Assembly: GCF_000701345.1 (NCBI RefSeq)
Contig: NZ_KL370776.1
Coordinates: 253,321-317,320, forward strand
From: Bradyrhizobium sp. URHD0069
GTDB taxonomy: Bacteria > Pseudomonadota > Alphaproteobacteria > Rhizobiales > Xanthobacteraceae
DNA: 64,000 bases
Reading direction: 5' to 3'
Shown: positions 1-64,000 of the stretch, piece by piece
How the letters are laid out: every line of letters starts with the position of its first letter
Numbering within the stretch: the first letter of the stretch is position 1
The notes under the pieces: generated by a model
The model's database searches: none
Told to the model about the DNA's origin: nothing
What the model saw: the letters and a program-made list of their open reading frames with translations, nothing else
Program-made: the position numbers and the translations under genes

Positions 1-2568
1 CAGATCGAGCTCAGCTCCGAGCAGATCATGCTGGGCGGGCGTCCGTTGCAAAATCTGGCTGTCGACCTGCGTGTCGACGCCAAATCCTTCACCATCGACC
101 GGCTGGATTTCCGCGCGCCTGGCGCCACCCGAGTGGGCTTGAGCAGCACGAAGGCGCAAGCAGGTCCGTCCGGAGGTTTCACCGGGGCGCTTAGCGTCGA
201 ATCGTCGGACCCGGATGCACTGGTGACGTGGTTGCAGGGTCGTAACGAGATCACCTATCGCAGCCAAAAACCGCTGCGCCTGGCCGGCAATGTCAGTGTG
301 GCTGCCGATCGCATCGCCATCGAAGCGATGAAGGCCGAGATCGATGGCGGTGCCGTGGAAGGGCGCGTTGCGGTCTCCAATTTGCCGGCCAGCGGCGCCT
401 CCCGGATCGAAGCGGAGCTGAAGGCGGAACGTCTCGATCTCGATGCCGCTGGCGCGTTGGTGCGCTCGCTGGCCGGCCCGCAAGCCGAGTGGCCGGCCGA
501 AGTGCGACTGTCGCTGAATATCGATCGTGCCATATCGGCTGGCCAGGAACTGCGTCCGTTCATCGCGAAGCTGGGCTACGGTCCGAAGACGATCTCGCTG
601 GAGCAACTGGAAGTCGGCGAGGCCGGCGGCGTGATGATGGGAGCGGCGGGAAGTTTCGATCGCGTCAATGCAACCGGACGACTGGTGCTGAATTCAAGCG
701 CGGCGTCGCTTGATCAAATCACCGGGCTGATTGCACCCCTTGCGCCGACACTGGCGTCACGGATTAAGTCGATGCAGGTAAGTCCGGGGCTCGCGCACCT
801 CAAGCTGGCGATCGATCTCGACAAGAATTCCGAACACCCCGATCGCGCCAACGCGCGCGCCGTGCTCGACTTCGACGCGCCGCAGCTCAAGGGCGTCGCC
901 ACGATCACCGCAAAGCCCGAGATCGCGGCGATGCGCGGGCTTGATCTCGATGCGCTCCGACGCAGCGAATTTGGCATCGAATCCAAACTGTCTTCGGACA
1001 GCGGCCGTTCATTGGTTGTCCTGCTGGGGCTCGATCGCGCAATCGCTGTGGGCGATGGCCCGGCGCAATTCGAAGGATCGGTCACGGGCGCGTGGCGGGC
1101 GCCGCTGCGGCTGAAAGCCAAGCTGTCGGGAGCTGGACTGGATGCCGAAGCGCAGGGTAGCGCTGAACCGTGGGCCTCGGAACCCAAGGCTAGCGTCAAT
1201 CTTGGCGCGCGCAGCATAAATCTCGCGCCGCTGTTCGATCTCTCCGATGCGCTTGCGCAAAACATCAGTCTGTCGGCGCGGGTGTCGCTGATGGGCAGCA
1301 AGTTGATTTTCGACGACCTGGACAGCGCGATGTCAGGTTCGCGGCTACGCGGGCGCATCGCGTTGACCCTTGACGGCGAAAAGACCATCGAGGGCGAAGT
1401 AGGCCTCGACGCACTTGTCCTCGCGCCGGCATTTGCGCTCGCCATCGGCGCGGCGGGGCAAGACGCGTCGGCACCGCTCGGTTTGGGTTTGTCGAATGGC
1501 TGGCGCGGCCGCATCGTCTTTCAAGCGCTGCGCGGCGCGCTTCCGGGCGGCGGCGAGTTGCGCCCCGTGAGCGGTACCGTCAGAAGCGACGGTCAATCGC
1601 TGACCTTCGAGGCCATCAAGGGCGGAATCGGAGGCGGCGAGGCGACCGCCAATATCGACGCCAAACAGAGCGCGACCGGTATTGCGCTGAATGCGCGTGT
1701 TGAGCTCAGGGGTGTCGATGGCGCGGCGCTTCGTTATCGCAGTCTGACGATGCCCGCCGGTCGCACCTCGATGCAGATGACGCTGGCGAGCCAGGGCCGC
1801 AGCGCATCGGCGCTGACCGGCGCGTTGTCCGGCAGCGGAACACTCACGCTGGAATCCGCCGGAATCCCCGGGCTCAATCCGCGCGCCTTCGACGCTGCGA
1901 TCCGTGCCAGCGACACCGGACAGGCGACCGACGACACGCGGCTGCGGCAGATCATCGAGCCGGTGCTGTCGGCCGGCGCGCTATCGGTCGCATCGGCGCA
2001 AATTCCATTCAGTATCAGGGATGGCCGGCTTCGCATCAGTGCGACCACGCTGAACGCCGAAGGGGCGCGCGCCATCATATCGGGTGGCTACGATATTCCT
2101 GCCGACCAGGCCGACATTCGCGCCAGTCTTGCTTCGACGGTTGCGGGATCCGCGACCAGCCGTCCGGAAATTCAGCTGTTCGCGGTGGGTTCGCCTGACG
2201 CGCTCGATCGCACCGTCGACGTTGCGCCGCTGTCGTCATGGCTGGCGGTGAGGGCGATCGATCGCGAGACCCGCCGGCTGGATTCTCTGGAGCGCGGAGA
2301 TCCGCCGCCAGACCTGCCCGCAGCGATATCGCCGCCGCTTCCGGGCCGCGATCCGCGCCGGCCTCCGTCGAAACCCAAGGTCAGCGCTCCGCATCCACTG
2401 CCCGATCCGTCGCCAAGTCCCAACGCGCCTGTAGTTAGCCAGCAGGTTCCACCGCTGCCGCCGCCAATAGAAGTCCACCCCGCTCCCGGTACGGCGCGGG
2501 CGCCGAAAGCACGGCCGCCTCTCGTGCTGACGCCGCCAACTGCGAGCCCACCGCGACCGGCGTTCTGA
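1..2568 (+). CDS. AsmA-family C-terminal region protein (5'-truncated by window)
   Basis: The reading frame is open from base 1, so the gene begins upstream; the first ATG inside the window (base 28) is unlikely to be the true start. What is visible is a long chain of beta-rich repeats (many 'G..SGTL', 'ISGGYDI', 'LxGRIALT' units), followed by a Pro-rich tail (roughly the last 100 residues) ending 'PPRPAF'. This is typical of alphaproteobacterial AsmA/TamB-like proteins, which are envelope proteins thought to move or organise lipids between inner and outer membrane. The family assignment rests on repeat style and the terminal AsmA-like segment near residues 550-720. A hairpin follows the stop codon. 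Confidence 0.75.
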   Translation, partial: QIELSSEQIMLGGRPLQNLAVDLRVDAKSFTIDRLDFRAPGATRVGLSSTKAQAGPSGGFTGALSVESSDPDALVTWLQGRNEITYRSQKPLRLAGNVSVAADRIAIEAMKAEIDGGAVEGRVAVSNLPASGASRIEAELKAERLDLDAAGALVRSLAGPQAEWPAEVRLSLNIDRAISAGQELRPFIAKLGYGPKTISLEQLEVGEAGGVMMGAAGSFDRVNATGRLVLNSSAASLDQITGLIAPLAPTLASRIKSMQVSPGLAHLKLAIDLDKNSEHPDRANARAVLDFDAPQLKGVATITAKPEIAAMRGLDLDALRRSEFGIESKLSSDSGRSLVVLLGLDRAIAVGDGPAQFEGSVTGAWRAPLRLKAKLSGAGLDAEAQGSAEPWASEPKASVNLGARSINLAPLFDLSDALAQNISLSARVSLMGSKLIFDDLDSAMSGSRLRGRIALTLDGEKTIEGEVGLDALVLAPAFALAIGAAGQDASAPLGLGLSNGWRGRIVFQALRGALPGGGELRPVSGTVRSDGQSLTFEAIKGGIGGGEATANIDAKQSATGIALNARVELRGVDGAALRYRSLTMPAGRTSMQMTLASQGRSASALTGALSGSGTLTLESAGIPGLNPRAFDAAIRASDTGQATDDTRLRQIIEPVLSAGALSVASAQIPFSIRDGRLRISATTLNAEGARAIISGGYDIPADQADIRASLASTVAGSATSRPEIQLFAVGSPDALDRTVDVAPLSSWLAVRAIDRETRRLDSLERGDPPPDLPAAISPPLPGRDPRRPPSKPKVSAPHPLPDPSPSPNAPVVSQQVPPLPPPIEVHPAPGTARAPKARPPLVLTPPTASPPRPAF

Positions 2569-2618
2569 GGACCGGCGTCGCCCGAGACATTCCCCCGGGA
2601 ATTTCAGTGCCGAAGAAT

Positions 2619-2642
2619 AACCGCGATCGCATAATCGCGGTT
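2619..2642 (+). terminator. Hairpin after the AsmA-like gene
   Basis: Perfect 9-bp inverted repeat AACCGCGAT / ATCGCGGTT with a 6-nt loop, 50 bases after the stop. Only a short T run follows, so it is a weak intrinsic terminator or a 3' stabiliser. Confidence 0.45.
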
Positions 2643-2815
2643 TCAACTTGAGTTGATACGTTCATCACCTGATTGCCGACGCGCTCTGCGAGGATCTATG
2701 ACCGCAACGATTATGCTATGCGGTAAGCGCGCCTTGATGGTCGTGGCCCGCCAACGATCCTGTTCTGCTCATCTCCGGACCAGTCAACACGATCCATGCA
2801 TAAGCGGCCTGGCGG

Positions 2816-3070
2816 TTAGCCCTGCGGTTTTGAATCCGATGATGCGGCTGTCGCGGCGCGGGTCCGAAAATAATCCAGCACGAACAGGCGAATGGCGGAA
2901 GACAGATTGCCTTGCTGGCGATTGCTGTCGATCTCACCGACCAGCTCGGACAGCGTCATGTCACGCATGCCCGAAATTTCCTTCATGCCGTTCCAGAATG
3001 CCTCTTCGAGGCTGACGCTGGTCTTGTGGCCCCCAACCACGATCGAGCGCTTCACGACAGGCGATTTCAT
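2816..3070 (-). CDS. Ribbon-helix-helix domain protein
   Basis: An 84-residue protein. The N-terminal strand 'KRSIVVGGHKTSVSLEEAFW' followed by two helices matches the RHH_4-type domain common in alphaproteobacteria; such proteins are small DNA-binding or partner-binding regulators. It overlaps the end of the DUF4169 gene by 4 bases (ATGA), so the two are translationally coupled. Its target is unknown. Confidence 0.75.
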   Translation of the reverse strand: MKSPVVKRSIVVGGHKTSVSLEEAFWNGMKEISGMRDMTLSELVGEIDSNRQQGNLSSAIRLFVLDYFRTRAATAASSDSKPQG

Positions 3071-3255
3071 GACGCGTCCTCGCCATCGATGCGATGCTGG
3101 TCCAGCAAGTCGTTCCCACGCTTCGAGCGTTTTTCGTCGAGAACGCGCTCGCTTTTAGTCCGGCCGAACCGCGCCCGGTTGGCATCGGCCTGTTTCGCCG
3201 ACTGCTCCCGCTCGGTACGTTTCCTAAACCGTTTCAGGTTGACCACGTCCCCCAT
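3067..3255 (-). CDS. DUF4169 family small basic protein
   Basis: About 62 residues, start taken at MGDVVNLKRF; an upstream in-frame start at 3288 is less likely. The opening 'VVNLKRFRKR' and the Lys/Arg-rich helical body are the hallmarks of DUF4169, a family of unknown function that commonly sits between fumC and an RHH protein in Rhizobiales. The order here (fumC, DUF4169, RHH, all minus strand) agrees with that. Confidence 0.8.
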   Translation of the reverse strand: MGDVVNLKRFRKRTEREQSAKQADANRARFGRTKSERVLDEKRSKRGNDLLDQHRIDGEDAS

Positions 3256-3523
3256 GCTTGCCTCCATCATCCAACCAATGGAGGGCATGCGATATTTTTT
3301 CGGAGGGGTGAGTGGTCGCCCGTGGCAAGCTCGCTCATCATCCAGAAGTCCCCGTCATCGTCCTCTGTAGCATCAAAAAACATGCTCCGCTCTGCGAAAG
3401 CAAAATATTTGTGCTCTACCGCGCCGCGGCGCAACGCCGATAGCTGAGCGGCCTCAATCTTTAGGCGCTATGGCCTATAATTATTTTCTGCCCGCATAAT
3501 TTCCCGGTTTCGTGGTGCTGTGA

Positions 3524-4948
<1,425 letters not shown>

Positions 4949-5037
4949 GTCCGTTGCGCGAGACCGTTCGTTCGGAGCCAGCTCACGGCTGGTTCCGCGC
5001 GACGGGACGTTCATTCTACAAGGATCACTTGCGCGGA

Positions 5038-5547
5038 CTATTTCTTGCGGAAGCGATCCAGCCGCACGACTTCTGCGCCCTCGCTCGGTTTCGCCGGTTC
5101 ATCCGGAGTTTCGGCGGCGGGTGCGGGAACCGTGTCGGCTGATGGGGCGGGGACAGCTGGAAGGCTTGCCGCCGGGGCCTCGATCGCGGCGTCGGACGGC
5201 TCGAACTGCAACCCGAATTGTACCGAGGGGTCGAAGAAGCTCTTGATGGCATTGAACGGAACCACCAGGCGCTCGGGAATGCCGCCGAATGACAGGCCGA
5301 CTTCAAAACGATCCTCGGTCACCACCAGATCCCAGAACTGGTGCTGCAGGATGACCGTCATTTCTTCCGGGTATTGCGCCAGTAGCCGCGGGGAAAGCTT
5401 CACGCCCTCCGCGTTCGACAGAAAGGTGATGAAGAAATGATGCTCCCCGGGCAGGCCGTGCTCGGCGGCATCGGCAAGGACGCGGCGCAGCACTCCGCGC
5501 AGGGCGTCGCGCGCCAGCAGGTCGTATCGGATATGATCGGTCGCCAT
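5038..5547 (-). CDS. sspB: SspB-like ClpXP adaptor protein (alphaproteobacterial type)
   Basis: A 169-residue protein, start at [11 protein letters not shown] with AGGA about 8 bases upstream; an in-frame ATG at 5583 gives an unlikely extension. The core '[11 protein letters not shown]', '[26 protein letters not shown]', '[35 protein letters not shown]' is the SspB fold that docks ssrA-tagged substrates. The acidic/Ala-Pro linker and basic C-terminal tail '[11 protein letters not shown]' correspond to the ClpX-binding peptide position. The tmRNA gene that makes the tag lies immediately upstream on the same strand. Confidence 0.88.
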
Positions 5548-5687
5548 TATCGGTCCTGTCGCGTTCAAATGCTGCCGGCGCATCGCGGCGGCGTCGGTCC
5601 CCCGACTCGCTCATTTTCCCTATGCTACTCCGGCGACGCGCCGAGGTCAGCAGGCGTTCCCGTTGGTGGCGGAAATTCCGGCAAAGG

Positions 5688-5721
5688 CTGGCTATAAGGA
5701 AAATCTGGCTATAAGGAAAAT
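5688..5721. repeat. 17-bp perfect tandem direct repeat between ssrA and sspB
   Basis: The unit CTGGCTATAAGGAAAAT occurs twice with no spacer. It starts right after the end of the tmRNA coding piece and lies 140 bases upstream of the sspB start. On the minus strand each unit contains TTATAG, which could act as a -10-like element. Function unknown. Confidence 0.85.
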
Positions 5722-5723
5722 GA

Positions 5724-6042
5724 AGTGGAGGCTTCTGTTGCCAGGTGCCTCCGAACCCCGCCTAGCGGAGCTTAACCCACTAGGACTTTAGACTTGGTCT
5801 TTCAAACCGCTTACGCGGCCTGAGCAACCGGAGCATAGTTGTCGTTTGCAACTATTGCATAGCCCGATAACGGCGGAACAATACCGGGAAAAAACACGCC
5901 CTTTACGCCCTCGTCGATCCTGTTTCGCCCCCGCCGAAACCCGCGCATCTTGCGGCGGGCTTGGGTGGAGGCGCCGGGTGCTGCCCCCGGGTCCGAATGG
6001 TTTATTGCGACGGCACTTTATTTCCATAGCCGGCGAACCGGC
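5724..6042 (-). ncRNA. ssrA: Circularly permuted two-piece tmRNA
   Basis: Rescues stalled ribosomes by adding a degradation tag. Read on the minus strand, the acceptor piece comes first (about 6042 to 5964), ends with 3' strand CGCCTCC plus discriminator A and CC (5973-5964), and has a T-arm stem CCGGG/CCCGG with loop GGCAGCA. After a 31-nt intervening segment (5963-5933) the coding piece begins with GGGGGCG (5932-5926), which pairs with CGCCTCC to form a 7-bp acceptor stem with a G3-U wobble, the alanine identity element. The tag reading frame (5849-5811) encodes ANDNYAPVAQAA then TAA. The coding piece closes with a GGAGGC/GCCTCC stem (5752-5727). A TATATT -10-like box lies at 6054-6049; no good -35 is seen. 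Exact ends are inferred. Confidence 0.93.
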
Positions 6043-6231
6043 ACTCCTAATATAGGGTGCAAAATTTGAGAAAAATAGAGCCCCTGCGGGGGCTTCCGCC
6101 GCAAAAACGCTGGCGGCGTCGGTTTCAAACAAGGGCGGGACGTGCCGAGTTGGGTGGCCCTGATGATGCCAGCTGATTCGCTGACGGCTGCCATTGCGCC
6201 GCCGGGGATTGTTTGGGTTTTGCTGGCCTTA

Positions 6232-6275
6232 TTTGACGAAAATCGCTAGCAAGTTTGACGAAAACCGCTAGCAAG
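6232..6275. repeat. 22-bp tandem direct repeat upstream of tctB
   Basis: Two head-to-tail copies differing at one base (TTTGACGAAAAt/cCGCTAGC core) end 74 bases before the tctB start. Each unit contains TTTGAC and the palindrome GCTAGC. The position fits an operator or activator site for the tct operon, but no regulator is encoded next to it. Confidence 0.8.
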
Positions 6276-6349
6276 GTCCTTCGGGGGGACTGCATCAGCC
6301 GCTATCCAAACAGAATGGGCGAAAAGCCCTGTGCGTGGGAGAGAAATCG

Positions 6350-6850
6350 ATGAGTGATACGCCGAGCCATCGGCCGGTCGAATCCATGTTGCCGAAATGG
6401 GTCCGCGGTCCGCAGGATTTTGTCGGCGGAGTAGCGCTTATTGCCATCGCGCTATTCGCCTTGTGGGCATCGAGCGACCTTCAGGGTACGCGTGGATTTT
6501 CGTTCGGGGCTGGAACAGCGCCTCGCATGTTTGCGTTTTTGTTGCTTGGGCTTGGCATAGCGGTGATGCTGGTCGGTGTTTTGACCGAAGGCGCTCACCT
6601 GGCGACCTACGCGTGGCGAGGTCCGCTTTTCGTTTCGCTCGGCATTCTTTCGTTTGCCCTCACGATCCGCCCGCTGGGTCTGGTGATTTCGGCATTCGCC
6701 AGCTTTCTGATCTCAGCGCTTGGCACCCCGGAAACCAGGTGGAAGGAAACCATCATCGTCGGAATTTGCCTGACCGCCGGCTGCAGTCTGCTTTTCCCTT
6801 ATGCGCTGGGGCTGCCGCTGCAGCTCTTCCCGCGTTTCCTGCTTCAGTGA
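6350..6850 (+). CDS. tctB: Tripartite tricarboxylate transporter small membrane subunit TctB
   Basis: A 166-residue four-helix membrane protein: 'FVGGVALIAIALFALWA', 'FAFLLLGLGIAVMLVGVL', 'PLFVSLGILSFALTIRPLGLVISAFASFLISAL' and 'IIVGICLTAGCSLLFPYALGLPLQLFPRFL'. The start ATG follows the purine run GGGAGAGA; an in-frame start at 6335 is possible. TctB is the small integral partner of TctA in the substrate-binding-protein-dependent secondary carrier family. It begins a tctB-tctA-tctC cluster, with 7 bases to tctA. Confidence 0.9.
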   Translation: MSDTPSHRPVESMLPKWVRGPQDFVGGVALIAIALFALWASSDLQGTRGFSFGAGTAPRMFAFLLLGLGIAVMLVGVLTEGAHLATYAWRGPLFVSLGILSFALTIRPLGLVISAFASFLISALGTPETRWKETIIVGICLTAGCSLLFPYALGLPLQLFPRFLLQ

Positions 6851-6857
6851 GGGCGTA

Positions 6858-8423
6858 ATGGCCGATCTTTTTTCCAATCTCGGGCTCGGCTTCAGTGTCG
6901 TGTTCCAGTTCGTGTCGTGGTCGCCGTCGTGGCTCGGCGGCTTCGCCATTCCGATCCCGGTTAACATATTGCTGTGTCTGCTGGGTGCGCTGGTCGGAAC
7001 GCTGGTCGGCGTGCTGCCGGGCATCGGCACGATCGCCACCGTCGCCATGCTGCTGCCGATAACCTTCGGTCTGCCGCCGATCGGTGCGCTGATCATGCTC
7101 GCGGGCATTTACTACGGCGCGCAATATGGTGGTTCGACCACGTCGATCCTGGTCAATATTCCCGGTGAAGCGGGTTCGGTGGTCACCACGCTCGATGGCT
7201 TTCAGATGGCGAAGCAGGGTCGTGCCGGTCCGGCGCTCGCCATCGCCGCGATCGGATCGTTCTTCGCCGGCTGTGTCGCGACCGTGCTGATCGCGGTGCT
7301 CGGCGCGCCGCTGACCAAGCTCGCGCTGGCGTTTGGTCCCGCCGAGTATTTCTCGCTGATGGTGCTCGGTTTGATATTCGCGGTCGTTCTCGCGAAAGGA
7401 TCGATATTGAAGGCGATCGCGATGATCGTTTTCGGTCTGCTGCTGTCGATGGTCGGGTCTGATATCGAGACCGGCGCATCCCGTATGGCATTCAACATTC
7501 CCGAACTGGCCGATGGTCTCGGTTTCGCGACCGTGGCGATGGGCGTGTTCGGGTTTGCCGAAATCATCCGCAACCTCGACGCCGGCGCGGAAATGGACCG
7601 CCAGCTCGTACAGGAAAAAGTCACCGGATTGATGCCGACCAAAAAGGACATGATCGACTCCGCGCCGGCCATCGCCCGCGGCACGATCCTGGGATCGATC
7701 CTCGGCATTCTGCCGGGAGGCGGCGCGGTCATCGCGTCGTTTGCGGCCTATACTCTCGAGAAAAAGGTGTCCAAGAATCCATCGCGCTTCGGCCGCGGTG
7801 CGATCGAAGGCGTCGCCGCACCGGAAAGCGCCAATAACGCAGCGGCGCAGACCTCGTTCATCCCGCTCCTGACGCTGGGCATTCCGCCCAATGCGGTGAT
7901 GGCGCTGATGGTCGGCGCAATGACCATTCACGGCATCGTGCCGGGACCGCAGGTGATGCAGAAACAGCCCGAGTTGGTGTGGGGCATGATCGCATCGATG
8001 TGGGTCGGCAATCTGATGCTGATCATCATCAATCTGCCAATGGTCGGCATCTGGGTGCGGCTGCTGCGGGTGCCGTATCGACTGCTGTTTCCGTCGATCG
8101 TGGTTTTTTGCGCCATCGGGATCTATTCCCTCAACAATGCTCCGACCGATGTCATGCTCGCCGGTGCGTTCGGTCTGGTAGGCTATTGGCTGATCAAGCA
8201 TGATTTTGAACCGGCACCGCTGCTGCTCGGCATGGTGCTCGGCCCGCTGATGGAAGAGAATCTAAGGCGCGCGCTGCTGATTTCGCGCGGCGATTGGTCG
8301 GTCTTTGTTACCCGTCCGCTGTCAGCGGCGTTGATGGCTGTTGCGGCGGCCCTTCTGGTGCTCGCGGTGCTGCCGGCGCTGCGCAAAAAACGCGACGAGG
8401 TGTTCGTGGAGTCCGAGAACTAA
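6858..8423 (+). CDS. tctA: Tripartite tricarboxylate transporter large permease TctA
   Basis: About 521 residues with 10-12 predicted membrane helices. Family hallmarks are 'GVLPGIGTIATVAMLLPITFGLPPIGALIMLAGIYYGAQYGGSTTSIL' near the N terminus and the mirrored 'GSILGILPGGGAVIASFAAYTLEKKVSKNP' mid-protein, followed by 'EGVAAPESANNAAAQTSFIPLLTLGIPPNAVMALM'. It is the channel-forming subunit for carboxylate uptake driven by an ion gradient. The start is MADLF, 7 bases after tctB. Confidence 0.94.
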   Translation: MADLFSNLGLGFSVVFQFVSWSPSWLGGFAIPIPVNILLCLLGALVGTLVGVLPGIGTIATVAMLLPITFGLPPIGALIMLAGIYYGAQYGGSTTSILVNIPGEAGSVVTTLDGFQMAKQGRAGPALAIAAIGSFFAGCVATVLIAVLGAPLTKLALAFGPAEYFSLMVLGLIFAVVLAKGSILKAIAMIVFGLLLSMVGSDIETGASRMAFNIPELADGLGFATVAMGVFGFAEIIRNLDAGAEMDRQLVQEKVTGLMPTKKDMIDSAPAIARGTILGSILGILPGGGAVIASFAAYTLEKKVSKNPSRFGRGAIEGVAAPESANNAAAQTSFIPLLTLGIPPNAVMALMVGAMTIHGIVPGPQVMQKQPELVWGMIASMWVGNLMLIIINLPMVGIWVRLLRVPYRLLFPSIVVFCAIGIYSLNNAPTDVMLAGAFGLVGYWLIKHDFEPAPLLLGMVLGPLMEENLRRALLISRGDWSVFVTRPLSAALMAVAAALLVLAVLPALRKKRDEVFVESEN

Positions 8424-8442
8424 CCTGCGTCGGTGCGCCGCA

Positions 8443-8467
8443 TCCCGAAGTCGAATCGACTTCGGGA
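8443..8467. promoter_or_regulatory. 25-base near-perfect palindrome between tctA and tctC
   Basis: Arms TCCCGAAGTCGA and TCGACTTCGGGA flank a single A. There is no T run, so this is more likely an RNA hairpin that stabilises or separates the upstream permease message from the more abundant binding-protein message than a full terminator. A protein-binding site is the alternative. Confidence 0.6.
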
Positions 8468-8543
8468 ACTGACGTGTATTGTGTATGACGCAAATGTCGG
8501 CCGGTTGTGGCGGCGTTTGCACAACGGGCCTGGGAGAAATCTG

Positions 8544-9530
8544 ATGAAATTGTACAGTCGCATGCTTGTGGGCGGCGCTTTGGCGGCCGCGGTCGGTCTC
8601 AGTGCGATTGCCGCGCACGCCCAGGCTGAAACCTATCCGACACGCACCATCACGATGATCGTGCCGTTTGCGGCGGGCGGTCCGACCGACGTCATCTCGC
8701 GCATTGTCACCGGACATATGGCGCAGACGCTTGGACAGACCATTGTCATCGAGAACGTGGTCGGCGCTGGCGGCACCACCGCCAGCGCTCGCGCCGCGCG
8801 TGCCGCCAATGACGGATATACGCTGATCACGGGGCATATGGGTACCCACGCGGCATCGGTTCCGCTTTACCCCAGCCTTGCCTACCATCCGCAAAAGGAT
8901 TTCGAGCCGGTCTCTCTTCTGGCCGGCACGCCGATCCTGATCCTGGCGCGCAAGGATTTTCCGCCGAAAGATTTGAAGGAATTCGTCACTTACGTGAAAG
9001 CCAATGTCGAGAAGGTCAACGCGGCGCATGCCGGAGTCGGCTCGGTCTCGCATGTCTCGTGCCAATTGCTGAATTCGATTCTCGATATCAAACCGACCGG
9101 CGTTCCGTTTAATGGAACCGGGCCCGCCATGAATGCGCTGGTCGGCGGTCAGGTCGACTATATGTGCGACCAGATCGTCAACGCCGTTCCGCAAATCAAC
9201 GGCGGCACCATCAAGGCCTACGCCATCGCAACGCCCGAGCGCAATCCATCCTTGCCTGGCGTCCCGACTACCGCGGAGGCCGGCCTGCCGGCTTTCCAAG
9301 CCCAGGCATGGAACGCGATTTTCGCGCCGAAGGGAACACCGGCGCCCATCATCGCCAAGCTTAATGCCGCAGCCGTCAAGGCGCTGGACGATGAAGGTGT
9401 TCGCAAACGCCTGCTTGATCTCGGCAGCGTGATCCCGGCGGCGGGGCAGCGCACCCCGGAGGCGCTGGCAGCGCTCGTCAAAGGTGAAATCGAAAAGTGG
9501 ACGCCGGTTCTCAAGCCTGCGACGAATTGA
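8544..9530 (+). CDS. tctC: Tripartite tricarboxylate transporter substrate-binding protein (Bug/TctC family)
   Basis: A 328-residue periplasmic protein with a signal peptide (MKLYSRMLVGGALAAAVGLSAIAAHAQA). Mature-protein motifs 'YPTRTITMIVPFAAGGPTDVISRIV', 'VIENVVGAGGTTASARAARAANDGYTLITGHMGTHA' and 'VPFNGTGPAMNALVGGQVDYMCDQ' are the two ligand-binding loops of the Bug family. The start is chosen by RBS (GGGAGAA) and signal peptide; an upstream in-frame start at 8433 is rejected. The ligand is probably a small carboxylate, but cannot be read from sequence. Confidence 0.93.
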   Translation: MKLYSRMLVGGALAAAVGLSAIAAHAQAETYPTRTITMIVPFAAGGPTDVISRIVTGHMAQTLGQTIVIENVVGAGGTTASARAARAANDGYTLITGHMGTHAASVPLYPSLAYHPQKDFEPVSLLAGTPILILARKDFPPKDLKEFVTYVKANVEKVNAAHAGVGSVSHVSCQLLNSILDIKPTGVPFNGTGPAMNALVGGQVDYMCDQIVNAVPQINGGTIKAYAIATPERNPSLPGVPTTAEAGLPAFQAQAWNAIFAPKGTPAPIIAKLNAAAVKALDDEGVRKRLLDLGSVIPAAGQRTPEALAALVKGEIEKWTPVLKPATN

Positions 9531-9551
9531 TTTCGTTAGGCGAAACCGGTT

Positions 9552-9578
9552 GAGGAAGGGCAGAACACGCCCTTCCTC
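9552..9578 (+). terminator. Hairpin terminator after tctC
   Basis: Perfect 10-bp stem GAGGAAGGGC / GCCCTTCCTC with a 7-nt loop, 21 bases after the tctC stop, followed by a weak CCTTG tail. Confidence 0.6.
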
Positions 9579-9706
9579 CCTTGCCGTTTGTGAGCCGGAT
9601 GCTCATTTTTCCGGGTATAGTCGATAGGTCTGGCCGAATCGCCGCTATCGAACGGCTGTCGCGGCCGCTAAAATTCGCCTTCTCGCAGGGCTCATAACTT
9701 AACGCC

Positions 9707-10501
9707 ATGAATCAGTATCACGATCTGCTCGAACGGATCCTCGCTGACGGCGCGGAGAAGCACGACCGCACCGGCACCGGCACGTTGTCGATCTTCGGCC
9801 ATCAGATGCGCTTCAATCTGGCCGCCGGCTTCCCGATGTTGACCACCAAGAAGCTGCCGCTGAAATCGATCGTGCATGAATTGCTGTGGTTTCTGGCCGG
9901 CGATACCAACGTCAAATATCTCAGGGAGCACGGCGTTTCGATCTGGGACGAATGGGCCGACGCCAACGGCGATCTCGGTCCGGTCTATGGATCGCAGTGG
10001 CGATCCTGGCCGGCGCCGGATGGACGCAGCATCGACCAGATCTCCAACGTCATCGACATGATCCGGCGCAATCCGGATTCGCGACGCCTGATCGTGAGCG
10101 CGTGGAATCCGGCCGACGTCGACAAGATGGCGCTGCCGCCGTGTCATTGCCTGTTTCAGTTCTATGTCGCAGGCGGCAAATTGTCGTGCCAGCTCTACCA
10201 GCGTTCGGCCGACGTGTTTCTCGGCGTACCCTTCAACATTGCCTCGTACGCGTTGCTGACGATGATGGTGGCGCAGGTGACGGGCCTGAAGCCCGGCGAC
10301 TTCGTTCACTCGCTTGGCGATGCCCACCTTTATTCAAACCATCTCGATCAGGCCCGGCTGCAACTGACGCGCCCGACGCGGCCGCTGCCGACCATGACGA
10401 TCAATCCGGATGTGAAGGATATCTTCAAGTTCCGCTATGAAGACTTCGTGCTCAAAGGCTACGACCCGCACCCGCACATCAAGGCCGAGGTCGCGGTGTG
10501 A
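9707..10501 (+). CDS. thyA: Thymidylate synthase
   Basis: Methylates dUMP to dTMP using methylene-tetrahydrofolate, producing dihydrofolate. It is 264 residues, the same length as E. coli ThyA, and the nucleophile lies in '[11 protein letters not shown]' with Cys146 at the E. coli position. Other signatures are '[19 protein letters not shown]', '[11 protein letters not shown]' and the C terminus ending in 'AEVAV'. Its stop overlaps the folA GTG start (GTGTGA), so the dTMP cycle enzymes are coupled. Confidence 0.98.
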
Positions 10502-11052
10502 CCGCGACTGATAGGGTTCCTCCTGAAATCAAGGCTCGTCCGCAAATCGTCCTTGTCGTCGCGGTCGCCGACAACGGCGTGATCGGCTTTCGCGGCACGA
10601 TTCCCTGGCGGCTGAAATCCGACATGCAGCGCTTCAAGGCGATCACGATCGGCAAGCCGGTGGTGATGGGACGCAAAACGTTCGCCTCGATCGGCAGGCC
10701 GCTTCCCGGACGGACCAATATCGTCGTCACGCGCGACGCAAACTTTCGCGCTGGGGGAGCGGTGATCGCGACTTCGTTCGCTGCTGTCCGCGCGATCGCC
10801 TTGGGCGATGCACTGCGGCGTTTCGCCACTGACATCGCCGTGATCGGCGGCGCGGAAATCTACGCGCAATGGATGGGGGTTGCCGACCGTCTGGAGATTA
10901 CCGAAGTTCACATTCGGCCCGAGGGCGATACGTATTTCGCCCCAATTGATCCTGCAGAGTGGGAAGAAGTTGCCCGCGTCCGGAATTCGGCCGGTGCGGA
11001 TGATAGCGCGGACTTCTGCTATGTAACATATCGCCGGCGAAAGTCGCATTAA
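10498..11052 (+). CDS. folA: Dihydrofolate reductase
   Basis: Reduces dihydrofolate with NADPH, regenerating the cofactor that ThyA oxidises. 184 residues, GTG start overlapping the thyA stop. Motifs: '[61 protein letters not shown]' (catalytic Met20-type loop, acidic residue of the 'K.DM.RF' helix, NADPH-binding '[13 protein letters not shown]') and '[14 protein letters not shown]'. Confidence 0.97.
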
Positions 11053-11210
11053 CGCCATTCGTCAAGGTTTGCATTGACAATTATGGGCTCAAGCATAGCT
11101 GTTCGAGCCAACAAGCCGCGTTGTAAGGGCCGGGGTGGTCCCCTATAAGGCCCTGCAGTATTGCGAGGCTGGCCGTCATGGCCCTTAGGCCCTCGCGGAG
11201 GAGACATTCG

Positions 11211-12359
11211 ATGCCGTGGAAGAATCAAGGCGGTGGCCCGTGGGGCTCGGGTCCGAAGGGGCCGTGGGGATCCGGCCCGCAGTCGACCGGGCCAAGGCCG
11301 CCCGATCTCGAAGATCTTCTGCGCCGCGGCCAGGACCGGCTGCAACAGCTGTTGCCGGGCGGTTATTTCAGCGGCATGGGCATCGCGATTATCCTGCTCG
11401 TGGCCCTCGTGATCTGGGGACTGTCCGGATTCTTCCGCGTCCAGTCCGAAGAACTTGGCGTCGTGCTGCGCTTCGGCAAGCATGTGCGAACCGTGCAGCC
11501 GGGCCTGAACTATCATCTGCCATATCCGATCGAGACCGTGCTGCTGCCGAAGGCGCTGCGCGTCTCCACCATCAGCATCGGTATGTCGCTGATCGAGGAC
11601 CCGGCGCGGCGCGGCAGGACGATGCGCGACGTACCGGAAGAAAGCCTGATGCTGACCGGCGATGAAAATATCGTCGACGTGGATTTTACCGTGCTGTGGC
11701 GGATCAAGCCGGACGGCGTCGGCAATTACCTGTTCAACATCCAGAATCCCGAGGGCACGGTGAAGGCGGTTGCCGAAAGCGCGATGCGCGAAGTGATCGG
11801 CCGCTCCAACATCCAGCCGATTCTCACCGGCGCCCGAACCACTACCGAGCAGGGCGTACAGGAACTGATGCAGAGGACGCTGGACAGTTATGGGTCGGGC
11901 GTCCAGGTGACGCAGGTGCAGATGCAGAAGGTCGATCCGCCGGCGCAGGTGATCGACGCCTTCCGCGACGTGCAGGCGGCGCGCGCCGACCTCGAGCGCT
12001 TGCAGAACGAAGCCCAGACCTATGCCAACCGCGTCGTTCCGGACGCCCGCGGCCGCGCCGCGCAAATCGTGCAGGTCGCCGAAGGCTACAAGGAGCAGGC
12101 GGTCGCCGAGGCCAAGGGCCAGAGCTCGCGCTTCCTGCAGGTCTACGACGAATACAGGAAGGCGCCCGATGTTACCCGGCAGCGCATCTATCTGGAGACG
12201 ATGGAGCGCATTCTCGGCAGTTCCGAGAAGCTGGTCTATGACGGCGGCTCGTCGTCCTCACAAAGCATCGTGCCCTATCTGCCCCTGAGCGAACTGTCGC
12301 CGCGGCGTCAGCCTCAGACAACAACGGGCCAGCAACAGCAGAGCGGGAGCAACCGATGA
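11211..12359 (+). CDS. hflK: FtsH protease modulator HflK
   Basis: Membrane-anchored SPFH/prohibitin-family protein; with HflC it forms a cage around the FtsH protease. About 382 residues: a Gly/Trp/Pro-rich cytoplasmic N terminus ('MPWKNQGGGPWGSGPKGPWGSGP'), one membrane helix ('GMGIAIILLVALVIWGLSGFF'), the SPFH core ('VVLRFGKHVRTVQPGLNYHLPYPIE') and a coiled-coil segment rich in Ala/Glu/Arg. The start follows GGAGGAGAC. A TTGACA at 11074-11079 with a poor -10 is the only promoter candidate seen upstream. hflC starts inside its stop codon. Confidence 0.95.
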   Translation: MPWKNQGGGPWGSGPKGPWGSGPQSTGPRPPDLEDLLRRGQDRLQQLLPGGYFSGMGIAIILLVALVIWGLSGFFRVQSEELGVVLRFGKHVRTVQPGLNYHLPYPIETVLLPKALRVSTISIGMSLIEDPARRGRTMRDVPEESLMLTGDENIVDVDFTVLWRIKPDGVGNYLFNIQNPEGTVKAVAESAMREVIGRSNIQPILTGARTTTEQGVQELMQRTLDSYGSGVQVTQVQMQKVDPPAQVIDAFRDVQAARADLERLQNEAQTYANRVVPDARGRAAQIVQVAEGYKEQAVAEAKGQSSRFLQVYDEYRKAPDVTRQRIYLETMERILGSSEKLVYDGGSSSSQSIVPYLPLSELSPRRQPQTTTGQQQQSGSNR

Positions 12360-13279
12360 AGTCCCCAGTTGGCGGAATTGCCGCGCTGCTTGTGCTGTTT
12401 GTCGTCGTTATCATCGGCTATAGCTCGGTATTCACCGTGGCGCAGACCGAACAGGTGCTGGTGGTGCGGCTCGGCGAGCCCGTGCGGGTCGTCACCCAGC
12501 CCGGCCTGAACTTCAAGGCGCCGTTCATCGACAACGTGATCTCAATCGACAAGCGCATCCTTGATCTGGAAAATCCGTCGCAGGAAGTCATCGCGTCGGA
12601 CCAGAAGCGGCTGGTGGTCGATGCCTTCGCCCGCTATCGCATCAAGAACGCGCTGCGGTTCTATCAGAGCATCGGCTCGATCCAGGCCGCCAACATCCAG
12701 CTGACGACGCTGCTGAACGCGTCGCTGCGGCGGGTGCTCGGCGAAGTGAATTTTATTACGGTCGTGCGCGACGAGCGCGAAGCCCTGATGTTGCGGATTC
12801 GCGAACAGCTTGACAAGGAAGCGGATGGCTACGGTATCCAGGTGGTCGATGTGCGGATCAGGCGCGCCGATTTGCCGGAGCAGAACAGCCAGGCGGTCTA
12901 CCAGCGGATGCAGACCGAGCGGCAGCGCGAAGCCGCCGAGTTCCGCGCGCAGGGTGGCCAGAAGGCGCAGGAGATCAGGTCCAAGGCCGATCGCGAAGCC
13001 ACCGTCATCGTCGCCGAAGCCAATTCGACCGCCGAGCAGGTGCGCGGCGCGGGCGACGGCGAGCGCAACCGGCTGTTCGCCGAAGCCTATGGCAAGGATC
13101 CCGATTTCTTCGCGTTCTATCGCTCGATGGCGGCGTACGAAAACGGCCTGAAGAGCAACGACACCCGCTTCCTGCTGAAGCCGGACACGGACTTCTTCAA
13201 GTTCTTCAGCAACTCCTCGGGCAAGCCGCCAGCGGCAGCCACGCCGCCGGCAGCCGCTGCGGCCGCGACGAGGCCGTAA
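12356..13279 (+). CDS. hflC: FtsH protease modulator HflC
   Basis: Partner of HflK. 307 residues with an N-terminal membrane helix ('GIAALLVLFVVVIIGYSSVFTV'), the SPFH core 'QTEQVLVVRLGEPVRVVTQPGLNFKAPFIDNVISIDKRIL' and the conserved HflC segment 'GIQVVDVRIRRADLPEQNSQAVYQRMQTERQREAAEFRAQG'. The C-terminal tail is an Ala/Pro-rich low-complexity stretch. The ATGA overlap with hflK indicates coupled translation. Confidence 0.96.
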   Translation: MKSPVGGIAALLVLFVVVIIGYSSVFTVAQTEQVLVVRLGEPVRVVTQPGLNFKAPFIDNVISIDKRILDLENPSQEVIASDQKRLVVDAFARYRIKNALRFYQSIGSIQAANIQLTTLLNASLRRVLGEVNFITVVRDEREALMLRIREQLDKEADGYGIQVVDVRIRRADLPEQNSQAVYQRMQTERQREAAEFRAQGGQKAQEIRSKADREATVIVAEANSTAEQVRGAGDGERNRLFAEAYGKDPDFFAFYRSMAAYENGLKSNDTRFLLKPDTDFFKFFSNSSGKPPAAATPPAAAAAATRP

Positions 13280-13348
13280 GGCAAACAAAGGGGGGCGAAG
13301 CGGAACCTCGCCTCGGCCTTCAAAACTCACGGGGGAGGTTGCAGTCCG

Positions 13349-13549
13349 ATGAGGTCCATAGCGTTCGCCGACTTCCTCATCGGTGTGGGCATTTTGTTTG
13401 TGCTTGAAGGTTTGATATTCGCGGCAAGCCCGGCCTGGATGCGCCGGGCCATGAAGAGCGCGCTGGCGACGCCGGACAACATTCTGCGCGCAGTCGGCAT
13501 CGGATCGGCGGTCGTGGGCCTGATCCTGATATGGGTGGTCCGGCGCTAG
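13349..13549 (+). CDS. DUF2065 family small membrane protein
   Basis: 66 residues with two membrane helices ('FADFLIGVGILFVLEGLIFAASP' and 'ILRAVGIGSAVVGLILIWVVRR'). DUF2065 proteins regularly follow hflC in Gram-negative genomes, and this one is preceded by a clear GGGGGAGG ribosome-binding site, 69 bases after hflC. Function unknown; context suggests a role with the FtsH-HflKC complex or with DegP. Confidence 0.85.
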   Translation: MRSIAFADFLIGVGILFVLEGLIFAASPAWMRRAMKSALATPDNILRAVGIGSAVVGLILIWVVRR

Positions 13550-13580
13550 CTGCCGCGGCCAACAGGATTGGCCTTATTAT

Positions 13581-13685
13581 CGTCATCGCGAGGAGCAGAG
13601 CGAGGAGCAATCCAGTTCTTTCCCGCAGCTCTGGATTGCTTCGCGGAGCCTGCCATCGGGCGCGCATTCGCCCGACCCGTTGGCT
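13581..13685. repeat. Dispersed palindromic repeat (GTCATTGCGAGG family), copy 1
   Basis: Starts CGTCATCGCGAGGAGC, contains GCAATCCAG ... CTGGATTGCTTCGCGGAGCC and the tail GGGCGCGCATTCGCCCGACCCGTTGG. Four related copies occur in this window (23811, 24211, 35571, 37521). It fills most of the gap between the DUF2065 gene and degP; nothing else is seen in that gap apart from the degP ribosome-binding site. Confidence 0.85.
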
Positions 13686-13869
13686 GGGAAATGGCGGGAC
13701 CCCTAATAAGACTTAGGGAGCAACGTCATCGTGAGTGGCGGCATCCCGTTTTTCGTCGTATTGAGAGGAACTTATGAACGAAATGCTCAACGCGAATGCT
13801 TGCGCCGAAACCCTGTTCGGGCGCACTGTGGGCCTCAAATTTCCGATCCGTTTAGGAGAGAGATCGAAC

Positions 13870-15390
13870 ATGACCGGCGCAATCCCAGCCTTGAGTCATC
13901 GCCTGCGCCCCTTACTGGCCGCGATCTGCCTTGGCGCCACCAGCGCTTTGGCGTCCGCGCCGGCCCTGGCGCGAGGCCCCGACGGCATCGCCGACGTCGC
14001 CGAGAAGGTGATCGATGCGGTGGTGAACATCTCGACCTCGCAAACCGTCGAAGCCAAGGTTGGCGGGGATGGCCGAGGCGCGATGCCGCAATTGCCGCCG
14101 GGCTCGCCGTTCGAGGAATTCTTCGACGACTTTTTCAAGAACCGCCGGGGTCCGGGCGGTGGTTCCAAAGGCGGTGACAAGAACAGCGACCTGCAGCCGC
14201 GCAAGACCAATTCGCTCGGCTCCGGGTTCATCGTCGACACCTCCGGCATTGCCGTGACCAACAATCACGTCATTGCCGATGCGGACGAGATCAACCTCAT
14301 CATGAACGACGGCACCAAGATCAGGGCCGAGTTGGTCGGTGTCGACAAGAAGACCGATCTCGCCGTGCTGAAATTCAAGCCGCCGGCGAAGCCACTGGTC
14401 GCGGTGAAGTTCGGCGATTCCGACAAGCTACGTCTCGGCGAATGGGTGATCGCGATCGGCAATCCGTTCAGCCTTGGCGGCACGGTCACGGCGGGCATCG
14501 TCTCGGCACGCAACCGCGACATCAATTCCGGCCCCTATGACAGCTATATCCAGACCGACGCCGCCATCAACCGTGGCAATTCCGGCGGTCCGCTGTTTAA
14601 CCTCGAGGGCGAAGTGGTCGGCGTCAACACGCTGATTATCTCGCCGTCCGGTGGCTCGATCGGCATCGGCTTTGCGGTGCCCTCGAAGACCGTGGTCGGC
14701 GTGGTCGATCAGCTCAGGCAGTTCGGCGAGCTGCGCCGCGGCTGGCTCGGCGTTCGCATCCAGCAGGTCACCGACGAGATCGCCGAAAGCCTCAACATCA
14801 AGCCGGCGCGCGGCGCCTTGATCGCCGGCGTTGAGGACAAGGGCCCGGCGAAACCGGCGGGCATCGAGCCCGGCGATGTCGTGGTCAAGTTCGACAACAA
14901 GGACATCAAGGAGCCGAAGGACCTGTCGCGCGTCGTCGCCGATACTGCTGTCGGCAAGGAGGTCGAGGTCGTCATCATTCGCAAAGGCGTGGAGCAAACC
15001 AGGAAGGTCACGCTCGGCCGCCTCGAGGACGGCGAAAAGGCGGTGCAGGCCGCAGCCAAGACGCAAGCCGAGCCTGCGGAGAAGCCGGTCACGCAAAAGG
15101 CGCTCGGGCTCGATCTCGCAGCCCTGAGCAAGGACCTGCGCACCCGCTACAAGATCAAGGACAGCGTCAAGGGTGTCGTTATCACCAACGTCGACGGCGG
15201 CTCCGACGCCGCAGACAAACGCCTCAGCGCCGGCGAGGTGATCGTCGAGGTGGCGCAGGAGGCCGTGAGCAACGCTGCCGACATCAAAAAGCGCGTCGAT
15301 CAGTTGAAAAAGGACGGCAAGAAATCCGTCCTGCTGCTGATAGCCAACGCCGACGGCGACCTGCGGTTTGTGGCGCTCGGCGTGCAGTAA
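13870..15390 (+). CDS. degP: DegP/HtrA-family periplasmic serine protease
   Basis: About 506 residues. The start is placed at MTGAIPALSH, after TTAGGAGAG and before a signal peptide ending near 'ASAPALA'; an upstream in-frame ATG at 13774 is less likely. The trypsin-like triad is visible as His133 ('TNNHVIADADE'), Asp163 ('KTDLAVLKF') and Ser238 ('RGNSGGPLF'). Two PDZ domains follow (about 290-390 and 415-505). A Gly/Lys-rich Q-linker near residues 92-112 corresponds to the LA loop. Together with hflKC upstream it forms an envelope protein quality-control block. Confidence 0.95.
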   Translation: MTGAIPALSHRLRPLLAAICLGATSALASAPALARGPDGIADVAEKVIDAVVNISTSQTVEAKVGGDGRGAMPQLPPGSPFEEFFDDFFKNRRGPGGGSKGGDKNSDLQPRKTNSLGSGFIVDTSGIAVTNNHVIADADEINLIMNDGTKIRAELVGVDKKTDLAVLKFKPPAKPLVAVKFGDSDKLRLGEWVIAIGNPFSLGGTVTAGIVSARNRDINSGPYDSYIQTDAAINRGNSGGPLFNLEGEVVGVNTLIISPSGGSIGIGFAVPSKTVVGVVDQLRQFGELRRGWLGVRIQQVTDEIAESLNIKPARGALIAGVEDKGPAKPAGIEPGDVVVKFDNKDIKEPKDLSRVVADTAVGKEVEVVIIRKGVEQTRKVTLGRLEDGEKAVQAAAKTQAEPAEKPVTQKALGLDLAALSKDLRTRYKIKDSVKGVVITNVDGGSDAADKRLSAGEVIVEVAQEAVSNAADIKKRVDQLKKDGKKSVLLLIANADGDLRFVALGVQ

Positions 15391-15442
15391 ATGGCTGTGA
15401 TACTCCTCCGCGAAAGTGGAGTATCCACCATGCTGCAGCCAT
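15391..15442. terminator. Nested inverted repeat between convergent degP and serB
   Basis: Outer arms ATGGCTG/CAGCCAT and inner arms ATACTCC/GGAGTAT begin at the base after the degP stop. The position between convergent genes suits a bidirectional terminator, though there is no T run. Confidence 0.5.
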
Positions 15443-15508
15443 CGGACTCCATCGGTGACGCTTCGAATACTGGTTCACCCGCTTCTTGCGGGTGATGACA
15501 CCGAGGGA

Positions 15509-16402
15509 CTAAATCCCGACAAACTCCTCGCGCCGATACCCCTGCGCATAGAGCAATGCCGAGAGATCGCCGTGATCGATCCGCGCTGCCGCCACCGCTG
15601 CGACTGCCGGTTTGGCGTGGTAGGCGACGCCGAGGCCGGCGGCCTGGATCATGCCGAGATCGTTGGCGCCGTCGCCGACCACCAGCGTGTCGATCTCGTC
15701 GAGATCGAAGGATTCGCGCAGCTCGACCAGCGTTGCGAGTTTGGCCGCGCGGCCCAGGATCGGCTCGGCGACCTCGCCAATCAGTTTGCCGTCCTGCACC
15801 AGCAGTTCATTGGCCCGGTTTTCCTGAAACCCGATCATGGCCGCGACCGCGTTGGTGAAGAGCGTAAAACCGCCCGAGATCAGGCAGGTCCAGGCGCCGT
15901 GGGCGCGCATGGTCGCCACCAGTTCGCGGCCGCCCGGCGTTGCCGTGATGCGTTTCTTTAAGACTTCATCGACCACGCCGACCGGCAGGCCCTTCAACAG
16001 CGCGACGCGCTCGCGGAGCGCCGGCTCGAACTCGATTTCACCGCGCATCGCACGTTCGGTAATCGCGGCGACGTGCGCTTTCAGCCCGGCAAAGTCGGCC
16101 AGCTCGTCGACGCACTCCTGGCCGATCATGGTGGAATCCATGTCGGCCAGAAAAAGCTTCTTGCGCCTGACAGCCTGAGGCTGCACGACAATATCGATCG
16201 GCAAATCGCCGCGCGCCTCGCGCAGTCGTTTTTCGACGCCGCGGATATCGTCGCTGCCGGCGAAGGGAATGTCGACCGCCACCCCGTTGAATAGCCATTG
16301 TGCCGGACCGGGCGAGGGGAGAATGGCGCGCGCGCCATCCACGACCGTGCTATCGAGCGCGGGGGCGGCGGGATTGCAGATGAGGGTGGCGACGAGAGAC
16401 AT
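15509..16402 (-). CDS. serB: Phosphoserine phosphatase
   Basis: Last step of serine synthesis: phosphoserine to serine. 297 residues from [14 protein letters not shown]-superfamily motifs: '[19 protein letters not shown]' (nucleophile Asp in DxDST), '[13 protein letters not shown]' (motif II Ser), and '[24 protein letters not shown]' (motif III). The N-terminal 100 residues form the ACT-like SerB extension. The ATG at 16402-16400 overlaps the miaA ATG on the other strand within CATG; the open frame continues upstream to 16561 but the extension is the mirror image of miaA. Confidence 0.95.
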
Positions 16403-17366
16403 GCCGGTGAATTCGCCAGAGGTGAGCAGCAAGGCCGTGCTTATCGCAGGGCCGACCGCCAGCGGCAAGTCGGCGCTGGCGCTTGAGCTGGCGCAGAAAA
16501 CCGGCGGCGTCATCGTCAACGCCGATTCGATGCAGGTGTATCGCGATCTTCGCGTCATCACGGCGCGGCCGACGCCGCAAGAAGAGGCCGCGGTGCCGCA
16601 CCGGCTCTATGGCCATGTCGATGCCGCGGTGAATTTTTCGGCGGGCGCATGGGAGGCCGATGCGGGCAAAGTGCTTGCGGAAGCATGGGCGCAAAACCGC
16701 CTGCCGATTTTCGTGGGCGGCTCCGGGCTGTACTTCAAGGCGCTGACGCGGGGATTGTCGGCGGTGCCGCCGATTCCGCCGGAGATCCGCGAAAGCGTGC
16801 GCGCGCGGCTGGAACGCGACGGCGTCGAGGCGCTGCATGCCGAGCTTGCGGGACGCGATCCGGCATCCGCCGAACGGCTGAAGCCGCGCGACCGCACCCG
16901 CATCGCGCGCGCGCTCGAGGTGGTGGAGGCGACGGGGCGTTCGCTGCCCGACTGGCATCGCGAGGGATTACCGCCGCTATTGCCACCGGGCCAATTCAAC
17001 GCGCTGTTTCTGGCGCCCGATCGCGACGAGCTCTATGCCCGGATCGATGTGCGTTTTAGTGCGATGCTGGAGAGCGGCGCGCTGGAGGAGATCACTCGCC
17101 TGGCGGCGCGGCGCCTCGATCCGCTCTTGCCGGCAATGAAGGCCCATGGCGTGCCGGCGCTGATCCGGCATATCCGCGGCGAGATCACGCTGGACGAGGC
17201 GACCGTGATCGGCCGCGCCGATACGCGTCACTACGCCAAGCGGCAGTTCACGTGGTTTCGGCATCAACTGCCGGAATTCGAGTGGGTGAAGCTGGAGGAG
17301 GCGGGGGGATGGATCTCCACTGTCATTCCGGGGCGCGACCGAAGCAAACGAGCCCCGAATCCATAG
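16401..17366 (+). CDS. miaA: tRNA dimethylallyltransferase
   Basis: Adds the isopentenyl group to A37 of tRNAs reading UNN codons. 321 residues; P-loop '[17 protein letters not shown]', then '[24 protein letters not shown]', '[19 protein letters not shown]', '[18 protein letters not shown]' and '[23 protein letters not shown]'. The start MPVNSPEV is chosen for homology; an alternative ATG lies at 16380. The last 14 codons and the stop come from an inserted dispersed repeat. Confidence 0.95.
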
Positions 17367-17465
17367 CCACGATCGGGAGTATGGACCCCGCGGCCTGTGT
17401 GCCTCAGGTCGGCATTGCCGGCCGAAGGCGCATCTTCGATATGCAATTGCACATCGAAGAATGAC
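17322..17465. repeat. Dispersed repeat with inverted ends, overlapping the 3' end of miaA
   Basis: 144 bases bounded by GTCATTC (17322-17328) and GAATGAC (17459-17465), with the family-like inside text GTCATTCCGGGGCGCG and ATGCAATTGCACATCG. It begins exactly at a codon boundary of miaA and supplies its final 14 residues and TAG stop. Confidence 0.7.
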
Positions 17466-17534
17466 GCTGAAAACGCTCGCCGATCGCCTGGAACCCCGCT
17501 AAGCTCCGCAAATCGCGCTTCCTGCGCCCTGCCC

Positions 17535-17562
17535 TTGACTTCTGGGGTCGGGCGGCTATAAG
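17535..17562 (+). promoter_or_regulatory. Sigma-70-type promoter of the ilvBN leader
   Basis: TTGACT, 16-base spacer, TATAAG. A start near 17569 would place the leader ATG about 26 bases into the transcript, as expected for an attenuated operon. Confidence 0.7.
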
Positions 17563-17594
17563 TCGCGCAACCTTTGGGAAGTTCGAGCGGTCAT

Positions 17595-17660
17595 ATGCGT
17601 AATAAAATTACCAAACTGCTTATCGTCGTCGTACCCAGGCGCACCGCCGGGGATGGCTAG
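17595..17660 (+). CDS. ilvL: ilv leader peptide (transcription attenuation)
   Basis: A 21-codon ORF whose middle (17616-17633) reads Leu-Leu-Ile-Val-Val-Val, six branched-chain codons in a row, followed by PRR and a TAG stop. The stop lies in the loop of a strong hairpin (GGGATGGC-TAG-GCCATCCC), itself enclosed by GCACCGCC/GGCGGTGTGC arms, and a terminator hairpin follows. This is the layout of a ribosome-mediated attenuator: stalling at Leu/Ile/Val codons when those tRNAs are uncharged should prevent the terminator. Too short for standard gene calling. The ribosome-binding site (GGGAAG) is weakly placed. Confidence 0.85.
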   Translation: MRNKITKLLIVVVPRRTAGDG

Positions 17661-17687
17661 GCCATCCCAAATTCGGGCGGTGTGCAT

Positions 17688-17709
17688 GGGGCCTCTTGGG
17701 CCCCTTTTT
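17688..17709 (+). terminator. Attenuator terminator of the ilv leader
   Basis: Stem GGGGCC / GGCCCC with a 5-nt loop followed directly by TTTTT, 55 bases before the ilvB start. A canonical intrinsic terminator in front of a gene is a strong sign of conditional readthrough. Confidence 0.88.
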
Positions 17710-17764
17710 ATTTTCCAACCTCAACTGAAGAAAGCCGCTGACAACAGCGCATCCGGAGCAAGCC

Positions 17765-19540
17765 ATGAGCGACAAGAGCCACGATCCGAACCAGATGACC
17801 GGCGCAGCGATGATCGTGCGGGCGCTGATCGATCATGGCGTCAAGCACATCTTCGGTTATCCCGGCGGCGCGGTGCTTCCGATCTATGACGAGCTTTTCC
17901 AGCAGAGCGACATCGAGCACATCCTGGTGCGGCACGAGCAGGGCGCCGGCCACGCTGCCGAGGGCTATGCGCGCTCCACTGGAAAGCCGGGCGTGGTGCT
18001 GGTGACGTCGGGGCCGGGCGCCACCAATATGGTGACGCCGCTGACGGACGCGCTGATGGATTCGATACCGCTGGTGTGCATCACAGGCCAAGTGCCGACG
18101 CACCTGATCGGCAACGACGCGTTCCAGGAATGCGACACCGTCGGCATCACCCGTCCCTGCACCAAGCACAATTGGCTGGTGCGCGACGTCAACGATCTCG
18201 CCAAGGTGCTGCACGAGGCGTTCTACGTCGCGAGCACGGGTCGTCCCGGCCCCGTGGTGGTCGATGTGCCGAAGGATGTGCAGTTCGCGATGGGCACCTA
18301 TCACCCGCCGCGCAAGTCCGACGTGCACGTGTCGTATACGCCGCGCATCAAGGGCGATGCGGCGCAGATCCGCAAGGCCGTGGCGCTATTGGCCACCGCC
18401 AAGCGTCCGGTGATCTACAGCGGCGGCGGCGTCATCAATTCCGGACGCGAAGCCTCAAAGCTGTTGCGCGAGCTGGTCGAGGCTACCGGGTTTCCGATCA
18501 CCTCCACCTTGATGGGTCTTGGCGCTTATCCGGCGTCGGGCAAGAACTGGCTCGGCATGCTCGGCATGCACGGCACTTACGAAGCCAACATGGCGATGCA
18601 CGGCTGCGACGCAATGCTGTGCGTCGGCGCGCGCTTCGACGACCGCATCACCGGACGCACCGATGCGTTTTCGCCGGACTCGAAGAAAATCCATATCGAC
18701 ATCGATCCGTCCTCGATCAACAAGAACATCCGCGTCGATATTCCGATCATCGGCGATGCCGCCAGTGTGCTCGGCGATCTCCTGCAGGTGTTCAAGGCGG
18801 AGGCGAAAAAGCAGGATATCCGGCCGTGGTGGCAGGAGATCGCGAAATGGCGCGCGCGCAATTCGCTGTCGTACAAAAAGAACAACGATATCATCTTGCC
18901 GCAATTCGCCATTCAACGGCTGTTCGAGGCGACGCGCGGCCGCGACGTCTACATCACCACTGAAGTCGGCCAGCACCAGATGTGGGCGGCGCAATTCTTC
19001 GGCTTCGAGGAGCCGCATCGCTGGATGACCTCGGGCGGTTTGGGCACCATGGGCTATGGCCTGCCGGCGGCGGTCGGCGTCCAGGTCGCGCATCCGGATA
19101 GCCTCGTGATCGACATCGCCGGCGACGCCTCGGTGCAGATGACGATGCAGGAGATGGCGACGGCGATACAATACGAATTGCCGATCAAGATCTTCATCCT
19201 CAACAACCAGTATATGGGCATGGTGCGGCAGTGGCAGCAGTTGCTGCATGGCAACCGGCTGTCGCACAGCTACTCCGAATCGCTGCCGGATTTCGTCAAG
19301 CTCGCCGACGCCTTCGGCTGCGTCGGGCTGCAGGCCATCAAGCCCGGCGACCTCGACGGCGCCATCAAGGAGATGATCAACGTCAAGCGCCCGGTGCTGT
19401 TCGATTGCCGGGTGGCGGCGCTGGAAAACTGCTTCCCGATGATCCCGTCCGGCAAAGCCCACAATGAAATGCTGCTGCCGGCGGAAGCCAACGACGAAGC
19501 CACCGCCACGGCGTTTGCCGGCGGCAAGGCGCTGGTGTGA
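17765..19540 (+). CDS. ilvB: Acetolactate synthase, large catalytic subunit
   Basis: Thiamine-diphosphate enzyme joining two pyruvates, or pyruvate and 2-oxobutyrate: the committed step to Val, Leu and Ile. 591 residues. Three domains are recognisable: the N-terminal PYR domain with 'FGYPGGAVLPIYDEL' and catalytic Glu in 'VRHEQGAGHAAEGYAR'; the central FAD-type domain with 'PVIYSGGGVINSG'; and the C-terminal PP domain with 'GDASVQMTMQEMATAIQY...ILNNQYMGMVRQWQ' (ThDP/Mg signature). GGAG lies upstream of the start. Controlled by the leader attenuator above. ilvI is an equally used name. Confidence 0.96.
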   Translation: MSDKSHDPNQMTGAAMIVRALIDHGVKHIFGYPGGAVLPIYDELFQQSDIEHILVRHEQGAGHAAEGYARSTGKPGVVLVTSGPGATNMVTPLTDALMDSIPLVCITGQVPTHLIGNDAFQECDTVGITRPCTKHNWLVRDVNDLAKVLHEAFYVASTGRPGPVVVDVPKDVQFAMGTYHPPRKSDVHVSYTPRIKGDAAQIRKAVALLATAKRPVIYSGGGVINSGREASKLLRELVEATGFPITSTLMGLGAYPASGKNWLGMLGMHGTYEANMAMHGCDAMLCVGARFDDRITGRTDAFSPDSKKIHIDIDPSSINKNIRVDIPIIGDAASVLGDLLQVFKAEAKKQDIRPWWQEIAKWRARNSLSYKKNNDIILPQFAIQRLFEATRGRDVYITTEVGQHQMWAAQFFGFEEPHRWMTSGGLGTMGYGLPAAVGVQVAHPDSLVIDIAGDASVQMTMQEMATAIQYELPIKIFILNNQYMGMVRQWQQLLHGNRLSHSYSESLPDFVKLADAFGCVGLQAIKPGDLDGAIKEMINVKRPVLFDCRVAALENCFPMIPSGKAHNEMLLPAEANDEATATAFAGGKALV

Positions 19541-19583
19541 GCGATGACTGAGGGTCCCGCGAACCGTCGGCCGCAAATTCCAC

Positions 19584-19685
19584 TGTCATCGTCCGGCTTG
19601 ACCGGACGATCCAGTACGCCGCGGCGGCGCGGATCTAGCATAGGCGCCGGCGATTACTGGATCCCCGCCTTCGCGGGGATGACGG
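19584..19685. repeat. Dispersed palindromic repeat inside the ilvB-ilvN spacer
   Basis: A different family from the GTCATTGCGAGG type: TGTCATCGTCCGGC-TTGACCGGACGATCCAGTA at one end and TACTGGATCCCCGCC-TTCGCGGGGATGACGG at the other, giving two local hairpins and terminal complementarity (GTCATC/GATGAC). It occupies most of the 187-base gap between two subunit genes that are usually close together. Confidence 0.8.
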
Positions 19686-19727
19686 GCGGAAATGACACGA
19701 CGAACAAGAGAGCGACAGGGAATTAAG

Positions 19728-20270
19728 ATGAACCAGCCCGCCTCCGCCTACTTCATGGAAGACCGCCATGATCCGATCGAGTTTCATACGCTCTCGGTGC
19801 TCGTGCAGAACGAACCGGGCGTGCTCGCGCGCGTGATCGGGCTGTTCTCCGGCCGCGGCTACAACATCGAAAGTCTCACCGTCTCCGAGACCGAGAACCA
19901 GAAGCATCTCTCCCGCATCACCATTGTCACCACGGGCACGCCGATGGTGATCGAGCAAATAAAACACCAGCTCGATCGGATGATCCCGGTGTATCGCGTC
20001 GTCGACATGACGCTGAGCGGCCGCTCGATTGAACGCGAACTGGCGATGGTGAAACTGCGCGGCACCGGCGATCACCGTGTCGAGGCGCTGCGCCTGGCGG
20101 AGGCGTTTCGCGCCCGGGTGATCGACGCCACCACCGAAAGCTTCGTGTTCGAGATCACCGGCAACTCCGCCAAGATCAACCAGTTCATCGACCTGATGCG
20201 CCCTCTCGGTCTGGTCGAGGTCTCGCGCACAGGCGTCGCCGCCATCGGCCGCGGGCCGGAGGGGATGTGA
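19728..20270 (+). CDS. ilvN: Acetolactate synthase, small regulatory subunit
   Basis: 180 residues from MNQPASAYF. An N-terminal ACT domain 'HTLSVLVQNEPGVLARVIGLFSGRGYNIESLTVSETENQKHLSRITIVT' binds valine for feedback control; the C-terminal ALS_ss domain is 'ERELAMVKLRGTGDHRVEALRLAEAFRARVIDATTESFVFEITGNSAKINQFIDLMRPLGLVEVSRTGVAAIGRG'. It stimulates IlvB. Alternative start at 19692 lies in the repeat-flanking sequence and is rejected. Confidence 0.95.
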   Translation: MNQPASAYFMEDRHDPIEFHTLSVLVQNEPGVLARVIGLFSGRGYNIESLTVSETENQKHLSRITIVTTGTPMVIEQIKHQLDRMIPVYRVVDMTLSGRSIERELAMVKLRGTGDHRVEALRLAEAFRARVIDATTESFVFEITGNSAKINQFIDLMRPLGLVEVSRTGVAAIGRGPEGM

Positions 20271-20273
20271 GCC

Positions 20274-20969
20274 ATGCTGGCGCGCGACTGGTACTACAAT
20301 GAACGGCGGCAGATCGGGCTCGATTCCGCTGTCGCTTCGATCTATGACCGCCACGACGACAGCGACCTCCGCGCCCGCGCGGCGCTAACGATGTTGGGGG
20401 TGCAGCGCGGCTGGCGGATGGCCGATATCGGTTGCGGCAACGGCGTTTTGGCCTGCGAGGCGGCGCTGATGGGCGCCGAGGTCGACGCGATCGATATCTC
20501 CCCGGCGATGCTGGCGCTCGCGGAAATCCAGGCGCGCGACCGGAAAGTGGCGATCCGGACCCAGTCGGCGGGACTATTGAGTTTCGCCTACCAGCCGAAC
20601 TCCTACGACCTGATCGTCAGCGAGTTCACGCTGCATCATCTGCCGGATTTCTGGAAGGCCGTCGCGCTGTCGCGGATCTGTTGTGCGCTGAAGCCCGGCG
20701 CATGCTTCTATTTGCGCGATATCGTGTTCGCCAGCATGCCCGACGGGCCCGAGCGCGACGTCGAGCAGTGGGCCGACTTCAACATCGGGAATCACGACTT
20801 CTCGCGCGGCAGCGTCGTCACCCATATGCGGGATGAATATTCGACGTTCGGCTGGGTGATCGAGCGGATGCTGACCGACGTCGGCTTCACGCTGGTGTCA
20901 GCCGATTATCACGCGCCGCTGCACGGCACTTATCTCCTGCGAAAACCAAAATCCGGCGAGCAGAGCTAG
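20274..20969 (+). CDS. Class I SAM-dependent methyltransferase
   Basis: 231 residues. Rossmann motif I 'MADIGCGNGVLACEAALMGAEVDAIDISPAMLALAE' binds SAM; 'YDLIVSEFTLHHLPDF' is the motif IV region. The substrate cannot be assigned. It begins 3 bases after ilvN, so it is likely co-transcribed. Confidence 0.85.
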   Translation: MLARDWYYNERRQIGLDSAVASIYDRHDDSDLRARAALTMLGVQRGWRMADIGCGNGVLACEAALMGAEVDAIDISPAMLALAEIQARDRKVAIRTQSAGLLSFAYQPNSYDLIVSEFTLHHLPDFWKAVALSRICCALKPGACFYLRDIVFASMPDGPERDVEQWADFNIGNHDFSRGSVVTHMRDEYSTFGWVIERMLTDVGFTLVSADYHAPLHGTYLLRKPKSGEQS

Positions 20970-20977
20970 GGACGTCG

Positions 20978-21853
20978 ATGAAGCCTTACGACGTCTGTCT
21001 CGCGGTCGCGGTGGCGGTGATCTGGGGCCTTGGCTTTGTTGCAAGCCGGCTGGCGCTGGATGAGTTCTCGCCGGAACTGATGACAACGCTGCGGTTTGCT
21101 ATCGCCGCCGTGCCATGCCTGTTTGTGCGCAAGCCAAAAGTATCCTGGCCGCTGCTGATCGCGATCAGCTTCACGCTGTTTCTTGGCCAATTCCTGGCGC
21201 AGGCCTATGGCATCGCGCTCGGCGTTCCCGTCGGTCTCTCCAGCGTGATCGTGCAAAGTCAGGCGTTATTCACGATCGGCTTTGCGGCGATCGCATTTCG
21301 CGAGCTGCCGACCCCCTCGCAAGCCCTCGGCATCGGCGTCGCCACGGCAGGCCTGCTGATGATTTGCGGCACCGTCGGTTATGATTTCAGCGTCGGCGCG
21401 TTCGCGGTGCTTATGATTTGCCCGGTTAGCTTCGCCATCGGCAACCTGCTGCTGCGCCGCGCGCAGCATGTACGGATGTTCGACCTGTTTGCGTGGCTGT
21501 GTCTCACCGCCGCGATACCGCTATTGGCGCTGACGCTGCTCACCAATGGCCCTCAGCCAACCTGGCACGCCCTGTCGCACATATCGCTGACGGGTCTCGT
21601 CTGCGTGCTCGCGCTCGGCGGCATATCCACCAGCGTCGCCTATTGGCTGTGGGGCCGGCTGTTGCGGGATTACTCCGCGGCGCAAGTGGTGCCGTTCGGG
21701 CTGCTGGTGCCGTTTGTCGGCTCCGCGGCATCCAGCGTCGTGTTTGGCGAAACGTTTGGACCGCTGCGGCTGGCCGGCATGGCCACCGTGGTCGGCGGCA
21801 TCGCGATCATGGTGCTGTCGAAGCGGCCGCAAGTCCTGCCGAAGATCGCTTGA
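20978..21853 (+). CDS. EamA-family (DMT superfamily) transporter
   Basis: 291 residues with ten predicted membrane helices arranged as two EamA repeats ('AVIWGLGFVASRLALDEFSPELMTTLRFAIAAVP' and 'GLVCVLALGGISTSVAYWLWGRLLRDYSAAQVVPFGLLVPFVGSAASSVVFGE'). Such proteins export amino acids or metabolites; its place between ilv genes suggests an amino-acid-related substrate. 8 bases after the methyltransferase gene. Confidence 0.88.
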   Translation: MKPYDVCLAVAVAVIWGLGFVASRLALDEFSPELMTTLRFAIAAVPCLFVRKPKVSWPLLIAISFTLFLGQFLAQAYGIALGVPVGLSSVIVQSQALFTIGFAAIAFRELPTPSQALGIGVATAGLLMICGTVGYDFSVGAFAVLMICPVSFAIGNLLLRRAQHVRMFDLFAWLCLTAAIPLLALTLLTNGPQPTWHALSHISLTGLVCVLALGGISTSVAYWLWGRLLRDYSAAQVVPFGLLVPFVGSAASSVVFGETFGPLRLAGMATVVGGIAIMVLSKRPQVLPKIA

Positions 21854-21860
21854 ACGCCAT

Positions 21861-22463
21861 ATGTCGCAGCCTCTTTTCATCGCCTTTGTCATGTTCGCCC
21901 TCGTGATGTTCTTCACGCCGGGGCCGAACAACATCATGCTGCTGTCGTCGGGCCTGACCTATGGCTTCCGCCGCACATTGCCGCACATGGCGGGCATTAC
22001 GATCGGTTTCGCCTTCATGGTCGCGGCGGTGGGCCTCGGTCTAGGGACGATCTTCATCGCCTATCCGATGCTGCAGACGGTCCTGAAATATGCCGGCGCC
22101 GCATACCTGATCTATCTCGCCGCTGTCATCGCGATGGCCGGGCCGGCGGCATCGGGGCAGGACAACCAGCGCGGTCCGATGACGTTCTGGGGCGCGGCGA
22201 TGTTCCAGTGGGTCAATGCCAAGGGGTGGGTGATGGTGATCGGCACCATCACCGCCTACGCGGCGATTGCGGCCTTTCCCTGGAATATCATGATACAGAC
22301 GGGGGTGAGCCTCGTCATGGGCACGGTGTCGACCGTGGCCTGGGCTCTGTTCGGCAGCGCGCTGCGGCCGCTACTGACATCCGAGAGGGCCGTGCGGGCG
22401 TTCAACATCGTCATGGCCGTGCTGCTGCTGGCGTCGCTCTATCCCGTCTTCATGGACGCATGA
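21861..22463 (+). CDS. LysE/RhtB-family amino acid exporter
   Basis: 200 residues from MSQPLFIAFVMFALVMFF, six helices. The family signature 'TPGPNNIMLLSSGLTYGFRRTLPHMAGITIGF' is present. LysE-family carriers export amino acids; inside an ilv locus, overflow export of branched-chain amino acids is plausible but unproven. Starts 7 bases after the EamA gene, so two exporters and a methyltransferase are interposed between ilvN and ilvC. Confidence 0.9.
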   Translation: MSQPLFIAFVMFALVMFFTPGPNNIMLLSSGLTYGFRRTLPHMAGITIGFAFMVAAVGLGLGTIFIAYPMLQTVLKYAGAAYLIYLAAVIAMAGPAASGQDNQRGPMTFWGAAMFQWVNAKGWVMVIGTITAYAAIAAFPWNIMIQTGVSLVMGTVSTVAWALFGSALRPLLTSERAVRAFNIVMAVLLLASLYPVFMDA

Positions 22464-22517
22464 TGCGGCATTGCGGCATGCAGAAACGGGTTTCCCCTGG
22501 GGTTCAAAATGCTCTAG

Positions 22518-23627
<1,110 letters not shown>

Positions 23628-23694
23628 ATTTGCGCTCTCCTCCTGGCGAGGAGCGCGGCACGCGCGTCTCGCACCATGAGGCCCCGTAAACGCA

Positions 23695-23948
23695 CCTCAT
23701 CCTTCGAGACGGCGCGGAGTATATCATCGGGCCGCGCTTCGCGCGGACCCGTTGGCGCCTTCTCAGAGTATGACCGAGAATGCACGCAACAAAATAGCGG
23801 ATTTTGAGACCGTCATTGCGAGCGCAGCGAAGCAATCCAGAGGATTTAATAGGGCTGTTTACTGGATTGCTTCGTCGCTTCGCTCCTCGCAATGACGAGA
23901 AGTGGCCTATTCTACTGGCCGCTCTTGAGTCAGACTCTCAGGATGAGG
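23695..23948. repeat. Split inverted repeat (CCTCATCC ... GGATGAGG) interrupted by other repeats
   Basis: CCTCATCC-TTCGAGAC (23695-23710) and CTCAGGATGAGG (23937-23948) are the two ends of a recurrent rhizobial repeat, normally close together, here separated by about 230 bases that include a GTCATTGCGAG element and a CGGGCCGCGC-TTCGCGCGGACCCGTTGG tail typical of that family. The rest of the 700-base gap to the dehydrogenase gene holds no convincing gene. Confidence 0.6.
23811..23897. repeat. Dispersed palindromic repeat (GTCATTGCGAGG family), copy 2
   Basis: Near-complete palindrome: CGTCATTGCGAGCGCAGCG...GCAATCCAG, about 20-base centre, CTGGATTGC...CTCCTCGCAATGACG. It is nested inside the split CCTCATCC element. 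Confidence 0.88.
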
Positions 23949-24210
23949 GGCCCTCCAGCTTTGTTTTCATAGGAGACCAGCGTGCCGACGGTGGACTCCC
24001 AGGTGGTGGCGACGCCCAACTCAAAATTGGCCTACAGCATCCTGAGGCCAAATCAGCGCCGAGTCCGTTTAACCCCTGACAAGCGTTTGACGTAGGCAAC
24101 CAGGCAACGCCATCGTGTTTGAACTCGGCAACCTGCCGCATTGCGAGGTCTGGATGTGCCGAAAGCGACCGGACATTGTCGCGGCCGAATGGATGAAGAA
24201 GTGCTATGCT

Positions 24211-24322
24211 CGTCATTGCGAGGAGCGAGGCGACGAAGCAATCCAGCCTCCTTGCTTTGGATTGCTTCGCGGAGCCTGGTCAATGGGCGGCGCTAAGCGC
24301 CGACCTGTTGACCGCAATGACG
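24211..24322. repeat. Dispersed palindromic repeat (GTCATTGCGAGG family), copy 3
   Basis: CGTCATTGCGAGGAGCGAGG...GCAATCCAG / GGATTGCTTCGCGGAGCC / GCAATGACG. It ends 14 bases before the start codon of the dehydrogenase and abuts its ribosome-binding site (GAGGGG). Confidence 0.88.
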
Positions 24323-24335
24323 TGAGGGGCCCATC

Positions 24336-25187
24336 ATGCGATCTGTTGTCATCACCGGGGCGTCCACCGGCATCGGCTGGGCCACCGCAAAATTGCTGCT
24401 CGATCGCGGATTTCTCGTGTTCGGCAGCGTGCGCAAGCAGGTCGACGCCGACCGGCTGAGGCGCGAATTCGGTACGAATTTCACGCCGTTGCTGTTCGAT
24501 GTCACTGATGAGGCTGCGGTGCTGGCCGCCGCGCGCGAGGTCCGCGCAGCGCTGGGCGACGAGACGCTCACCGGACTTGTCAACAATGCCGGCATTGGGG
24601 TCGCAGGCCCGGTGCTCGAGCTCGCGGCCGACGAATTCCGCCGCCAGATGGAAGTCAACGTGATCGGGCCGATCATCGCCACGCAAGCCTTCGGCCCGCT
24701 GCTCGGATCCGATCCATCACTGAAAGGGCCGCGCGGGCGGATCGTGATGATCAGCTCGGTGGCCGGCAAGAGCGGCAACCCGCTGATGGCGGGCTATTCG
24801 GCATCAAAGCACGCGGTCGAGGGACTGTCCGAAAGCCTGCGCCGCGAGATGATGCTGTTCGGTATCGATGTCGTCATCGTCGCGCCCGGCGCGGTGAAGA
24901 CGCCGATCTGGAGCAAGGCCGAGGAAGTCGATATTTGCTCCTACAAGAATTCGCCATTTTTTCCGCCGCTGCAACGAATCCGCAAATTCATGCTGCAGCT
25001 CGGCGAAAGCGGATTGCCGCCGGAGAAGATTGCCGAAGTGATCGCCCACGCCCTGACGTCGGCCAGCCCAAAGGTGCGTTACCAGATCACGCCGGATCCG
25101 ATGCGGCACCTGATGACGACAGTGCTGCCGAAACGGATGGTCGACAGGATCATCGGCAAGCGCCTGGGCTTGATGCCGCCGGCATGA
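24336..25187 (+). CDS. Short-chain dehydrogenase/reductase
   Basis: 283 residues. Classical SDR motifs: 'VVITGASTGIGWATAKLLLDRG' (TGxxxGIG, cofactor), 'NNAGIG', and 'MISSVAGKSGNPLMAGYSASKHAVEGLSESLRREM' (Ser and YxxxK catalytic residues). The arginine after strand 2 ('GSVRKQ') favours NADP. The C-terminal ~80 residues carry 'PGAVKTPIW'. Substrate unknown. The upstream gap is filled with repeats, so its promoter must lie in or above copy 3. Confidence 0.88.
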   Translation: MRSVVITGASTGIGWATAKLLLDRGFLVFGSVRKQVDADRLRREFGTNFTPLLFDVTDEAAVLAAAREVRAALGDETLTGLVNNAGIGVAGPVLELAADEFRRQMEVNVIGPIIATQAFGPLLGSDPSLKGPRGRIVMISSVAGKSGNPLMAGYSASKHAVEGLSESLRREMMLFGIDVVIVAPGAVKTPIWSKAEEVDICSYKNSPFFPPLQRIRKFMLQLGESGLPPEKIAEVIAHALTSASPKVRYQITPDPMRHLMTTVLPKRMVDRIIGKRLGLMPPA

Positions 25188-25204
25188 GCTGAGATGCAGC
25201 GCTT

Positions 25205-25828
25205 TCATCCCGTCGGTACGGTACGCGGAGTGCGCGCTGACGCCATGACGATCAGCCGCAGCGCCATGACAGCCAGCAGGGGGACCAGGAAGAGAGCGTA
25301 AAGCGGCATATCGGGAACGCGCTTGCCGAAGCTCACCATGAACTGAAACCACAGATAATAACCGCCGGATAAATGCAGGATGCGCCAGGCACGCGGACCG
25401 ATCGCACCCGCAGTGCGGTCGAACGACGTCGCGGCCATCGCGACGATGAAAGCATAACCGACGCCGCCGAAGATGAAGGAAACGGCTGATGTCGCGGACA
25501 TGAAGTCGGTGGGTGCCATCGCTGCAAAGCAGACAATCGCAACGGCGTGAATGCCGTGCGACGCCGCGAAAGTCACGCCGAGATAGCGGCGGTTGCGGCG
25601 CTGCCATCGCGTCCAGGCATTGGGCCACAGCCGCGCCAGCGCCGCGGCGCTGAAGGCGAGACAGAAGAACAAAAGCGACGTTCGCGCGGTGAAGCGGATC
25701 ACCATGCGCACACCGTCAACCTCGAACTGCCGCATGCCCGCGATCCAGAGCGATAGGACGATCAGGGCCAACGAGAGCACGGCGAACAGCCGCCAGCTCT
25801 CAAACCAGTTTTGCCGACGCGCAAGCAT
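25205..25828 (-). CDS. Ferric-reductase-like transmembrane protein (MsrQ/YedZ-like fold)
   Basis: 207 residues, six predicted helices. His residues in 'FAASHGIHAVAI' and 'RILHLSGGYYLWF' are placed like the haem b ligands of the ferric-reductase-like membrane domain. There is no flavin or NAD domain, so it would be the membrane electron-transfer part only. AGGAG lies 8 bases before the ATG. It is divergent from a TetR regulator with shared operator-like sites, so it is the likely target gene. Convergent with the dehydrogenase gene, 17 bases apart. Confidence 0.75.
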   Translation of the reverse strand: MLARRQNWFESWRLFAVLSLALIVLSLWIAGMRQFEVDGVRMVIRFTARTSLLFFCLAFSAAALARLWPNAWTRWQRRNRRYLGVTFAASHGIHAVAIVCFAAMAPTDFMSATSAVSFIFGGVGYAFIVAMAATSFDRTAGAIGPRAWRILHLSGGYYLWFQFMVSFGKRVPDMPLYALFLVPLLAVMALRLIVMASARTPRTVPTG

Positions 25829-25846
25829 GATGTGCTCCTACAGTGA

Positions 25847-25863
25847 TGTAATCGGCAGTTACA
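25847..25863. promoter_or_regulatory. Operator-like palindrome 1 in the divergent TetR promoter
   Basis: TGTAA-N7-TTACA, 19 bases upstream of the membrane-protein ATG. The same half-sites recur exactly 42 bases away. Confidence 0.75.
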
Positions 25864-25888
25864 TGTTGCAGTTTAATTTTGTCAATCG

Positions 25889-25905
25889 TGTAATCATTGC
25901 TTACA
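25889..25905. promoter_or_regulatory. Operator-like palindrome 2 in the divergent TetR promoter
   Basis: TGTAA-N7-TTACA, 15 bases upstream of the regulator start. The first two spacer bases (TC) also match palindrome 1. Centre-to-centre distance 42 bp, about four helical turns. Confidence 0.75.
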
Positions 25906-25919
25906 TTCACGATCGGGTG

Positions 25920-26609
25920 ATGCTAGAACGGACCATGCCCAAGTCAGCCAAGTCGAAACGTCGGCCCACCGGCCGCCCGTCGCCGAAGCCGAAGCCGTAT
26001 CATCATGGCGATCTCAGGCGCGTATTGATTGATGCGGCGCTTCAACTGGTCGAGGAGGGCGGGCCCGAGACGTTAAGCGTGCGCGAGGCGGCACGCCGCG
26101 CCGGCGTGTCGCCGGGCGCGCCGTTCCGGCATTTCCCGAGCCGCGATGCCTTGATGACGGCGGTGGCCGAGGAAGCGCAGCGGCGTTTCCGGGCCGAGAT
26201 CAATGCCGCACTCGCAGACGACCCGGCCGGCGATCCCTTGGCGCGGTTTCGAGCTCTTGGCCTCGCCTACCTGCGCTGGGCGATGCGCAACCCTGCCCAT
26301 TTCGAGGTCATCTCGACCGGCAGGTATTTCGATCACGACAAGGCGGCCGGCTTGTCACGCGATAACGCCGAGCTGATCGGCCTGACCGAGCGCACGATGG
26401 CGGACGCCTTCGCGCAGGGCCAGCTCCGTTCCTCGGACCTGAAACGGGTCCAGATTGCCGGCCGCGCCTTGGTTTATGGCTTCGCGCGGATGAACATCGA
26501 CGGTCACTTTCCGCGCTGGGGCATCGCCGACACCGAAGCCGAACGCACCGCCGAGGCGATCATCGATCTCTTCATCGAGGGCATCGCCAAGCCTCAAGGG
26601 CGGGCCTAA
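25920..26609 (+). CDS. TetR/AcrR-family transcriptional regulator
   Basis: About 229 residues. The helix-turn-helix is in 'LIDAALQLVEEGGPETLSVREAARRAGVSPGAPFRHFPSRDALMTAVAEEAQRRF'. The C-terminal domain resembles TetR_C_33-type ('LGLAYLRWAMRNPAHFEVI'). Start uncertain: ATG at 25920 (MLERTMPKS) or 25935 (MPKSAKS); the long upstream frame is the mirror of the divergent gene. The two TGTAA-N7-TTACA palindromes directly upstream suggest autoregulation and control of the membrane gene. Lys/Pro/Arg-rich N-terminal arm ('RPTGRPSPKPKPYHHGD'). Confidence 0.9.
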   Translation: MLERTMPKSAKSKRRPTGRPSPKPKPYHHGDLRRVLIDAALQLVEEGGPETLSVREAARRAGVSPGAPFRHFPSRDALMTAVAEEAQRRFRAEINAALADDPAGDPLARFRALGLAYLRWAMRNPAHFEVISTGRYFDHDKAAGLSRDNAELIGLTERTMADAFAQGQLRSSDLKRVQIAGRALVYGFARMNIDGHFPRWGIADTEAERTAEAIIDLFIEGIAKPQGRA

Positions 26610-26800
26610 GCCTAAGTGCGGAAAGGTGTTGCGGCTCAAGATCTACCCAATTTCACGCCGCGGCGCCAAATTCATTGCGTGTTCATGATGGTTCCACTAC
26701 ATTTTTATGACATGGCGCACGTTCCGGCTGCGTCGTCCGTCTCCTGGTCATCGCCAGCCAAGGCCCCAAGGCAGCGCCGGGTGTAGTTGCGTCTTAGCCC

Positions 26801-28510
26801 ATGGCGCCCGCGCCAAATTCAGGTCCATCCGCGACCGTCGCCACCGGCGGGCTCGCTTCAATCGGCATTTGGCGGCTACTGGCGGTTGCCGCGCCACATC
26901 TGGCGGCGCTGGCGGTTATGCTGCAGACCGAAACCGACTTCGGTTCGCGCGCCGGCTTTCTGCTGTCGTGGGCCATCCTGAACTTCTTCTGGATCGCGCT
27001 GTTGCGGCGGCCCGCGCTGTCGGGCGCGCTGTCGCTCACCCTGGTCGTGGTGTTGATCCTGCTGTCGCGGCTCAAGCACGACGTCGTGCAGATGACCGCG
27101 AACTTCGTCGACCTGATGGTGATCGACCGCGATACCGCGGCATTTCTTTTTACGATCTTCCCCAATCTGCGCTGGTCCGTGATCGGTGCAGCGTTGCTCA
27201 TTATCCCTTTGATGTACGCGCTGTGGTGGCTCGATCCGTTCCGTATCCGTCGCCTGCCGGCTCTGGCCTGCATGCTGTCATGTCTTGCCGCGCTGGTCGG
27301 ATATTCCGTCGCGTGGCCGGACGACGTCTGGCGCGGCTATTACGACGATGGCTACCTGTCGAAATTTTCCCGCTCCGGCGTCACTGCCGTCGCGGATTTC
27401 ATCAACTACGGCTTCATGGAATCGGACGCGGTCGCCGCCGAGCGTCTCAAGCTGCCGCTGGAGGATTCCTGCCATCCCACGGGCCGCCGGCCGCACATCA
27501 TCATGATTCATGATGAGTCCAGTTTCGACATTCGTCAGGCGGAGGGCATCAAGGTGCCGCCGGGCTACGGCAGCCATTTCAAGTCGTTCGACGGCAAGGA
27601 GCGCAAATTCCTGGCCGAAAGCAACGGCGGGCCGAGCTGGTTCACCGAATACAATGTCCTCGCCGGGCTCTCGTCGCGCTCGTTCGGCCGGTTTTCCTAT
27701 TTTGTGACGCGCATCGCCTCAGGGCGTGTCGAGCGCGGCTTGCCGCTGGCACTGCGCCGCTGCGGCTACAGCACGATCTCGCTCTATCCGGCCTATGGCG
27801 CGTTCATGAGCGCGCGCAGCTTCCAGACCACCACCGGCATCCAGCATTTCTACGATGCCCGCGATCTCGGCGCCAAGGCCGTGGAGCCCGACAGCTTCTT
27901 TTACGATAAGGCCTTGAAGCTGATGTCGGAGAGCGCGCCGAACACGCCGCTGTTCATGTTCGTCTATCTCGCCGCCAATCACTTTCCCTGGGAAACCCGG
28001 TTTCGCCCCGACCTGATGCCGTTCTGGCCCAAGCCCGGCAACACACCGGTGATCGATGAGTATCTGCGCCGGCAGGCGATGAGCGCCGACGATTACGCCG
28101 CGTTCGTCGTCGGGTTGAAAAAGAAATTTCCGGCGCAGCCGTTCTTGATCGTGCGCTATGGCGATCATCAGCCGGAATTCTCGCCGAAGATTCTCGATCC
28201 CGGTCTCGATGCAGCCGGTGTCGGCAAGAAACTGATGAATTACGACCCGCGCTATTACGCGACCTACTACGCCATCGACGCGATCAACTTCGAGCCGGTC
28301 AAGACTGCCGCGGTGATGGATACGATCGACGGGCCCTATCTGCCGCTGGTGATCCAGGAAGCCGCCGGCATCCCGCTCGATCCATCGTTCGAAGAGCAGA
28401 AGAAGATCATGCTGCGCTGCAAGGGCCTGCTCTATGCCTGCAAGGGCGGCGCGGAAGCCCGACGCTTCAACCGGCTCCTGATCGACGCCGGTTTCGTAAA
28501 AAACCTCTAG
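26801..28510 (+). CDS. Membrane-anchored sulfatase/LTA-synthase-like enzyme, paralog 1
   Basis: 569 residues. About five N-terminal helices (20-190) then a periplasmic alkaline-phosphatase-superfamily domain. Candidate active-site positions, by alignment to the LtaS pattern (Glu ... Thr ... Asp-His): Glu239 in 'MIHDESSFDI', Ser279 in 'GGPSWFTEYNVLAG', Asp455-His456 in 'RYGDHQPEF'. The nucleophile position is Ser, unlike Thr in the neighbouring paralog. Members transfer phospho-head groups to lipids or glycans, or hydrolyse sulfate esters; substrate unknown. Conserved C-terminal 'SFEEQKKIMLRCKGLLYAC' is shared with paralog 2. Confidence 0.8.
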   Translation: MAPAPNSGPSATVATGGLASIGIWRLLAVAAPHLAALAVMLQTETDFGSRAGFLLSWAILNFFWIALLRRPALSGALSLTLVVVLILLSRLKHDVVQMTANFVDLMVIDRDTAAFLFTIFPNLRWSVIGAALLIIPLMYALWWLDPFRIRRLPALACMLSCLAALVGYSVAWPDDVWRGYYDDGYLSKFSRSGVTAVADFINYGFMESDAVAAERLKLPLEDSCHPTGRRPHIIMIHDESSFDIRQAEGIKVPPGYGSHFKSFDGKERKFLAESNGGPSWFTEYNVLAGLSSRSFGRFSYFVTRIASGRVERGLPLALRRCGYSTISLYPAYGAFMSARSFQTTTGIQHFYDARDLGAKAVEPDSFFYDKALKLMSESAPNTPLFMFVYLAANHFPWETRFRPDLMPFWPKPGNTPVIDEYLRRQAMSADDYAAFVVGLKKKFPAQPFLIVRYGDHQPEFSPKILDPGLDAAGVGKKLMNYDPRYYATYYAIDAINFEPVKTAAVMDTIDGPYLPLVIQEAAGIPLDPSFEEQKKIMLRCKGLLYACKGGAEARRFNRLLIDAGFVKNL

Positions 28511-28610
28511 CCGCAACGGGAACGCCAAAATACCAGCCTCCGTCGAACCAGGAACCAACCGGACCGGCGGTGCAGTATCGCGCGGCGTCCCGTTCTATGC
28601 CGGTGTTGGC

Positions 28611-30281
28611 GTGGTTGCCACGTTGCATCTTGCGGCGTTGGCTGTCCTGCTCACCACGGAATACGGACCCTTTGCGATCACGCTGTCCTTGCTGGCCTGG
28701 GTCTTTGCGAATTGCCTTTTCCTGCTCGTGCTGCCGCGGCCCGGCGTGTCCGCGGCGCTTGCGCTGAGCCTGGTGGCGTTGTTGATCGCGCTGTCGCGCG
28801 TCAAGTTCGAAATTTTGCAGCTATCGTTGACATTCCTTGATTTCCTGATCATCGACCGCGACACGTTTTCGTTCCTGCTCTCGGTGTTTCCGCGGTTGCG
28901 GACGCAGTTGATCGTGGCGGGCGTCCTTGCAGTTCCGGTGTTGTGGGTGATCTGGCGCGCCGATCCGTTTCGCGCAGGTCGCCGCCTTGCGTTGGCGATT
29001 CTTGCCGCAACAACCGTGTTGATGTCGGCGATGTCGGTCGCGGCGCCCGAGCAGCCGTGGGAGCCGTTCCAGGGCGTCAATCATATTTCCAATCTCGCGC
29101 GCTCGGGTGTGGTGGCGGTGTCGCGGCTGGCTTCGCAAGGATGGATCGAGGCCGATTCACCTGCGAGCGGCCCGCTTCACCTGGCCTCGGGAGCGCACGC
29201 CGCCGGCCGGCCGGCGCTGCCGCCCGGCGAAGAATGCGACACCACCGCGAGGCGGCCGCATATCATCATGCTGCTCGACGAGTCGAGCTTCGACATCACC
29301 GCCGCGCCTGGCGTCAAGGTGCCGCCGGGGTACTCCGACTATTTCAAATCCATTGACGGCGCGCAGCGGACCCTGATCGCGGAGGCGACCGGCGGCCCGA
29401 CATGGTACACCGAATTCAATGTGCTGACCGGCATGTCGGCGCGATCGTTCGGTGATCTGAAGTTTTACGTCACAAGAATTACCGCGGGCCGGGTCGCGCG
29501 CGGACTGCCGCAAGCGCTGCAGCGCTGCGGATACAAGACCTTCTCGCTTTATCCGACCTATGGGGACTTCCTCGGTGCGCGCACTTTCCAGAAGGGTACC
29601 GGCGTCGGCCGGTTCATCGACATGGCGGATATGGGCGTCGATCAGGACATGCAGCCCGACAAGTTCTACTTCGATCAGGCCTTGAAGGTGTTCGCGGGCC
29701 AGCAGCCGTCGCAGTCTCCGATCTTCATGTTCGTGTACCTCACGGCCAATCATTTTCCCTGGACCAGCGTCTATCGGCCCGATCTGACGCCGGGATGGAC
29801 GCCGCCGGGAAATACGGCGGAGACGGACGAATACATTCGTCGCCAAACCATGACGGCGAAGGACTACCGCGATTTCACCACACGGCTGGCGCGCGACTAT
29901 CCGGATCAATCCTTTCTGGTCTTGCGTTTCGGCGATCATCAACCGGCCATATCGCAGAAGTTGCTCGAGCCTGGCATCGACCGGAAATTGCTGACGCAAC
30001 GCCTGATGACCGCAGATCCGCGTTACTTCTCGACTTACTATGCGCTCGATGGGATCAACTTTCGACCGCCCGACCTATCGTCGGCGCTCGAAACACTCGA
30101 TGCCGCTTATATCCCGATCGTGATCCAGGAAGCCGCAGGGGTCCCGCTCGATCCCTCGTTCGAGGAGCAGAAGAAGATCATGCTGCGTTGCAAGGGCGTG
30201 TTTTATGCCTGCAAGGACGGCGCGGAAGCCCGGCGGTTCAACCGGCTACTGATCGATGCCGGCCTGGTGCGCGGAATGTAG
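28611..30281 (+). CDS. Membrane-anchored sulfatase/LTA-synthase-like enzyme, paralog 2
   Basis: About 556 residues from a GTG, tandem duplicate of the preceding gene in the same orientation. Active-site candidates: Glu224 ('LLDESSFDI'), Thr264 ('GGPTWYTEFNVLTG'), Asp442-His443 ('RFGDHQPA'). The start is uncertain: the frame stays open upstream and encodes about 27 residues that look like the missing N terminus, but no ATG, GTG or TTG is in frame there. The last 55 residues are nearly identical to paralog 1 ('EEQKKIMLRCKGVFYACKDG'). Confidence 0.8.
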   Translation: MVATLHLAALAVLLTTEYGPFAITLSLLAWVFANCLFLLVLPRPGVSAALALSLVALLIALSRVKFEILQLSLTFLDFLIIDRDTFSFLLSVFPRLRTQLIVAGVLAVPVLWVIWRADPFRAGRRLALAILAATTVLMSAMSVAAPEQPWEPFQGVNHISNLARSGVVAVSRLASQGWIEADSPASGPLHLASGAHAAGRPALPPGEECDTTARRPHIIMLLDESSFDITAAPGVKVPPGYSDYFKSIDGAQRTLIAEATGGPTWYTEFNVLTGMSARSFGDLKFYVTRITAGRVARGLPQALQRCGYKTFSLYPTYGDFLGARTFQKGTGVGRFIDMADMGVDQDMQPDKFYFDQALKVFAGQQPSQSPIFMFVYLTANHFPWTSVYRPDLTPGWTPPGNTAETDEYIRRQTMTAKDYRDFTTRLARDYPDQSFLVLRFGDHQPAISQKLLEPGIDRKLLTQRLMTADPRYFSTYYALDGINFRPPDLSSALETLDAAYIPIVIQEAAGVPLDPSFEEQKKIMLRCKGVFYACKDGAEARRFNRLLIDAGLVRGM

Positions 30282-30412
30282 CCTACCGGACGAAACCTTT
30301 CGGCGAAGCAGGGCGGCTCGCCGATCGCGTGCGGCCGCAGCCTGCCTCGGCATCTGAAGTTTTCCTTTGCGAGGGCTTGACCCCTGGCGCCTATTTCATG
30401 CGAAATGGATCC

Positions 30413-31405
30413 ATGAACCCGATCCGATCGATGATGTTTGTTCTTCCCATTGCCGCCTGGTCCCCGGCCTGGGCGGAGACGATGAGATTTGAAGACGCAA
30501 CAGGGATACTGGGCACTAGCTGTGCCAATGACATCGCTTCGAATTGCCGCGGCGTCAATCTCGACCCGAGCCGTATGAAGGACTGTCTTGTTCGGAATCA
30601 GGATAGTACGTCAGCGCAGTGCAGGGCTGACTATGTCCGAGCCTTCGACGCGATCCAGAAACGTGTGGCCGCTCGTGCCGTCATTCGTAAGGTCTGCGAG
30701 CGCGACGTAGCCAAGCTGTGCGCCGGCGTTCACAAGGACGACAGCAGCAGCGGTCTCGGGTGCATCCTGACGGCGCCGCGCGGAGTGAGCGCCAAATGCA
30801 ACCAGGCCATTGGTGAGGCGGGGTATCGCACTATAGCTGCTGCGGCTCAAGCTCAAGCTCAAGCTCAAGCTCAAGCTCAAGCTCAAGCTCAAGCGGGTGT
30901 GACGACGGGAAGCTGGACCAATGAGCTCGTCGGCCTTGAAATTCCGCCGGATCTGGATGTTGCCGCCTTGCGGCAACAGGCACTTGAGAGGGTCAAGTCG
31001 AAAGCAGATGGAGCGGCGCTAAAGCGACCGCCAGTCGCGACTTCGCTGCTTAAGCTGCCAAAACTCATTGTCGACATCCAATTTGATGAGGACTCTCCGA
31101 TCATCCGGCCGCAATCCTACCAGGCGCTCGGACGCATCGCCGATACGCTCTACGAGCCTGCACTGCTGCCGTACAAATTCCTGATTGTCGGCCATAGCGC
31201 GGCGACCGGTAGGCGCGATAGTAATCTGACGCTAAGCCAGAGGAGGGCCGACGCGGTTCGCGACGTGCTGGTGAGCACCTTCAAGGTTTCGCCAAAACGC
31301 CTTCAGGCGCTCGGTCTGGGCGAGGAACAGTTGCTCGATGCCGCCCATCCGGCCGCGGCGAACAACCACCGGATCCAGATCGCGACGGTCGGAAAGCTGC
31401 TGTAG
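30413..31405 (+). CDS. OmpA-family protein with N-terminal Cys-rich repeats
   Basis: About 330 residues. Signal peptide 'MNPIRSMMFVLPIAAWSPAWA' (alternative start 5 codons earlier at 30398); two Cys-rich helical repeats (residues 37-130, e.g. 'CANDIASNC', 'CERDVAKLCAGV'); an Ala-Gln linker (142-161) coded by eight GCTCAA repeats; and a C-terminal OmpA domain (about 225-330) with 'VDIQFDEDSPIIRPQSYQALGRIADTL', 'VGHSAATG' and 'NLTLSQRRADAVRDVLV', which binds peptidoglycan. Likely links the outer envelope to the wall. Confidence 0.85.
   Translation: MNPIRSMMFVLPIAAWSPAWAETMRFEDATGILGTSCANDIASNCRGVNLDPSRMKDCLVRNQDSTSAQCRADYVRAFDAIQKRVAARAVIRKVCERDVAKLCAGVHKDDSSSGLGCILTAPRGVSAKCNQAIGEAGYRTIAAAAQAQAQAQAQAQAQAQAGVTTGSWTNELVGLEIPPDLDVAALRQQALERVKSKADGAALKRPPVATSLLKLPKLIVDIQFDEDSPIIRPQSYQALGRIADTLYEPALLPYKFLIVGHSAATGRRDSNLTLSQRRADAVRDVLVSTFKVSPKRLQALGLGEEQLLDAAHPAAANNHRIQIATVGKLL
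30845..30892 (+). repeat. Hexanucleotide microsatellite (GCTCAA)8
   Basis: Eight perfect in-frame copies coding (Ala-Gln)8 in the linker of the OmpA-like protein. Because the unit is six bases, slippage changes linker length without frameshift. Confidence 0.97.
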
Positions 31406-31469
31406 TGCAGGCTCTCTTGTTCGAGAAATCACGCCGAGGGCACAGGATTCCAATCGAGAAAGCGAAGGT

Positions 31470-33029
31470 CTACCGCTTCTCGATTTTTTCCCATAGCCAG
31501 CGCGCCACTGTATCGGGTGATGACGCGCCGTCGCCGCCGGCCGCGCGCAAATTCGCCTCGCGCATCGCCGATATCTCGATGTTGCTGAGCAGCGGCTGCA
31601 GGGCGGTCCGCAACGCCTGATCGGAAGCGCGCTTCGGCGCGAGCAGCACGATCGCGTCGTAAGGCGGAATAGCGTGTTTGGGATCGTCCAGCACCACCAG
31701 ATCGTATTTGGCGATCAGCCCGTCGCTGGTATAGCCCGCGATCACGTCGACCTCGCCCGAGGCGACCGCGGCATACATGAAGTCGGGCTGCATCTGCCGT
31801 TCCGCGCGAAATGCGAGCCCATAGGCTTTTTGCAGCCGGGCCCATTCCGGCCGCGAGAAAAATTCATAGTCGGCGGCCATCGACAACCTTCCGGCATGCG
31901 ATGCGAGATCGGCAATGGAATGAATTCCAAGCGCATCGGCCCGCTTTCGCGGCATCACCAGCGCGTAGGCATTCTCGAACCCCAGTTCGCCAAGCAGCGT
32001 CACTTTCTGCGCGGCGAGCATCGTCTTCAATTCGGCGAGCAATTCCTCGCGCGGCTTGATATCGGCGTGGTGAAACTGGTTGGCCCACAGGGTGCCGGAA
32101 TAGTCGACGTAGACGTCGATATCATCCGAGACCAGCGCATCAAAAATAACATTTGAGCCGAGGCCCTCGCGCGAACTTGCTGAAAATCCCGCCGCCCGCA
32201 GCCGCTGCGCGATCAGCGCCGACAACACATATTGCTCGGCGAAAGTTTTGGCGCCGACGATGTAGCTCGATTGCGAGCGCGCCATCGTAGGTAGCAGCGT
32301 TGCAGCAACGAGCGCCGCAATCCCGATCCCGCCGAACGTCACGCGCACGCGGCTCCGTTCGCGAAGCCCTGTCTCGATCAATGCCAACAATTGATCGACC
32401 ACGAGCGCCAGCACAGCCGCGGCAAGGCAGCCGAACAGCACGAAAACCCAGTTCTGGGTCTGCAATCCCGCAAAGATGTAATTGCCGAGGCTGGTTTGCC
32501 CGATCGGCGTCGACAGCGTCGCGGTGCCGATCACCCAGACCGCCGCGGTACGGATGCCCGCCATCATGACGGGAAGCGCCAGCGGCAGCTCCACCGTGAA
32601 TAGCGACTGGCGCGGCGTCATGCCGACGCCTTGCGCAGCCTCGAGGAGCGCGGCATCGACACCTTGCAGGCCGGTGATGGTATTGCGCAGCACCGGCAGC
32701 ATCGAATACAGCGCCAGCGCCAGTACCGCCGGCAGGAATCCAAACGCGGAAAAGCCGAAATTGAACCAGGTCAGCGACACGGCCGCCAGCGCCAGCAGCA
32801 GCGGATAGAACAGTGCCAACAGCGCCAGGCCCGGCACTGTCTGCACGATGCTGGCCAGTCCGAGCAGCGCGCCGCGCATCACCGGGCGGTCGCGGGCCAC
32901 AATCGCCAAGGGCAGGCTGACCAGCAGTCCCAGCGCCAGCGCCGCGACGCTGACGCGCACATGATTGCCGAGATAATCCGGCAGATGGGCCAGCGCCTCG
33001 CTCCAGCGTGGATCGGAGAAAAAGCTCAT
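31470..33029 (-). CDS. Glycine betaine/choline-type ABC transporter: fused permease and substrate-binding protein
   Basis: 519 residues. The N-terminal ~225 residues are a BPD_transp_1 permease with five to six helices and the EAA-type loop 'LLEAAQGVGMTPRQSLFTVELPLALPVMMAGIRTAAVWVIGTATL'; after a further helix ('VTFGGIGIAALVAATLLP') comes a full OpuAC/QAT-type binding domain ('YIVGAKTFAEQYVLSALIAQRLRAAG', 'VYVDYSGTLWANQ', 'DVIAGYTSDGLIAKYDLVVLDDPKHAIPPYDAIVLL'). Such fusions occur in OpuF/OsmF-like osmolyte systems. It overlaps the ATPase gene by 4 bases (ATGA). Confidence 0.9.
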   Translation of the reverse strand: MSFFSDPRWSEALAHLPDYLGNHVRVSVAALALGLLVSLPLAIVARDRPVMRGALLGLASIVQTVPGLALLALFYPLLLALAAVSLTWFNFGFSAFGFLPAVLALALYSMLPVLRNTITGLQGVDAALLEAAQGVGMTPRQSLFTVELPLALPVMMAGIRTAAVWVIGTATLSTPIGQTSLGNYIFAGLQTQNWVFVLFGCLAAAVLALVVDQLLALIETGLRERSRVRVTFGGIGIAALVAATLLPTMARSQSSYIVGAKTFAEQYVLSALIAQRLRAAGFSASSREGLGSNVIFDALVSDDIDVYVDYSGTLWANQFHHADIKPREELLAELKTMLAAQKVTLLGELGFENAYALVMPRKRADALGIHSIADLASHAGRLSMAADYEFFSRPEWARLQKAYGLAFRAERQMQPDFMYAAVASGEVDVIAGYTSDGLIAKYDLVVLDDPKHAIPPYDAIVLLAPKRASDQALRTALQPLLSNIEISAMREANLRAAGGDGASSPDTVARWLWEKIEKR

Positions 33030-33835
33030 GCCGCGCCGTTCCGCGGCAGCAGCACGTTCAGCCGCTCGGCTTGCCGCCGCGGCGTGCGCAGGAGCTCGCC
33101 GACGTAAGGGTCGTCGCTATCAGAAAGCTCCGATGGCTTGCCCTGTGCCAGCAGAATTCCGGCGCGCATCACCGCGACGCGGTCGGCGAGCAATATGGCT
33201 TCGGTCATGTCGTGAGTGATCATGACCGTGGTCAGCCCGAGCGTGTTGTGCAAGGCGCGGTAGTCGTCGCCGAGTGCATCGCGGGTGAGCGGGTCAAGCG
33301 CGCCGAAGGGTTCGTCCATCAGGACGATACGCGGCCGCGCCGCCAGCGCGCGGGCAACGCCAACACGCTGGCGCTGGCCGCCGGACAGCTCATGCGGAAG
33401 CCGATCGCGAAATTGTGCACGCTCGAGCCGCACCAGGTCGAGCAGTTCATCCACCCGGGAAGAAATCTCCGCCGCCGATGTGCCGATCAGCGTCGGCGTG
33501 ATCCCGACATTGTCGGCGACGCTCATATGCGGAAACAGTCCGCCGCTCTGAAACACATAGCCGATGCGGCGGCGTAACGAAACAGGATCGACTGCGCGCA
33601 CGTCCTCGCCCGCGATTGCGATGCTGCCGCTGTCGGCGTCGATCAGCCGGTTGGCCAGCCGCAGCAGCGTGGTCTTGCCGGAGCCGGAGCCGCCGACGAT
33701 GGCGAGGAATTCGCCCTCGGCGACGTCGAGCGTGACGTCGTCCACGGCCCTGACGCGGCCGCCGTCGAAGCTCTTGCCGACGTGCGCAAATGCTATCAGC
33801 GGCGCCTCCTGCATTTCAATTCGGCTCACGGCCAC
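33026..33835 (-). CDS. ABC transporter ATP-binding protein (glycine betaine/choline type)
   Basis: 269 residues. Walker A 'GGSGSGKTTLLRL', Q-loop 'VFQSGGLFPHMSV', signature 'LSGGQRQRVGVARALAARP', Walker B 'IVLMDEPFGALDPLTRD', H-loop 'TVMITHDMTEAILLADR'. GTG start after AAAGGAA; an internal ATG at 33814 is possible. There is no C-terminal CBS domain, unlike OpuA-type ATPases. Pairs with the fused permease-binding protein. Confidence 0.9.
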   Translation of the reverse strand: MAVSRIEMQEAPLIAFAHVGKSFDGGRVRAVDDVTLDVAEGEFLAIVGGSGSGKTTLLRLANRLIDADSGSIAIAGEDVRAVDPVSLRRRIGYVFQSGGLFPHMSVADNVGITPTLIGTSAAEISSRVDELLDLVRLERAQFRDRLPHELSGGQRQRVGVARALAARPRIVLMDEPFGALDPLTRDALGDDYRALHNTLGLTTVMITHDMTEAILLADRVAVMRAGILLAQGKPSELSDSDDPYVGELLRTPRRQAERLNVLLPRNGAA

Positions 33836-33941
33836 GTTCCTTTACTTTCCCCTGAAAGGGGAGGGGGTGAGGTACCAGTTTGTACCACTTCGTTGAACTT
33901 GTCCTGTCAAGGCGTTATTGCATCGTCCCAACTTGGAGGGA

Positions 33942-34775
33942 ATGCGGGTGGAAAAGACAAAGCCGACGGCGGTGGCGCTTGACGACGCGACCGTGGCGTT
34001 TCGTCTCGCCGATGCGCGGGTATATACCGCGGTCGAGAAGGCGCGGCTCAGCATCGAGCATGGCGAGTTCGTCGCCATCGTCGGGCCCACGGGGTGTGGA
34101 AAATCCACGCTGTTGAATGTCGCGGCCGGCCTGCTGAGGCCGGCGTCGGGGAAGGTGCGGATTTTCGACCAGCCGCTGACAGACCTGAACCGTCAGGCCG
34201 GGTATCTCTTTCAGGCCGACGCGCTGTTTCCCTGGAAGACCGCGATCGATAACGTCGCCGTTGGGCTGGAGATCACAGGCGTGCCGCGCAAACAGGCGCT
34301 TGAACGGGCCCAGGTCTGGCTCACTTCGGTCGGTCTCGGGGCGTTCGGCAATCGCTATCCGCATATGCTGTCAGGCGGCCAGCGCAAGCGGGTTGGCCTC
34401 GCGCAGGTGTTGATCCGCGATCCCAAGATCCTGCTGATGGACGAGCCGTTCGGGCCGCTGGATGCCCAAACGAGACAGATCATGGGCAACCTCCTGCTCG
34501 ATCTTTGGAACGCCGACCGCAAGGCGGTACTGTTCGTCACCCACGATCTAGAAGAGGCGATCGCGCTGGCGGACCGCGTCGTGATCATGTCGGCGGGGCC
34601 GAGTGCGCGCATTATCGGCGACTGGCGGGTGCCGCTGGCGCGGCCGCGCGACATTTCGGAAGTGCGCATGGAGAAGGATTTTCACGCGCTGCATCGGGAA
34701 ATATGGAGCGTGCTGAAGGACGAGGTGATGAAGGGCTACGCGCAATCGTCGCAAGCGCCGGCGGGAGCAGCATGA
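33942..34775 (+). CDS. ABC transporter ATP-binding protein (nitrate/sulfonate/taurine family)
   Basis: 277 residues from MRVEKTKPTA after GGAGGG. Walker A 'VGPTGCGKSTLLNVAAGLLRP', Q-loop 'YLFQADALFPWKTAIDNVAVGLE', signature 'LSGGQRKRVGLAQVLIRDPK', Walker B 'ILLMDEPFGPLDAQTRQ', H-loop 'VLFVTHDLEEAIALADRVVIMSAGP', typical of SsuB/TauB. First gene of an ATPase-permease-binding protein operon, divergent from the betaine-type operon. Confidence 0.92.
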   Translation: MRVEKTKPTAVALDDATVAFRLADARVYTAVEKARLSIEHGEFVAIVGPTGCGKSTLLNVAAGLLRPASGKVRIFDQPLTDLNRQAGYLFQADALFPWKTAIDNVAVGLEITGVPRKQALERAQVWLTSVGLGAFGNRYPHMLSGGQRKRVGLAQVLIRDPKILLMDEPFGPLDAQTRQIMGNLLLDLWNADRKAVLFVTHDLEEAIALADRVVIMSAGPSARIIGDWRVPLARPRDISEVRMEKDFHALHREIWSVLKDEVMKGYAQSSQAPAGAA

Positions 34776-35563
34776 TGAGCAGACCCGTGTTGCTTCTCTG
34801 CCAGTTGCTCGTCGCCGTCGTCGTGCTGGGACTGTGGCAACTGCTCGCCACCGTGCCGATCTTCGGTCGCATGCTGCTGCCGCCGTTCTTCTTTTCAAAT
34901 CCGGTCGACGTGGGAAGCCAGATCGTTGCCTGGTTCTCAAGCGGGGTGATCTGGAAGCATCTGCTGATCACCCTATGGGAGTCGATTCTGGCCTTCACGA
35001 TCGGCTCGCTTGGCGGGGTGATGGTCGGCTTCTGGTTCGCGCGTCAGCCAAGGGTCGCGGCGATATTCGATCCCTATGTGAAGATGGTCAATGCGCTGCC
35101 GCGCGTCGTTCTGGCGCCGATCTTCACGCTGTGGCTCGGGCTCGGCATCTGGTCGAAGGTCGCGCTTGGCGTGACGCTGGTATTCTTCATCGTATTCTTC
35201 AACGTCTATCAGGGCGTCAAGGAGGTCAGCACCACCGTGCTTGCCAATGGCCGCATGCTCGGCATGACCGAGCGGCAGCTGATGCGGCACGTTTACTGGC
35301 CGTCGGCGCTGTCCTGGATGTTCTCCTCGCTGCATACTTCGGTCGGCTTCGCGGTGGTTGGCGCCGTGGTCGGCGAATATCTCGGCTCCGCGGCGGGGCT
35401 CGGCTATCTGATCCAGCAGGCCGAAGGCGTGTTCGACGTCGCCGGCGTGTTCGCCGGCATGTTCGTGTTATCGGCGTTCGTCCTCTTGATTGACTTCGCG
35501 GTGACATTAGTCGAGCGGCGCCTTCTGGTTTGGCGGCCGGACGCCGTCGAGGGCCGCGGCTAA
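34772..35563 (+). CDS. ABC transporter permease (nitrate/sulfonate/taurine family)
   Basis: 263 residues, six helices; 'MLGMTERQLMRHVYWPSALSWMFSSLHTSVGFAVVGAVVGEYLGSAAGLGYLI' is the EAA loop region of SsuC/TauC-type permeases. ATGA overlap with the ATPase gene; a second in-frame ATG follows directly at 34775. Confidence 0.92.
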   Translation: MMSRPVLLLCQLLVAVVVLGLWQLLATVPIFGRMLLPPFFFSNPVDVGSQIVAWFSSGVIWKHLLITLWESILAFTIGSLGGVMVGFWFARQPRVAAIFDPYVKMVNALPRVVLAPIFTLWLGLGIWSKVALGVTLVFFIVFFNVYQGVKEVSTTVLANGRMLGMTERQLMRHVYWPSALSWMFSSLHTSVGFAVVGAVVGEYLGSAAGLGYLIQQAEGVFDVAGVFAGMFVLSAFVLLIDFAVTLVERRLLVWRPDAVEGRG

Positions 35564-35570
35564 TTTCGTC

Positions 35571-35670
35571 CGTCATTGCGAGGGCAGAGCAACGAAGCAA
35601 TCCACTTCTTTGCTCGCTGGATTGCTTCGCGGAGCCCGTCATCGGGCGCGCATTCGCGCGACCCGTTGGC
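35571..35670. repeat. Dispersed palindromic repeat (GTCATTGCGAGG family), copy 4
   Basis: CGTCATTGCGAGGGCAGAGC...GCAATCCAC, CTGGATTGCTTCGCGGAGCC, then GGGCGCGCATTCGCGCGACCCGTTGG. It sits between the permease gene and its binding-protein gene, so it is transcribed within the operon. Confidence 0.87.
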
Positions 35671-35757
35671 TCACCAAGGACGGCACGGTATCACAAGCAC
35701 CTTCTCAAGAGACGCATGCTCCTCTATCGTGTGACCAACTGAGAGCATGGAGGAACC

Positions 35758-36786
35758 ATGAGAACGATTTTTGGCAGGTTGGCCGCGACGCTTTTGGCAC
35801 TGGTGCTGATGTCCGATCTTGCGGCAGCGCAGAGCAAGATCACCATCGCCATCGGTGGCGGGGCCTGCCTGTGTTATCTGCCGACCGTGCTGGCAAAGCA
35901 GCTTGGCGAGTACGACAAGGCGGGTCTTGCCGTCGAACTGGTCGATCTGAAGGGCGGCTCGGACGCCCTCAAGGCCGTGCTCGGCGGCAGCGCCGACGTG
36001 GTCTCCGGCTACTTCGACCACTGCGTCAATCTTGCCGCCAAGAAGCAGGAGCTGCAGGCCTTTGTCGTTTATGACCGGTATCCGGGCTTCGTGTTGGTGG
36101 TCTCCCCCTCGCATAATAGCGAAATCAAATCGATCAAGGATCTGGCCGGCAAGAAGGTCGGCGTCAGCGCGCCCGGCTCCTCGACCGATTTCTTTCTCAA
36201 ATACCTGCTGAAGAAAAACGGCCTTGATCCCACCAGCGCCTCGGTGATCGGTGTTGGCCTTGGCGCGAGCGCAGTCGCGGCAATGCAGCAGGGGCAGATC
36301 GACGCGGCGGTGATGCTCGATCCGGCAGTTACGGTCCTGCAAGGCAGCTATCCGGACCTGCGCATCCTCAGCGATACGCGCACGCAGAAAGACACGCTTT
36401 CGGTGTTCGGCGGCGAATATCCTGGCGGCGCGCTCTACAGCACAACGGCGTGGGTTGGCTCGCATGAGAAGGACGTGCAGGCTTTGACTAATGCGATCGT
36501 GAATACACTGGCATGGATACACTCGCATTCGCCGGAAGATATCATGGCGAAAATGCCACCGGAGATCGTCGGCAAGAATAAGGAGCTCTATCTCGCGGCG
36601 CTCAAGAACACGATCCCGATGTATTCGGAAACCGGCAAGATGGACCCCAAGGGCGCTGACGCGGTGCTCGCCGTGTTCAGCGAAGGCTCGCCGGAAGTCG
36701 CCAAGGCGAATATCGACGTCAGCAAGACCTACACCAACAGATTCGTCGATCAGGCCAAAAAGACGGCAGGGACGATTGCGAAGTAA
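35758..36786 (+). CDS. SsuA/NMT1-like ABC substrate-binding protein
   Basis: 342 residues with a signal peptide ending 'SDLAAAQ'. NMT1/THI5-like fold: 'IAIGGGACLCYLPTVLAKQLGEYDKAGLAVELVDLKGGSDALKAVLGGSADVVSGYFDH'. The two Cys in 'GGACLCYLP' are unusual near a ligand-binding loop. GGAGGAACC precedes the ATG. It completes the operon with the ATPase and permease; the ligand may be a sulfonate, nitrate, pyrimidine precursor or aromatic acid. Confidence 0.88.
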   Translation: MRTIFGRLAATLLALVLMSDLAAAQSKITIAIGGGACLCYLPTVLAKQLGEYDKAGLAVELVDLKGGSDALKAVLGGSADVVSGYFDHCVNLAAKKQELQAFVVYDRYPGFVLVVSPSHNSEIKSIKDLAGKKVGVSAPGSSTDFFLKYLLKKNGLDPTSASVIGVGLGASAVAAMQQGQIDAAVMLDPAVTVLQGSYPDLRILSDTRTQKDTLSVFGGEYPGGALYSTTAWVGSHEKDVQALTNAIVNTLAWIHSHSPEDIMAKMPPEIVGKNKELYLAALKNTIPMYSETGKMDPKGADAVLAVFSEGSPEVAKANIDVSKTYTNRFVDQAKKTAGTIAK

Positions 36787-36792
36787 CGTTCG

Positions 36793-37503
36793 ATGACGGC
36801 GGAGACATCCCCGGTCATTCATCGCATCACGACGCTTGATCTGAGCTACCAGCCATCGCAGTGGCGGTTCGCGGAGGAGCGGCGCGCCGATATCGACGCG
36901 CATTTCGCCCTCAAAAAGATCGAGAAGCCGAAGATCTGGAATGGACGAATTCTGTTGGGGCGCAATCCTGATTTTACCGGGGACCGCTTCAGCGCCGTTT
37001 ACTTCGACGCCGATTTCGCGAGCTTCCTGGCGTGGCGCGACTGGGGCTTTCCGCACCGGGACGTGTTCAACGGTTTCGGAATGGGGGCGCTGCGCTGCTC
37101 CGATAGCGCGTTTGTACTCGGCGAAATGGGCCACCATACCGCGAATGCCGGGCGCATCTACTTCCCGTCGGGAACACCCGACCTCGACGACATCAGCGAT
37201 GGCGCGGTCGATATATCGGGCAGCGTCGCCCGCGAAGTCGAAGAGGAAACCGGCCTGACAGCTGCCGACTATCGGGCCGCCGCACATTGGGACTGTGTTG
37301 TCTCCGGCGCGGCGATCGCCATGATCAGGATATTGAATGTCGATACTCCAGGCGAAGCGCTGCGCGCCAGGATCGAAGCTAATCTAGCCCGACAACATCA
37401 GCCGGAATTGTCGGCGATTCATCTGGTGCGCGATGGGTCCGATTTCACCGCGGCTATGCCGCGCTTTGTCACCGCGTTTTTGGAGAAACAGTTCTCTGCA
37501 TGA
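36793..37503 (+). CDS. Nudix hydrolase domain protein
   Basis: 236 residues. The Nudix helix is 'VAREVEEETGL' at about 147-157; the upstream Gly and Glu of the full box are not clear, so it is a divergent member. The N-terminal 110 residues ('WNGRILLGRN...FGMGALRCSDSAFVLGEM') are the family's companion beta region. It starts 7 bases after the binding-protein gene and is probably co-transcribed. Substrate unknown. Confidence 0.75.
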   Translation: MTAETSPVIHRITTLDLSYQPSQWRFAEERRADIDAHFALKKIEKPKIWNGRILLGRNPDFTGDRFSAVYFDADFASFLAWRDWGFPHRDVFNGFGMGALRCSDSAFVLGEMGHHTANAGRIYFPSGTPDLDDISDGAVDISGSVAREVEEETGLTAADYRAAAHWDCVVSGAAIAMIRILNVDTPGEALRARIEANLARQHQPELSAIHLVRDGSDFTAAMPRFVTAFLEKQFSA

Positions 37504-37520
37504 TGCTGATATGCCTGCCA

Positions 37521-37636
37521 TGTCATTGCGAGGGGCGTAAGCGACGAAGCAATCCAGCTTGGCGGCATGATATCTGGATAGCTTCGCGGAGCCTGTCCTC
37601 GGGCGGCTCTTGCCGACCCGTTGCCTCGCAATGACG
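37521..37636. repeat. Dispersed palindromic repeat (GTCATTGCGAGG family), copy 5
   Basis: TGTCATTGCGAGGGGCG...GCAATCCAG ... TGGATAGCTTCGCGGAGCC ... GACCCGTTGCCTCGCAATGACGA. Full-length copy with complementary ends in the gap before ppk2. Confidence 0.88.
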
Positions 37637-37807
37637 AACTAGAGCGTTTTCAAGCGAAGTGGAGACCGGGTCGCGTCAAGAAAGCGCGTCAAATCAAGAA
37701 CTAGAGCCCCGTTTCGATTCGATAGAAATGGAAAAGGTTCTGGTCTGGCGCAGGCCACGTGGGCCCTGTACCGTCAGCTAAACTGGCTAACCGGAACTTC
37801 TGAAGGT

Positions 37808-38758
37808 ATGAGCAAAAAATCCTCGCAATCGCTTGCTGCCGAGCTGAAGCCCTTCATCGCGCCGTTCCGCTTTGACGGATCGGGCGAATTCCATCTCAAG
37901 TCGCACAAGACCAATGAGAAGGGCGGTCTCGACAAGAACACGGCTGAAGAGATCCTCGACGCCAATCGCAAACGCTTAAGCGATTTTCAGGAAAAACTCT
38001 ACGCGCAGGATCGCTGGTCGGTGCTGCTGATCCTTCAGGGCATGGACGCGGCGGGCAAGGACAGCGCCATCAAGAGCATATTCGCCGGCGTCAATCCGCA
38101 GGGCTGTGAGGTGCATTCGTTCAAGCAGCCGTCGACGCTCGAACTCGATCATGATTTCTTGTGGCGCAGCGCGATTGCGCTGCCGCAGCGTGGCCGTATT
38201 GGCATCTTCAACCGTTCCTACTATGAAGAATGCCTGGTGGTGCGGGTTCATCCGGAAATCCTTGCCAAGGAGAAGATCCCGCCTCAGCTGGTGACCAAAA
38301 ACATCTGGCGCGAACGGTTCGAGGACATTTCCAGTTTTGAGCGCTACCTCGCGCGCAACGGCACCGTAATCCTGAAGTTCTTTCTCAACACCTCGAAAGA
38401 GGAGCAGCGCCAGCGGTTTCTCGACCGGTTGAACGAGCCTGCGAAGAACTGGAAATTTTCGATGGCGGATATCGCCGAGCGCGCGCTGTGGGGGAAATAC
38501 CAGGCAGCGTATCAAGAGGTCGTCAGACATACCTCGACGGCGGCAGCGCCATGGCACGTGGTGCCGGCCGATCACAAATGGTTCGCGCGGGTGGTGATCG
38601 GCTCCACCATCGTCAGCGCGCTCGAAAAGCTCGACCTGAAATTCCCGGAAGTCGATGGCGCCTCGCTGCAGGAGTTCAAGCAGGTGCGCAAGGCGCTGCT
38701 GGCGGAGGGCGAGGGCGGAGCGAAGAAGGTGACGGCGGGAAACGCGGCGAAGAAATAG
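37808..38758 (+). CDS. ppk2: Polyphosphate kinase 2 family protein
   Basis: Uses polyphosphate to phosphorylate nucleotides or the reverse; the class (AMP or NDP acceptor) cannot be decided by eye. 316 residues. Walker A 'LQGMDAAGKDSAIKSIFAGVNPQGCEVHSF', the lid region 'RGRIGIFNRSYYEECLVVRVHPE' (Walker B), then 'FLNTSKEEQRQRFLDRLNEPAKNWKFS'. An AAGG-like site is weakly placed before the ATG. Confidence 0.93.
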   Translation: MSKKSSQSLAAELKPFIAPFRFDGSGEFHLKSHKTNEKGGLDKNTAEEILDANRKRLSDFQEKLYAQDRWSVLLILQGMDAAGKDSAIKSIFAGVNPQGCEVHSFKQPSTLELDHDFLWRSAIALPQRGRIGIFNRSYYEECLVVRVHPEILAKEKIPPQLVTKNIWRERFEDISSFERYLARNGTVILKFFLNTSKEEQRQRFLDRLNEPAKNWKFSMADIAERALWGKYQAAYQEVVRHTSTAAAPWHVVPADHKWFARVVIGSTIVSALEKLDLKFPEVDGASLQEFKQVRKALLAEGEGGAKKVTAGNAAKK

Positions 38759-39211
38759 CGGCGATCGGCGCAATGAGACCGACATCCTCGATCACGACCA
38801 TCGTCGGCTGCAGAAGGCGGGCGGGATTCATGAATTGGGGCAAGCAATGTGACCCGCGCTGCCTCGATGCGGATTCCTGCCTCGTATCCGTACTCACGAT
38901 ATCTGGCGCCGCTCAGCGATCTTGTGGATAGGCTCCCACGGTCGCTCCAATTTCAGTAACCGAAGCTTAAGGTTGCGTCGCATAATGTCGGTTGATAACG
39001 AGGCACGTTTGGCCAAATCTTGCGGGTTGAAGTCCGCGATATAACCAAAAAGGGGCGTCTTCGAAGCAAATCCCGTTCAGCGCCCCTCTGGTGTCCTGCG
39101 ACCGCCCCTCCAAATCCGTCGATAAGCCTGCGCCGCAACCCGCTGCGGCGTCTGAAATCGCTTAATGCCAGCAAAAACGTTCATCATCTTTACAGCACGA
39201 AAGAAAAAAGC
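38759..39211. other. Intergenic region with two hairpins
   Basis: No credible gene. AGGGGCG (39051-39057) pairs with CGCCCCT (39081-39087), and CGCCGCA (39131-39137) pairs with TGCGGCG (39144-39150). These could be terminators for ppk2 or leader structures of the following operon; no clear promoter was recognised. Confidence 0.5.
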
Positions 39212-40186
39212 ATGTCCATCACGAAGCGCTCGTTTCTCGCCGGGGCTACCACGCTCACTGCCTTCACCGTTCTGACAGGCAGGCTCCGGGCTGAGCCCGT
39301 CAAAACCATCCGGATGGACTTTGCGACTTATAATCCGGTCAGTTTGATCCTCAAAAACAACGGTTTCATGGAGAAAGAACTGGCTGGCGACGGCATCAAT
39401 GTCGAATGGGTTCAGAGCGCAGGCAGCAACGTCGCCCTCGACTTGTTGAAGAACGATAAAACGGATTTCGGATCGACCGCAGGTGCTGCCGCTCTCATCG
39501 GACGCGCTAACGGCAATCCTCTCAAGTCGATTTACGTGTTCTCACGTCCGGAATGGACCGCGCTGGTGGTCGGTGCGGCATCGCCGCTGACGGGCCTCGC
39601 TGACCTCAAGGGCAAAAAGGTCGCCGCCACCCCCGGTACGGATCCGCACATCTTCTTGCTGCGCGCGCTGGAAAGCGTCGGCTTGACCGACAAGTACATC
39701 GTGCTGAAGCCGTTGCCCCACGCGGAAGGCCGGGCCGCTCTGGAAAAAGGCGAAGTCGACGCCTGGGCAGGCCTCGACCCTATCATGGCGCAGAGCGAAC
39801 TGGTTGCCAAATCCCGACTGCTGTTCCGCGATCCGGTCCTGAACACCTACGGAATCCTCAATGTCCGCGAAGCCTTTGCGGCGGCCCAGCCCGAGTTGGT
39901 CAAGCGTGTGCTGAAGATCTACGATCAGGCCAGGCTGTACGCGGTCGAGCATCCGGGCGAGCTGCGCGCGGCGCTGGTCGCGGCCGCAAAGATCGACGAG
40001 GCCGTTGCCTCGCGGCAGTTGGAGCGAACCGACCTGCGCAACTCGGTGATTGGTACCGCGCAACAGCGCACGATCACGGCGGCCGGTGACGTGCTCAAGA
40101 AAAGCGGGATTATCCCCCAAACGGTCGATATCGAAAAAGTGGTTACGGGCATGATCGACCGCTCCTTCGCACCTACCAAGGCCTAG
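39212..40186 (+). CDS. SsuA-like substrate-binding protein paired with a chemoreceptor
   Basis: 324 residues from [18 protein letters not shown]; the signal region has KR rather than RR, so it is Tat-like at best. Binding-fold motifs: '[47 protein letters not shown]' and '[28 protein letters not shown]'. No permease or ATPase gene is adjacent; instead a methyl-accepting chemotaxis gene starts 4 bases after its stop. Confidence 0.87.
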
Positions 40187-40190
40187 ACCG

Positions 40191-42311
40191 ATGAAAGCCA
40201 AGTTCGGCGTTCGGGAACGGCTTTGCGCCGCGTTCGCGACCATTGGACTGCTCCCCATCGTCTCGGCGGGCGTGGCCTGGATCGCATTCGACCAGATGGA
40301 TGGCGCGATCAATGATATCGCTCGCGCCAAGCTGCCTCAGATCGAGGGGTCCTTGTCGCTTGCCAGGCGTGTCGATCTCCTGGTGAGCTACGGCTATCAG
40401 CTGTTGGACTCCCCATCGGACGCCGAGCGAAAAACCCGGGCCTCTGCGGTTGGCGAATCGTTGTCCGGTGCCAGCGGCGAATTGCAGACGTTGCGTGGCG
40501 GCACGCTGGACAAGGAAGCGGCCTCCGCGATCGAGTCGCGACTGGCTGATCTCAGCAAGGCTCTCACCCGGGCCGATACCGTGGTGGGCCAGTCGCTGGC
40601 GGCGAGGTCCAAGCTGGCCGAGTTGCCGGAAAAGGCTGCGGAGCTCAATTCCAAGCTGACCGGCGCCTTGCGACCGCTGGTCATCGAGCGCGGCAACAAA
40701 ACCGTCGGATTGATCGGCGAGATGGCGTCGCCTTCAACGACGGCAGAGGCCCGCTCGGAGGCCGCCACCTCGATGAAGGCGCTGGGATATGTTTCGATCG
40801 CACTGGCCAATATCGGTCAATCGAGCGCCCGTCTTCAGACGGCGTTCGTGCAAACCACCGTGGCGCCGGACGATGCGGCCCTCAAACCCATTCAGCAGAC
40901 GATCGCGCGCGAGATCGACGCCATGGCGATTGCGCTCGATGATCTGGACGCGGAAAGCCGGAATGTGCTGGAACCGTTTGTCGAAGCGCTTGACAAATTG
41001 GCCAAGGAGAATTGGACCGCGCTTCGGCGAACCGGCCTGGCTGCCGATGCGGCCCGGGTCTCGGTCATCGAAGAGAGCCGAACGGCCTCGGCCGGCTTGA
41101 ACGACGCCGTCAGCGCCAACGTGAAGGTCGCCAAGGCGCAGGTTGCTGAGGCCTCGTCCTCGGCAAGCGAGACCATCGTCCAGAGCCGTCATTTCCTGCA
41201 AGGCACGGCCCTGGCCGGGCTGCTGCTCGCCGGTCTGATCGGCTGGCTGTATGTCGAGCGGAATATCGGACGGCGGCTGGTTGGACTCGAAGGCAGCATG
41301 CGGCGGATTGCGGACGGCGATCTGGAAACGGCCGGGCCGCCATCGAGTTCGGACGAAATCGGGCGCATGGCCAATGCCCTCGAGACCTTCCGCGCCAACG
41401 GGCTGGAGATCCAATCCCTGCAACGGGAGCAGCAGACCTCGGAGCAGCGAGCCGCGGCACGTCGCAAGGCGGACATGCAAAAACTCGCCGACGAGTTCGA
41501 GGGCGCGGTCGGCAAGATCATCCACACCGTCTCCTCGGCGGCATCCGAGCTGGAAGCTTCGGCGAATACGATGACATCGACCGCCGACCGGACCGAAACT
41601 CTGTCGAACGTCGTCGCGTCGGCATCGGAAGAAGCCTCGGCCAACGTCCAGTCGGTCGCATCGGCAACCGAAGAGATGGCTTCGTCGGTCAACGAAATCA
41701 GCCGTCAGGTGCAAGAATCTGCCCGTATCGCAAGCGGAGCGGTGGAGCAGGCGCGGAAAACCAACGATCGCGTCAGCGAATTGTCGAAGGCGGCGAGCCG
41801 GATTGGGGATGTTGTCGAACTGATCAACACCATCGCCGGGCAGACCAACCTGCTGGCCCTCAATGCCACGATCGAGGCGGCGCGCGCGGGCGACGCCGGC
41901 CGCGGTTTCGCCGTGGTGGCTTCCGAGGTGAAGGCGCTGGCCGAGCAGACCGCGAAGGCAACCGGCGAGATCAGTCAGCAGATCAGCGGCATCCAGAGCG
42001 CGACCAACGAATCGGTGGTCTCGATCAAGGAGATCGGCATCACCATCGGACGCATGTCGGAGATTTCATCTACGATCGCATCCGCCATCGAGGAGCAGGG
42101 GGCGGCGACCCAGGAAATTTCCCGCAACGTGCAGCGGGCGGCGGAAGGGACCACGCAGGTGGCGTCGAATATCGTCGATGTGCAGCGCGGCTCCAGCGAG
42201 ACCGGATCGGCATCCTCCCAGGTGCTGTCTTCCGCTCAGTCGCTTTCCATTGAAAGCAACCGGCTGAAGCTCGAAGTGCAGAACTTCCTTGCGACGGTAC
42301 GGGCCGCTTGA
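40191..42311 (+). CDS. Methyl-accepting chemotaxis protein
   Basis: 706 residues: membrane helix 1 (about 12-35), a ~295-residue mostly helical periplasmic sensor, helix 2 (about 334-356, '[21 protein letters not shown]'), HAMP (about 357-410), and a cytoplasmic signalling domain with the hairpin tip '[42 protein letters not shown]' (about 545-590). No CheR-tethering pentapeptide is visible at the C terminus. Co-transcribed with the binding protein upstream, which suggests binding-protein-mediated sensing. Confidence 0.93.
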
Positions 42312-42418
42312 CGATAATGATGGCGACTGGCAACCATTCATGCCAGTCGCGTTTGAATCATGCGCGGCAAGCTTCGGACAAAATCGGTAGTCAACCTCGG
42401 CGATCAACACGCAAAATG

Positions 42419-42445
42419 ATCGTAACAGCAAATCATCGTAACAGC
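42419..42445. repeat. Direct repeat ATCGTAACAGC x2
   Basis: Two 11-base copies, 16 bases apart start to start, about 90 bases upstream of soxC. Possible activator or repressor site; no matching regulator gene nearby. Confidence 0.5.
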
Positions 42446-42536
42446 GCCAAAGCGAGAGGGCGCCTTTCGTCCTGACAGGTGTGTCAGCACGTGAGCGCAG
42501 TCATGAAGTCATTCAATTCCTTAGGGGGAGCGAACA

Positions 42537-43958
42537 ATGCGGCAGCAACATCCGGCCGTCTACGACGAAAAAGCCCAGCGGTTAGCCGATGAGATGGTTT
42601 TGGCGGAAGCGCGACACATCGCGCAGCGCAAAGCCCAGGATCAGGATCTGGATCAGGACTGCGACTGCAAGGAGGGCATGTTTCCTCAGGCCAGCGTGAC
42701 CGATCGTCGCAAATTCCTGTTTGCCGCGGCCTCGGTTGCCGGCGTCGCGGGCTCATCCGCCCTTGCCCAGGCAGCCGACAAAAAGGCGCCGGCCGGCGCC
42801 TTTCATTTCGACGTGCCGGCGGATCCGACCAAGGAGCAGGGTCGCGCAGTTCTCGCCGACGGCGGCTACGGTTCGCGCTCGCAATTCGAGACGGAGGTGC
42901 GGTGGCGCTATCCGACGCCCAACGATCTTACGTCCTGGAGCATGACACCGCTCGACAAAATGCTCGGCAACCTCACGCCATCAGGCCTGCATTTCGAGCG
43001 GCATCACGGCGGCATCCCGACGATCGATCCTGCAAAGCACAGTCTGATCGTTCACGGAATGGTCGACACGCCAGAGAAATTCTCGATCGACGACCTCAAG
43101 CGTTTTCCATCCGTCACCCGCAAGCATTTCATCGAATGCTCAGGCAACGGATTGACCGAGTGGAATAAGCCGACGCTGAAAACCGTGCAGGGCACGCATG
43201 GCCTGATCAGCACATCGGAATGGACCGGCGTGCAATTCTCCACGCTTGCGCGCGAGCTTGGCCTGAAGGAGGGCTCCGCCTGGGTATTGGCCGAGGGGGC
43301 CGATGCCGCGGTGATGACGCGCAGCGTGCCGATGGAAAAGATGCTCAAGGATGCGCTGGTCGCCTATGGGCAGAACGGCGAGGCGCTGCGGCCCGAACAG
43401 GGTTATCCGTTGCGGCTTCTGCTGCCAGGCTATGAGGGCAACACGCATATCAAATGGCTGCGGCGTCTCGAGATCAGCGACAAGCCGTTCATGACGCGCG
43501 AGGAGACCTCGAAATACACCGATCTTCTTGCTGACGGCAAAGCCCGTCAGTTCAGCATGGAGATGGATGCCAAGTCCGTCATCACCTTCCCATCCGGTGA
43601 CATGAAGCTGCCACGTCCGGGCTTCTATAACATTCAGGGATTTGCATGGACCGGGCGCGGCCGCGTGCAGTCGGTCGACGTGTCCGTCGATGGCGGCAAG
43701 AGCTGGTATCCCGCGCAACTCGGCTCGTCGCCCGAGCCAATCTGCACCCTGCGCTTTTCTTTTCCCTGGGTCTGGGACGGTAAGCCGGCGGTGCTGCAAA
43801 GCCGCTGCACCGATGAGACCGGCTATGTGCAGCCAACGTTGAAGCAGCTGATCGCTATTCGCGGATCCAACGGTCCGTTCGGATCGGTCTACCACCTCAA
43901 TGCCATTCAAAGCTGGGCAGTCAACGAAGCCGGGGATGTCGCCAATGTTCACGCGTAA
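42537..43958 (+). CDS. soxC: Molybdopterin sulfite dehydrogenase SoxC-like
   Basis: Oxidises sulfite or protein-bound sulfane in the periplasm. 473 residues: Tat signal with 'TDRRKFLFAAASVAGVAGSSALAQAA' at about 54-80, a sulfite-oxidase molybdenum domain with the Mo-ligand Cys201 in 'KHFIECSGNG', and a Mo-co dimerisation domain ('IQGFAWTGRGRVQSVDVSVDGGKSWYPAQLG'). The Tat motif lies unusually far from the N terminus; an ATG at 42678 directly before it (preceded closely by GGAGG) is an alternative start, while 42537 has AGGGGGAG. The cytochrome c gene overlaps its end. No soxXAYZB is in the window. Confidence 0.9.
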   Translation: MRQQHPAVYDEKAQRLADEMVLAEARHIAQRKAQDQDLDQDCDCKEGMFPQASVTDRRKFLFAAASVAGVAGSSALAQAADKKAPAGAFHFDVPADPTKEQGRAVLADGGYGSRSQFETEVRWRYPTPNDLTSWSMTPLDKMLGNLTPSGLHFERHHGGIPTIDPAKHSLIVHGMVDTPEKFSIDDLKRFPSVTRKHFIECSGNGLTEWNKPTLKTVQGTHGLISTSEWTGVQFSTLARELGLKEGSAWVLAEGADAAVMTRSVPMEKMLKDALVAYGQNGEALRPEQGYPLRLLLPGYEGNTHIKWLRRLEISDKPFMTREETSKYTDLLADGKARQFSMEMDAKSVITFPSGDMKLPRPGFYNIQGFAWTGRGRVQSVDVSVDGGKSWYPAQLGSSPEPICTLRFSFPWVWDGKPAVLQSRCTDETGYVQPTLKQLIAIRGSNGPFGSVYHLNAIQSWAVNEAGDVANVHA

Positions 43959-44517
43959 GAACCTGTTGAAGTCTGCCACCCTTCTCGTTTCGGTTCTGAT
44001 GTCGTCGGCCGCCTTTGCTCAGGGCGCGCCGGCGCATTTCGGCTTCGGCACTGCCGTGACGCCGCAGGATCTGGCGGGGTATTTTTCGATCCCGCCGGAT
44101 GGACGCGGATTGCCGCCGGGCAGCGGTAACGCCGCGGCCGGTGCGAAGGTTTTCGCCGAAAGTTGCGCTGCCTGTCATGGCGACAAGCTGCAGGGCAATC
44201 CGACAGCGGGAATCGGCGGCGATCGTCTGCTGGGCGGTCGCGGCTCGCTGGCGACCAAGACGCCGGTCAAGACCGTGGAAAGCTACTGGCCCTATGCGAC
44301 GACGCTGTTCGACTATGTGAAGCGCTCCATGCCGTTTAGCGCGCCGGGATCGCTGAAGGATGACGAGATCTATGCCGTCGTCGCCTATATCCTGTCGGAG
44401 GCCAAGGTCATCAAGCCGACCGATGTGATGGATGCGAAGACCCTGCCGAAGGTGGTGATGCCCAATCACGACGGCTTCATTCCAGACGCCCGGCCGGAGC
44501 TTTCGCTTTACCGGTGA
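43945..44517 (+). CDS. c-type cytochrome, SoxD-like electron acceptor of SoxC
   Basis: 190 residues from MFTRKNLLKS with a signal peptide ending 'SAAFA'. One haem c site, Cys74-Ala-Ala-Cys77-His78, and a Met ligand in 'KRSMPFSAPGSL'. GGGG 9 bases upstream supports this start over the ATG at 43936. It overlaps soxC by 14 bases in another frame. It is shorter than the two-domain SoxD of Paracoccus, so it is a single-haem form. Confidence 0.87.
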   Translation: MFTRKNLLKSATLLVSVLMSSAAFAQGAPAHFGFGTAVTPQDLAGYFSIPPDGRGLPPGSGNAAAGAKVFAESCAACHGDKLQGNPTAGIGGDRLLGGRGSLATKTPVKTVESYWPYATTLFDYVKRSMPFSAPGSLKDDEIYAVVAYILSEAKVIKPTDVMDAKTLPKVVMPNHDGFIPDARPELSLYR

Positions 44518-44814
44518 CAGTTTCTCGTCGCTCGATGCGGACGCAACGGCTTGCGTTGCGTCCGCATCAAGGCTCGTCTGAAATTCAATGCACGGCGTGG
44601 ACTTGTTAGTACGCAGCGATATACACCCGCGCCCTAAATAACTGGCGGCGGGGGATCAGGCCGCCACCGCTTGGCTTGGTGGTTCACCTTTCGGGTTCTG
44701 GCGTTACAATCTACCCAGACCCGCCCGTCGCGCGGGAATTCCGCGCGTATTGGTTTTCCCGCACGACGTGCGCGTCCATCTTTCTTGGCCGACAGAAGGA
44801 TCATCTGGGCTGGT
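44518..44814. other. Intergenic region between convergent genes
   Basis: No gene, strong terminator or repeat recognised in about 300 bases. Confidence 0.4.
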
Positions 44815-46257
44815 TCATGCCGCCACCCCTAATCCTTCCGCGGGCCTCACATTCTGGTTCATGCGGAACAGGTTCTGCGGATCGTAACGCCGCTTGACCT
44901 CGGCAAGCCGCTGATAGTTGCTGCCATAGGCTGCTTCGACGCGGTCGACCTCGTCCTCGGGCATGAAGTTGATGTAGGCCGTTCCGGCGGCATAAGGCTT
45001 GGCTGCCTCGAAGAGATTACGCGCCCAGCCGATACATGCCCGGTCCATCTGCGGTTCGCGCCAGCGTGCGTGAACATTCATGACGAAATGTGAGTTTCGC
45101 TGCGGGAAGGCGGTTGCATCAACGGCGACACGGCCGGCGGCGCCGCCGACATGACCGACGAATATCTCGCATTCCGGTCCGGGCAGTTCACGAACCGCAT
45201 CGGTCAGGATTCCAATCGTCGCGTCGGAGAATTCTATGAAATCAAGGCTCTTCCAGTAGTTGCGGGCGCCGGGAGTGAGCAAGGGATCGAACGCCTGCTG
45301 CCAGCCGGTAAAAGGATTGGGGCCGACAACGTCGGCGATCGGCTTGCCAATCGCGCGCAGCTTGGCTGTCGCCTTCTCGCCTGCCTCGAGATCGCCGCAG
45401 TAGCACATGGCGAGAACCAGGACCTCCTTGCCATGCCATTGCTCCGGAAGGAACGGCAGCGGCGGCGCCTGTCGCATTACTGCCCAGCAGGTAAGCTCGT
45501 CGGGCGCCGTTTCGAGAGCTTGCCGGTATTGCTCGAGAACGGTTTGGGCATCGTCGAACGGATGCACGACAAGTCCCGAGATGACCTGTGGACCGAGTTC
45601 GTGAAGCTTAAACTCGAAAGATGTGACGACGCCGAAATTCCCGCCGCCACCCCGCAGCGCCCAGAACAGGTCGGGGTTTTCCGTCGGGCTTGCGCGCACC
45701 AGCTCGCCGTTCGCCGTCACGACGTCTGCGGAAAGAAGGTTGTCTATCGTCAGGCCGAACTTGCGCGTGATCCAGCCGAACCCGCCGCCAAGCGTCAGTC
45801 CGGCAATGCCGGTCGTGGAGTTGATCCCTGTCGGCAGCGCCAGTCCGAAAGATTGGGTTTCCCTGTCGACATCGGCCAGCGTCGCCCCTGGCTCGACCCA
45901 CGCCTGTTTCGCTGCGGCGTCCACCCGCAACGCTTTCATGGACGACAGATCAATCATCAGACCGCCGTCACAGACTGCGTTGCCGGCAATGTTGTGCCCG
46001 CCACCACGCACCGAGACGAGCAAGTTGTTATCGCGTGCGAATCGTACCGCATTGACAACGTCGGCGGCCCCGGCGCATTGCACGATCAGACCGGGCCTGC
46101 GGTCGATCATCGCGTTCCAGATTGCGCGCGCTTCGTCATAAGACGCATCGCTCGCATCCAGCACGCTGCCACGCTGTTGCCCCGCCAGCGCCTCGATCGC
46201 CGCGGCGCTTACCGTCGTCTTTCCTTCTTGCAGATTCGTGAGGCTCATGTCGTTCAT
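44815..46257 (-). CDS. FAD-linked oxidoreductase of the berberine-bridge/6-HDNO type
   Basis: 480 residues from MNDMSLTNLQEG, with GGAGGGAACC upstream; the frame extends to 46467 without support. FAD_binding_4 domain: 'VSVRGGGHNIAGNAVCDGGLMIDLSSMKALRVD' carries the His that covalently binds FAD in relatives; 'ALPTGINSTTGIAGLTLGGGFGWITRKFGLTIDNLLSADVVTANGELVRASPTENPDLFWALRGGGGNFGVVTSFEF' continues it. The C-terminal BBE motif is 'INFMPEDEVDRVEAAYGSNYQRLAEVKRRYDPQNLFRMNQNV'. Likely an oxidase of sugars or small organics. Confidence 0.9.
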   Translation of the reverse strand: MNDMSLTNLQEGKTTVSAAAIEALAGQQRGSVLDASDASYDEARAIWNAMIDRRPGLIVQCAGAADVVNAVRFARDNNLLVSVRGGGHNIAGNAVCDGGLMIDLSSMKALRVDAAAKQAWVEPGATLADVDRETQSFGLALPTGINSTTGIAGLTLGGGFGWITRKFGLTIDNLLSADVVTANGELVRASPTENPDLFWALRGGGGNFGVVTSFEFKLHELGPQVISGLVVHPFDDAQTVLEQYRQALETAPDELTCWAVMRQAPPLPFLPEQWHGKEVLVLAMCYCGDLEAGEKATAKLRAIGKPIADVVGPNPFTGWQQAFDPLLTPGARNYWKSLDFIEFSDATIGILTDAVRELPGPECEIFVGHVGGAAGRVAVDATAFPQRNSHFVMNVHARWREPQMDRACIGWARNLFEAAKPYAAGTAYINFMPEDEVDRVEAAYGSNYQRLAEVKRRYDPQNLFRMNQNVRPAEGLGVAA

Positions 46258-47193
46258 GGTTCCCTCCTCCGAGAGCGCCCCCACGACCGGCATTCTGCGC
46301 TTGCCCCATGCACCGCGCAAGTCAGCAACTGTCAGCGGGTTTTCGTTATGGTGCCGAATTTCGTCATTGGGCCGTGTACGGCTTGCCGTCGGCTGGAAGG
46401 TCCCGAAATGGACACGAATGCGAAGTGCCGGCGGGCGCGATACCGCCCTCCAGCGTTCGATTAGCATGCCTTGGTTGGGTGCGGCTCAGGCCCCGTAACG
46501 CGTGTCCTGCATCCGGCGTCGTCCTAGTTTATTGATTTTGAATGTGAGAAAAATTGACCAGTAACTCGCAATGTGTCGCGGCATGATAGTTCCATCACCG
46601 CCCGCCATCGGCAACCATCGGTGACAGAGAGTCGGTAAACCGCACGGCACGCCGCGTTGAGTTATATGAACGACTATGATTTGGAAAATCAATCATTGTG
46701 GCCGAGACGATCAAGTTGTCGCCGGTCCGCGATCGCTCTTACTGGGACTGGAATCAGCGAACCGTTATTGTGGAATGCGCGTTGCAACGTTCTCTCGGTC
46801 GCAACAACAATTTGGCCGCGGATTCGTCTTAGCGAATTAATGCGTTCAACCCACTGCCGTTGAAAGCGGCGTTGGACGCTCAATGGATATATGGCACTCA
46901 TTAGGTCAACCTCGCTGACACGCCCCCTGCATGCTTGATAGATCGTCTAACGCGTTATCTAAGTGCTAATTTCTCTTTTACGAGCTGATGGCCTAACTCG
47001 CGCCCGCGCTGGGGCCGTTTCTTCTGGCGGTGGAGTCGACTCCCAACAGACTGGCAGCATCGGGCGCGGCCTTCGACTATTGTTAAGGTAATTGGGATCA
47101 AATGGGCAATGAGATGCTTATCTCGGTGTTCGCAGCCATTCTGAGGTATGGTACGGGCTGATTTCTTTCGCGCACCTTTGAAAGCGGCCCGCC
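46258..47193. other. Long intergenic region (about 930 bases)
   Basis: Between the divergent oxidase and response-regulator genes. Lower GC than the surroundings in 46500-47150. Several 60-130-codon frames exist but have no domain, no ribosome-binding site and no consistent codon use, so I do not call a gene. Promoters of both neighbours should be here, but none is clear. Confidence 0.5.
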
Positions 47194-47580
47194 ATGATAG
47201 CCCTTGATCATTCGCCTGTGCCTGCAGTCGTTCTCGTCGTCGAGGACGACATGCTGCTTCGCATGCGCGCCGTCGATATGGTGGAAGACGCCGGTTATAC
47301 CTCGGTCGAGGCGATGGATGCTGACCAGGCTGTTGCAATCTTGGAATCCAGATCCGACATCGCGTTGCTATTCACCGACATCCAGATGCCCGGCAGCATG
47401 GACGGATTGGGACTTGCCCGCTCCGTGCACGAGCGTTGGCCACCGATCAAGATCATCCTGGTTTCCGGCCAGCTCAAGCCGACGAGCGTCGATATTCCCG
47501 CCAACAGCCGCTTTTTTGGCAAGCCGCTTGAGGGCCAGGCCATGATAGCCCAGATACAGAACATGATCCGCCACGTCTGA
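47194..47580 (+). CDS. Single-domain response regulator
   Basis: 128 residues, receiver domain only. Acidic pair Glu17-Asp18-Asp19 in 'VVEDDMLLRM', phospho-acceptor Asp62 in 'LLFTDIQMPGSMDGLGLA', conserved Lys in 'FFGKPLEG'. This type, usually partnered with HWE/HisKA_2 kinases, is common in rhizobia; the kinase gene follows 69 bases later. Confidence 0.93.
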   Translation: MIALDHSPVPAVVLVVEDDMLLRMRAVDMVEDAGYTSVEAMDADQAVAILESRSDIALLFTDIQMPGSMDGLGLARSVHERWPPIKIILVSGQLKPTSVDIPANSRFFGKPLEGQAMIAQIQNMIRHV

Positions 47581-47649
47581 CGCCGGGCATTAGCAGGCCG
47601 AAACGGCGATAATCGCCCCTATTGCCGCGGCAATTGCGCCTCAATTGAA

Positions 47650-48471
47650 ATGAGCGGCATCCGACTTATGGTGATACAGTCGGGGATGTTTGAGGTCGAT
47701 CATCATCACAAGCAGAGCCATTCGAGCGCCGGCGCAGCGCGTCCCCAGGAGTTTCTCGCGGCGGAGAATGTCAGCCTTCGGCTGCTGTTGGCTCAGGCGG
47801 AAATCGATGCCCAAGGCTTGCTAGCTCAAGCTGGCATTGACGCCAGGGAGCGCGAGGCGGCAGACAAACTTCAGAAGCTGATTCTCGAAGAATTGCATCA
47901 CCGCATCAAGAATACTTTGGCGACAGTCAGCGCCATTGCCTCCCAAAGCCTGCGCAATGTGGCGGGCGCCGAACACGCGCAGCACGCCATCGAGGGCCGG
48001 CTACTGGCGCTGGGGCGGGCTCACGACCTTCTGTTGCAGGCTCGATGGACCAGCGCTGATCTCGGCAAGATCGTTCGCGGCGCCACCGAAGCTTTCGACA
48101 ATCCGGATGTGCCGAAATTTACGATTGCGGGACCTGACGTCCGGATGACGTCGGGAGCCGTGATCGCGATTGCGATGACCCTCAACGAACTCTGCACCAA
48201 CACCACGAAGTTCGGTGCATTGTCGGTGCCGGCCGGCCGCGTCGACATCACCTGGACGGTCGATCCCAACACGCAGCGCCTGCATCTGGAATGGACCGAG
48301 AAGAACGGCCCCGCGGTCCAGGCTCCCGAGAAGCGCAGTTTCGGAACGCGCCTGGTAGAGACGCTCGGCAGGCAATTAAAGGGCGATGTCGAATTGAAGT
48401 ATGAGCCGAGCGGCTTCGTCTACGCTTTCGACGTGCCCTTGGCATCTTTAGCCGCGGTAGTGCACGAGTAG
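47650..48471 (+). CDS. HWE-family sensor histidine kinase
   Basis: 273 residues. Soluble, without sensor or membrane domain: the first ~75 residues are a charged helix with the quasi-repeat 'LAQAEIDAQGLLAQAGIDARE'. The HWE phosphoacceptor helix is 'LEELHHRIKNTLATVSAIASQSLR' (His84 expected), followed by ATP-binding 'MTLNELCTNTTKFGALS' and the Trp-Glu of the family name in 'LHLEWTEKNGP'. Alternative ATG starts at 47668 and 47686. Probably pairs with the response regulator upstream. Confidence 0.9.
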   Translation: MSGIRLMVIQSGMFEVDHHHKQSHSSAGAARPQEFLAAENVSLRLLLAQAEIDAQGLLAQAGIDAREREAADKLQKLILEELHHRIKNTLATVSAIASQSLRNVAGAEHAQHAIEGRLLALGRAHDLLLQARWTSADLGKIVRGATEAFDNPDVPKFTIAGPDVRMTSGAVIAIAMTLNELCTNTTKFGALSVPAGRVDITWTVDPNTQRLHLEWTEKNGPAVQAPEKRSFGTRLVETLGRQLKGDVELKYEPSGFVYAFDVPLASLAAVVHE

Positions 48472-48488
48472 CCTTCATCGGACATCAA

Positions 48489-48893
48489 TCAAGTCCGCGG
48501 TGAAATAATCAATTCTAGCAAAGCCATTCGCGCAAGGACCGCAGGGTCTCTTTCGCCTTCTTTACTAGACCGAAGGATGGCTTCGGCCACGAACTGAACC
48601 CGGGCCGAACCAACGGGATGAGGAAGCGTGGAAAGAGCGCTCTCCAAGGCCGTCGTCATGATTTTGATTGTGTCAGGCGGGAAAGATGCGTGTGAAAAGT
48701 CTTTCATGAGCTCAAATGCTTTTCCGTTGGGCAGCTGACTGCGCAATTGCTCTACAAGCAGAAGCAAATTTGGCGGTATGTCGACCTGCCGCTGGCCGAG
48801 ACTGATACGTAGCCTCTCGCCGATTTCCGTGCAGAGCGCCGAGCAATGGACGCGGCTTATCTGACACTCGCGAGTGGGCGTGGAGAAAATCAT
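48489..48893 (-). CDS. Conserved hypothetical protein
   Basis: 134 residues with amphipathic helices and 'VQFVAEAILRSSKEGERDPAVLARMALLELI' near the C terminus, a pattern I associate with a rhizobial family of unknown function. No signal or membrane segment. Convergent with the HWE kinase gene. Confidence 0.65.
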   Translation of the reverse strand: MIFSTPTRECQISRVHCSALCTEIGERLRISLGQRQVDIPPNLLLLVEQLRSQLPNGKAFELMKDFSHASFPPDTIKIMTTALESALSTLPHPVGSARVQFVAEAILRSSKEGERDPAVLARMALLELIISPRT

Positions 48894-48929
48894 GAAACAC
48901 TGAATGTTTAGCGGAGTAAGAGACCTCGC

Positions 48930-49175
48930 TTAGCGGCGAGCGGTTACCAGACGAGCTTCCAGAATTTTCGCGTTTGAACCTGTGGTTCGCAAACATGATG
49001 CATCGAAGTGTGGCCAGACCTGTGCTGAACAGTTCGCGGCTGCCTTCAACTCCAGCCGATCTTGTTTGGCTAGCGCGATCTCTCTCACTTCAACTTGCGC
49101 GGCAAAGCCCGGCAAAGCTATCACCGTCGCTCCAAGAAACACGAATATGCCGAACGCAACGAGAGATTTGAGCAT
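48930..49175 (-). CDS. Small secreted hypothetical protein
   Basis: 81 residues: signal peptide 'MLKSLVAFGIFVFLGATVIALPGFAA' then a short mature part with two Cys in 'NCSAQVWPHFDASCL', likely a disulfide. Short proteins with this CS.QVWPHF..SCL motif recur in Bradyrhizobium-type genomes. Function unknown. Confidence 0.7.
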   Translation of the reverse strand: MLKSLVAFGIFVFLGATVIALPGFAAQVEVREIALAKQDRLELKAAANCSAQVWPHFDASCLRTTGSNAKILEARLVTARR

Positions 49176-49344
49176 TGGGCTGCTGACCTTGCGTTAGGTA
49201 AACCCCTTTTTCATTCGGGGATCGCGAGGATAACAACTATTATTAGCTATCGTTCCATAGGCTCAACTTTTGTTTGAAATGGCCGGGAACCATTAGGTAG
49301 CGCTTCTATTAGCTCTCCGGAACGGTCTGTTCCTGGAGGACACA

Positions 49345-49656
49345 ATGAACAAGCTCGTTATTTCTCTCGCGGTCGGCGCAAGTGCGCTCTTCGCCACGTT
49401 TGCCCACGCCGCACCGCTCTCGAACGGCTTGAGCATATTGCCGGACAGCGACGTCGAGAAGGTCCGCATGGTGTGCAATGAGAACGGTCGTTGCTGGCGC
49501 GAACGCGGCCATCGCCGTGTCATCAATCGCGAACGGAATTCATACAACTATGCGCCGCGTGAGCGGTACATCGAACGTCGCCGTTACGAGGACCGCGGCG
49601 GTATCGGCATTCGCGCGCCCGGCATCAGCGTCGGGATCGGGACCAACCGCTACTGA
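49345..49656 (+). CDS. Small secreted Arg/Tyr-rich hypothetical protein
   Basis: 103 residues. Signal peptide 'MNKLVISLAVGASALFATFAHA', then 'VRMVCNENGRCWRERGHRR' and an Arg/Tyr-rich tail ending 'GIRAPGISVGIGTNRY'. GGAGG precedes the start and an intrinsic terminator follows, so it is a monocistronic real gene. Function unknown. Confidence 0.8.
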   Translation: MNKLVISLAVGASALFATFAHAAPLSNGLSILPDSDVEKVRMVCNENGRCWRERGHRRVINRERNSYNYAPRERYIERRRYEDRGGIGIRAPGISVGIGTNRY

Positions 49657-49678
49657 GGAAATTGATCATACGCAAAAG

Positions 49679-49705
49679 GCCGCGGAGGAGTCCGCGGCTT
49701 TTTTT
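49679..49705 (+). terminator. Intrinsic terminator after the small secreted protein gene
   Basis: GCCGCGGA / TCCGCGGC stem, GGAG loop, followed by seven T; 23 bases after the stop. Confidence 0.95.
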
Positions 49706-49860
49706 GGGGGTCTAAGCGCAATCTCAAATGGCGGTAGACCGATTGCGTCAGCCGTGCTTAGCGCCAAAAGCGAGGCCGCAGTAAACTGATCCAATTTGTA
49801 CAGACACCAGCAGATCAGCTTGTAATGCTGCGTCTGAACCAAAAATGCCGAGGTGGCAAA

Positions 49861-50199
49861 ATGAATATCTCGAGTGAAAGCCTGTTGGTCATATTGTTTG
49901 TGGGTCTCGTTGCAGGTTGGTTGGCGGGTCAAATCGTGCGCGGGACCGGTTTTGGGATCATTGGCGACGTCATTATCGGGATTTTGGGCGCCTTTATCGG
50001 AAGTTGGTTGTTGCCTCAGTTGGGCATCCATCTCGGTACTGGAGTGATCAGTGCGATCGTCAACGCTACCATCGGTGCGATATTGCTACTCTTCGTCGTG
50101 CGACTCTTTCGAGGTGGTGGCGGATGGGGAAGCAGGTGGCGCGGCGGTTGGGGTCGGCGCCGCACCCACGCACAGCAAACAAACCCCCGGCGGCCATAG
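49861..50199 (+). CDS. GlsB/YeaQ/YmgE-family membrane protein (transglycosylase-associated)
   Basis: 112 residues from MNISSESLL after GAGGTGG. Three helices with the family Gly pattern 'VGLVAGWLAGQIVRGTGFGIIGDVIIGILGAFIGSWLL', and an unusual Arg/Gly/Trp-rich cytoplasmic tail ('GGGGWGSRWRGGWGRRRTH'). Stress-associated in relatives; molecular role unknown. Confidence 0.9.
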   Translation: MNISSESLLVILFVGLVAGWLAGQIVRGTGFGIIGDVIIGILGAFIGSWLLPQLGIHLGTGVISAIVNATIGAILLLFVVRLFRGGGGWGSRWRGGWGRRRTHAQQTNPRRP

Positions 50200-50572
50200 T
50201 AGGCGTCGATCCGCGCTGCGACTCGATCGTTTGACATAGATGCCGCGTTGACTGTGGAAACAACTTGTCCGTTTTCGGCAATTCGTCCCCATTGTGTTAT
50301 GCTGGTTATTGACCGGCACTGTTTAAAAAGTCCAAGACGAACCCGCGTTCGATCCACGCAATAGCGACCACGGACCTTCCTATTTTTCTCACAGACGCTG
50401 GCTATTTGAAACTCGACGAGCAGGCGCGATTCCGCAAGGCTGGCGACTTCCGAAATTGGCGCTTCTCGGACCTACACCCATGTTCCCGTTGAGTCCGAAA
50501 TGCGCCGCATGACAGACTTCGCACCGGGCGAGATTATGAGTATGCGCCTCTTGCAGGACCATCAGTGAAGGC

Positions 50573-50597
50573 GTGATTTGCCCGACGGGCAAATCAC
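50573..50597. repeat. 25-base palindrome GTGATTTGCCCG-A-CGGGCAAATCAC
   Basis: Perfect 12-bp arms around one base, in the gene-free stretch 50200-51330. The TTTGCCCGACGGGCAAA core recurs in genomes of this group. Confidence 0.75.
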
Positions 50598-50664
50598 CGA
50601 TTTGGCTGTCCAGCCCCTTTTGCAAAAAGATTCTGGTTTTCACCTGACCCAAATCGGATCTAGA

Positions 50665-51140
50665 ACTCCGCCATCCCGTCCCACACAGAGGGGCGTATCG
50701 CGATCGTCACGGACGCGGGATGGGATGCGGTGGACGCGGCAGCGTCGGGCGTGAAACGGAATCGCAGGGCAGGTGACTGTGAGCGATCGACCGCCACGCA
50801 GACGAACGGCGATTGTTGCGGACGGCTAAAGCGTGTGGTCCTGGCACCCGTTGCTGGTGCTAAATTTGCGGAGGCGCGTCGGCCCGACCGGGCTTTGACA
50901 AACCATATCCGCCGATGACGGTGACAAGACGAATTCGTCGCCGGGGAGAGCACGATATAAGCCGTTAAAACCATTGCGTGCGGGAATGCCGGGTGTTCCG
51001 GTGACCTGCGGTGACTACCGTGTGCTTACTACCATTGCACACGGGCTGCGGGTGCACCGTGCACCCGGCATTCCCCACGCCCTCCGGGCGGAAGGTTTTT
51101 TTCAAAGCTCGGGCGCCACGCGCCGCGAGCCCGAACGAGT
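50665..51140. repeat. Degenerate copy of a long Bradyrhizobium-type intergenic repeat
   Basis: The text (ACACAGAGGGGCGTATCGCG..., GACAAGACGAATTCGTCGCC, then GAATGCCGGGTG ... CACCCGGCATTCCCCACGCC) matches my memory of a sequence found many times in Bradyrhizobium genomes. Near-complementary 19-20 base arms (about 50975-50995 and 51058-51078) form a long hairpin. Short frames across it look like chance. The remainder of 50200-50660 shows only the palindrome at 50573. Confidence 0.5.
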
Positions 51141-51330
51141 TTGTGAGGTTGGCTCCTGGGGCGAATTGACAGGGTAGAGCGGCAAGGTTCGTTCCAATAG
51201 GTCAGCCCGTCTGACCATCTTTTGGCATTGCGGGGGCCCGCATTTCTCGTTTAGAAGGGCATTGGAGCGCCCTCTGGCAACGAACCGTCAATGGTTTTGG
51301 CCGAGGATCGGGCTTCCTTAGGGTCTGGCA

Positions 51331-51459
51331 ATGCTGATTTGCAGCGAAAAGTACGGAATTCAGGGTGGAGCGGCCAATGCCGCCCGTCCCGAAGCGATTC
51401 CGGCTGCGTCCGCGCCCACCCTGCTTCGTGGCGGGCTTCTGCTTCTTATCTGCCCCTGA
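51331..51459 (+). CDS. Candidate leuA leader peptide (leucine-rich)
   Basis: A 42-codon ORF upstream of leuA whose last third reads LLRGGLLLLICP and stop: six Leu codons in ten plus an Ile. The stop TGA (51457-51459) lies in one arm of a hairpin. No strong ribosome-binding site before this ATG was seen and the true start may be internal. The resemblance to attenuator leaders is by position, leucine clustering and the downstream alternative stems. Confidence 0.45.
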   Translation: MLICSEKYGIQGGAANAARPEAIPAASAPTLLRGGLLLLICP

Positions 51460-51519
51460 GGGCCGTCTGGGCGGTTTGCGCCTGGGCACTCAGGGGTTGC
51501 GCGAGATCACCAGACCCCT
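51453..51519 (+). promoter_or_regulatory. Mutually exclusive stems before leuA
   Basis: CTCAGGGG (51489-51496) can pair with CCCCTGAG (51453-51460, overlapping the leader stop) or, as AGGGGT (51492-51497), with ACCCCT (51514-51519). A switch between stems is the core of attenuation, but no T run follows, so control could be Rho-dependent or translational. Confidence 0.4.
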
Positions 51520-51561
51520 TCAGCGCACGAAGAGCAGCGCACCAGTTAAAGGAATTTCCCG

Positions 51562-53121
51562 ATGACCACCGTGAACAAGTCCGACAAGGACCGCGTCGTT
51601 ATATTCGACACCACGCTCCGCGACGGCGAACAGTGCCCCGGCGCCACCATGAGCTTCGAGGAGAAGCTGGAGGTCGCCGAGATGCTCGACGAGATGGGCG
51701 TCGATGTCATCGAGGCGGGCTTCCCGATCACCTCGGAAGGCGACTTCCAGGCCGTCAGCGAAATCGCCCGGCGCTCCAAGAACGCCGTGATCGCCGGCCT
51801 GTCGCGCGCCAATCCGAAGGACATCGACCGCTGCGCGGAAGCGGTGAAGTTCGCTCGGCGCGGCCGTGTCCACACCGTGATCGCGACCTCGCCGCTGCAC
51901 ATGCGCGTCAAGCTCAACATGACGCCGGAGCAGGTCATGGAGCTCTCGATCGCCAACGTCACCCGCGCCCGCAACCAGATCGACGACGTCGAATGGTCGG
52001 CCGAAGACGCCACCCGCAGCGAGATGGATTACCTCTGCCGCATCGTCGAGGCGGTGATCAAGGCCGGCGCCACCACGGTCAATATTCCCGATACCGTCGG
52101 CTACACCACGCCCGAGGAATATGCCCGCTTCATGCGCACGCTGATCGAGCGGGTACCGAATTCCGACAAGGCGGTATTCTCGGTCCATTGCCACAACGAT
52201 CTCGGCATGGCGGTGGCGAATTCGCTGGCCGGCATCGCCGGCGGCGCGCGGCAGATCGAATGCACCGTCAACGGCATCGGCGAGCGGGCGGGCAATGCCG
52301 CACTCGAGGAAGTCGTGATGGCGATGAACGTCCGCAACGACGCGTTTCCGTGGTGGAACAAGATCGACACCACCATGCTGACCCGGGCCTCAAAGCTGGT
52401 GTCGGCGGCGACCTCGTTCCCGGTGCAGTACAACAAGGCGATCGTCGGCCGCAACGCGTTCGCGCATGAAAGCGGCATCCATCAGGACGGCTTGCTGAAG
52501 GACGCCTCGACCTACGAGATCATGAAGCCGGAAATGGTCGGCCTGAAGCAGTCGTCGCTGGTGCTCGGCAAGCATTCGGGGCGCCACGCGTTCGTGCACA
52601 AGCTGGAGGAGATGGGCTACAAGCTCGGCGCCAACCAGCTGGAAGACGCGTTCGTACGAATGAAGGCGCTCGCCGACCGCAAGAAGGACATCTACGACGA
52701 GGATATCGAGGCGCTGGTCGATCAGGAAATCGCGGCCTCCCATGACCGCATCAAGCTGGCCTCGCTCACGGTGATCGCGGGCACCCACGGCCCGCAGCGT
52801 GCCACCATGAAGCTCGATATCGATGGCCACACCAAGATTGAGGAAGCCGAAGGCAACGGCCCGGTGGATGCGGTCTTCAACTGCATCAAGGCTTTAGTGC
52901 CGCACGAAGCCAAGCTGGAGCTCTTTCAGGTTCATGCGGTCACGGAAGGGACCGACGCGCAAGCCGAAGTGTCGGTACGGCTCGCCCATGAAGGGCGGTC
53001 GATGACGGCGCGGGCTGCCGATCCGGACACGCTGGTGGCCTCAGCCAAGGCCTATCTCGGCGCGCTCAACAAGATCGTCATGAAGCGCCAGCGCGACATC
53101 CCGGTAGCGGCGGCAGGCTGA
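51562..53121 (+). CDS. leuA: 2-isopropylmalate synthase
   Basis: First step of the leucine branch: acetyl-CoA plus 2-oxoisovalerate. 519 residues. TIM-barrel signature 'RVVIFDTTLRDGEQCPGATMSFEEKLEVAEMLDEMGVDVIEAGFP', metal-binding 'VFSVHCHNDLGMAVANSLAGIAGGARQIECTVNGIGERAGNAALEEVVMAM', 'HESGIHQDGLLK', and the C-terminal LeuA regulatory domain (about 390-515) that binds leucine. GGAA precedes the ATG. A terminator follows. Confidence 0.97.
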   Translation: MTTVNKSDKDRVVIFDTTLRDGEQCPGATMSFEEKLEVAEMLDEMGVDVIEAGFPITSEGDFQAVSEIARRSKNAVIAGLSRANPKDIDRCAEAVKFARRGRVHTVIATSPLHMRVKLNMTPEQVMELSIANVTRARNQIDDVEWSAEDATRSEMDYLCRIVEAVIKAGATTVNIPDTVGYTTPEEYARFMRTLIERVPNSDKAVFSVHCHNDLGMAVANSLAGIAGGARQIECTVNGIGERAGNAALEEVVMAMNVRNDAFPWWNKIDTTMLTRASKLVSAATSFPVQYNKAIVGRNAFAHESGIHQDGLLKDASTYEIMKPEMVGLKQSSLVLGKHSGRHAFVHKLEEMGYKLGANQLEDAFVRMKALADRKKDIYDEDIEALVDQEIAASHDRIKLASLTVIAGTHGPQRATMKLDIDGHTKIEEAEGNGPVDAVFNCIKALVPHEAKLELFQVHAVTEGTDAQAEVSVRLAHEGRSMTARAADPDTLVASAKAYLGALNKIVMKRQRDIPVAAAG

Positions 53122-53156
53122 TAGCTTCAAAAAGGCGCAAATCCATATCAAATGCG

Positions 53157-53187
53157 AAAACGCGGCGCTCTCGGTGCCGCGTTTTTG
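53157..53187 (+). terminator. Intrinsic terminator after leuA
   Basis: AAAACGCGGC / GCCGCGTTTT stem with a 9-nt loop and a T run, 36 bases after the stop. Confidence 0.92.
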
Positions 53188-53321
53188 CGTTGCAACAATA
53201 TTTTCCCGCGACCCCCTGCTAACGGGCGATGGCATTTCGGTCGGCTTCTCTGTATGCCACTGGAATAAGGCATCGGGGCCGCGCTGCTCGCGGGCTCAGC
53301 AAAAAACACAGGGGAGGAAAT

Positions 53322-54323
53322 ATGCGTAACCTGATTTTGGCTGCTGCATCGGTCGCGGCATTGGCACTGACGGGGCCGGTGTCGGCGCAGTCGCCGATCA
53401 TCATCAAGTTCAGCCATGTCGTTGCGCCGAACACGCCGAAGGGTTTGGCTTCCGAGAAATTCAAGGAGCTCGCCGAGAAATACACCGGCGGCAAGGTGAA
53501 GGTAGAAGTCTATCCGAACTCGCAGCTCTACAAGGACAAGGAAGAGTTGGAGGCGCTGCAGCTCGGCGCGGTACAGATGCTGGCACCCTCGAACGCCAAA
53601 TTTGGACCGATCGGCGTCAAGGAATTCGAGGTGTTCGATCTGCCCTACATCCTTCCGGATCTCGCGACGCTGCGCAAAGTCACCGACGGGCCGCTCGGCG
53701 CCAAGCTTCTGAAGCTGCTCGACGCCAAGGGCATGACCGGTCTGGCCTATTGGGATAACGGCTTCAAGGTGATGAGCGCCAACAAGAAGCTGATTAAGCC
53801 GGAGGACTACAAGGGTCTGAAATTCCGTATCCAGTCATCGAAGGTGCTTGAGGCGCAGATGCGCTCGCTGGGTTCGATTCCGCAAGTGATGGCGTTCTCC
53901 GAAGTCTATCAGGCGTTGCAGACCGGCGTCGTGGACGGTCAGGAAAATTCCTGGTCGAACATCTACACCCAGAAAATGCACGAGGTGCAGAAGTACTTCA
54001 CGGTCACCAACCACGGTTACATCGGTTACATCGTGGTGGTGAACAAGAAATTCTGGGATGGGCTTCCTGCCGATATTCGCACGCAATTGGATAAGGCCAT
54101 GAAGGAAGCCACCGCCTACGGCAACGGTCAGTCGGCGAAGGAAAACGATGACGCGCTTGCGGAGGTCAAGAAATCCGGCAAGAGCGAGATCATCACGCTG
54201 ACGCCCGAGCAGGATGCCGCCATGCGCAAGGCGATGGAGCCGGTCTACAAGGACGTGGCGAGCCGGGTTGGGCAACCGCTGATCGACGAGTTCCTCAAGG
54301 AGACGAGAGGCGCAACGAACTAA
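53322..54323 (+). CDS. dctP: TRAP transporter substrate-binding protein DctP
   Basis: 333 residues, start at MRNLILAAASVAALALTGPVSAQ after GGGGAGG; upstream start at 53229 rejected. DctP fold: 'IIIKFSHVVAPNTPKGLASEKFKELAEKYTGGKVKVEVYPNSQLYKDKEELEALQLGAVQML' and the conserved-Arg helix 'DYKGLKFRIQSSKVLEAQMRSLGSIPQVMAFSEVYQALQTGVVDGQEN'. C4-dicarboxylate-type ligand is likely. Confidence 0.95.
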   Translation: MRNLILAAASVAALALTGPVSAQSPIIIKFSHVVAPNTPKGLASEKFKELAEKYTGGKVKVEVYPNSQLYKDKEELEALQLGAVQMLAPSNAKFGPIGVKEFEVFDLPYILPDLATLRKVTDGPLGAKLLKLLDAKGMTGLAYWDNGFKVMSANKKLIKPEDYKGLKFRIQSSKVLEAQMRSLGSIPQVMAFSEVYQALQTGVVDGQENSWSNIYTQKMHEVQKYFTVTNHGYIGYIVVVNKKFWDGLPADIRTQLDKAMKEATAYGNGQSAKENDDALAEVKKSGKSEIITLTPEQDAAMRKAMEPVYKDVASRVGQPLIDEFLKETRGATN

Positions 54324-54334
54324 CACACATCAGG

Positions 54335-54365
54335 GGCTTCCGTGCTTTGGCACGGAAGCCTTTTT
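54335..54365 (+). terminator. Partial terminator between dctP and dctQ
   Basis: GGCTTCCGTGC / GCACGGAAGCC perfect 11-bp stem with a 4-nt loop and five T. Inside the operon it would make the binding protein more abundant than the membrane subunits. Confidence 0.92.
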
Positions 54366-54454
54366 GTGTCTGGGGGTCTGCGGCCGCGATGGCCGCATGA
54401 GGGATCGGCAAGGTCATCCACACTGGTTCAGGGATGATCCGCACGGGGGAGTTT

Positions 54455-55030
54455 ATGTTTCTTCGCATCCTCGATCGACTTGAGGAGCTGCTGATCACGT
54501 TTCTGATCGCTGCGGCCACTGTGATCATTTTCATCGCGGTGGCCCATCGCTATCTGGTCGGCATTCCGTTGCTTTATCCGCTGCTGTTCCCGATCAATCT
54601 TTCATGGGCGCAGGAGCTGTGCATCTTCATGTTCGTGTGGATGGCGAAGTTCGGCGCCGCCTATGGCGTGCGAACCGGCATTCATGTCGGCGTCGATGTG
54701 CTTGTGAACAAGCTCAACCCACCCTGGCGCAAGGGCACAATCCTGTTCGGTCTGCTGTGTGGCGCGCTTTTTACGGCCGTCGTCGGCACCATGGGCGCGA
54801 AATTCGTCTATGGACTCATGTACACCGACCAGGTGACGCCCGACCTCGAACTGCCGAGCTGGATTGTCTATCTCTGTGTTCCGCTCGGCTCCTACCTGAT
54901 GTGTTTCCGCTTCCTGCAGGTGGCCCGTAGCTTCTGGCTCACCGGCTATTTGCCCCATCACGACGAAACTCAGGTCGAGGGCATCGACGTCAACGCCCCC
55001 GCCGCCGGCGCCGCGGGGATCACCCGATGA
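54455..55030 (+). CDS. dctQ: TRAP transporter small permease DctQ
   Basis: 191 residues from MFLRILDRLEELL, with GGGGGA five bases upstream; ATG at 54434 is an alternative. Four helices with the DctQ pattern 'INLSWAQELCIFMFVWMAKFGAAYGVRTGIHVGVDVLV'. ATGA overlap with dctM. Confidence 0.93.
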   Translation: MFLRILDRLEELLITFLIAAATVIIFIAVAHRYLVGIPLLYPLLFPINLSWAQELCIFMFVWMAKFGAAYGVRTGIHVGVDVLVNKLNPPWRKGTILFGLLCGALFTAVVGTMGAKFVYGLMYTDQVTPDLELPSWIVYLCVPLGSYLMCFRFLQVARSFWLTGYLPHHDETQVEGIDVNAPAAGAAGITR

Positions 55031-56352
55031 GCGCTGCTCTTATCTTCGGACTGCTGATCGTGCTGATGCTCACGGGCATGCCGATCTCGATTTCGCTCGG
55101 CCTGACGGTTCTGTCCTTTCTGTTCTTCATGACCACGGTGCCGATCGAATCCGTGGCGCTGAAGCTCTTCACCGGTATCGAGAAGTTCGAGATCATGGCG
55201 ATCCCGTTCTTCATCCTGGCCGGTAATTTTCTCACCCATGGCGGGGTCGCGCGGCGAATGATCGAGTTCGCAAGGACGATGATCGGCCACTGGGCGGGCG
55301 GATTGGGAATTGCCGCTACCATGGCGGCAGCCCTGTTTTCAGCGGTGTCGGGATCTTCACCGGCGACCGTTGTGGCAATCGGATCGATCATGTTGCCGGC
55401 CATGCTGTCGGTCGGTTATCCCAAGCGCTTTGCCGCCGGAGTTATCGTCACCGGCGGCGCCCTCGGCAATTTGATTCCGCCTTCGATCATCATGGTGATC
55501 TATGCCGTGTCGACGGGCGGAGCGGTTTACTTCGGACCGGCCGGCGAGAGGGTCGGCTCGGCGTCGGTCGGGCAATTGTTCATGGCCGGAATGGTGCCGG
55601 GTGTGATCCTGGCGATCATGCTCTCCACCACCACCTGGTATCGCGCGTGGAAGAACAAGTATCCCCGGATTGCGAAGGCGACGTGGGCCGAGAGCTGGCG
55701 CGCCTTCCAGGAATCGATCTGGGGCATTTCGCTGATTGTCGTGGTGCTGGGCGGCATCTATCTTGGCTGGTTTACGCCGACTGAAGCCGCAGCCATGAGC
55801 GCGGTGTACGCCTTCCTGATCGAAATGTTCATCTACAAGGACTTGCAGTGGAAGGACGTGCCCAAGGTTCTGCTCGCCTCGGCGAACATGAGCGCGATGA
55901 TCCTATACATCGTTACCAACGCGGTGCTGTTCTCGTTCCTGATGACGAGCGAACAAATTCCGCAAGCGATGTCTAACTGGATTACCGACAGCGGCATCAA
56001 CTGGATCACCTTCCTGCTGGTGGTCAACCTGCTGCTGCTGCTCGCCGGCAACGTGATGGAGCCGTCCTCGATCGTTCTGATCATGGCGCCGATCCTTTAT
56101 CCGATCGCGGTCAAGCTCGGCATTCATCCCGTCCATTTCGGCATCATCGTCGTGGTCAATATGGAAATCGGCATGTGTCATCCACCCGTCGGCCTCAATC
56201 TCTATGTGGCCTCCGGAATTGCCAAAATGGGCATCACCGAATTGTCGATCGCGGTGCTGCCATGGCTGATCACGCTTTTGGTTTTCCTCGGCCTCGTGAC
56301 CTACATCCCGGAATTGTCGCTTTGGCTGCCGCGCACGCTCGGCATGCTCTGA
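55027..56352 (+). CDS. dctM: TRAP transporter large permease DctM
   Basis: 441 residues, about 12 helices, the ion-coupled carrier subunit. Family motifs: 'FFILAGNFLTHGGVARRMIEFA', 'AALFSAVSGSSPATVVAIGSIMLPAMLSVGYPKRFAAGVIVTGGALGNLIPPSIIMVIYAV', 'VVNMEIGMCHPPVGLNLYVASGI'. Confidence 0.95.
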   Translation: MSAALIFGLLIVLMLTGMPISISLGLTVLSFLFFMTTVPIESVALKLFTGIEKFEIMAIPFFILAGNFLTHGGVARRMIEFARTMIGHWAGGLGIAATMAAALFSAVSGSSPATVVAIGSIMLPAMLSVGYPKRFAAGVIVTGGALGNLIPPSIIMVIYAVSTGGAVYFGPAGERVGSASVGQLFMAGMVPGVILAIMLSTTTWYRAWKNKYPRIAKATWAESWRAFQESIWGISLIVVVLGGIYLGWFTPTEAAAMSAVYAFLIEMFIYKDLQWKDVPKVLLASANMSAMILYIVTNAVLFSFLMTSEQIPQAMSNWITDSGINWITFLLVVNLLLLLAGNVMEPSSIVLIMAPILYPIAVKLGIHPVHFGIIVVVNMEIGMCHPPVGLNLYVASGIAKMGITELSIAVLPWLITLLVFLGLVTYIPELSLWLPRTLGML

Positions 56353-56476
56353 GGGACTTCGATTCATTTGACAGCCACGGATTACATCTTGGTGAGAGAC
56401 GACAGTCTTTCCAAACTGTAAGTTGATTGCGCCCTGGCTGGCGCCCATCTTCGTGCAACCTTCAAAGGAGGCTCAC

Positions 56477-57007
56477 ATGAAGAAGTTTGCAATCGCCGCC
56501 ATGGCGGCGCTCGCCATCGCCGGCTCGACCGCGGCCTACGCCCAGCACCGTCCATGGTTTAATCAGCATACGCGAATAAACCCCGAGGACAGGGCGGCCT
56601 TCACCGACGCGCGCATTGCCGGCATCAAGGCCGGCCTCAAGCTCACGCCCGATCAGGAAAAGCTGTGGCCGCCGGTCGAAGCCGCGGTGCGGGATTTCGC
56701 AAAACTGCGAATCGATCGCGCCAACGCCCGGATGACTGCACAGCGCGATGATACACGGGATGCGCAGAAGCCCGAGGACCCGGTGGCGCGCCTACGCGAG
56801 CGCGCCGACAACATGGCTACCTCCGCGGCAGCGATGAAGCGTATCGCGGACGCGGCTGACCCGCTCTACAAGACGCTGGACGATGGCCAGAAACGCCGCC
56901 TCGCGGTCCTGACGCGCGGAGGCGGAGGCTGGCGGCACCACGAATCCATGCGCGGCATGGACGGCGACCGAGGTGGCAGGGATCAGGGCCGGGGCGATCG
57001 GCTCTAG
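56477..57007 (+). CDS. Spy/LTXXQ-motif periplasmic protein
   Basis: 176 residues with signal peptide 'MKKFAIAAMAALAIAGSTAAYAQ' after AAAGGAGG. The LTxxQ motif is 'GLKLTPDQEKLWPPVEAAVRDFAKLRIDRANARM'; the rest is helical and the C-terminus is Gly/Arg/Asp-rich. Relatives (Spy, CpxP) are envelope-stress chaperones or repressors. Confidence 0.88.
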   Translation: MKKFAIAAMAALAIAGSTAAYAQHRPWFNQHTRINPEDRAAFTDARIAGIKAGLKLTPDQEKLWPPVEAAVRDFAKLRIDRANARMTAQRDDTRDAQKPEDPVARLRERADNMATSAAAMKRIADAADPLYKTLDDGQKRRLAVLTRGGGGWRHHESMRGMDGDRGGRDQGRGDRL

Positions 57008-57050
57008 TCTGGCTAGCCGCGCGAACGTCCCATCGCCGAAAGTTGAAGAA

Positions 57051-57078
57051 AAGCCGCTGGATTCCGGCGGCTTTTTCG
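57051..57078 (+). terminator. Intrinsic terminator after the Spy-like gene
   Basis: GCCGCTGG / CCGGCGGC stem with an ATT loop and five T. Confidence 0.9.
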
Positions 57079-57188
57079 CTTTTTCTGCCCTTGCCGATGA
57101 CCGGGGAATACCCCGGCGGCTTGCTGGACATCGGGGGGGTGCTTTGCTAAATGACGCCCTCTTGCGAAGGCTTTCCGGGGCCGGTTCC

Positions 57189-57264
57189 GGGCGCATAGCT
57201 CAGTTGGTAGAGCAGATGACTCTTAATCATCGGGTCCCAGGTTCGAGCCCTGGTGCGCCCACCA
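57189..57264 (+). tRNA. tRNA-Lys (anticodon CTT)
   Basis: 76 nt with encoded CCA. Acceptor GGGCGCA/TGCGCCC, D-arm AGCTCAGTTGGTAGAGC, anticodon stem GATGA/TCATC with loop CTCTTAA, T-arm with GGTTCGAGCC. Boundary between the core chromosome and a region of different character. Confidence 0.98.
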
Positions 57265-57289
57265 GCCCTTTCAAGAGCTTAGCCGGTTT

Positions 57290-57338
57290 CACCGTTTGAG
57301 AAGCATCGATTAAAACGGTTTTTCAAACGGTGTTTTTT
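57290..57338 (+). terminator. Terminator of tRNA-Lys
   Basis: CACCGTTTGA / TCAAACGGTG 10-bp stem, 23-nt loop, then six T. Confidence 0.88.
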
Positions 57339-57466
57339 CGGATGTCGGCGGACGTCTACTCCCGACAATGTGATCGGCAGGGTCGGGCGACAAAGCGGCT
57401 CGAAGAACGGCTTCTTGCTTATTCGGAAGCGGAACCCATTCACCACGCGCCGAACGAGCATACCGC

Positions 57467-57492
57467 CAGTTCGAATCCCTCTCCCTCCGCCA
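57467..57492 (+). other. Orphan 3' end of a tRNA-Ser-like gene (probable integration scar)
   Basis: GTTCGAATCCC-TCTCCCTCCGCCA: T-loop, 3' acceptor strand, discriminator G and CCA, without any tRNA 5' part upstream. Such 3' fragments are what site-specific integrases leave at one end of an element. Confidence 0.6.
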
Positions 57493-57995
57493 GCACACCC
57501 GAGATAACCTATTCTCCGGAAGACCTCTTTTGGCAATTTGGCCCAATATCCGCAGCCATTCGAATTCACGCACTGAACCGCGGAAGGGCAAGAAACATCT
57601 CATTATTCTCCAAAACGCCGGTTTTTCTCCGAACCTCTGGACTCTGCCCATTCGGTACGGTTCTCGAAAGTTGATCATTTCGAGATACTTATAAGCCTCA
57701 CCGGAAAACGGTTTGGCCAGTCTCTCTCGGATAGGCGAAAGCCTCCTATTTCCAACTATTCATCGCGGACTTTGCAACGTCTTTATGGGGAGATGCCTAT
57801 TGGTATGGCCGAAATGGCGGCACGCTAAGCTTTTGGTTTTGATTGTGGTGCGTTAAGGCGCGGGATTTCGAAAAGTGGTTTCGCTGCTACCGTTGTTGGA
57901 CGCATGCTCGGCGAGATTGTCTCAATCGCGTCCGATTTCTAGGCGCGCGCGAAAGTTGTAACGATGTATGGTGCGCGTGCACAGGAGAATCGCGG
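57493..57995. other. Gene-poor flank of the putative island
   Basis: About 500 bases with lower GC than the preceding region. Reading frames here have no domain or ribosome-binding site. No integrase, direct repeat or insertion sequence was recognised. It should contain the promoter of the three-gene unit. Confidence 0.5.
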
Positions 57996-58223
57996 ATGGA
58001 CGGCGAAAAAGCATGGGACGATTCGCCAGGGGAGTTCTTGGCCGGCTTGTCCAGGCACCTTTGCGGGAAGGAAGGCGTAGATATTGAGCTTGCCGATATT
58101 CTGAGGGTTCACCTTCTACAGGGATGCCCGGCTGCTGATGCTGTTGAACAGGCGAAGGCTGCAATAGTTAAGCTCGCGGTCGACCGGGCAAACGTTCCGT
58201 CAGCAGAGGGTGCCCATGTCTGA
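57996..58223 (+). CDS. Small helical protein, first gene of a putative conflict-system operon
   Basis: 75 residues from MDGEKAWDDSPG, with AGGAG upstream; the frame extends back to 57843 but that part has no start support. Predicted all-helical: 'GEFLAGLSRHL', 'GVDIELADILRVHLL', 'AADAVEQAKAAIVKLAVDRA'. I do not recognise the family. It overlaps the ATPase start by 8 bases (ATGTCTGA). Size and position resemble the small middle component of ABC three-component (ABC-3C) systems or an accessory subunit, but this is inference. Confidence 0.7.
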   Translation: MDGEKAWDDSPGEFLAGLSRHLCGKEGVDIELADILRVHLLQGCPAADAVEQAKAAIVKLAVDRANVPSAEGAHV

Positions 58224-60732
58224 CGCTCCCTATTTTATCCAGATGCTAGGGCTCTCCGGGTTTCGGGCCTTTCTCCAACCAAAGACGTTCGATTTTAGCA
58301 ACAAGCGTTGCCTTGCGATTTTCGCGCCGAACGGTAGCGGCAAATCCAGTGTCATCGACGCGCTGGAGTTCATGTTCTCGAAGGACGGGACGCTGGATCG
58401 TCTCGGAATCCGGACCACCAACAATAACGCCGGCTTTGTCGCCCTGGCGCACAATCTTGCTGAAGACGCCAAGCTTGCTCCTAGCGTTAGCATCGATTTC
58501 ATCGCGGGGCAGACTGTTACGAGCGGAAGCCGATTAGCTTCTGGCCCGAAACGACCAATGCCTCCCAGCGCTATGGCCGTAGACGACTGCCTCACAGTTA
58601 CTCCGATTATCCGCGGGCACGTGTTGCGGGCTTTCGTCGAAAACCACACACCCGAGCAGCGGTATGGGGATGTTGCGAACTGGTTACAGCTTGGGCCGCT
58701 GGTCGAAGTTCAGAAAAACTTGCGCGCGCTGCGTTCGCAAATCAAAGCCGCAGCCGAAGATTTGACTGCGCAACAGGGTGTAGAGCGGCAGCTTGCCAAG
58801 GAAACGGTCAACGCCGTCCCAGCTTGGGAGGACCAGGATGTATTAACCCATGCCAACAGTTTCATCCTTGCGCCGCTTGATATAACGCTGGCCTTCAAGG
58901 CGTTAAGCGTCACGGATCCCATGTATGTCGAATTGACCAACCGAGTGATCAAAGAAGAGCACCAGGTAGGGCTCGTCGGCCTGCAACAGATTAGACAAGC
59001 TGCAGCGGCTCTCTGGAACGAGTTTCCCAGAGGAGGGAGCGATGAAGCGATCGTTGCTGGCGCCATCCCGGACTTTGAAACTGCGGCGGCTAGGCTGTCG
59101 AAGGCGATAAAGGTCGAAGCGGACGAACGTGGCAAAGCCGCGAGTGCGGCTTTTCAAGCTCTGTGGAAAGCTGCAGAGCCGGTTTTTGCGGAGGGCAGTT
59201 CGAGCGTTGAGGAATGCCCAATTTGTACGACGCCGATCAAGGAAACTAAAGCTGAAAGCGTTGATGGAATCCGCGGGCACATCGTGAAACACCTCGCAGA
59301 ATTGGCCGACTATGCCGCCGCCAAGTCCGCACTTGACGATACCAATACGTCGTTAAACAAGGCCCACGATAGGCTAGTAATCGCTCTCGTGGGGCTCGCT
59401 CATCTTCTCGGGGACGAGAAGGATCTAAGCGCCCGCCTCGGAAGTTATCGAGCCGCTATTGAGGCTTGGGCGACCGGCGCTCCCCCCGCTTCAGCGGACT
59501 GCGTCGAGGCGATAGCCGCCCTACTTGCTAGATTAGACACGAAGATAGCTGGAATTGAAACAAGGCAAGGTAATCACACCTACACCAAAGCCAAGTCCAA
59601 GCTTGATCGCTTGATAGAGCTGAAAGCCGAACGTCTGCTGGCGATTCGGACCCAAGAGGAATTAGCGAAACTCTCAGACGAGTTAACGGCGCAAGGTGCG
59701 ACGATCTCCGGTGAAATCCGTAAGAAGGTTCAGGTTTTGCTGGATAAGCTACAGAAGCCGATGAACGACATTTACAAGGTGATCCAGGGAACGGGAGCCA
59801 CTCCTATCCGTCTCGAGCTACCGGCTGAGGACGACATAAACCAGCAACGGCTTCACCTCGTGATTGACTTTGCGAAGAACCGGACTGGTGTAGCCCCGGG
59901 AGGTTACCTGAGTGATTCACAAATCCATTCGGTAGCACTGGCCCTACGGCTGGCGGCAATCAAGCGGTTCAATCGGTCCGCACCGATCATCGCTCTCGAC
60001 GATGTTGTCACCTCATATGACGCAGACCATCGTCGAACGATTGCGGGGCTTCTCGCTGCAACGTTCAGCGATTGCCAGATCCTTGTCACTACGCATGATG
60101 AGCGTTTCTTCAACTACTTGAAAGATCAGCTTGAGGCCAAGGATTGGCTCTTTACGAGAATTATCGGTCTTGACCCAGCGTACGGCCCGCGCTTTGCGGA
60201 TCACAAGGTGACTGACGATATGATTGAGGCACGATGGACCGACGGTGAGCTTGCAGCCAACGAGATACGACAGGCTGAGGAAGAGTGGCTGCTAGGAATT
60301 TGCCGTGATTTCGGCGTGAGCGTACGGATTCGGCCTTTAGAGAAAGCGTACTCTTATGAGAGAAGCGAACTCGCATCGGCACTTGCAAGCGTTCTTAGGG
60401 ACGCAAAGTTGAACCCTCAACTCGTCGCTGGCGTCAATAACCGCTTCCTCGACAGTCTGCAAAAGGGAGAGATCGAGAATTTTGGAAGTCATTTTCAGGA
60501 CGGTCCTTACGGAGACGGCTCGATCGGCGATGAGCGCGCCAGGTGGAATGAGTTCAAGGCATTTCGCGGGCAGTTCGCTTGCCCAAAATGCAAGCGAACC
60601 AAGTTTAAGAGGCCATTCACCCTCAAGAAGCCGGTCTGCGCCCACGCTGCGTGCGAGGCTCAGTTCGATTTTGTGCGCACTCCGGTCGCTGGAACGGCGG
60701 CAGGTGGAGACCCAAAGCTGCGGGTGATCTAA
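58216..60732 (+). CDS. Rad50/SMC-like AAA ATPase with CPIC zinc hook
   Basis: 838 residues from MSDAPYFIQM. N-terminal half-ATPase with Walker A 'FAPNGSGKSSVIDALEFMF' (Asn39-Ser45); a helical arm region about 180-560 with a Rad50-type hook Cys334-Pro-Ile-Cys337; ABC signature Leu565-Ser-Asp-Ser-Gln569 in 'GGYLSDSQIHSVALALRLA'; Walker B 'PIIALDDVVTSYDADHR' (Asp595-Asp596); H-loop 'VTTHDERFF' (His627). A C-terminal zinc finger follows: Cys789-x2-Cys792 and Cys808-x4-Cys813. Short arms compared with true SMC proteins. This architecture fits defence ATPases (LmuB of Lamassu, ABC-3C) rather than housekeeping RecN/RecF. Codon use is less GC3-biased than the core genes. Confidence 0.9.
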   Translation: MSDAPYFIQMLGLSGFRAFLQPKTFDFSNKRCLAIFAPNGSGKSSVIDALEFMFSKDGTLDRLGIRTTNNNAGFVALAHNLAEDAKLAPSVSIDFIAGQTVTSGSRLASGPKRPMPPSAMAVDDCLTVTPIIRGHVLRAFVENHTPEQRYGDVANWLQLGPLVEVQKNLRALRSQIKAAAEDLTAQQGVERQLAKETVNAVPAWEDQDVLTHANSFILAPLDITLAFKALSVTDPMYVELTNRVIKEEHQVGLVGLQQIRQAAAALWNEFPRGGSDEAIVAGAIPDFETAAARLSKAIKVEADERGKAASAAFQALWKAAEPVFAEGSSSVEECPICTTPIKETKAESVDGIRGHIVKHLAELADYAAAKSALDDTNTSLNKAHDRLVIALVGLAHLLGDEKDLSARLGSYRAAIEAWATGAPPASADCVEAIAALLARLDTKIAGIETRQGNHTYTKAKSKLDRLIELKAERLLAIRTQEELAKLSDELTAQGATISGEIRKKVQVLLDKLQKPMNDIYKVIQGTGATPIRLELPAEDDINQQRLHLVIDFAKNRTGVAPGGYLSDSQIHSVALALRLAAIKRFNRSAPIIALDDVVTSYDADHRRTIAGLLAATFSDCQILVTTHDERFFNYLKDQLEAKDWLFTRIIGLDPAYGPRFADHKVTDDMIEARWTDGELAANEIRQAEEEWLLGICRDFGVSVRIRPLEKAYSYERSELASALASVLRDAKLNPQLVAGVNNRFLDSLQKGEIENFGSHFQDGPYGDGSIGDERARWNEFKAFRGQFACPKCKRTKFKRPFTLKKPVCAHAACEAQFDFVRTPVAGTAAGGDPKLRVI

Positions 60733-60734
60733 CC

Positions 60735-63700
60735 ATGAGCGGGCGGGGCACAGCGGGAGGCGTCGTCTTCCAGGCTGAAATAGGAGCGGCGGTAGCCGGT
60801 CTGATCCTTGCCGAGCGCGATCTCGCCCGGCTTGGCTCGGGCTTGCCTGGTCTGCCGCAGCGAGTGCTTTTCGAAACGCCGACTGCGGTCGATGACGTCA
60901 TCATCGAGACGGATGTCGGAGAGGTTTATGTTCAGGCGAAGCGCACCATTTCCCTATCGTCGAAGGATGATAGTGGACTCGCGTCGGTGGTGGACCAGTT
61001 CGTTCGTCAGTTTCGAAGTGGCATTAATGAGAACGGCTCAAGGCGAGACCTCGACCCCGCGCGCGATAGACTCCTTCTCTCGGTAAGTGACAACACTGTG
61101 GCGACCGTTGCGAACCATCTGAAGGAGGCCTTGGACCGGCACCGGACAGGTGCGGCTACGGCCATGCCGCGCAATCTGCTTAACGCACTGAAAGTCTTCA
61201 GCCGCCAGATCGATGCTGCTTGGAAAAAGGTTGCCGGCGTCGCAATTTCGGTGCCCGAGAGGAACGCCGTGCTCCGGATGTGCTCCGTCGCACTATTTGC
61301 GGATGGTCAACGACAGCTCGCTGTCGAAGCCCTTCGGGACGTCGTTGCAAAGCCAGGCAACGAAAAAACCGTCTTTGAACTTCTAGAGAATTGGGCCGCG
61401 GCGGCGTGCAAGAGTGGCGTCGGCGGTGATGCAGGCGCAATTAGGCTTGCTCTTGCAGGCAAGGCCGATCTCTCAGAATCCCCCAGCTACGCGGCTGACG
61501 TAAAGAAACTTCTCGCCTATTCCGCAGATGTAAGAGAGCGGCTCCGGCGGTTTACAGAAATCCCGGCTCCTGAGGGAAACGTCAGTATCGACCGCCCTGT
61601 GGCTGAAGTCGTAGCGGCCGCCACGCGATATGGCTCACTCGTTATTACGGGTGACCCTGGAGCAGGCAAATCCGCCGTCCTACATCAGGTCGCTAAGAGG
61701 CTTTCCAAGGCGGGCCCCGTCATTGCCTTCAGCGTAGAGGCTGGCGCGACCTCATTGGACGCTCTTCGTGCTGAAATCGATCTTCAGCACTCCCTCCTTG
61801 GGGTCCTGAAGCAGCTCCCCGGTAATCGTCCGGCGTATCTCGTTCTTGACGCCCTCGATGCGGTGCGAGGAGGTCCGGCGGAGGCAACTTACAAGCGGCT
61901 AGTCGAGGAAGTTAGCCGGATCCCTGGATGGCATGTGGTCGCTTCGGTCAGGTCTTTTGACCTGCGGCTCGGACGGGAATGGCGACGCCTCTTTCCCGGC
62001 AACGCATATACAAGGGCTCATTCCGACGCAACGCTTCCTGGGGTACATCATGTTCATATCAGTCTACTCGACGAAGGGGAGAAGGCTGACCTAGCGTCCA
62101 AGTCGCCGACCTTGGCGTCAGCAGTCGAAGCTGGCGGCGCTAAGATGGATGCGCTCTCGCGCAATCCGTTCAACCTGGCGCTCTTGGCGGATCTCCTGCG
62201 GGGAGGCGTCGAGGCCAGTTCGCTTACCACTGTCGCGACCCGGGGCGAACTGCTGGAAAGATATTGGCAGGAGCGGGTTCTCGATCTCGGCTTAGCGGCC
62301 ACAACTAGCCTGAAAAGCGTCGTCGACCAGATGGTCGCCAATCGCACCATAGATCTTGCCGAAACGAAGGTTCTTGTCCCGGCCGCCCAGATGGTCGACG
62401 AGCTTCAGCGAGCCGGCGTGCTTGTCACCGCGTCCAATCATCGCATCGGGTTCCGCCACCACGTTCTTTTCGACTATGCGGTCGCTCGTTTGCTCCTGTT
62501 CGCCGATGTCTCGGAAGCCTTCGAGCATGTGAAGAAAGATCTTGGCGCGGGACTCCTGATTTCGCCATCGCTCGGCTATTGGCTCGAACATCTCAGGAAG
62601 CAGACGTCGGCACTAGACTACTGGAACACTATCGCGCGGCTGGTCACCGACTCCTCCATCGACCCAATTGTCAGAGTCGAAGTCGCTAGGCTGGCTGTTG
62701 AGGCGGCGGTCGACGAGGCTGGCCTTCGGGATCTCGCGACGGTGCTCACAAGTCCAGATGCCTCCCTCGGTAAGGCGTTTGGACACTTGGTCGGTGCGCT
62801 GCTTACGAAGTTGGTTTCGAAAGAGCCCTTTTCCGTCGAGCCCTGGGCCAAGCTCCTCGGCATGATGACTTCACCGAAAGAAGACCAACTCGGTAGCATG
62901 CGAGCGCTTATCGGCGTCGCGTTGGATGCTAACCCAAGCACTGAGGCTTGCAATAACCTTGGCGTCGCGGCTCGCACCATCTTCGATGCGACGACGACGA
63001 ACCCGAATCTCATCGGCTGGTTATCGCCCCACATTGTTCCCTATATCGCTCGGACATACGCGACCGATCTGGCGGCCTCACGCGCTCGCCTTGAGATGGT
63101 CATTAATGGCGAGCGATTTGATCGTTTTGGCTACGTCGAAGTGCCCTGGCTTGCCCAGCATGTGGCCGATATCGCGCCGCACGATCTCGACTTTGTTGTC
63201 CAAGTCTATGCTCGGGTCTTTCGCGGTGGCGAGTTCAGCCGGGATCAAAAGACGTCAATGTCCGGGAGTTGGATTCTGTCACTGACTTCCAACGCAGCTC
63301 AGGACTTCGGCATGGCCACGCATTCGCTCTCGACTGCATTCCCCAAGATCCTCTCATCTCATCCGACGCTAGGTTTGCGGGCTCTCGCAGTGACGCTTCG
63401 CGGCGAGCAAGAAAAGAACCATCCATTGATAGAGCAGCAGGAAGCTAAGTCGTTCCCTGTGGCGGGTACACAGTTCGACTTCTTCGCGGATCGCAGCTCA
63501 GTATGGGGTTGGAATGCGGATGACGATCGCCATGACGATTATGCAAAAATATTCCGAGCCTATCTGGATTGGTTGCCGGAGGCGGACCCTCAAGACCTAG
63601 TGGCGGCTCCAGAGCTAGTCCTTTCAGAGACCGGGATCGGTATAGCATGGAGAGCTGTCTTTGAAGCCGGCGCTAGGCGTCCTGAAGTGCTCGGCGCGAA

Positions 63701-64000
63701 ACTCTGGGAAGCTGCAACGTCGGAGCTCGCGCTGAAGTGCGAGGATACGCGCCAGAGCGCGATCAATCTGATGGCGGCGGCCTCGAAGAATCTGGATAAG
63801 GATAAGCTTAGCGAGGCGGAAGATCGTTGGCTGTCGCTGCAATTCGAGGATTACACTAACCCCGAGCGAGCTCGCGTAAGCCTACTTGGCAAAGTGTTTG
63901 ACGCAATCGGGCTCGATACCCTCCAGACCGAAGCTGCACGCAACCTATTGATCAGTGCGAAGGAACAGGGTCTGACGTTTAATAACGACAAGCCCTTCCA
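60735..64000 (+). CDS. Giant Cap4-like nuclease / STAND NTPase fusion (3'-truncated by window)
   Basis: At least 1,088 codons with no stop before the window ends; starts 2 bases after the ATPase stop. N-terminal ~200 residues: 'GGVVFQAEIGAAVAGLIL' then Glu47, Asp53-Asp54 and Gln67-Ala-Lys69 in 'ETPTAVDDVIIETDVGEVYVQAKR', the D...QxK pattern of Cap4/DUF4297 restriction-like nucleases. Central NTPase: Walker A 'LVITGDPGAGKSAVLHQVA' (306-313), Walker B 'AYLVLDALDAVRGG' (Asp372), 'WHVVASVRSFD' (Arg406, sensor-like) and 'FRHHVLFDYAVARLLLF' (573-588), the winged-helix motif of NACHT/STAND proteins. The rest (600 on) is helical, repeat-like, and a probable ligand sensor. This resembles Avs (AVAST) effectors. 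Confidence 0.85.
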   Translation, partial: MSGRGTAGGVVFQAEIGAAVAGLILAERDLARLGSGLPGLPQRVLFETPTAVDDVIIETDVGEVYVQAKRTISLSSKDDSGLASVVDQFVRQFRSGINENGSRRDLDPARDRLLLSVSDNTVATVANHLKEALDRHRTGAATAMPRNLLNALKVFSRQIDAAWKKVAGVAISVPERNAVLRMCSVALFADGQRQLAVEALRDVVAKPGNEKTVFELLENWAAAACKSGVGGDAGAIRLALAGKADLSESPSYAADVKKLLAYSADVRERLRRFTEIPAPEGNVSIDRPVAEVVAAATRYGSLVITGDPGAGKSAVLHQVAKRLSKAGPVIAFSVEAGATSLDALRAEIDLQHSLLGVLKQLPGNRPAYLVLDALDAVRGGPAEATYKRLVEEVSRIPGWHVVASVRSFDLRLGREWRRLFPGNAYTRAHSDATLPGVHHVHISLLDEGEKADLASKSPTLASAVEAGGAKMDALSRNPFNLALLADLLRGGVEASSLTTVATRGELLERYWQERVLDLGLAATTSLKSVVDQMVANRTIDLAETKVLVPAAQMVDELQRAGVLVTASNHRIGFRHHVLFDYAVARLLLFADVSEAFEHVKKDLGAGLLISPSLGYWLEHLRKQTSALDYWNTIARLVTDSSIDPIVRVEVARLAVEAAVDEAGLRDLATVLTSPDASLGKAFGHLVGALLTKLVSKEPFSVEPWAKLLGMMTSPKEDQLGSMRALIGVALDANPSTEACNNLGVAARTIFDATTTNPNLIGWLSPHIVPYIARTYATDLAASRARLEMVINGERFDRFGYVEVPWLAQHVADIAPHDLDFVVQVYARVFRGGEFSRDQKTSMSGSWILSLTSNAAQDFGMATHSLSTAFPKILSSHPTLGLRALAVTLRGEQEKNHPLIEQQEAKSFPVAGTQFDFFADRSSVWGWNADDDRHDDYAKIFRAYLDWLPEADPQDLVAAPELVLSETGIGIAWRAVFEAGARRPEVLGAKLWEAATSELALKCEDTRQSAINLMAAASKNLDKDKLSEAEDRWLSLQFEDYTNPERARVSLLGKVFDAIGLDTLQTEAARNLLISAKEQGLTFNNDKPF

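Follow-up and report, generated by a model that had tools for sequence, protein, structure and literature searches.

The interval between miaA and ilvB in Bradyrhizobium sp. URHD0069 raises two questions, namely whether expression of the acetolactate synthase genes is under the control of a short leader peptide and, if so, by which change in RNA structure a translating ribosome would exert that control. We examined the interval as part of a window of 64,000 nucleotides, by which we mean the whole stretch of DNA that was analysed. The initial annotation had described the site as a textbook ribosome-mediated attenuator. With high confidence, we read it from the comparative evidence as an attenuator through which the leader ribosome controls ilvBN transcription and which would sense charged Leu, Ile and Val tRNA. 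To the explanation as a whole, in which this attenuator is switched through a single hairpin and a short helix at its base, P0, we assign a probability of roughly 0.6.

Table 1. Features of the ilvB leader region and neighbouring genes (window coordinates)
Feature	Position	Strand	Basis
Promoter: TTGACT, 16-nt spacer, TATAAG	17535..17562	+	Sequence read; genus comparison
Leader ORF MRNKITKLLIVVVPRRTAGDG, 21 codons, ATG at 17595, stop TAG at 17658-17660	17595..17660	+	Sequence; frame conservation in the genus
Control codons Leu-Leu-Ile-Val-Val-Val (CTG CTT ATC GTC GTC GTA)	17616..17633	+	Sequence; codon counts
P0 5' strand CCCA (Pro codon plus A), partner 17687-17690	17634..17637	+	Folding; swap test
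P1 5' strand GCGCACCGCC	17639..17648	+	Predicted fold; covariation
P2 hairpin GGGATGGC-TAG-GCCATCCC, apical loop is the stop codon	17650..17668	+	Predicted fold
P1 3' strand GGCGGTGTGC	17676..17685	+	Predicted fold; covariation
P0 3' strand TGGG, shares the first three G of the terminator 5' arm	17687..17690	+	Folding; swap test
Intrinsic terminator GGGGCCT-CTT-GGGCCCC + TTTTT	17688..17709	+	Terminator scan; genus reading
RF02502 (Atu_C8) match, full model, 31.5 bits (gathering score 50)	17603..17719	+	Rfam search
ilvB, acetolactate synthase large subunit	17765..19540	+	Score above NCBIfam cut-off
ilvN, acetolactate synthase small subunit; span from the ORF list, start possibly more internal	19692..20270	+	Score above NCBIfam cut-off
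miaA, upstream gene on the ilvB strand	16269..17366	+	ORF list; profile score

Direct reading bore out the parts that had been described before. The promoter, with its sigma-70-like boxes at 17535-17540 and 17557-17562, and the leader of 21 codons with six consecutive branched-chain codons were right to the base, and the terminator (stem 17688-17704, U-run 17705-17709) does end 55 nt ahead of the ilvB start codon. The stop codon had been placed within a hairpin loop, which agrees with the predicted fold: UAG makes up the 3-nt apical loop of the inner hairpin P2, and P2 is enclosed by P1, a helix of 10 bp. A consensus promoter scan, which requires the -10 box to end in T where this promoter has a G, gave no promoter ahead of the leader. 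Three features characterize an attenuator in the broad sense, and all are present here: a small leader ORF that contains consecutive Leu/Ile/Val codons, an intrinsic terminator between that ORF and ilvB, and an operon (ilvB and ilvN) for the biosynthesis of the sensed amino acids. Elsewhere in the window, an alpha-proteobacterial tmRNA gene is located at 5724-6081 on the minus strand, where the permuted tmRNA family also matches.

Conservation among close relatives had been set beforehand as a check, with loss of the control codons or of the terminator as the outcome that would count against an attenuator; both are kept. The region was recovered by DNA search in all 60 sampled genomes of the genus, its own included, and leader and terminator could be read in every one of them (two batches of 30). 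Among the genus leaders, the reading frame survives synonymous changes (GTC/GTA, CTC/CTG, AAT/AAC) and replacements among Leu, Ile, Val and Ala, and insertions or deletions of whole codons in the control run at three loci (L023, L160, L172) leave it intact. All 26 distinct genus upstream stretches of sufficient length carry the motif TTGACN-16 nt-TAT[AG] ahead of the leader, compared with 0.13% of shuffles. One might take the leader for a chance ORF ahead of an ordinary miaA terminator, given that miaA is encoded on this strand and stops at 17366, but a conserved promoter separates the two, the frame and the codons are conserved, and throughout the order the element keeps its association with ilvB (it was ilvB that was tracked, not miaA). 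With this conservation, such a reading appears very unlikely. In two genus genomes (G019, locus L163; G031, locus L179) the DNA match breaks between the terminator and ilvB, where about 105 extra bases are found. The segment 17533-17572, which holds the promoter and the first transcribed bases, recurs elsewhere with 83-85% identity over 40 nt in 4 of the 60 genomes (G008, G014, G016, G026).

One set of loci that we read numbered 105: 30 from the genus (L151-L180), 70 that came from the family search, and five more, of which one belongs to another family. A leader and a terminator were found in 97 of them, including two (L209, L212) in which they were misassigned; the other eight were dropped (L191, L192, L204, L207, L216, L222, L223, L225). 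Five of 119 sequences were dropped for want of a leader (L065, L068, L070, L071, L072), five cases with a misassigned leader or terminator or of another kind were excluded (L051, L073, the first copy in L064, L209, L212), and L114 and L115 repeat other loci. The resulting dataset contained 188 distinct leaders, of which 83 are Bradyrhizobium-like. A search of the class with our own model gave matches in 4 of 289 genomes, this one among them, and as the first pass scored at most 14 candidates per genome, absence outside the order is weak evidence. For other orders of the class we took the best 28 ilvB loci out of 63 genomes with a match. Leader, hairpin and terminator occurred together at one of them (L257), and at another (L243) a leader-like ORF was present and no terminator was found.

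The choice among synonymous codons in the control run is strongly biased. Of the 83 distinct Bradyrhizobium-like leaders, 79 have GTA as their last Val codon, a codon used for only 2 of 184 Val residues in six window genes, and in the rest of the order GTA fills 133 of 191 Val positions of the control runs. CTG is rare in the control runs of both groups (19/293), while it is the commonest Leu codon in the six window genes (109/208). This bias fits the argument, made in a paper on the sensitivity of attenuators, that control codons need a choice among synonyms (PMC1183508).

The same region is matched by an Rfam family, RF02502 (Atu_C8), that is classified as an sRNA. In a search of a 401-base stretch, model positions 1-122 were aligned with an E value of 1.4e-4; the match covers the full length of the model and its score is below the gathering score. 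Across the order, 144 of 249 genomes gave a match, 37 of them over the cut-off, as compared to none of 14 control genomes. We examined 89 of the 149 listed hits, a non-random selection that comprised the best hits in 30 genomes plus chosen families, second copies and many weak hits. Of these 89, 81 are located at most 300 nt upstream of ilvB, at a median distance of 49 nt, and 84 contain a leader with Ile, Leu or Val codons, some of them spurious (e.g. L073). The position of these 81 hits speaks against an independent small RNA gene. Since the hits precede ilvB and carry such leaders, the "sRNA" at these sites is, judged from sequence, the leader of the attenuator, and the RNA seen would be its terminated form. 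Six weak hits with neither ilvB nor an efflux gene next to them (L065, L068, L070-L073) look like chance matches or ordinary terminators. In the one library of papers that was searched, no link between RF02502 and ilvB was found; a second occurrence of the string RF02502 turned out to be part of an unrelated ORF number.

The classification by Rfam also bears on the idea that the terminator is free of control by Leu, Ile and Val, with the RNA or the leader peptide acting in trans and ilvB being expressed by steady readthrough. A precedent comes from the S. meliloti trp attenuator, for which both an RNA (rnTrpL) and a peptide (peTrpL) that act in trans are described (PMC7298713). We consider this improbable as a full account, in view of the conserved Ile/Leu/Val runs, the biased codon choice, the fixed spacing to the hairpin and the position ahead of ilvB of most RF02502 hits examined; a role in trans is in any case compatible with one in cis.

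A few copies of the element are found in other settings. Attenuators of the ilv type precede a Bcr/CflA-type MFS efflux gene rather than ilvB at three loci (L039, 1501-1621; L062, 903-1022; L233, 1501-1599), one of which is from another order. The first two, with the leaders MMIAIDMVVVGRRMGTAA (L039) and MKIAMVLIVVIERMGGMA (L062), are among eight RF02502 hits without ilvB and the third is a hit of our own model; the efflux gene at L062 scored 163 bits, which is below the family cut-off of 200.9. One genome (G281, L064) has two ilvB paralogs about 2.7 kb apart, each with an attenuator, and in another (G082, L061) an additional copy of the attenuator precedes an ilvB. The sequence TATTGCC just past the U-run is conserved in the order (consensus TTTTTTATTGCC), and the window, which has TTTTTATTTTCC at 17705-17716, departs with its genus from this consensus in the last part.

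Helix P1 is supported by covariation. In an alignment of 48 sequences, 92.7% of P1 cells were standard pairs and changes on both sides were seen in 8 of the 10 pairs. For P1 and the terminator jointly, we counted 85 double-change cells as compared to 30.3 in shuffles (0/500), while the count of double-change pairs was less striking (11 versus 8.5 in shuffles, 18/500). When strands were swapped among 86 leaders, own partners paired better than those of other species, with z values of -19.7 for P1, -16.6 for P2 and -10.5 for the terminator arms, all calculated without regard to kinship. Despite these kinship-blind statistics, the changes in P1 are many and varied. In a covariation scan of the ilv leaders, the highest ranks went to P1 and to a single pair of the terminator; there were also scattered single pairs, but no third helix.

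The geometry of the hairpin is also constrained. Folding from just past the last control codon gave a stable enclosing hairpin in 187 of 188 distinct leaders, with a median of -33.5 kcal, and folding of whole leaders placed P1 in the same columns. Of the 187 leaders, 178 have a stop codon that overlaps the apical loop, and in 127 P1 starts exactly 5 nt past the last Ile/Leu/Val codon. When the A site is occupied by the last control codon, this gap places the first pair of P1 at +11 from the P site, the position of the ribosomal helicase. Because of this spacing, a ribosome waiting on the control codons would touch the hairpin without opening it, while one at the stop codon would have to open it. 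Most simply, this would make the closed hairpin the state that allows readthrough.

The E. coli scheme is defined by a mutually exclusive antiterminator, with alternative pairings of segments 1:2, 2:3 and 3:4. To search for such a structure, we compared the computed advantage of the terminator with a ribosome on each control codon to that with the ribosome on the stop codon. Stalling reduced the advantage in six of six E. coli control leaders, by between 5.1 kcal (his) and 15.8 kcal (ivb), and by 4.7-13.5 kcal in six trp leaders from the same order. The latter represent 6 of 12 TrpE loci over the cut-off, being those with a leader and a strong terminator; three of the others had no terminator (L268, L273, L275), one had no leader (L274) and two had weak stems only (L266, L276), of which L266 showed no change in the test. 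No antiterminator was recovered for the ilv family as a whole, the median change being -0.1 kcal in 188 leaders, of which 11 changed by at least 5 kcal. These values are for a ribosome footprint of 11 nt, and repeats with footprints of 8 nt (median -0.4, 24/188 at 5 kcal or more) and 14 nt (median 0.3, 7/188) gave a similar picture. The folding of alternative structures that the initial annotation had proposed as a check thus failed to produce the expected mutually exclusive antiterminator in this family.

Searches for individual pairings gave a similar picture. None of the pairings of the terminator 5' arm with the 5' UTR, the control codons or the strands of P1 and P2 beat swapped sequences beyond a z of -0.6, and the 3' strand of P1 paired with the terminator 5' arm less well than swapped (z +4.4) and shuffled sequences in 86 leaders. 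This avoidance fits a terminator that must work after the opening of P1. When ensembles were folded by alignment column with the terminator forbidden, no pair touching the terminator exceeded a mean probability of 0.16, and the stretch past the control codons did not prefer its own conserved UUGCC past the U-run (swap z 0.2). Two upstream pairings did beat swapped ones. The 3' strand of P1 with the terminator 3' arm gave -6.00 kcal as compared to -5.69 swapped (z -3.4), with shuffled sequences stronger at -7.81, and the control codons with the 3' strand of P1 gave -4.00 versus -3.42 kcal (z -4.0). As P1 lies past the last control codon, a stalled ribosome would mask little of the segment that would correspond to segment 1, and no 2:3 antiterminator was computed to form on stalling in the family.

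It could still be that the ilv leaders are of the classic E. coli type, the stalled ribosome covering segment 1 and a 2:3 antiterminator pre-empting 3:4 through a pairing that escapes the folding models. All remaining parts match that scheme, the trp attenuator of S. meliloti is so described (PMC7298713), and the two upstream pairings above could be counted in its favor. The same test was nevertheless positive in all E. coli controls and in the six trp leaders of the same order and not in the ilv leaders, the 3' strand of P1 pairs poorly with the terminator 5' arm, and a ribosome on control codons that precede P1 masks little of it, for which reasons we regard this type as rather unlikely. Of the initial description, ribosome-mediated attenuation of ilvB stands on comparative evidence from codons, frame, hairpin, terminator, promoter and position, but the E. 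coli-type antiterminator implied by the word textbook was not recovered in the ilv family by a test for which the controls were positive. We see no support in the models for placing the ilv family in the E. coli scheme, since that antiterminator was not seen; the family probably reaches the same end.

For the Bradyrhizobium-like genomes, a swap test supports P0 as a candidate antiterminator. This short helix extends the base of the hairpin and takes up three G's of the terminator 5' arm. The codon after the last Val is a Pro codon in 75 of the 83 distinct leaders, CCC in 70 and CCT in five, and never CCG, which accounts for 88 of 120 Pro codons in the window genes. An uninterrupted P0 helix of at least 4 pairs can form in 61 of 75 distinct sequences and one of 3 pairs in the other 14, and the fourth base covaries with its partner, as CCCA/UGGG, CCCU/AGGG and CCUU/AAGG are all present. 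Native strands paired with -6.24 kcal, versus -5.78 kcal for swapped ones (z -5.2, 0/2000 permutations, n=75, kinship ignored). In the rest of the order P0 was not found, the pairing of the stretch past the control codons with the terminator 5' arm having a swap z of +2.8, which leaves the closed hairpin with no link to readthrough there.

Energy calculations for the window leader gave P0 a limited role. With a ribosome on Leu8 to Ile10 the terminator is still favored by about 4-6 kcal, as compared to 6-7 kcal with the ribosome at the stop codon, and the terminator 5' arm is paired with probabilities of 0.43-0.59 and 0.54-0.56, respectively. Folding by itself does not separate the two modeled states. 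With such similar values in both, P0 would not be a switch by folding alone, and kinetics or the opening of P1 by the ribosome would have to supply the switching. When the ribosome occupies the final two or three Val codons, it masks P0 and the terminator becomes more favored (11.9-13.8 kcal), which in the model is the wrong direction for a response to Val starvation.

Taken together, the sequence comparisons support the leader, its codons, P1, P2, the terminator, their position and the covariation of P0, and we infer stalling, hairpin opening and readthrough on the closed hairpin. Our tentative proposal for the mechanism is that one long hairpin, P1 around P2 with P0 at its base in the genus, is the element switched by the ribosome. 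When amino acids are ample, the leader ribosome would reach the stop codon in the apex and open the hairpin, whereupon the terminator would form and transcription would stop, leaving a short RNA like Atu_C8. When Leu, Ile or Val is short, the ribosome would wait on the control codons just upstream and the hairpin would stay closed; P0 would then hold the first G's of the terminator 5' arm and RNA polymerase would read into ilvB. A polymerase contact or a steric effect is a possible link between the closed hairpin and readthrough. We think it unlikely that the leader hairpin itself is the antitermination signal, acting through RNA polymerase or sterically on the adjacent terminator without base pairing. 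On that reading, a ribosome waiting at any control codon would abut the hairpin and leave it closed, and arrival at the stop codon in the apex would switch it off. If this is true, readthrough should occur without translation of the leader, opposite to E. coli trp. Attenuation of ilv genes in the Hyphomicrobiales may run without a textbook antiterminator. The attenuator would very probably raise the output of acetolactate synthase when Leu, Ile and Val run short.

The element in the window is the ilvB/ilvI attenuator of the Hyphomicrobiales, which is already known in the alpha-proteobacteria. The ilvB leader peptide of this group is referred to as "previously described" (PMC1273637) and an ilvIH element of S. 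meliloti is listed (PMC2573895), both with citation of Vitreschak 2004; as cited there, that attenuator is like ours in gene, bacterial group and the presence of a leader before ilvB. The ilvBN attenuator of Caulobacter crescentus (Tarleton 1994, as cited in PMC4117421) has a comparable plan, in which Ile and Val codons stand in tandem in the leader and a terminator follows before ilvBN. In this genome and in a genus mate, the trp leaders are similar to the peTrpL of B. japonicum (PMC7298713). Atu_C8 is like the window in its leader region, P1, P2, terminator and place before ilvB, but has been classed as an sRNA gene and not as an attenuator. RF02502 is included in a benchmark list (PMC5913331), so that a family in benchmark use as "sRNA" would be the leader of a branched-chain attenuator. 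The E. coli leaders of ilvGMEDA, ivbL, leuL, trpL, thrL and hisL share control codons, a terminator and a leader peptide with the family in the window, but unlike it they display an antiterminator in the folding test. On the present computed evidence, the lack of that antiterminator, the geometry of the hairpin and P0 would make the element in the window a variant of the known attenuator.
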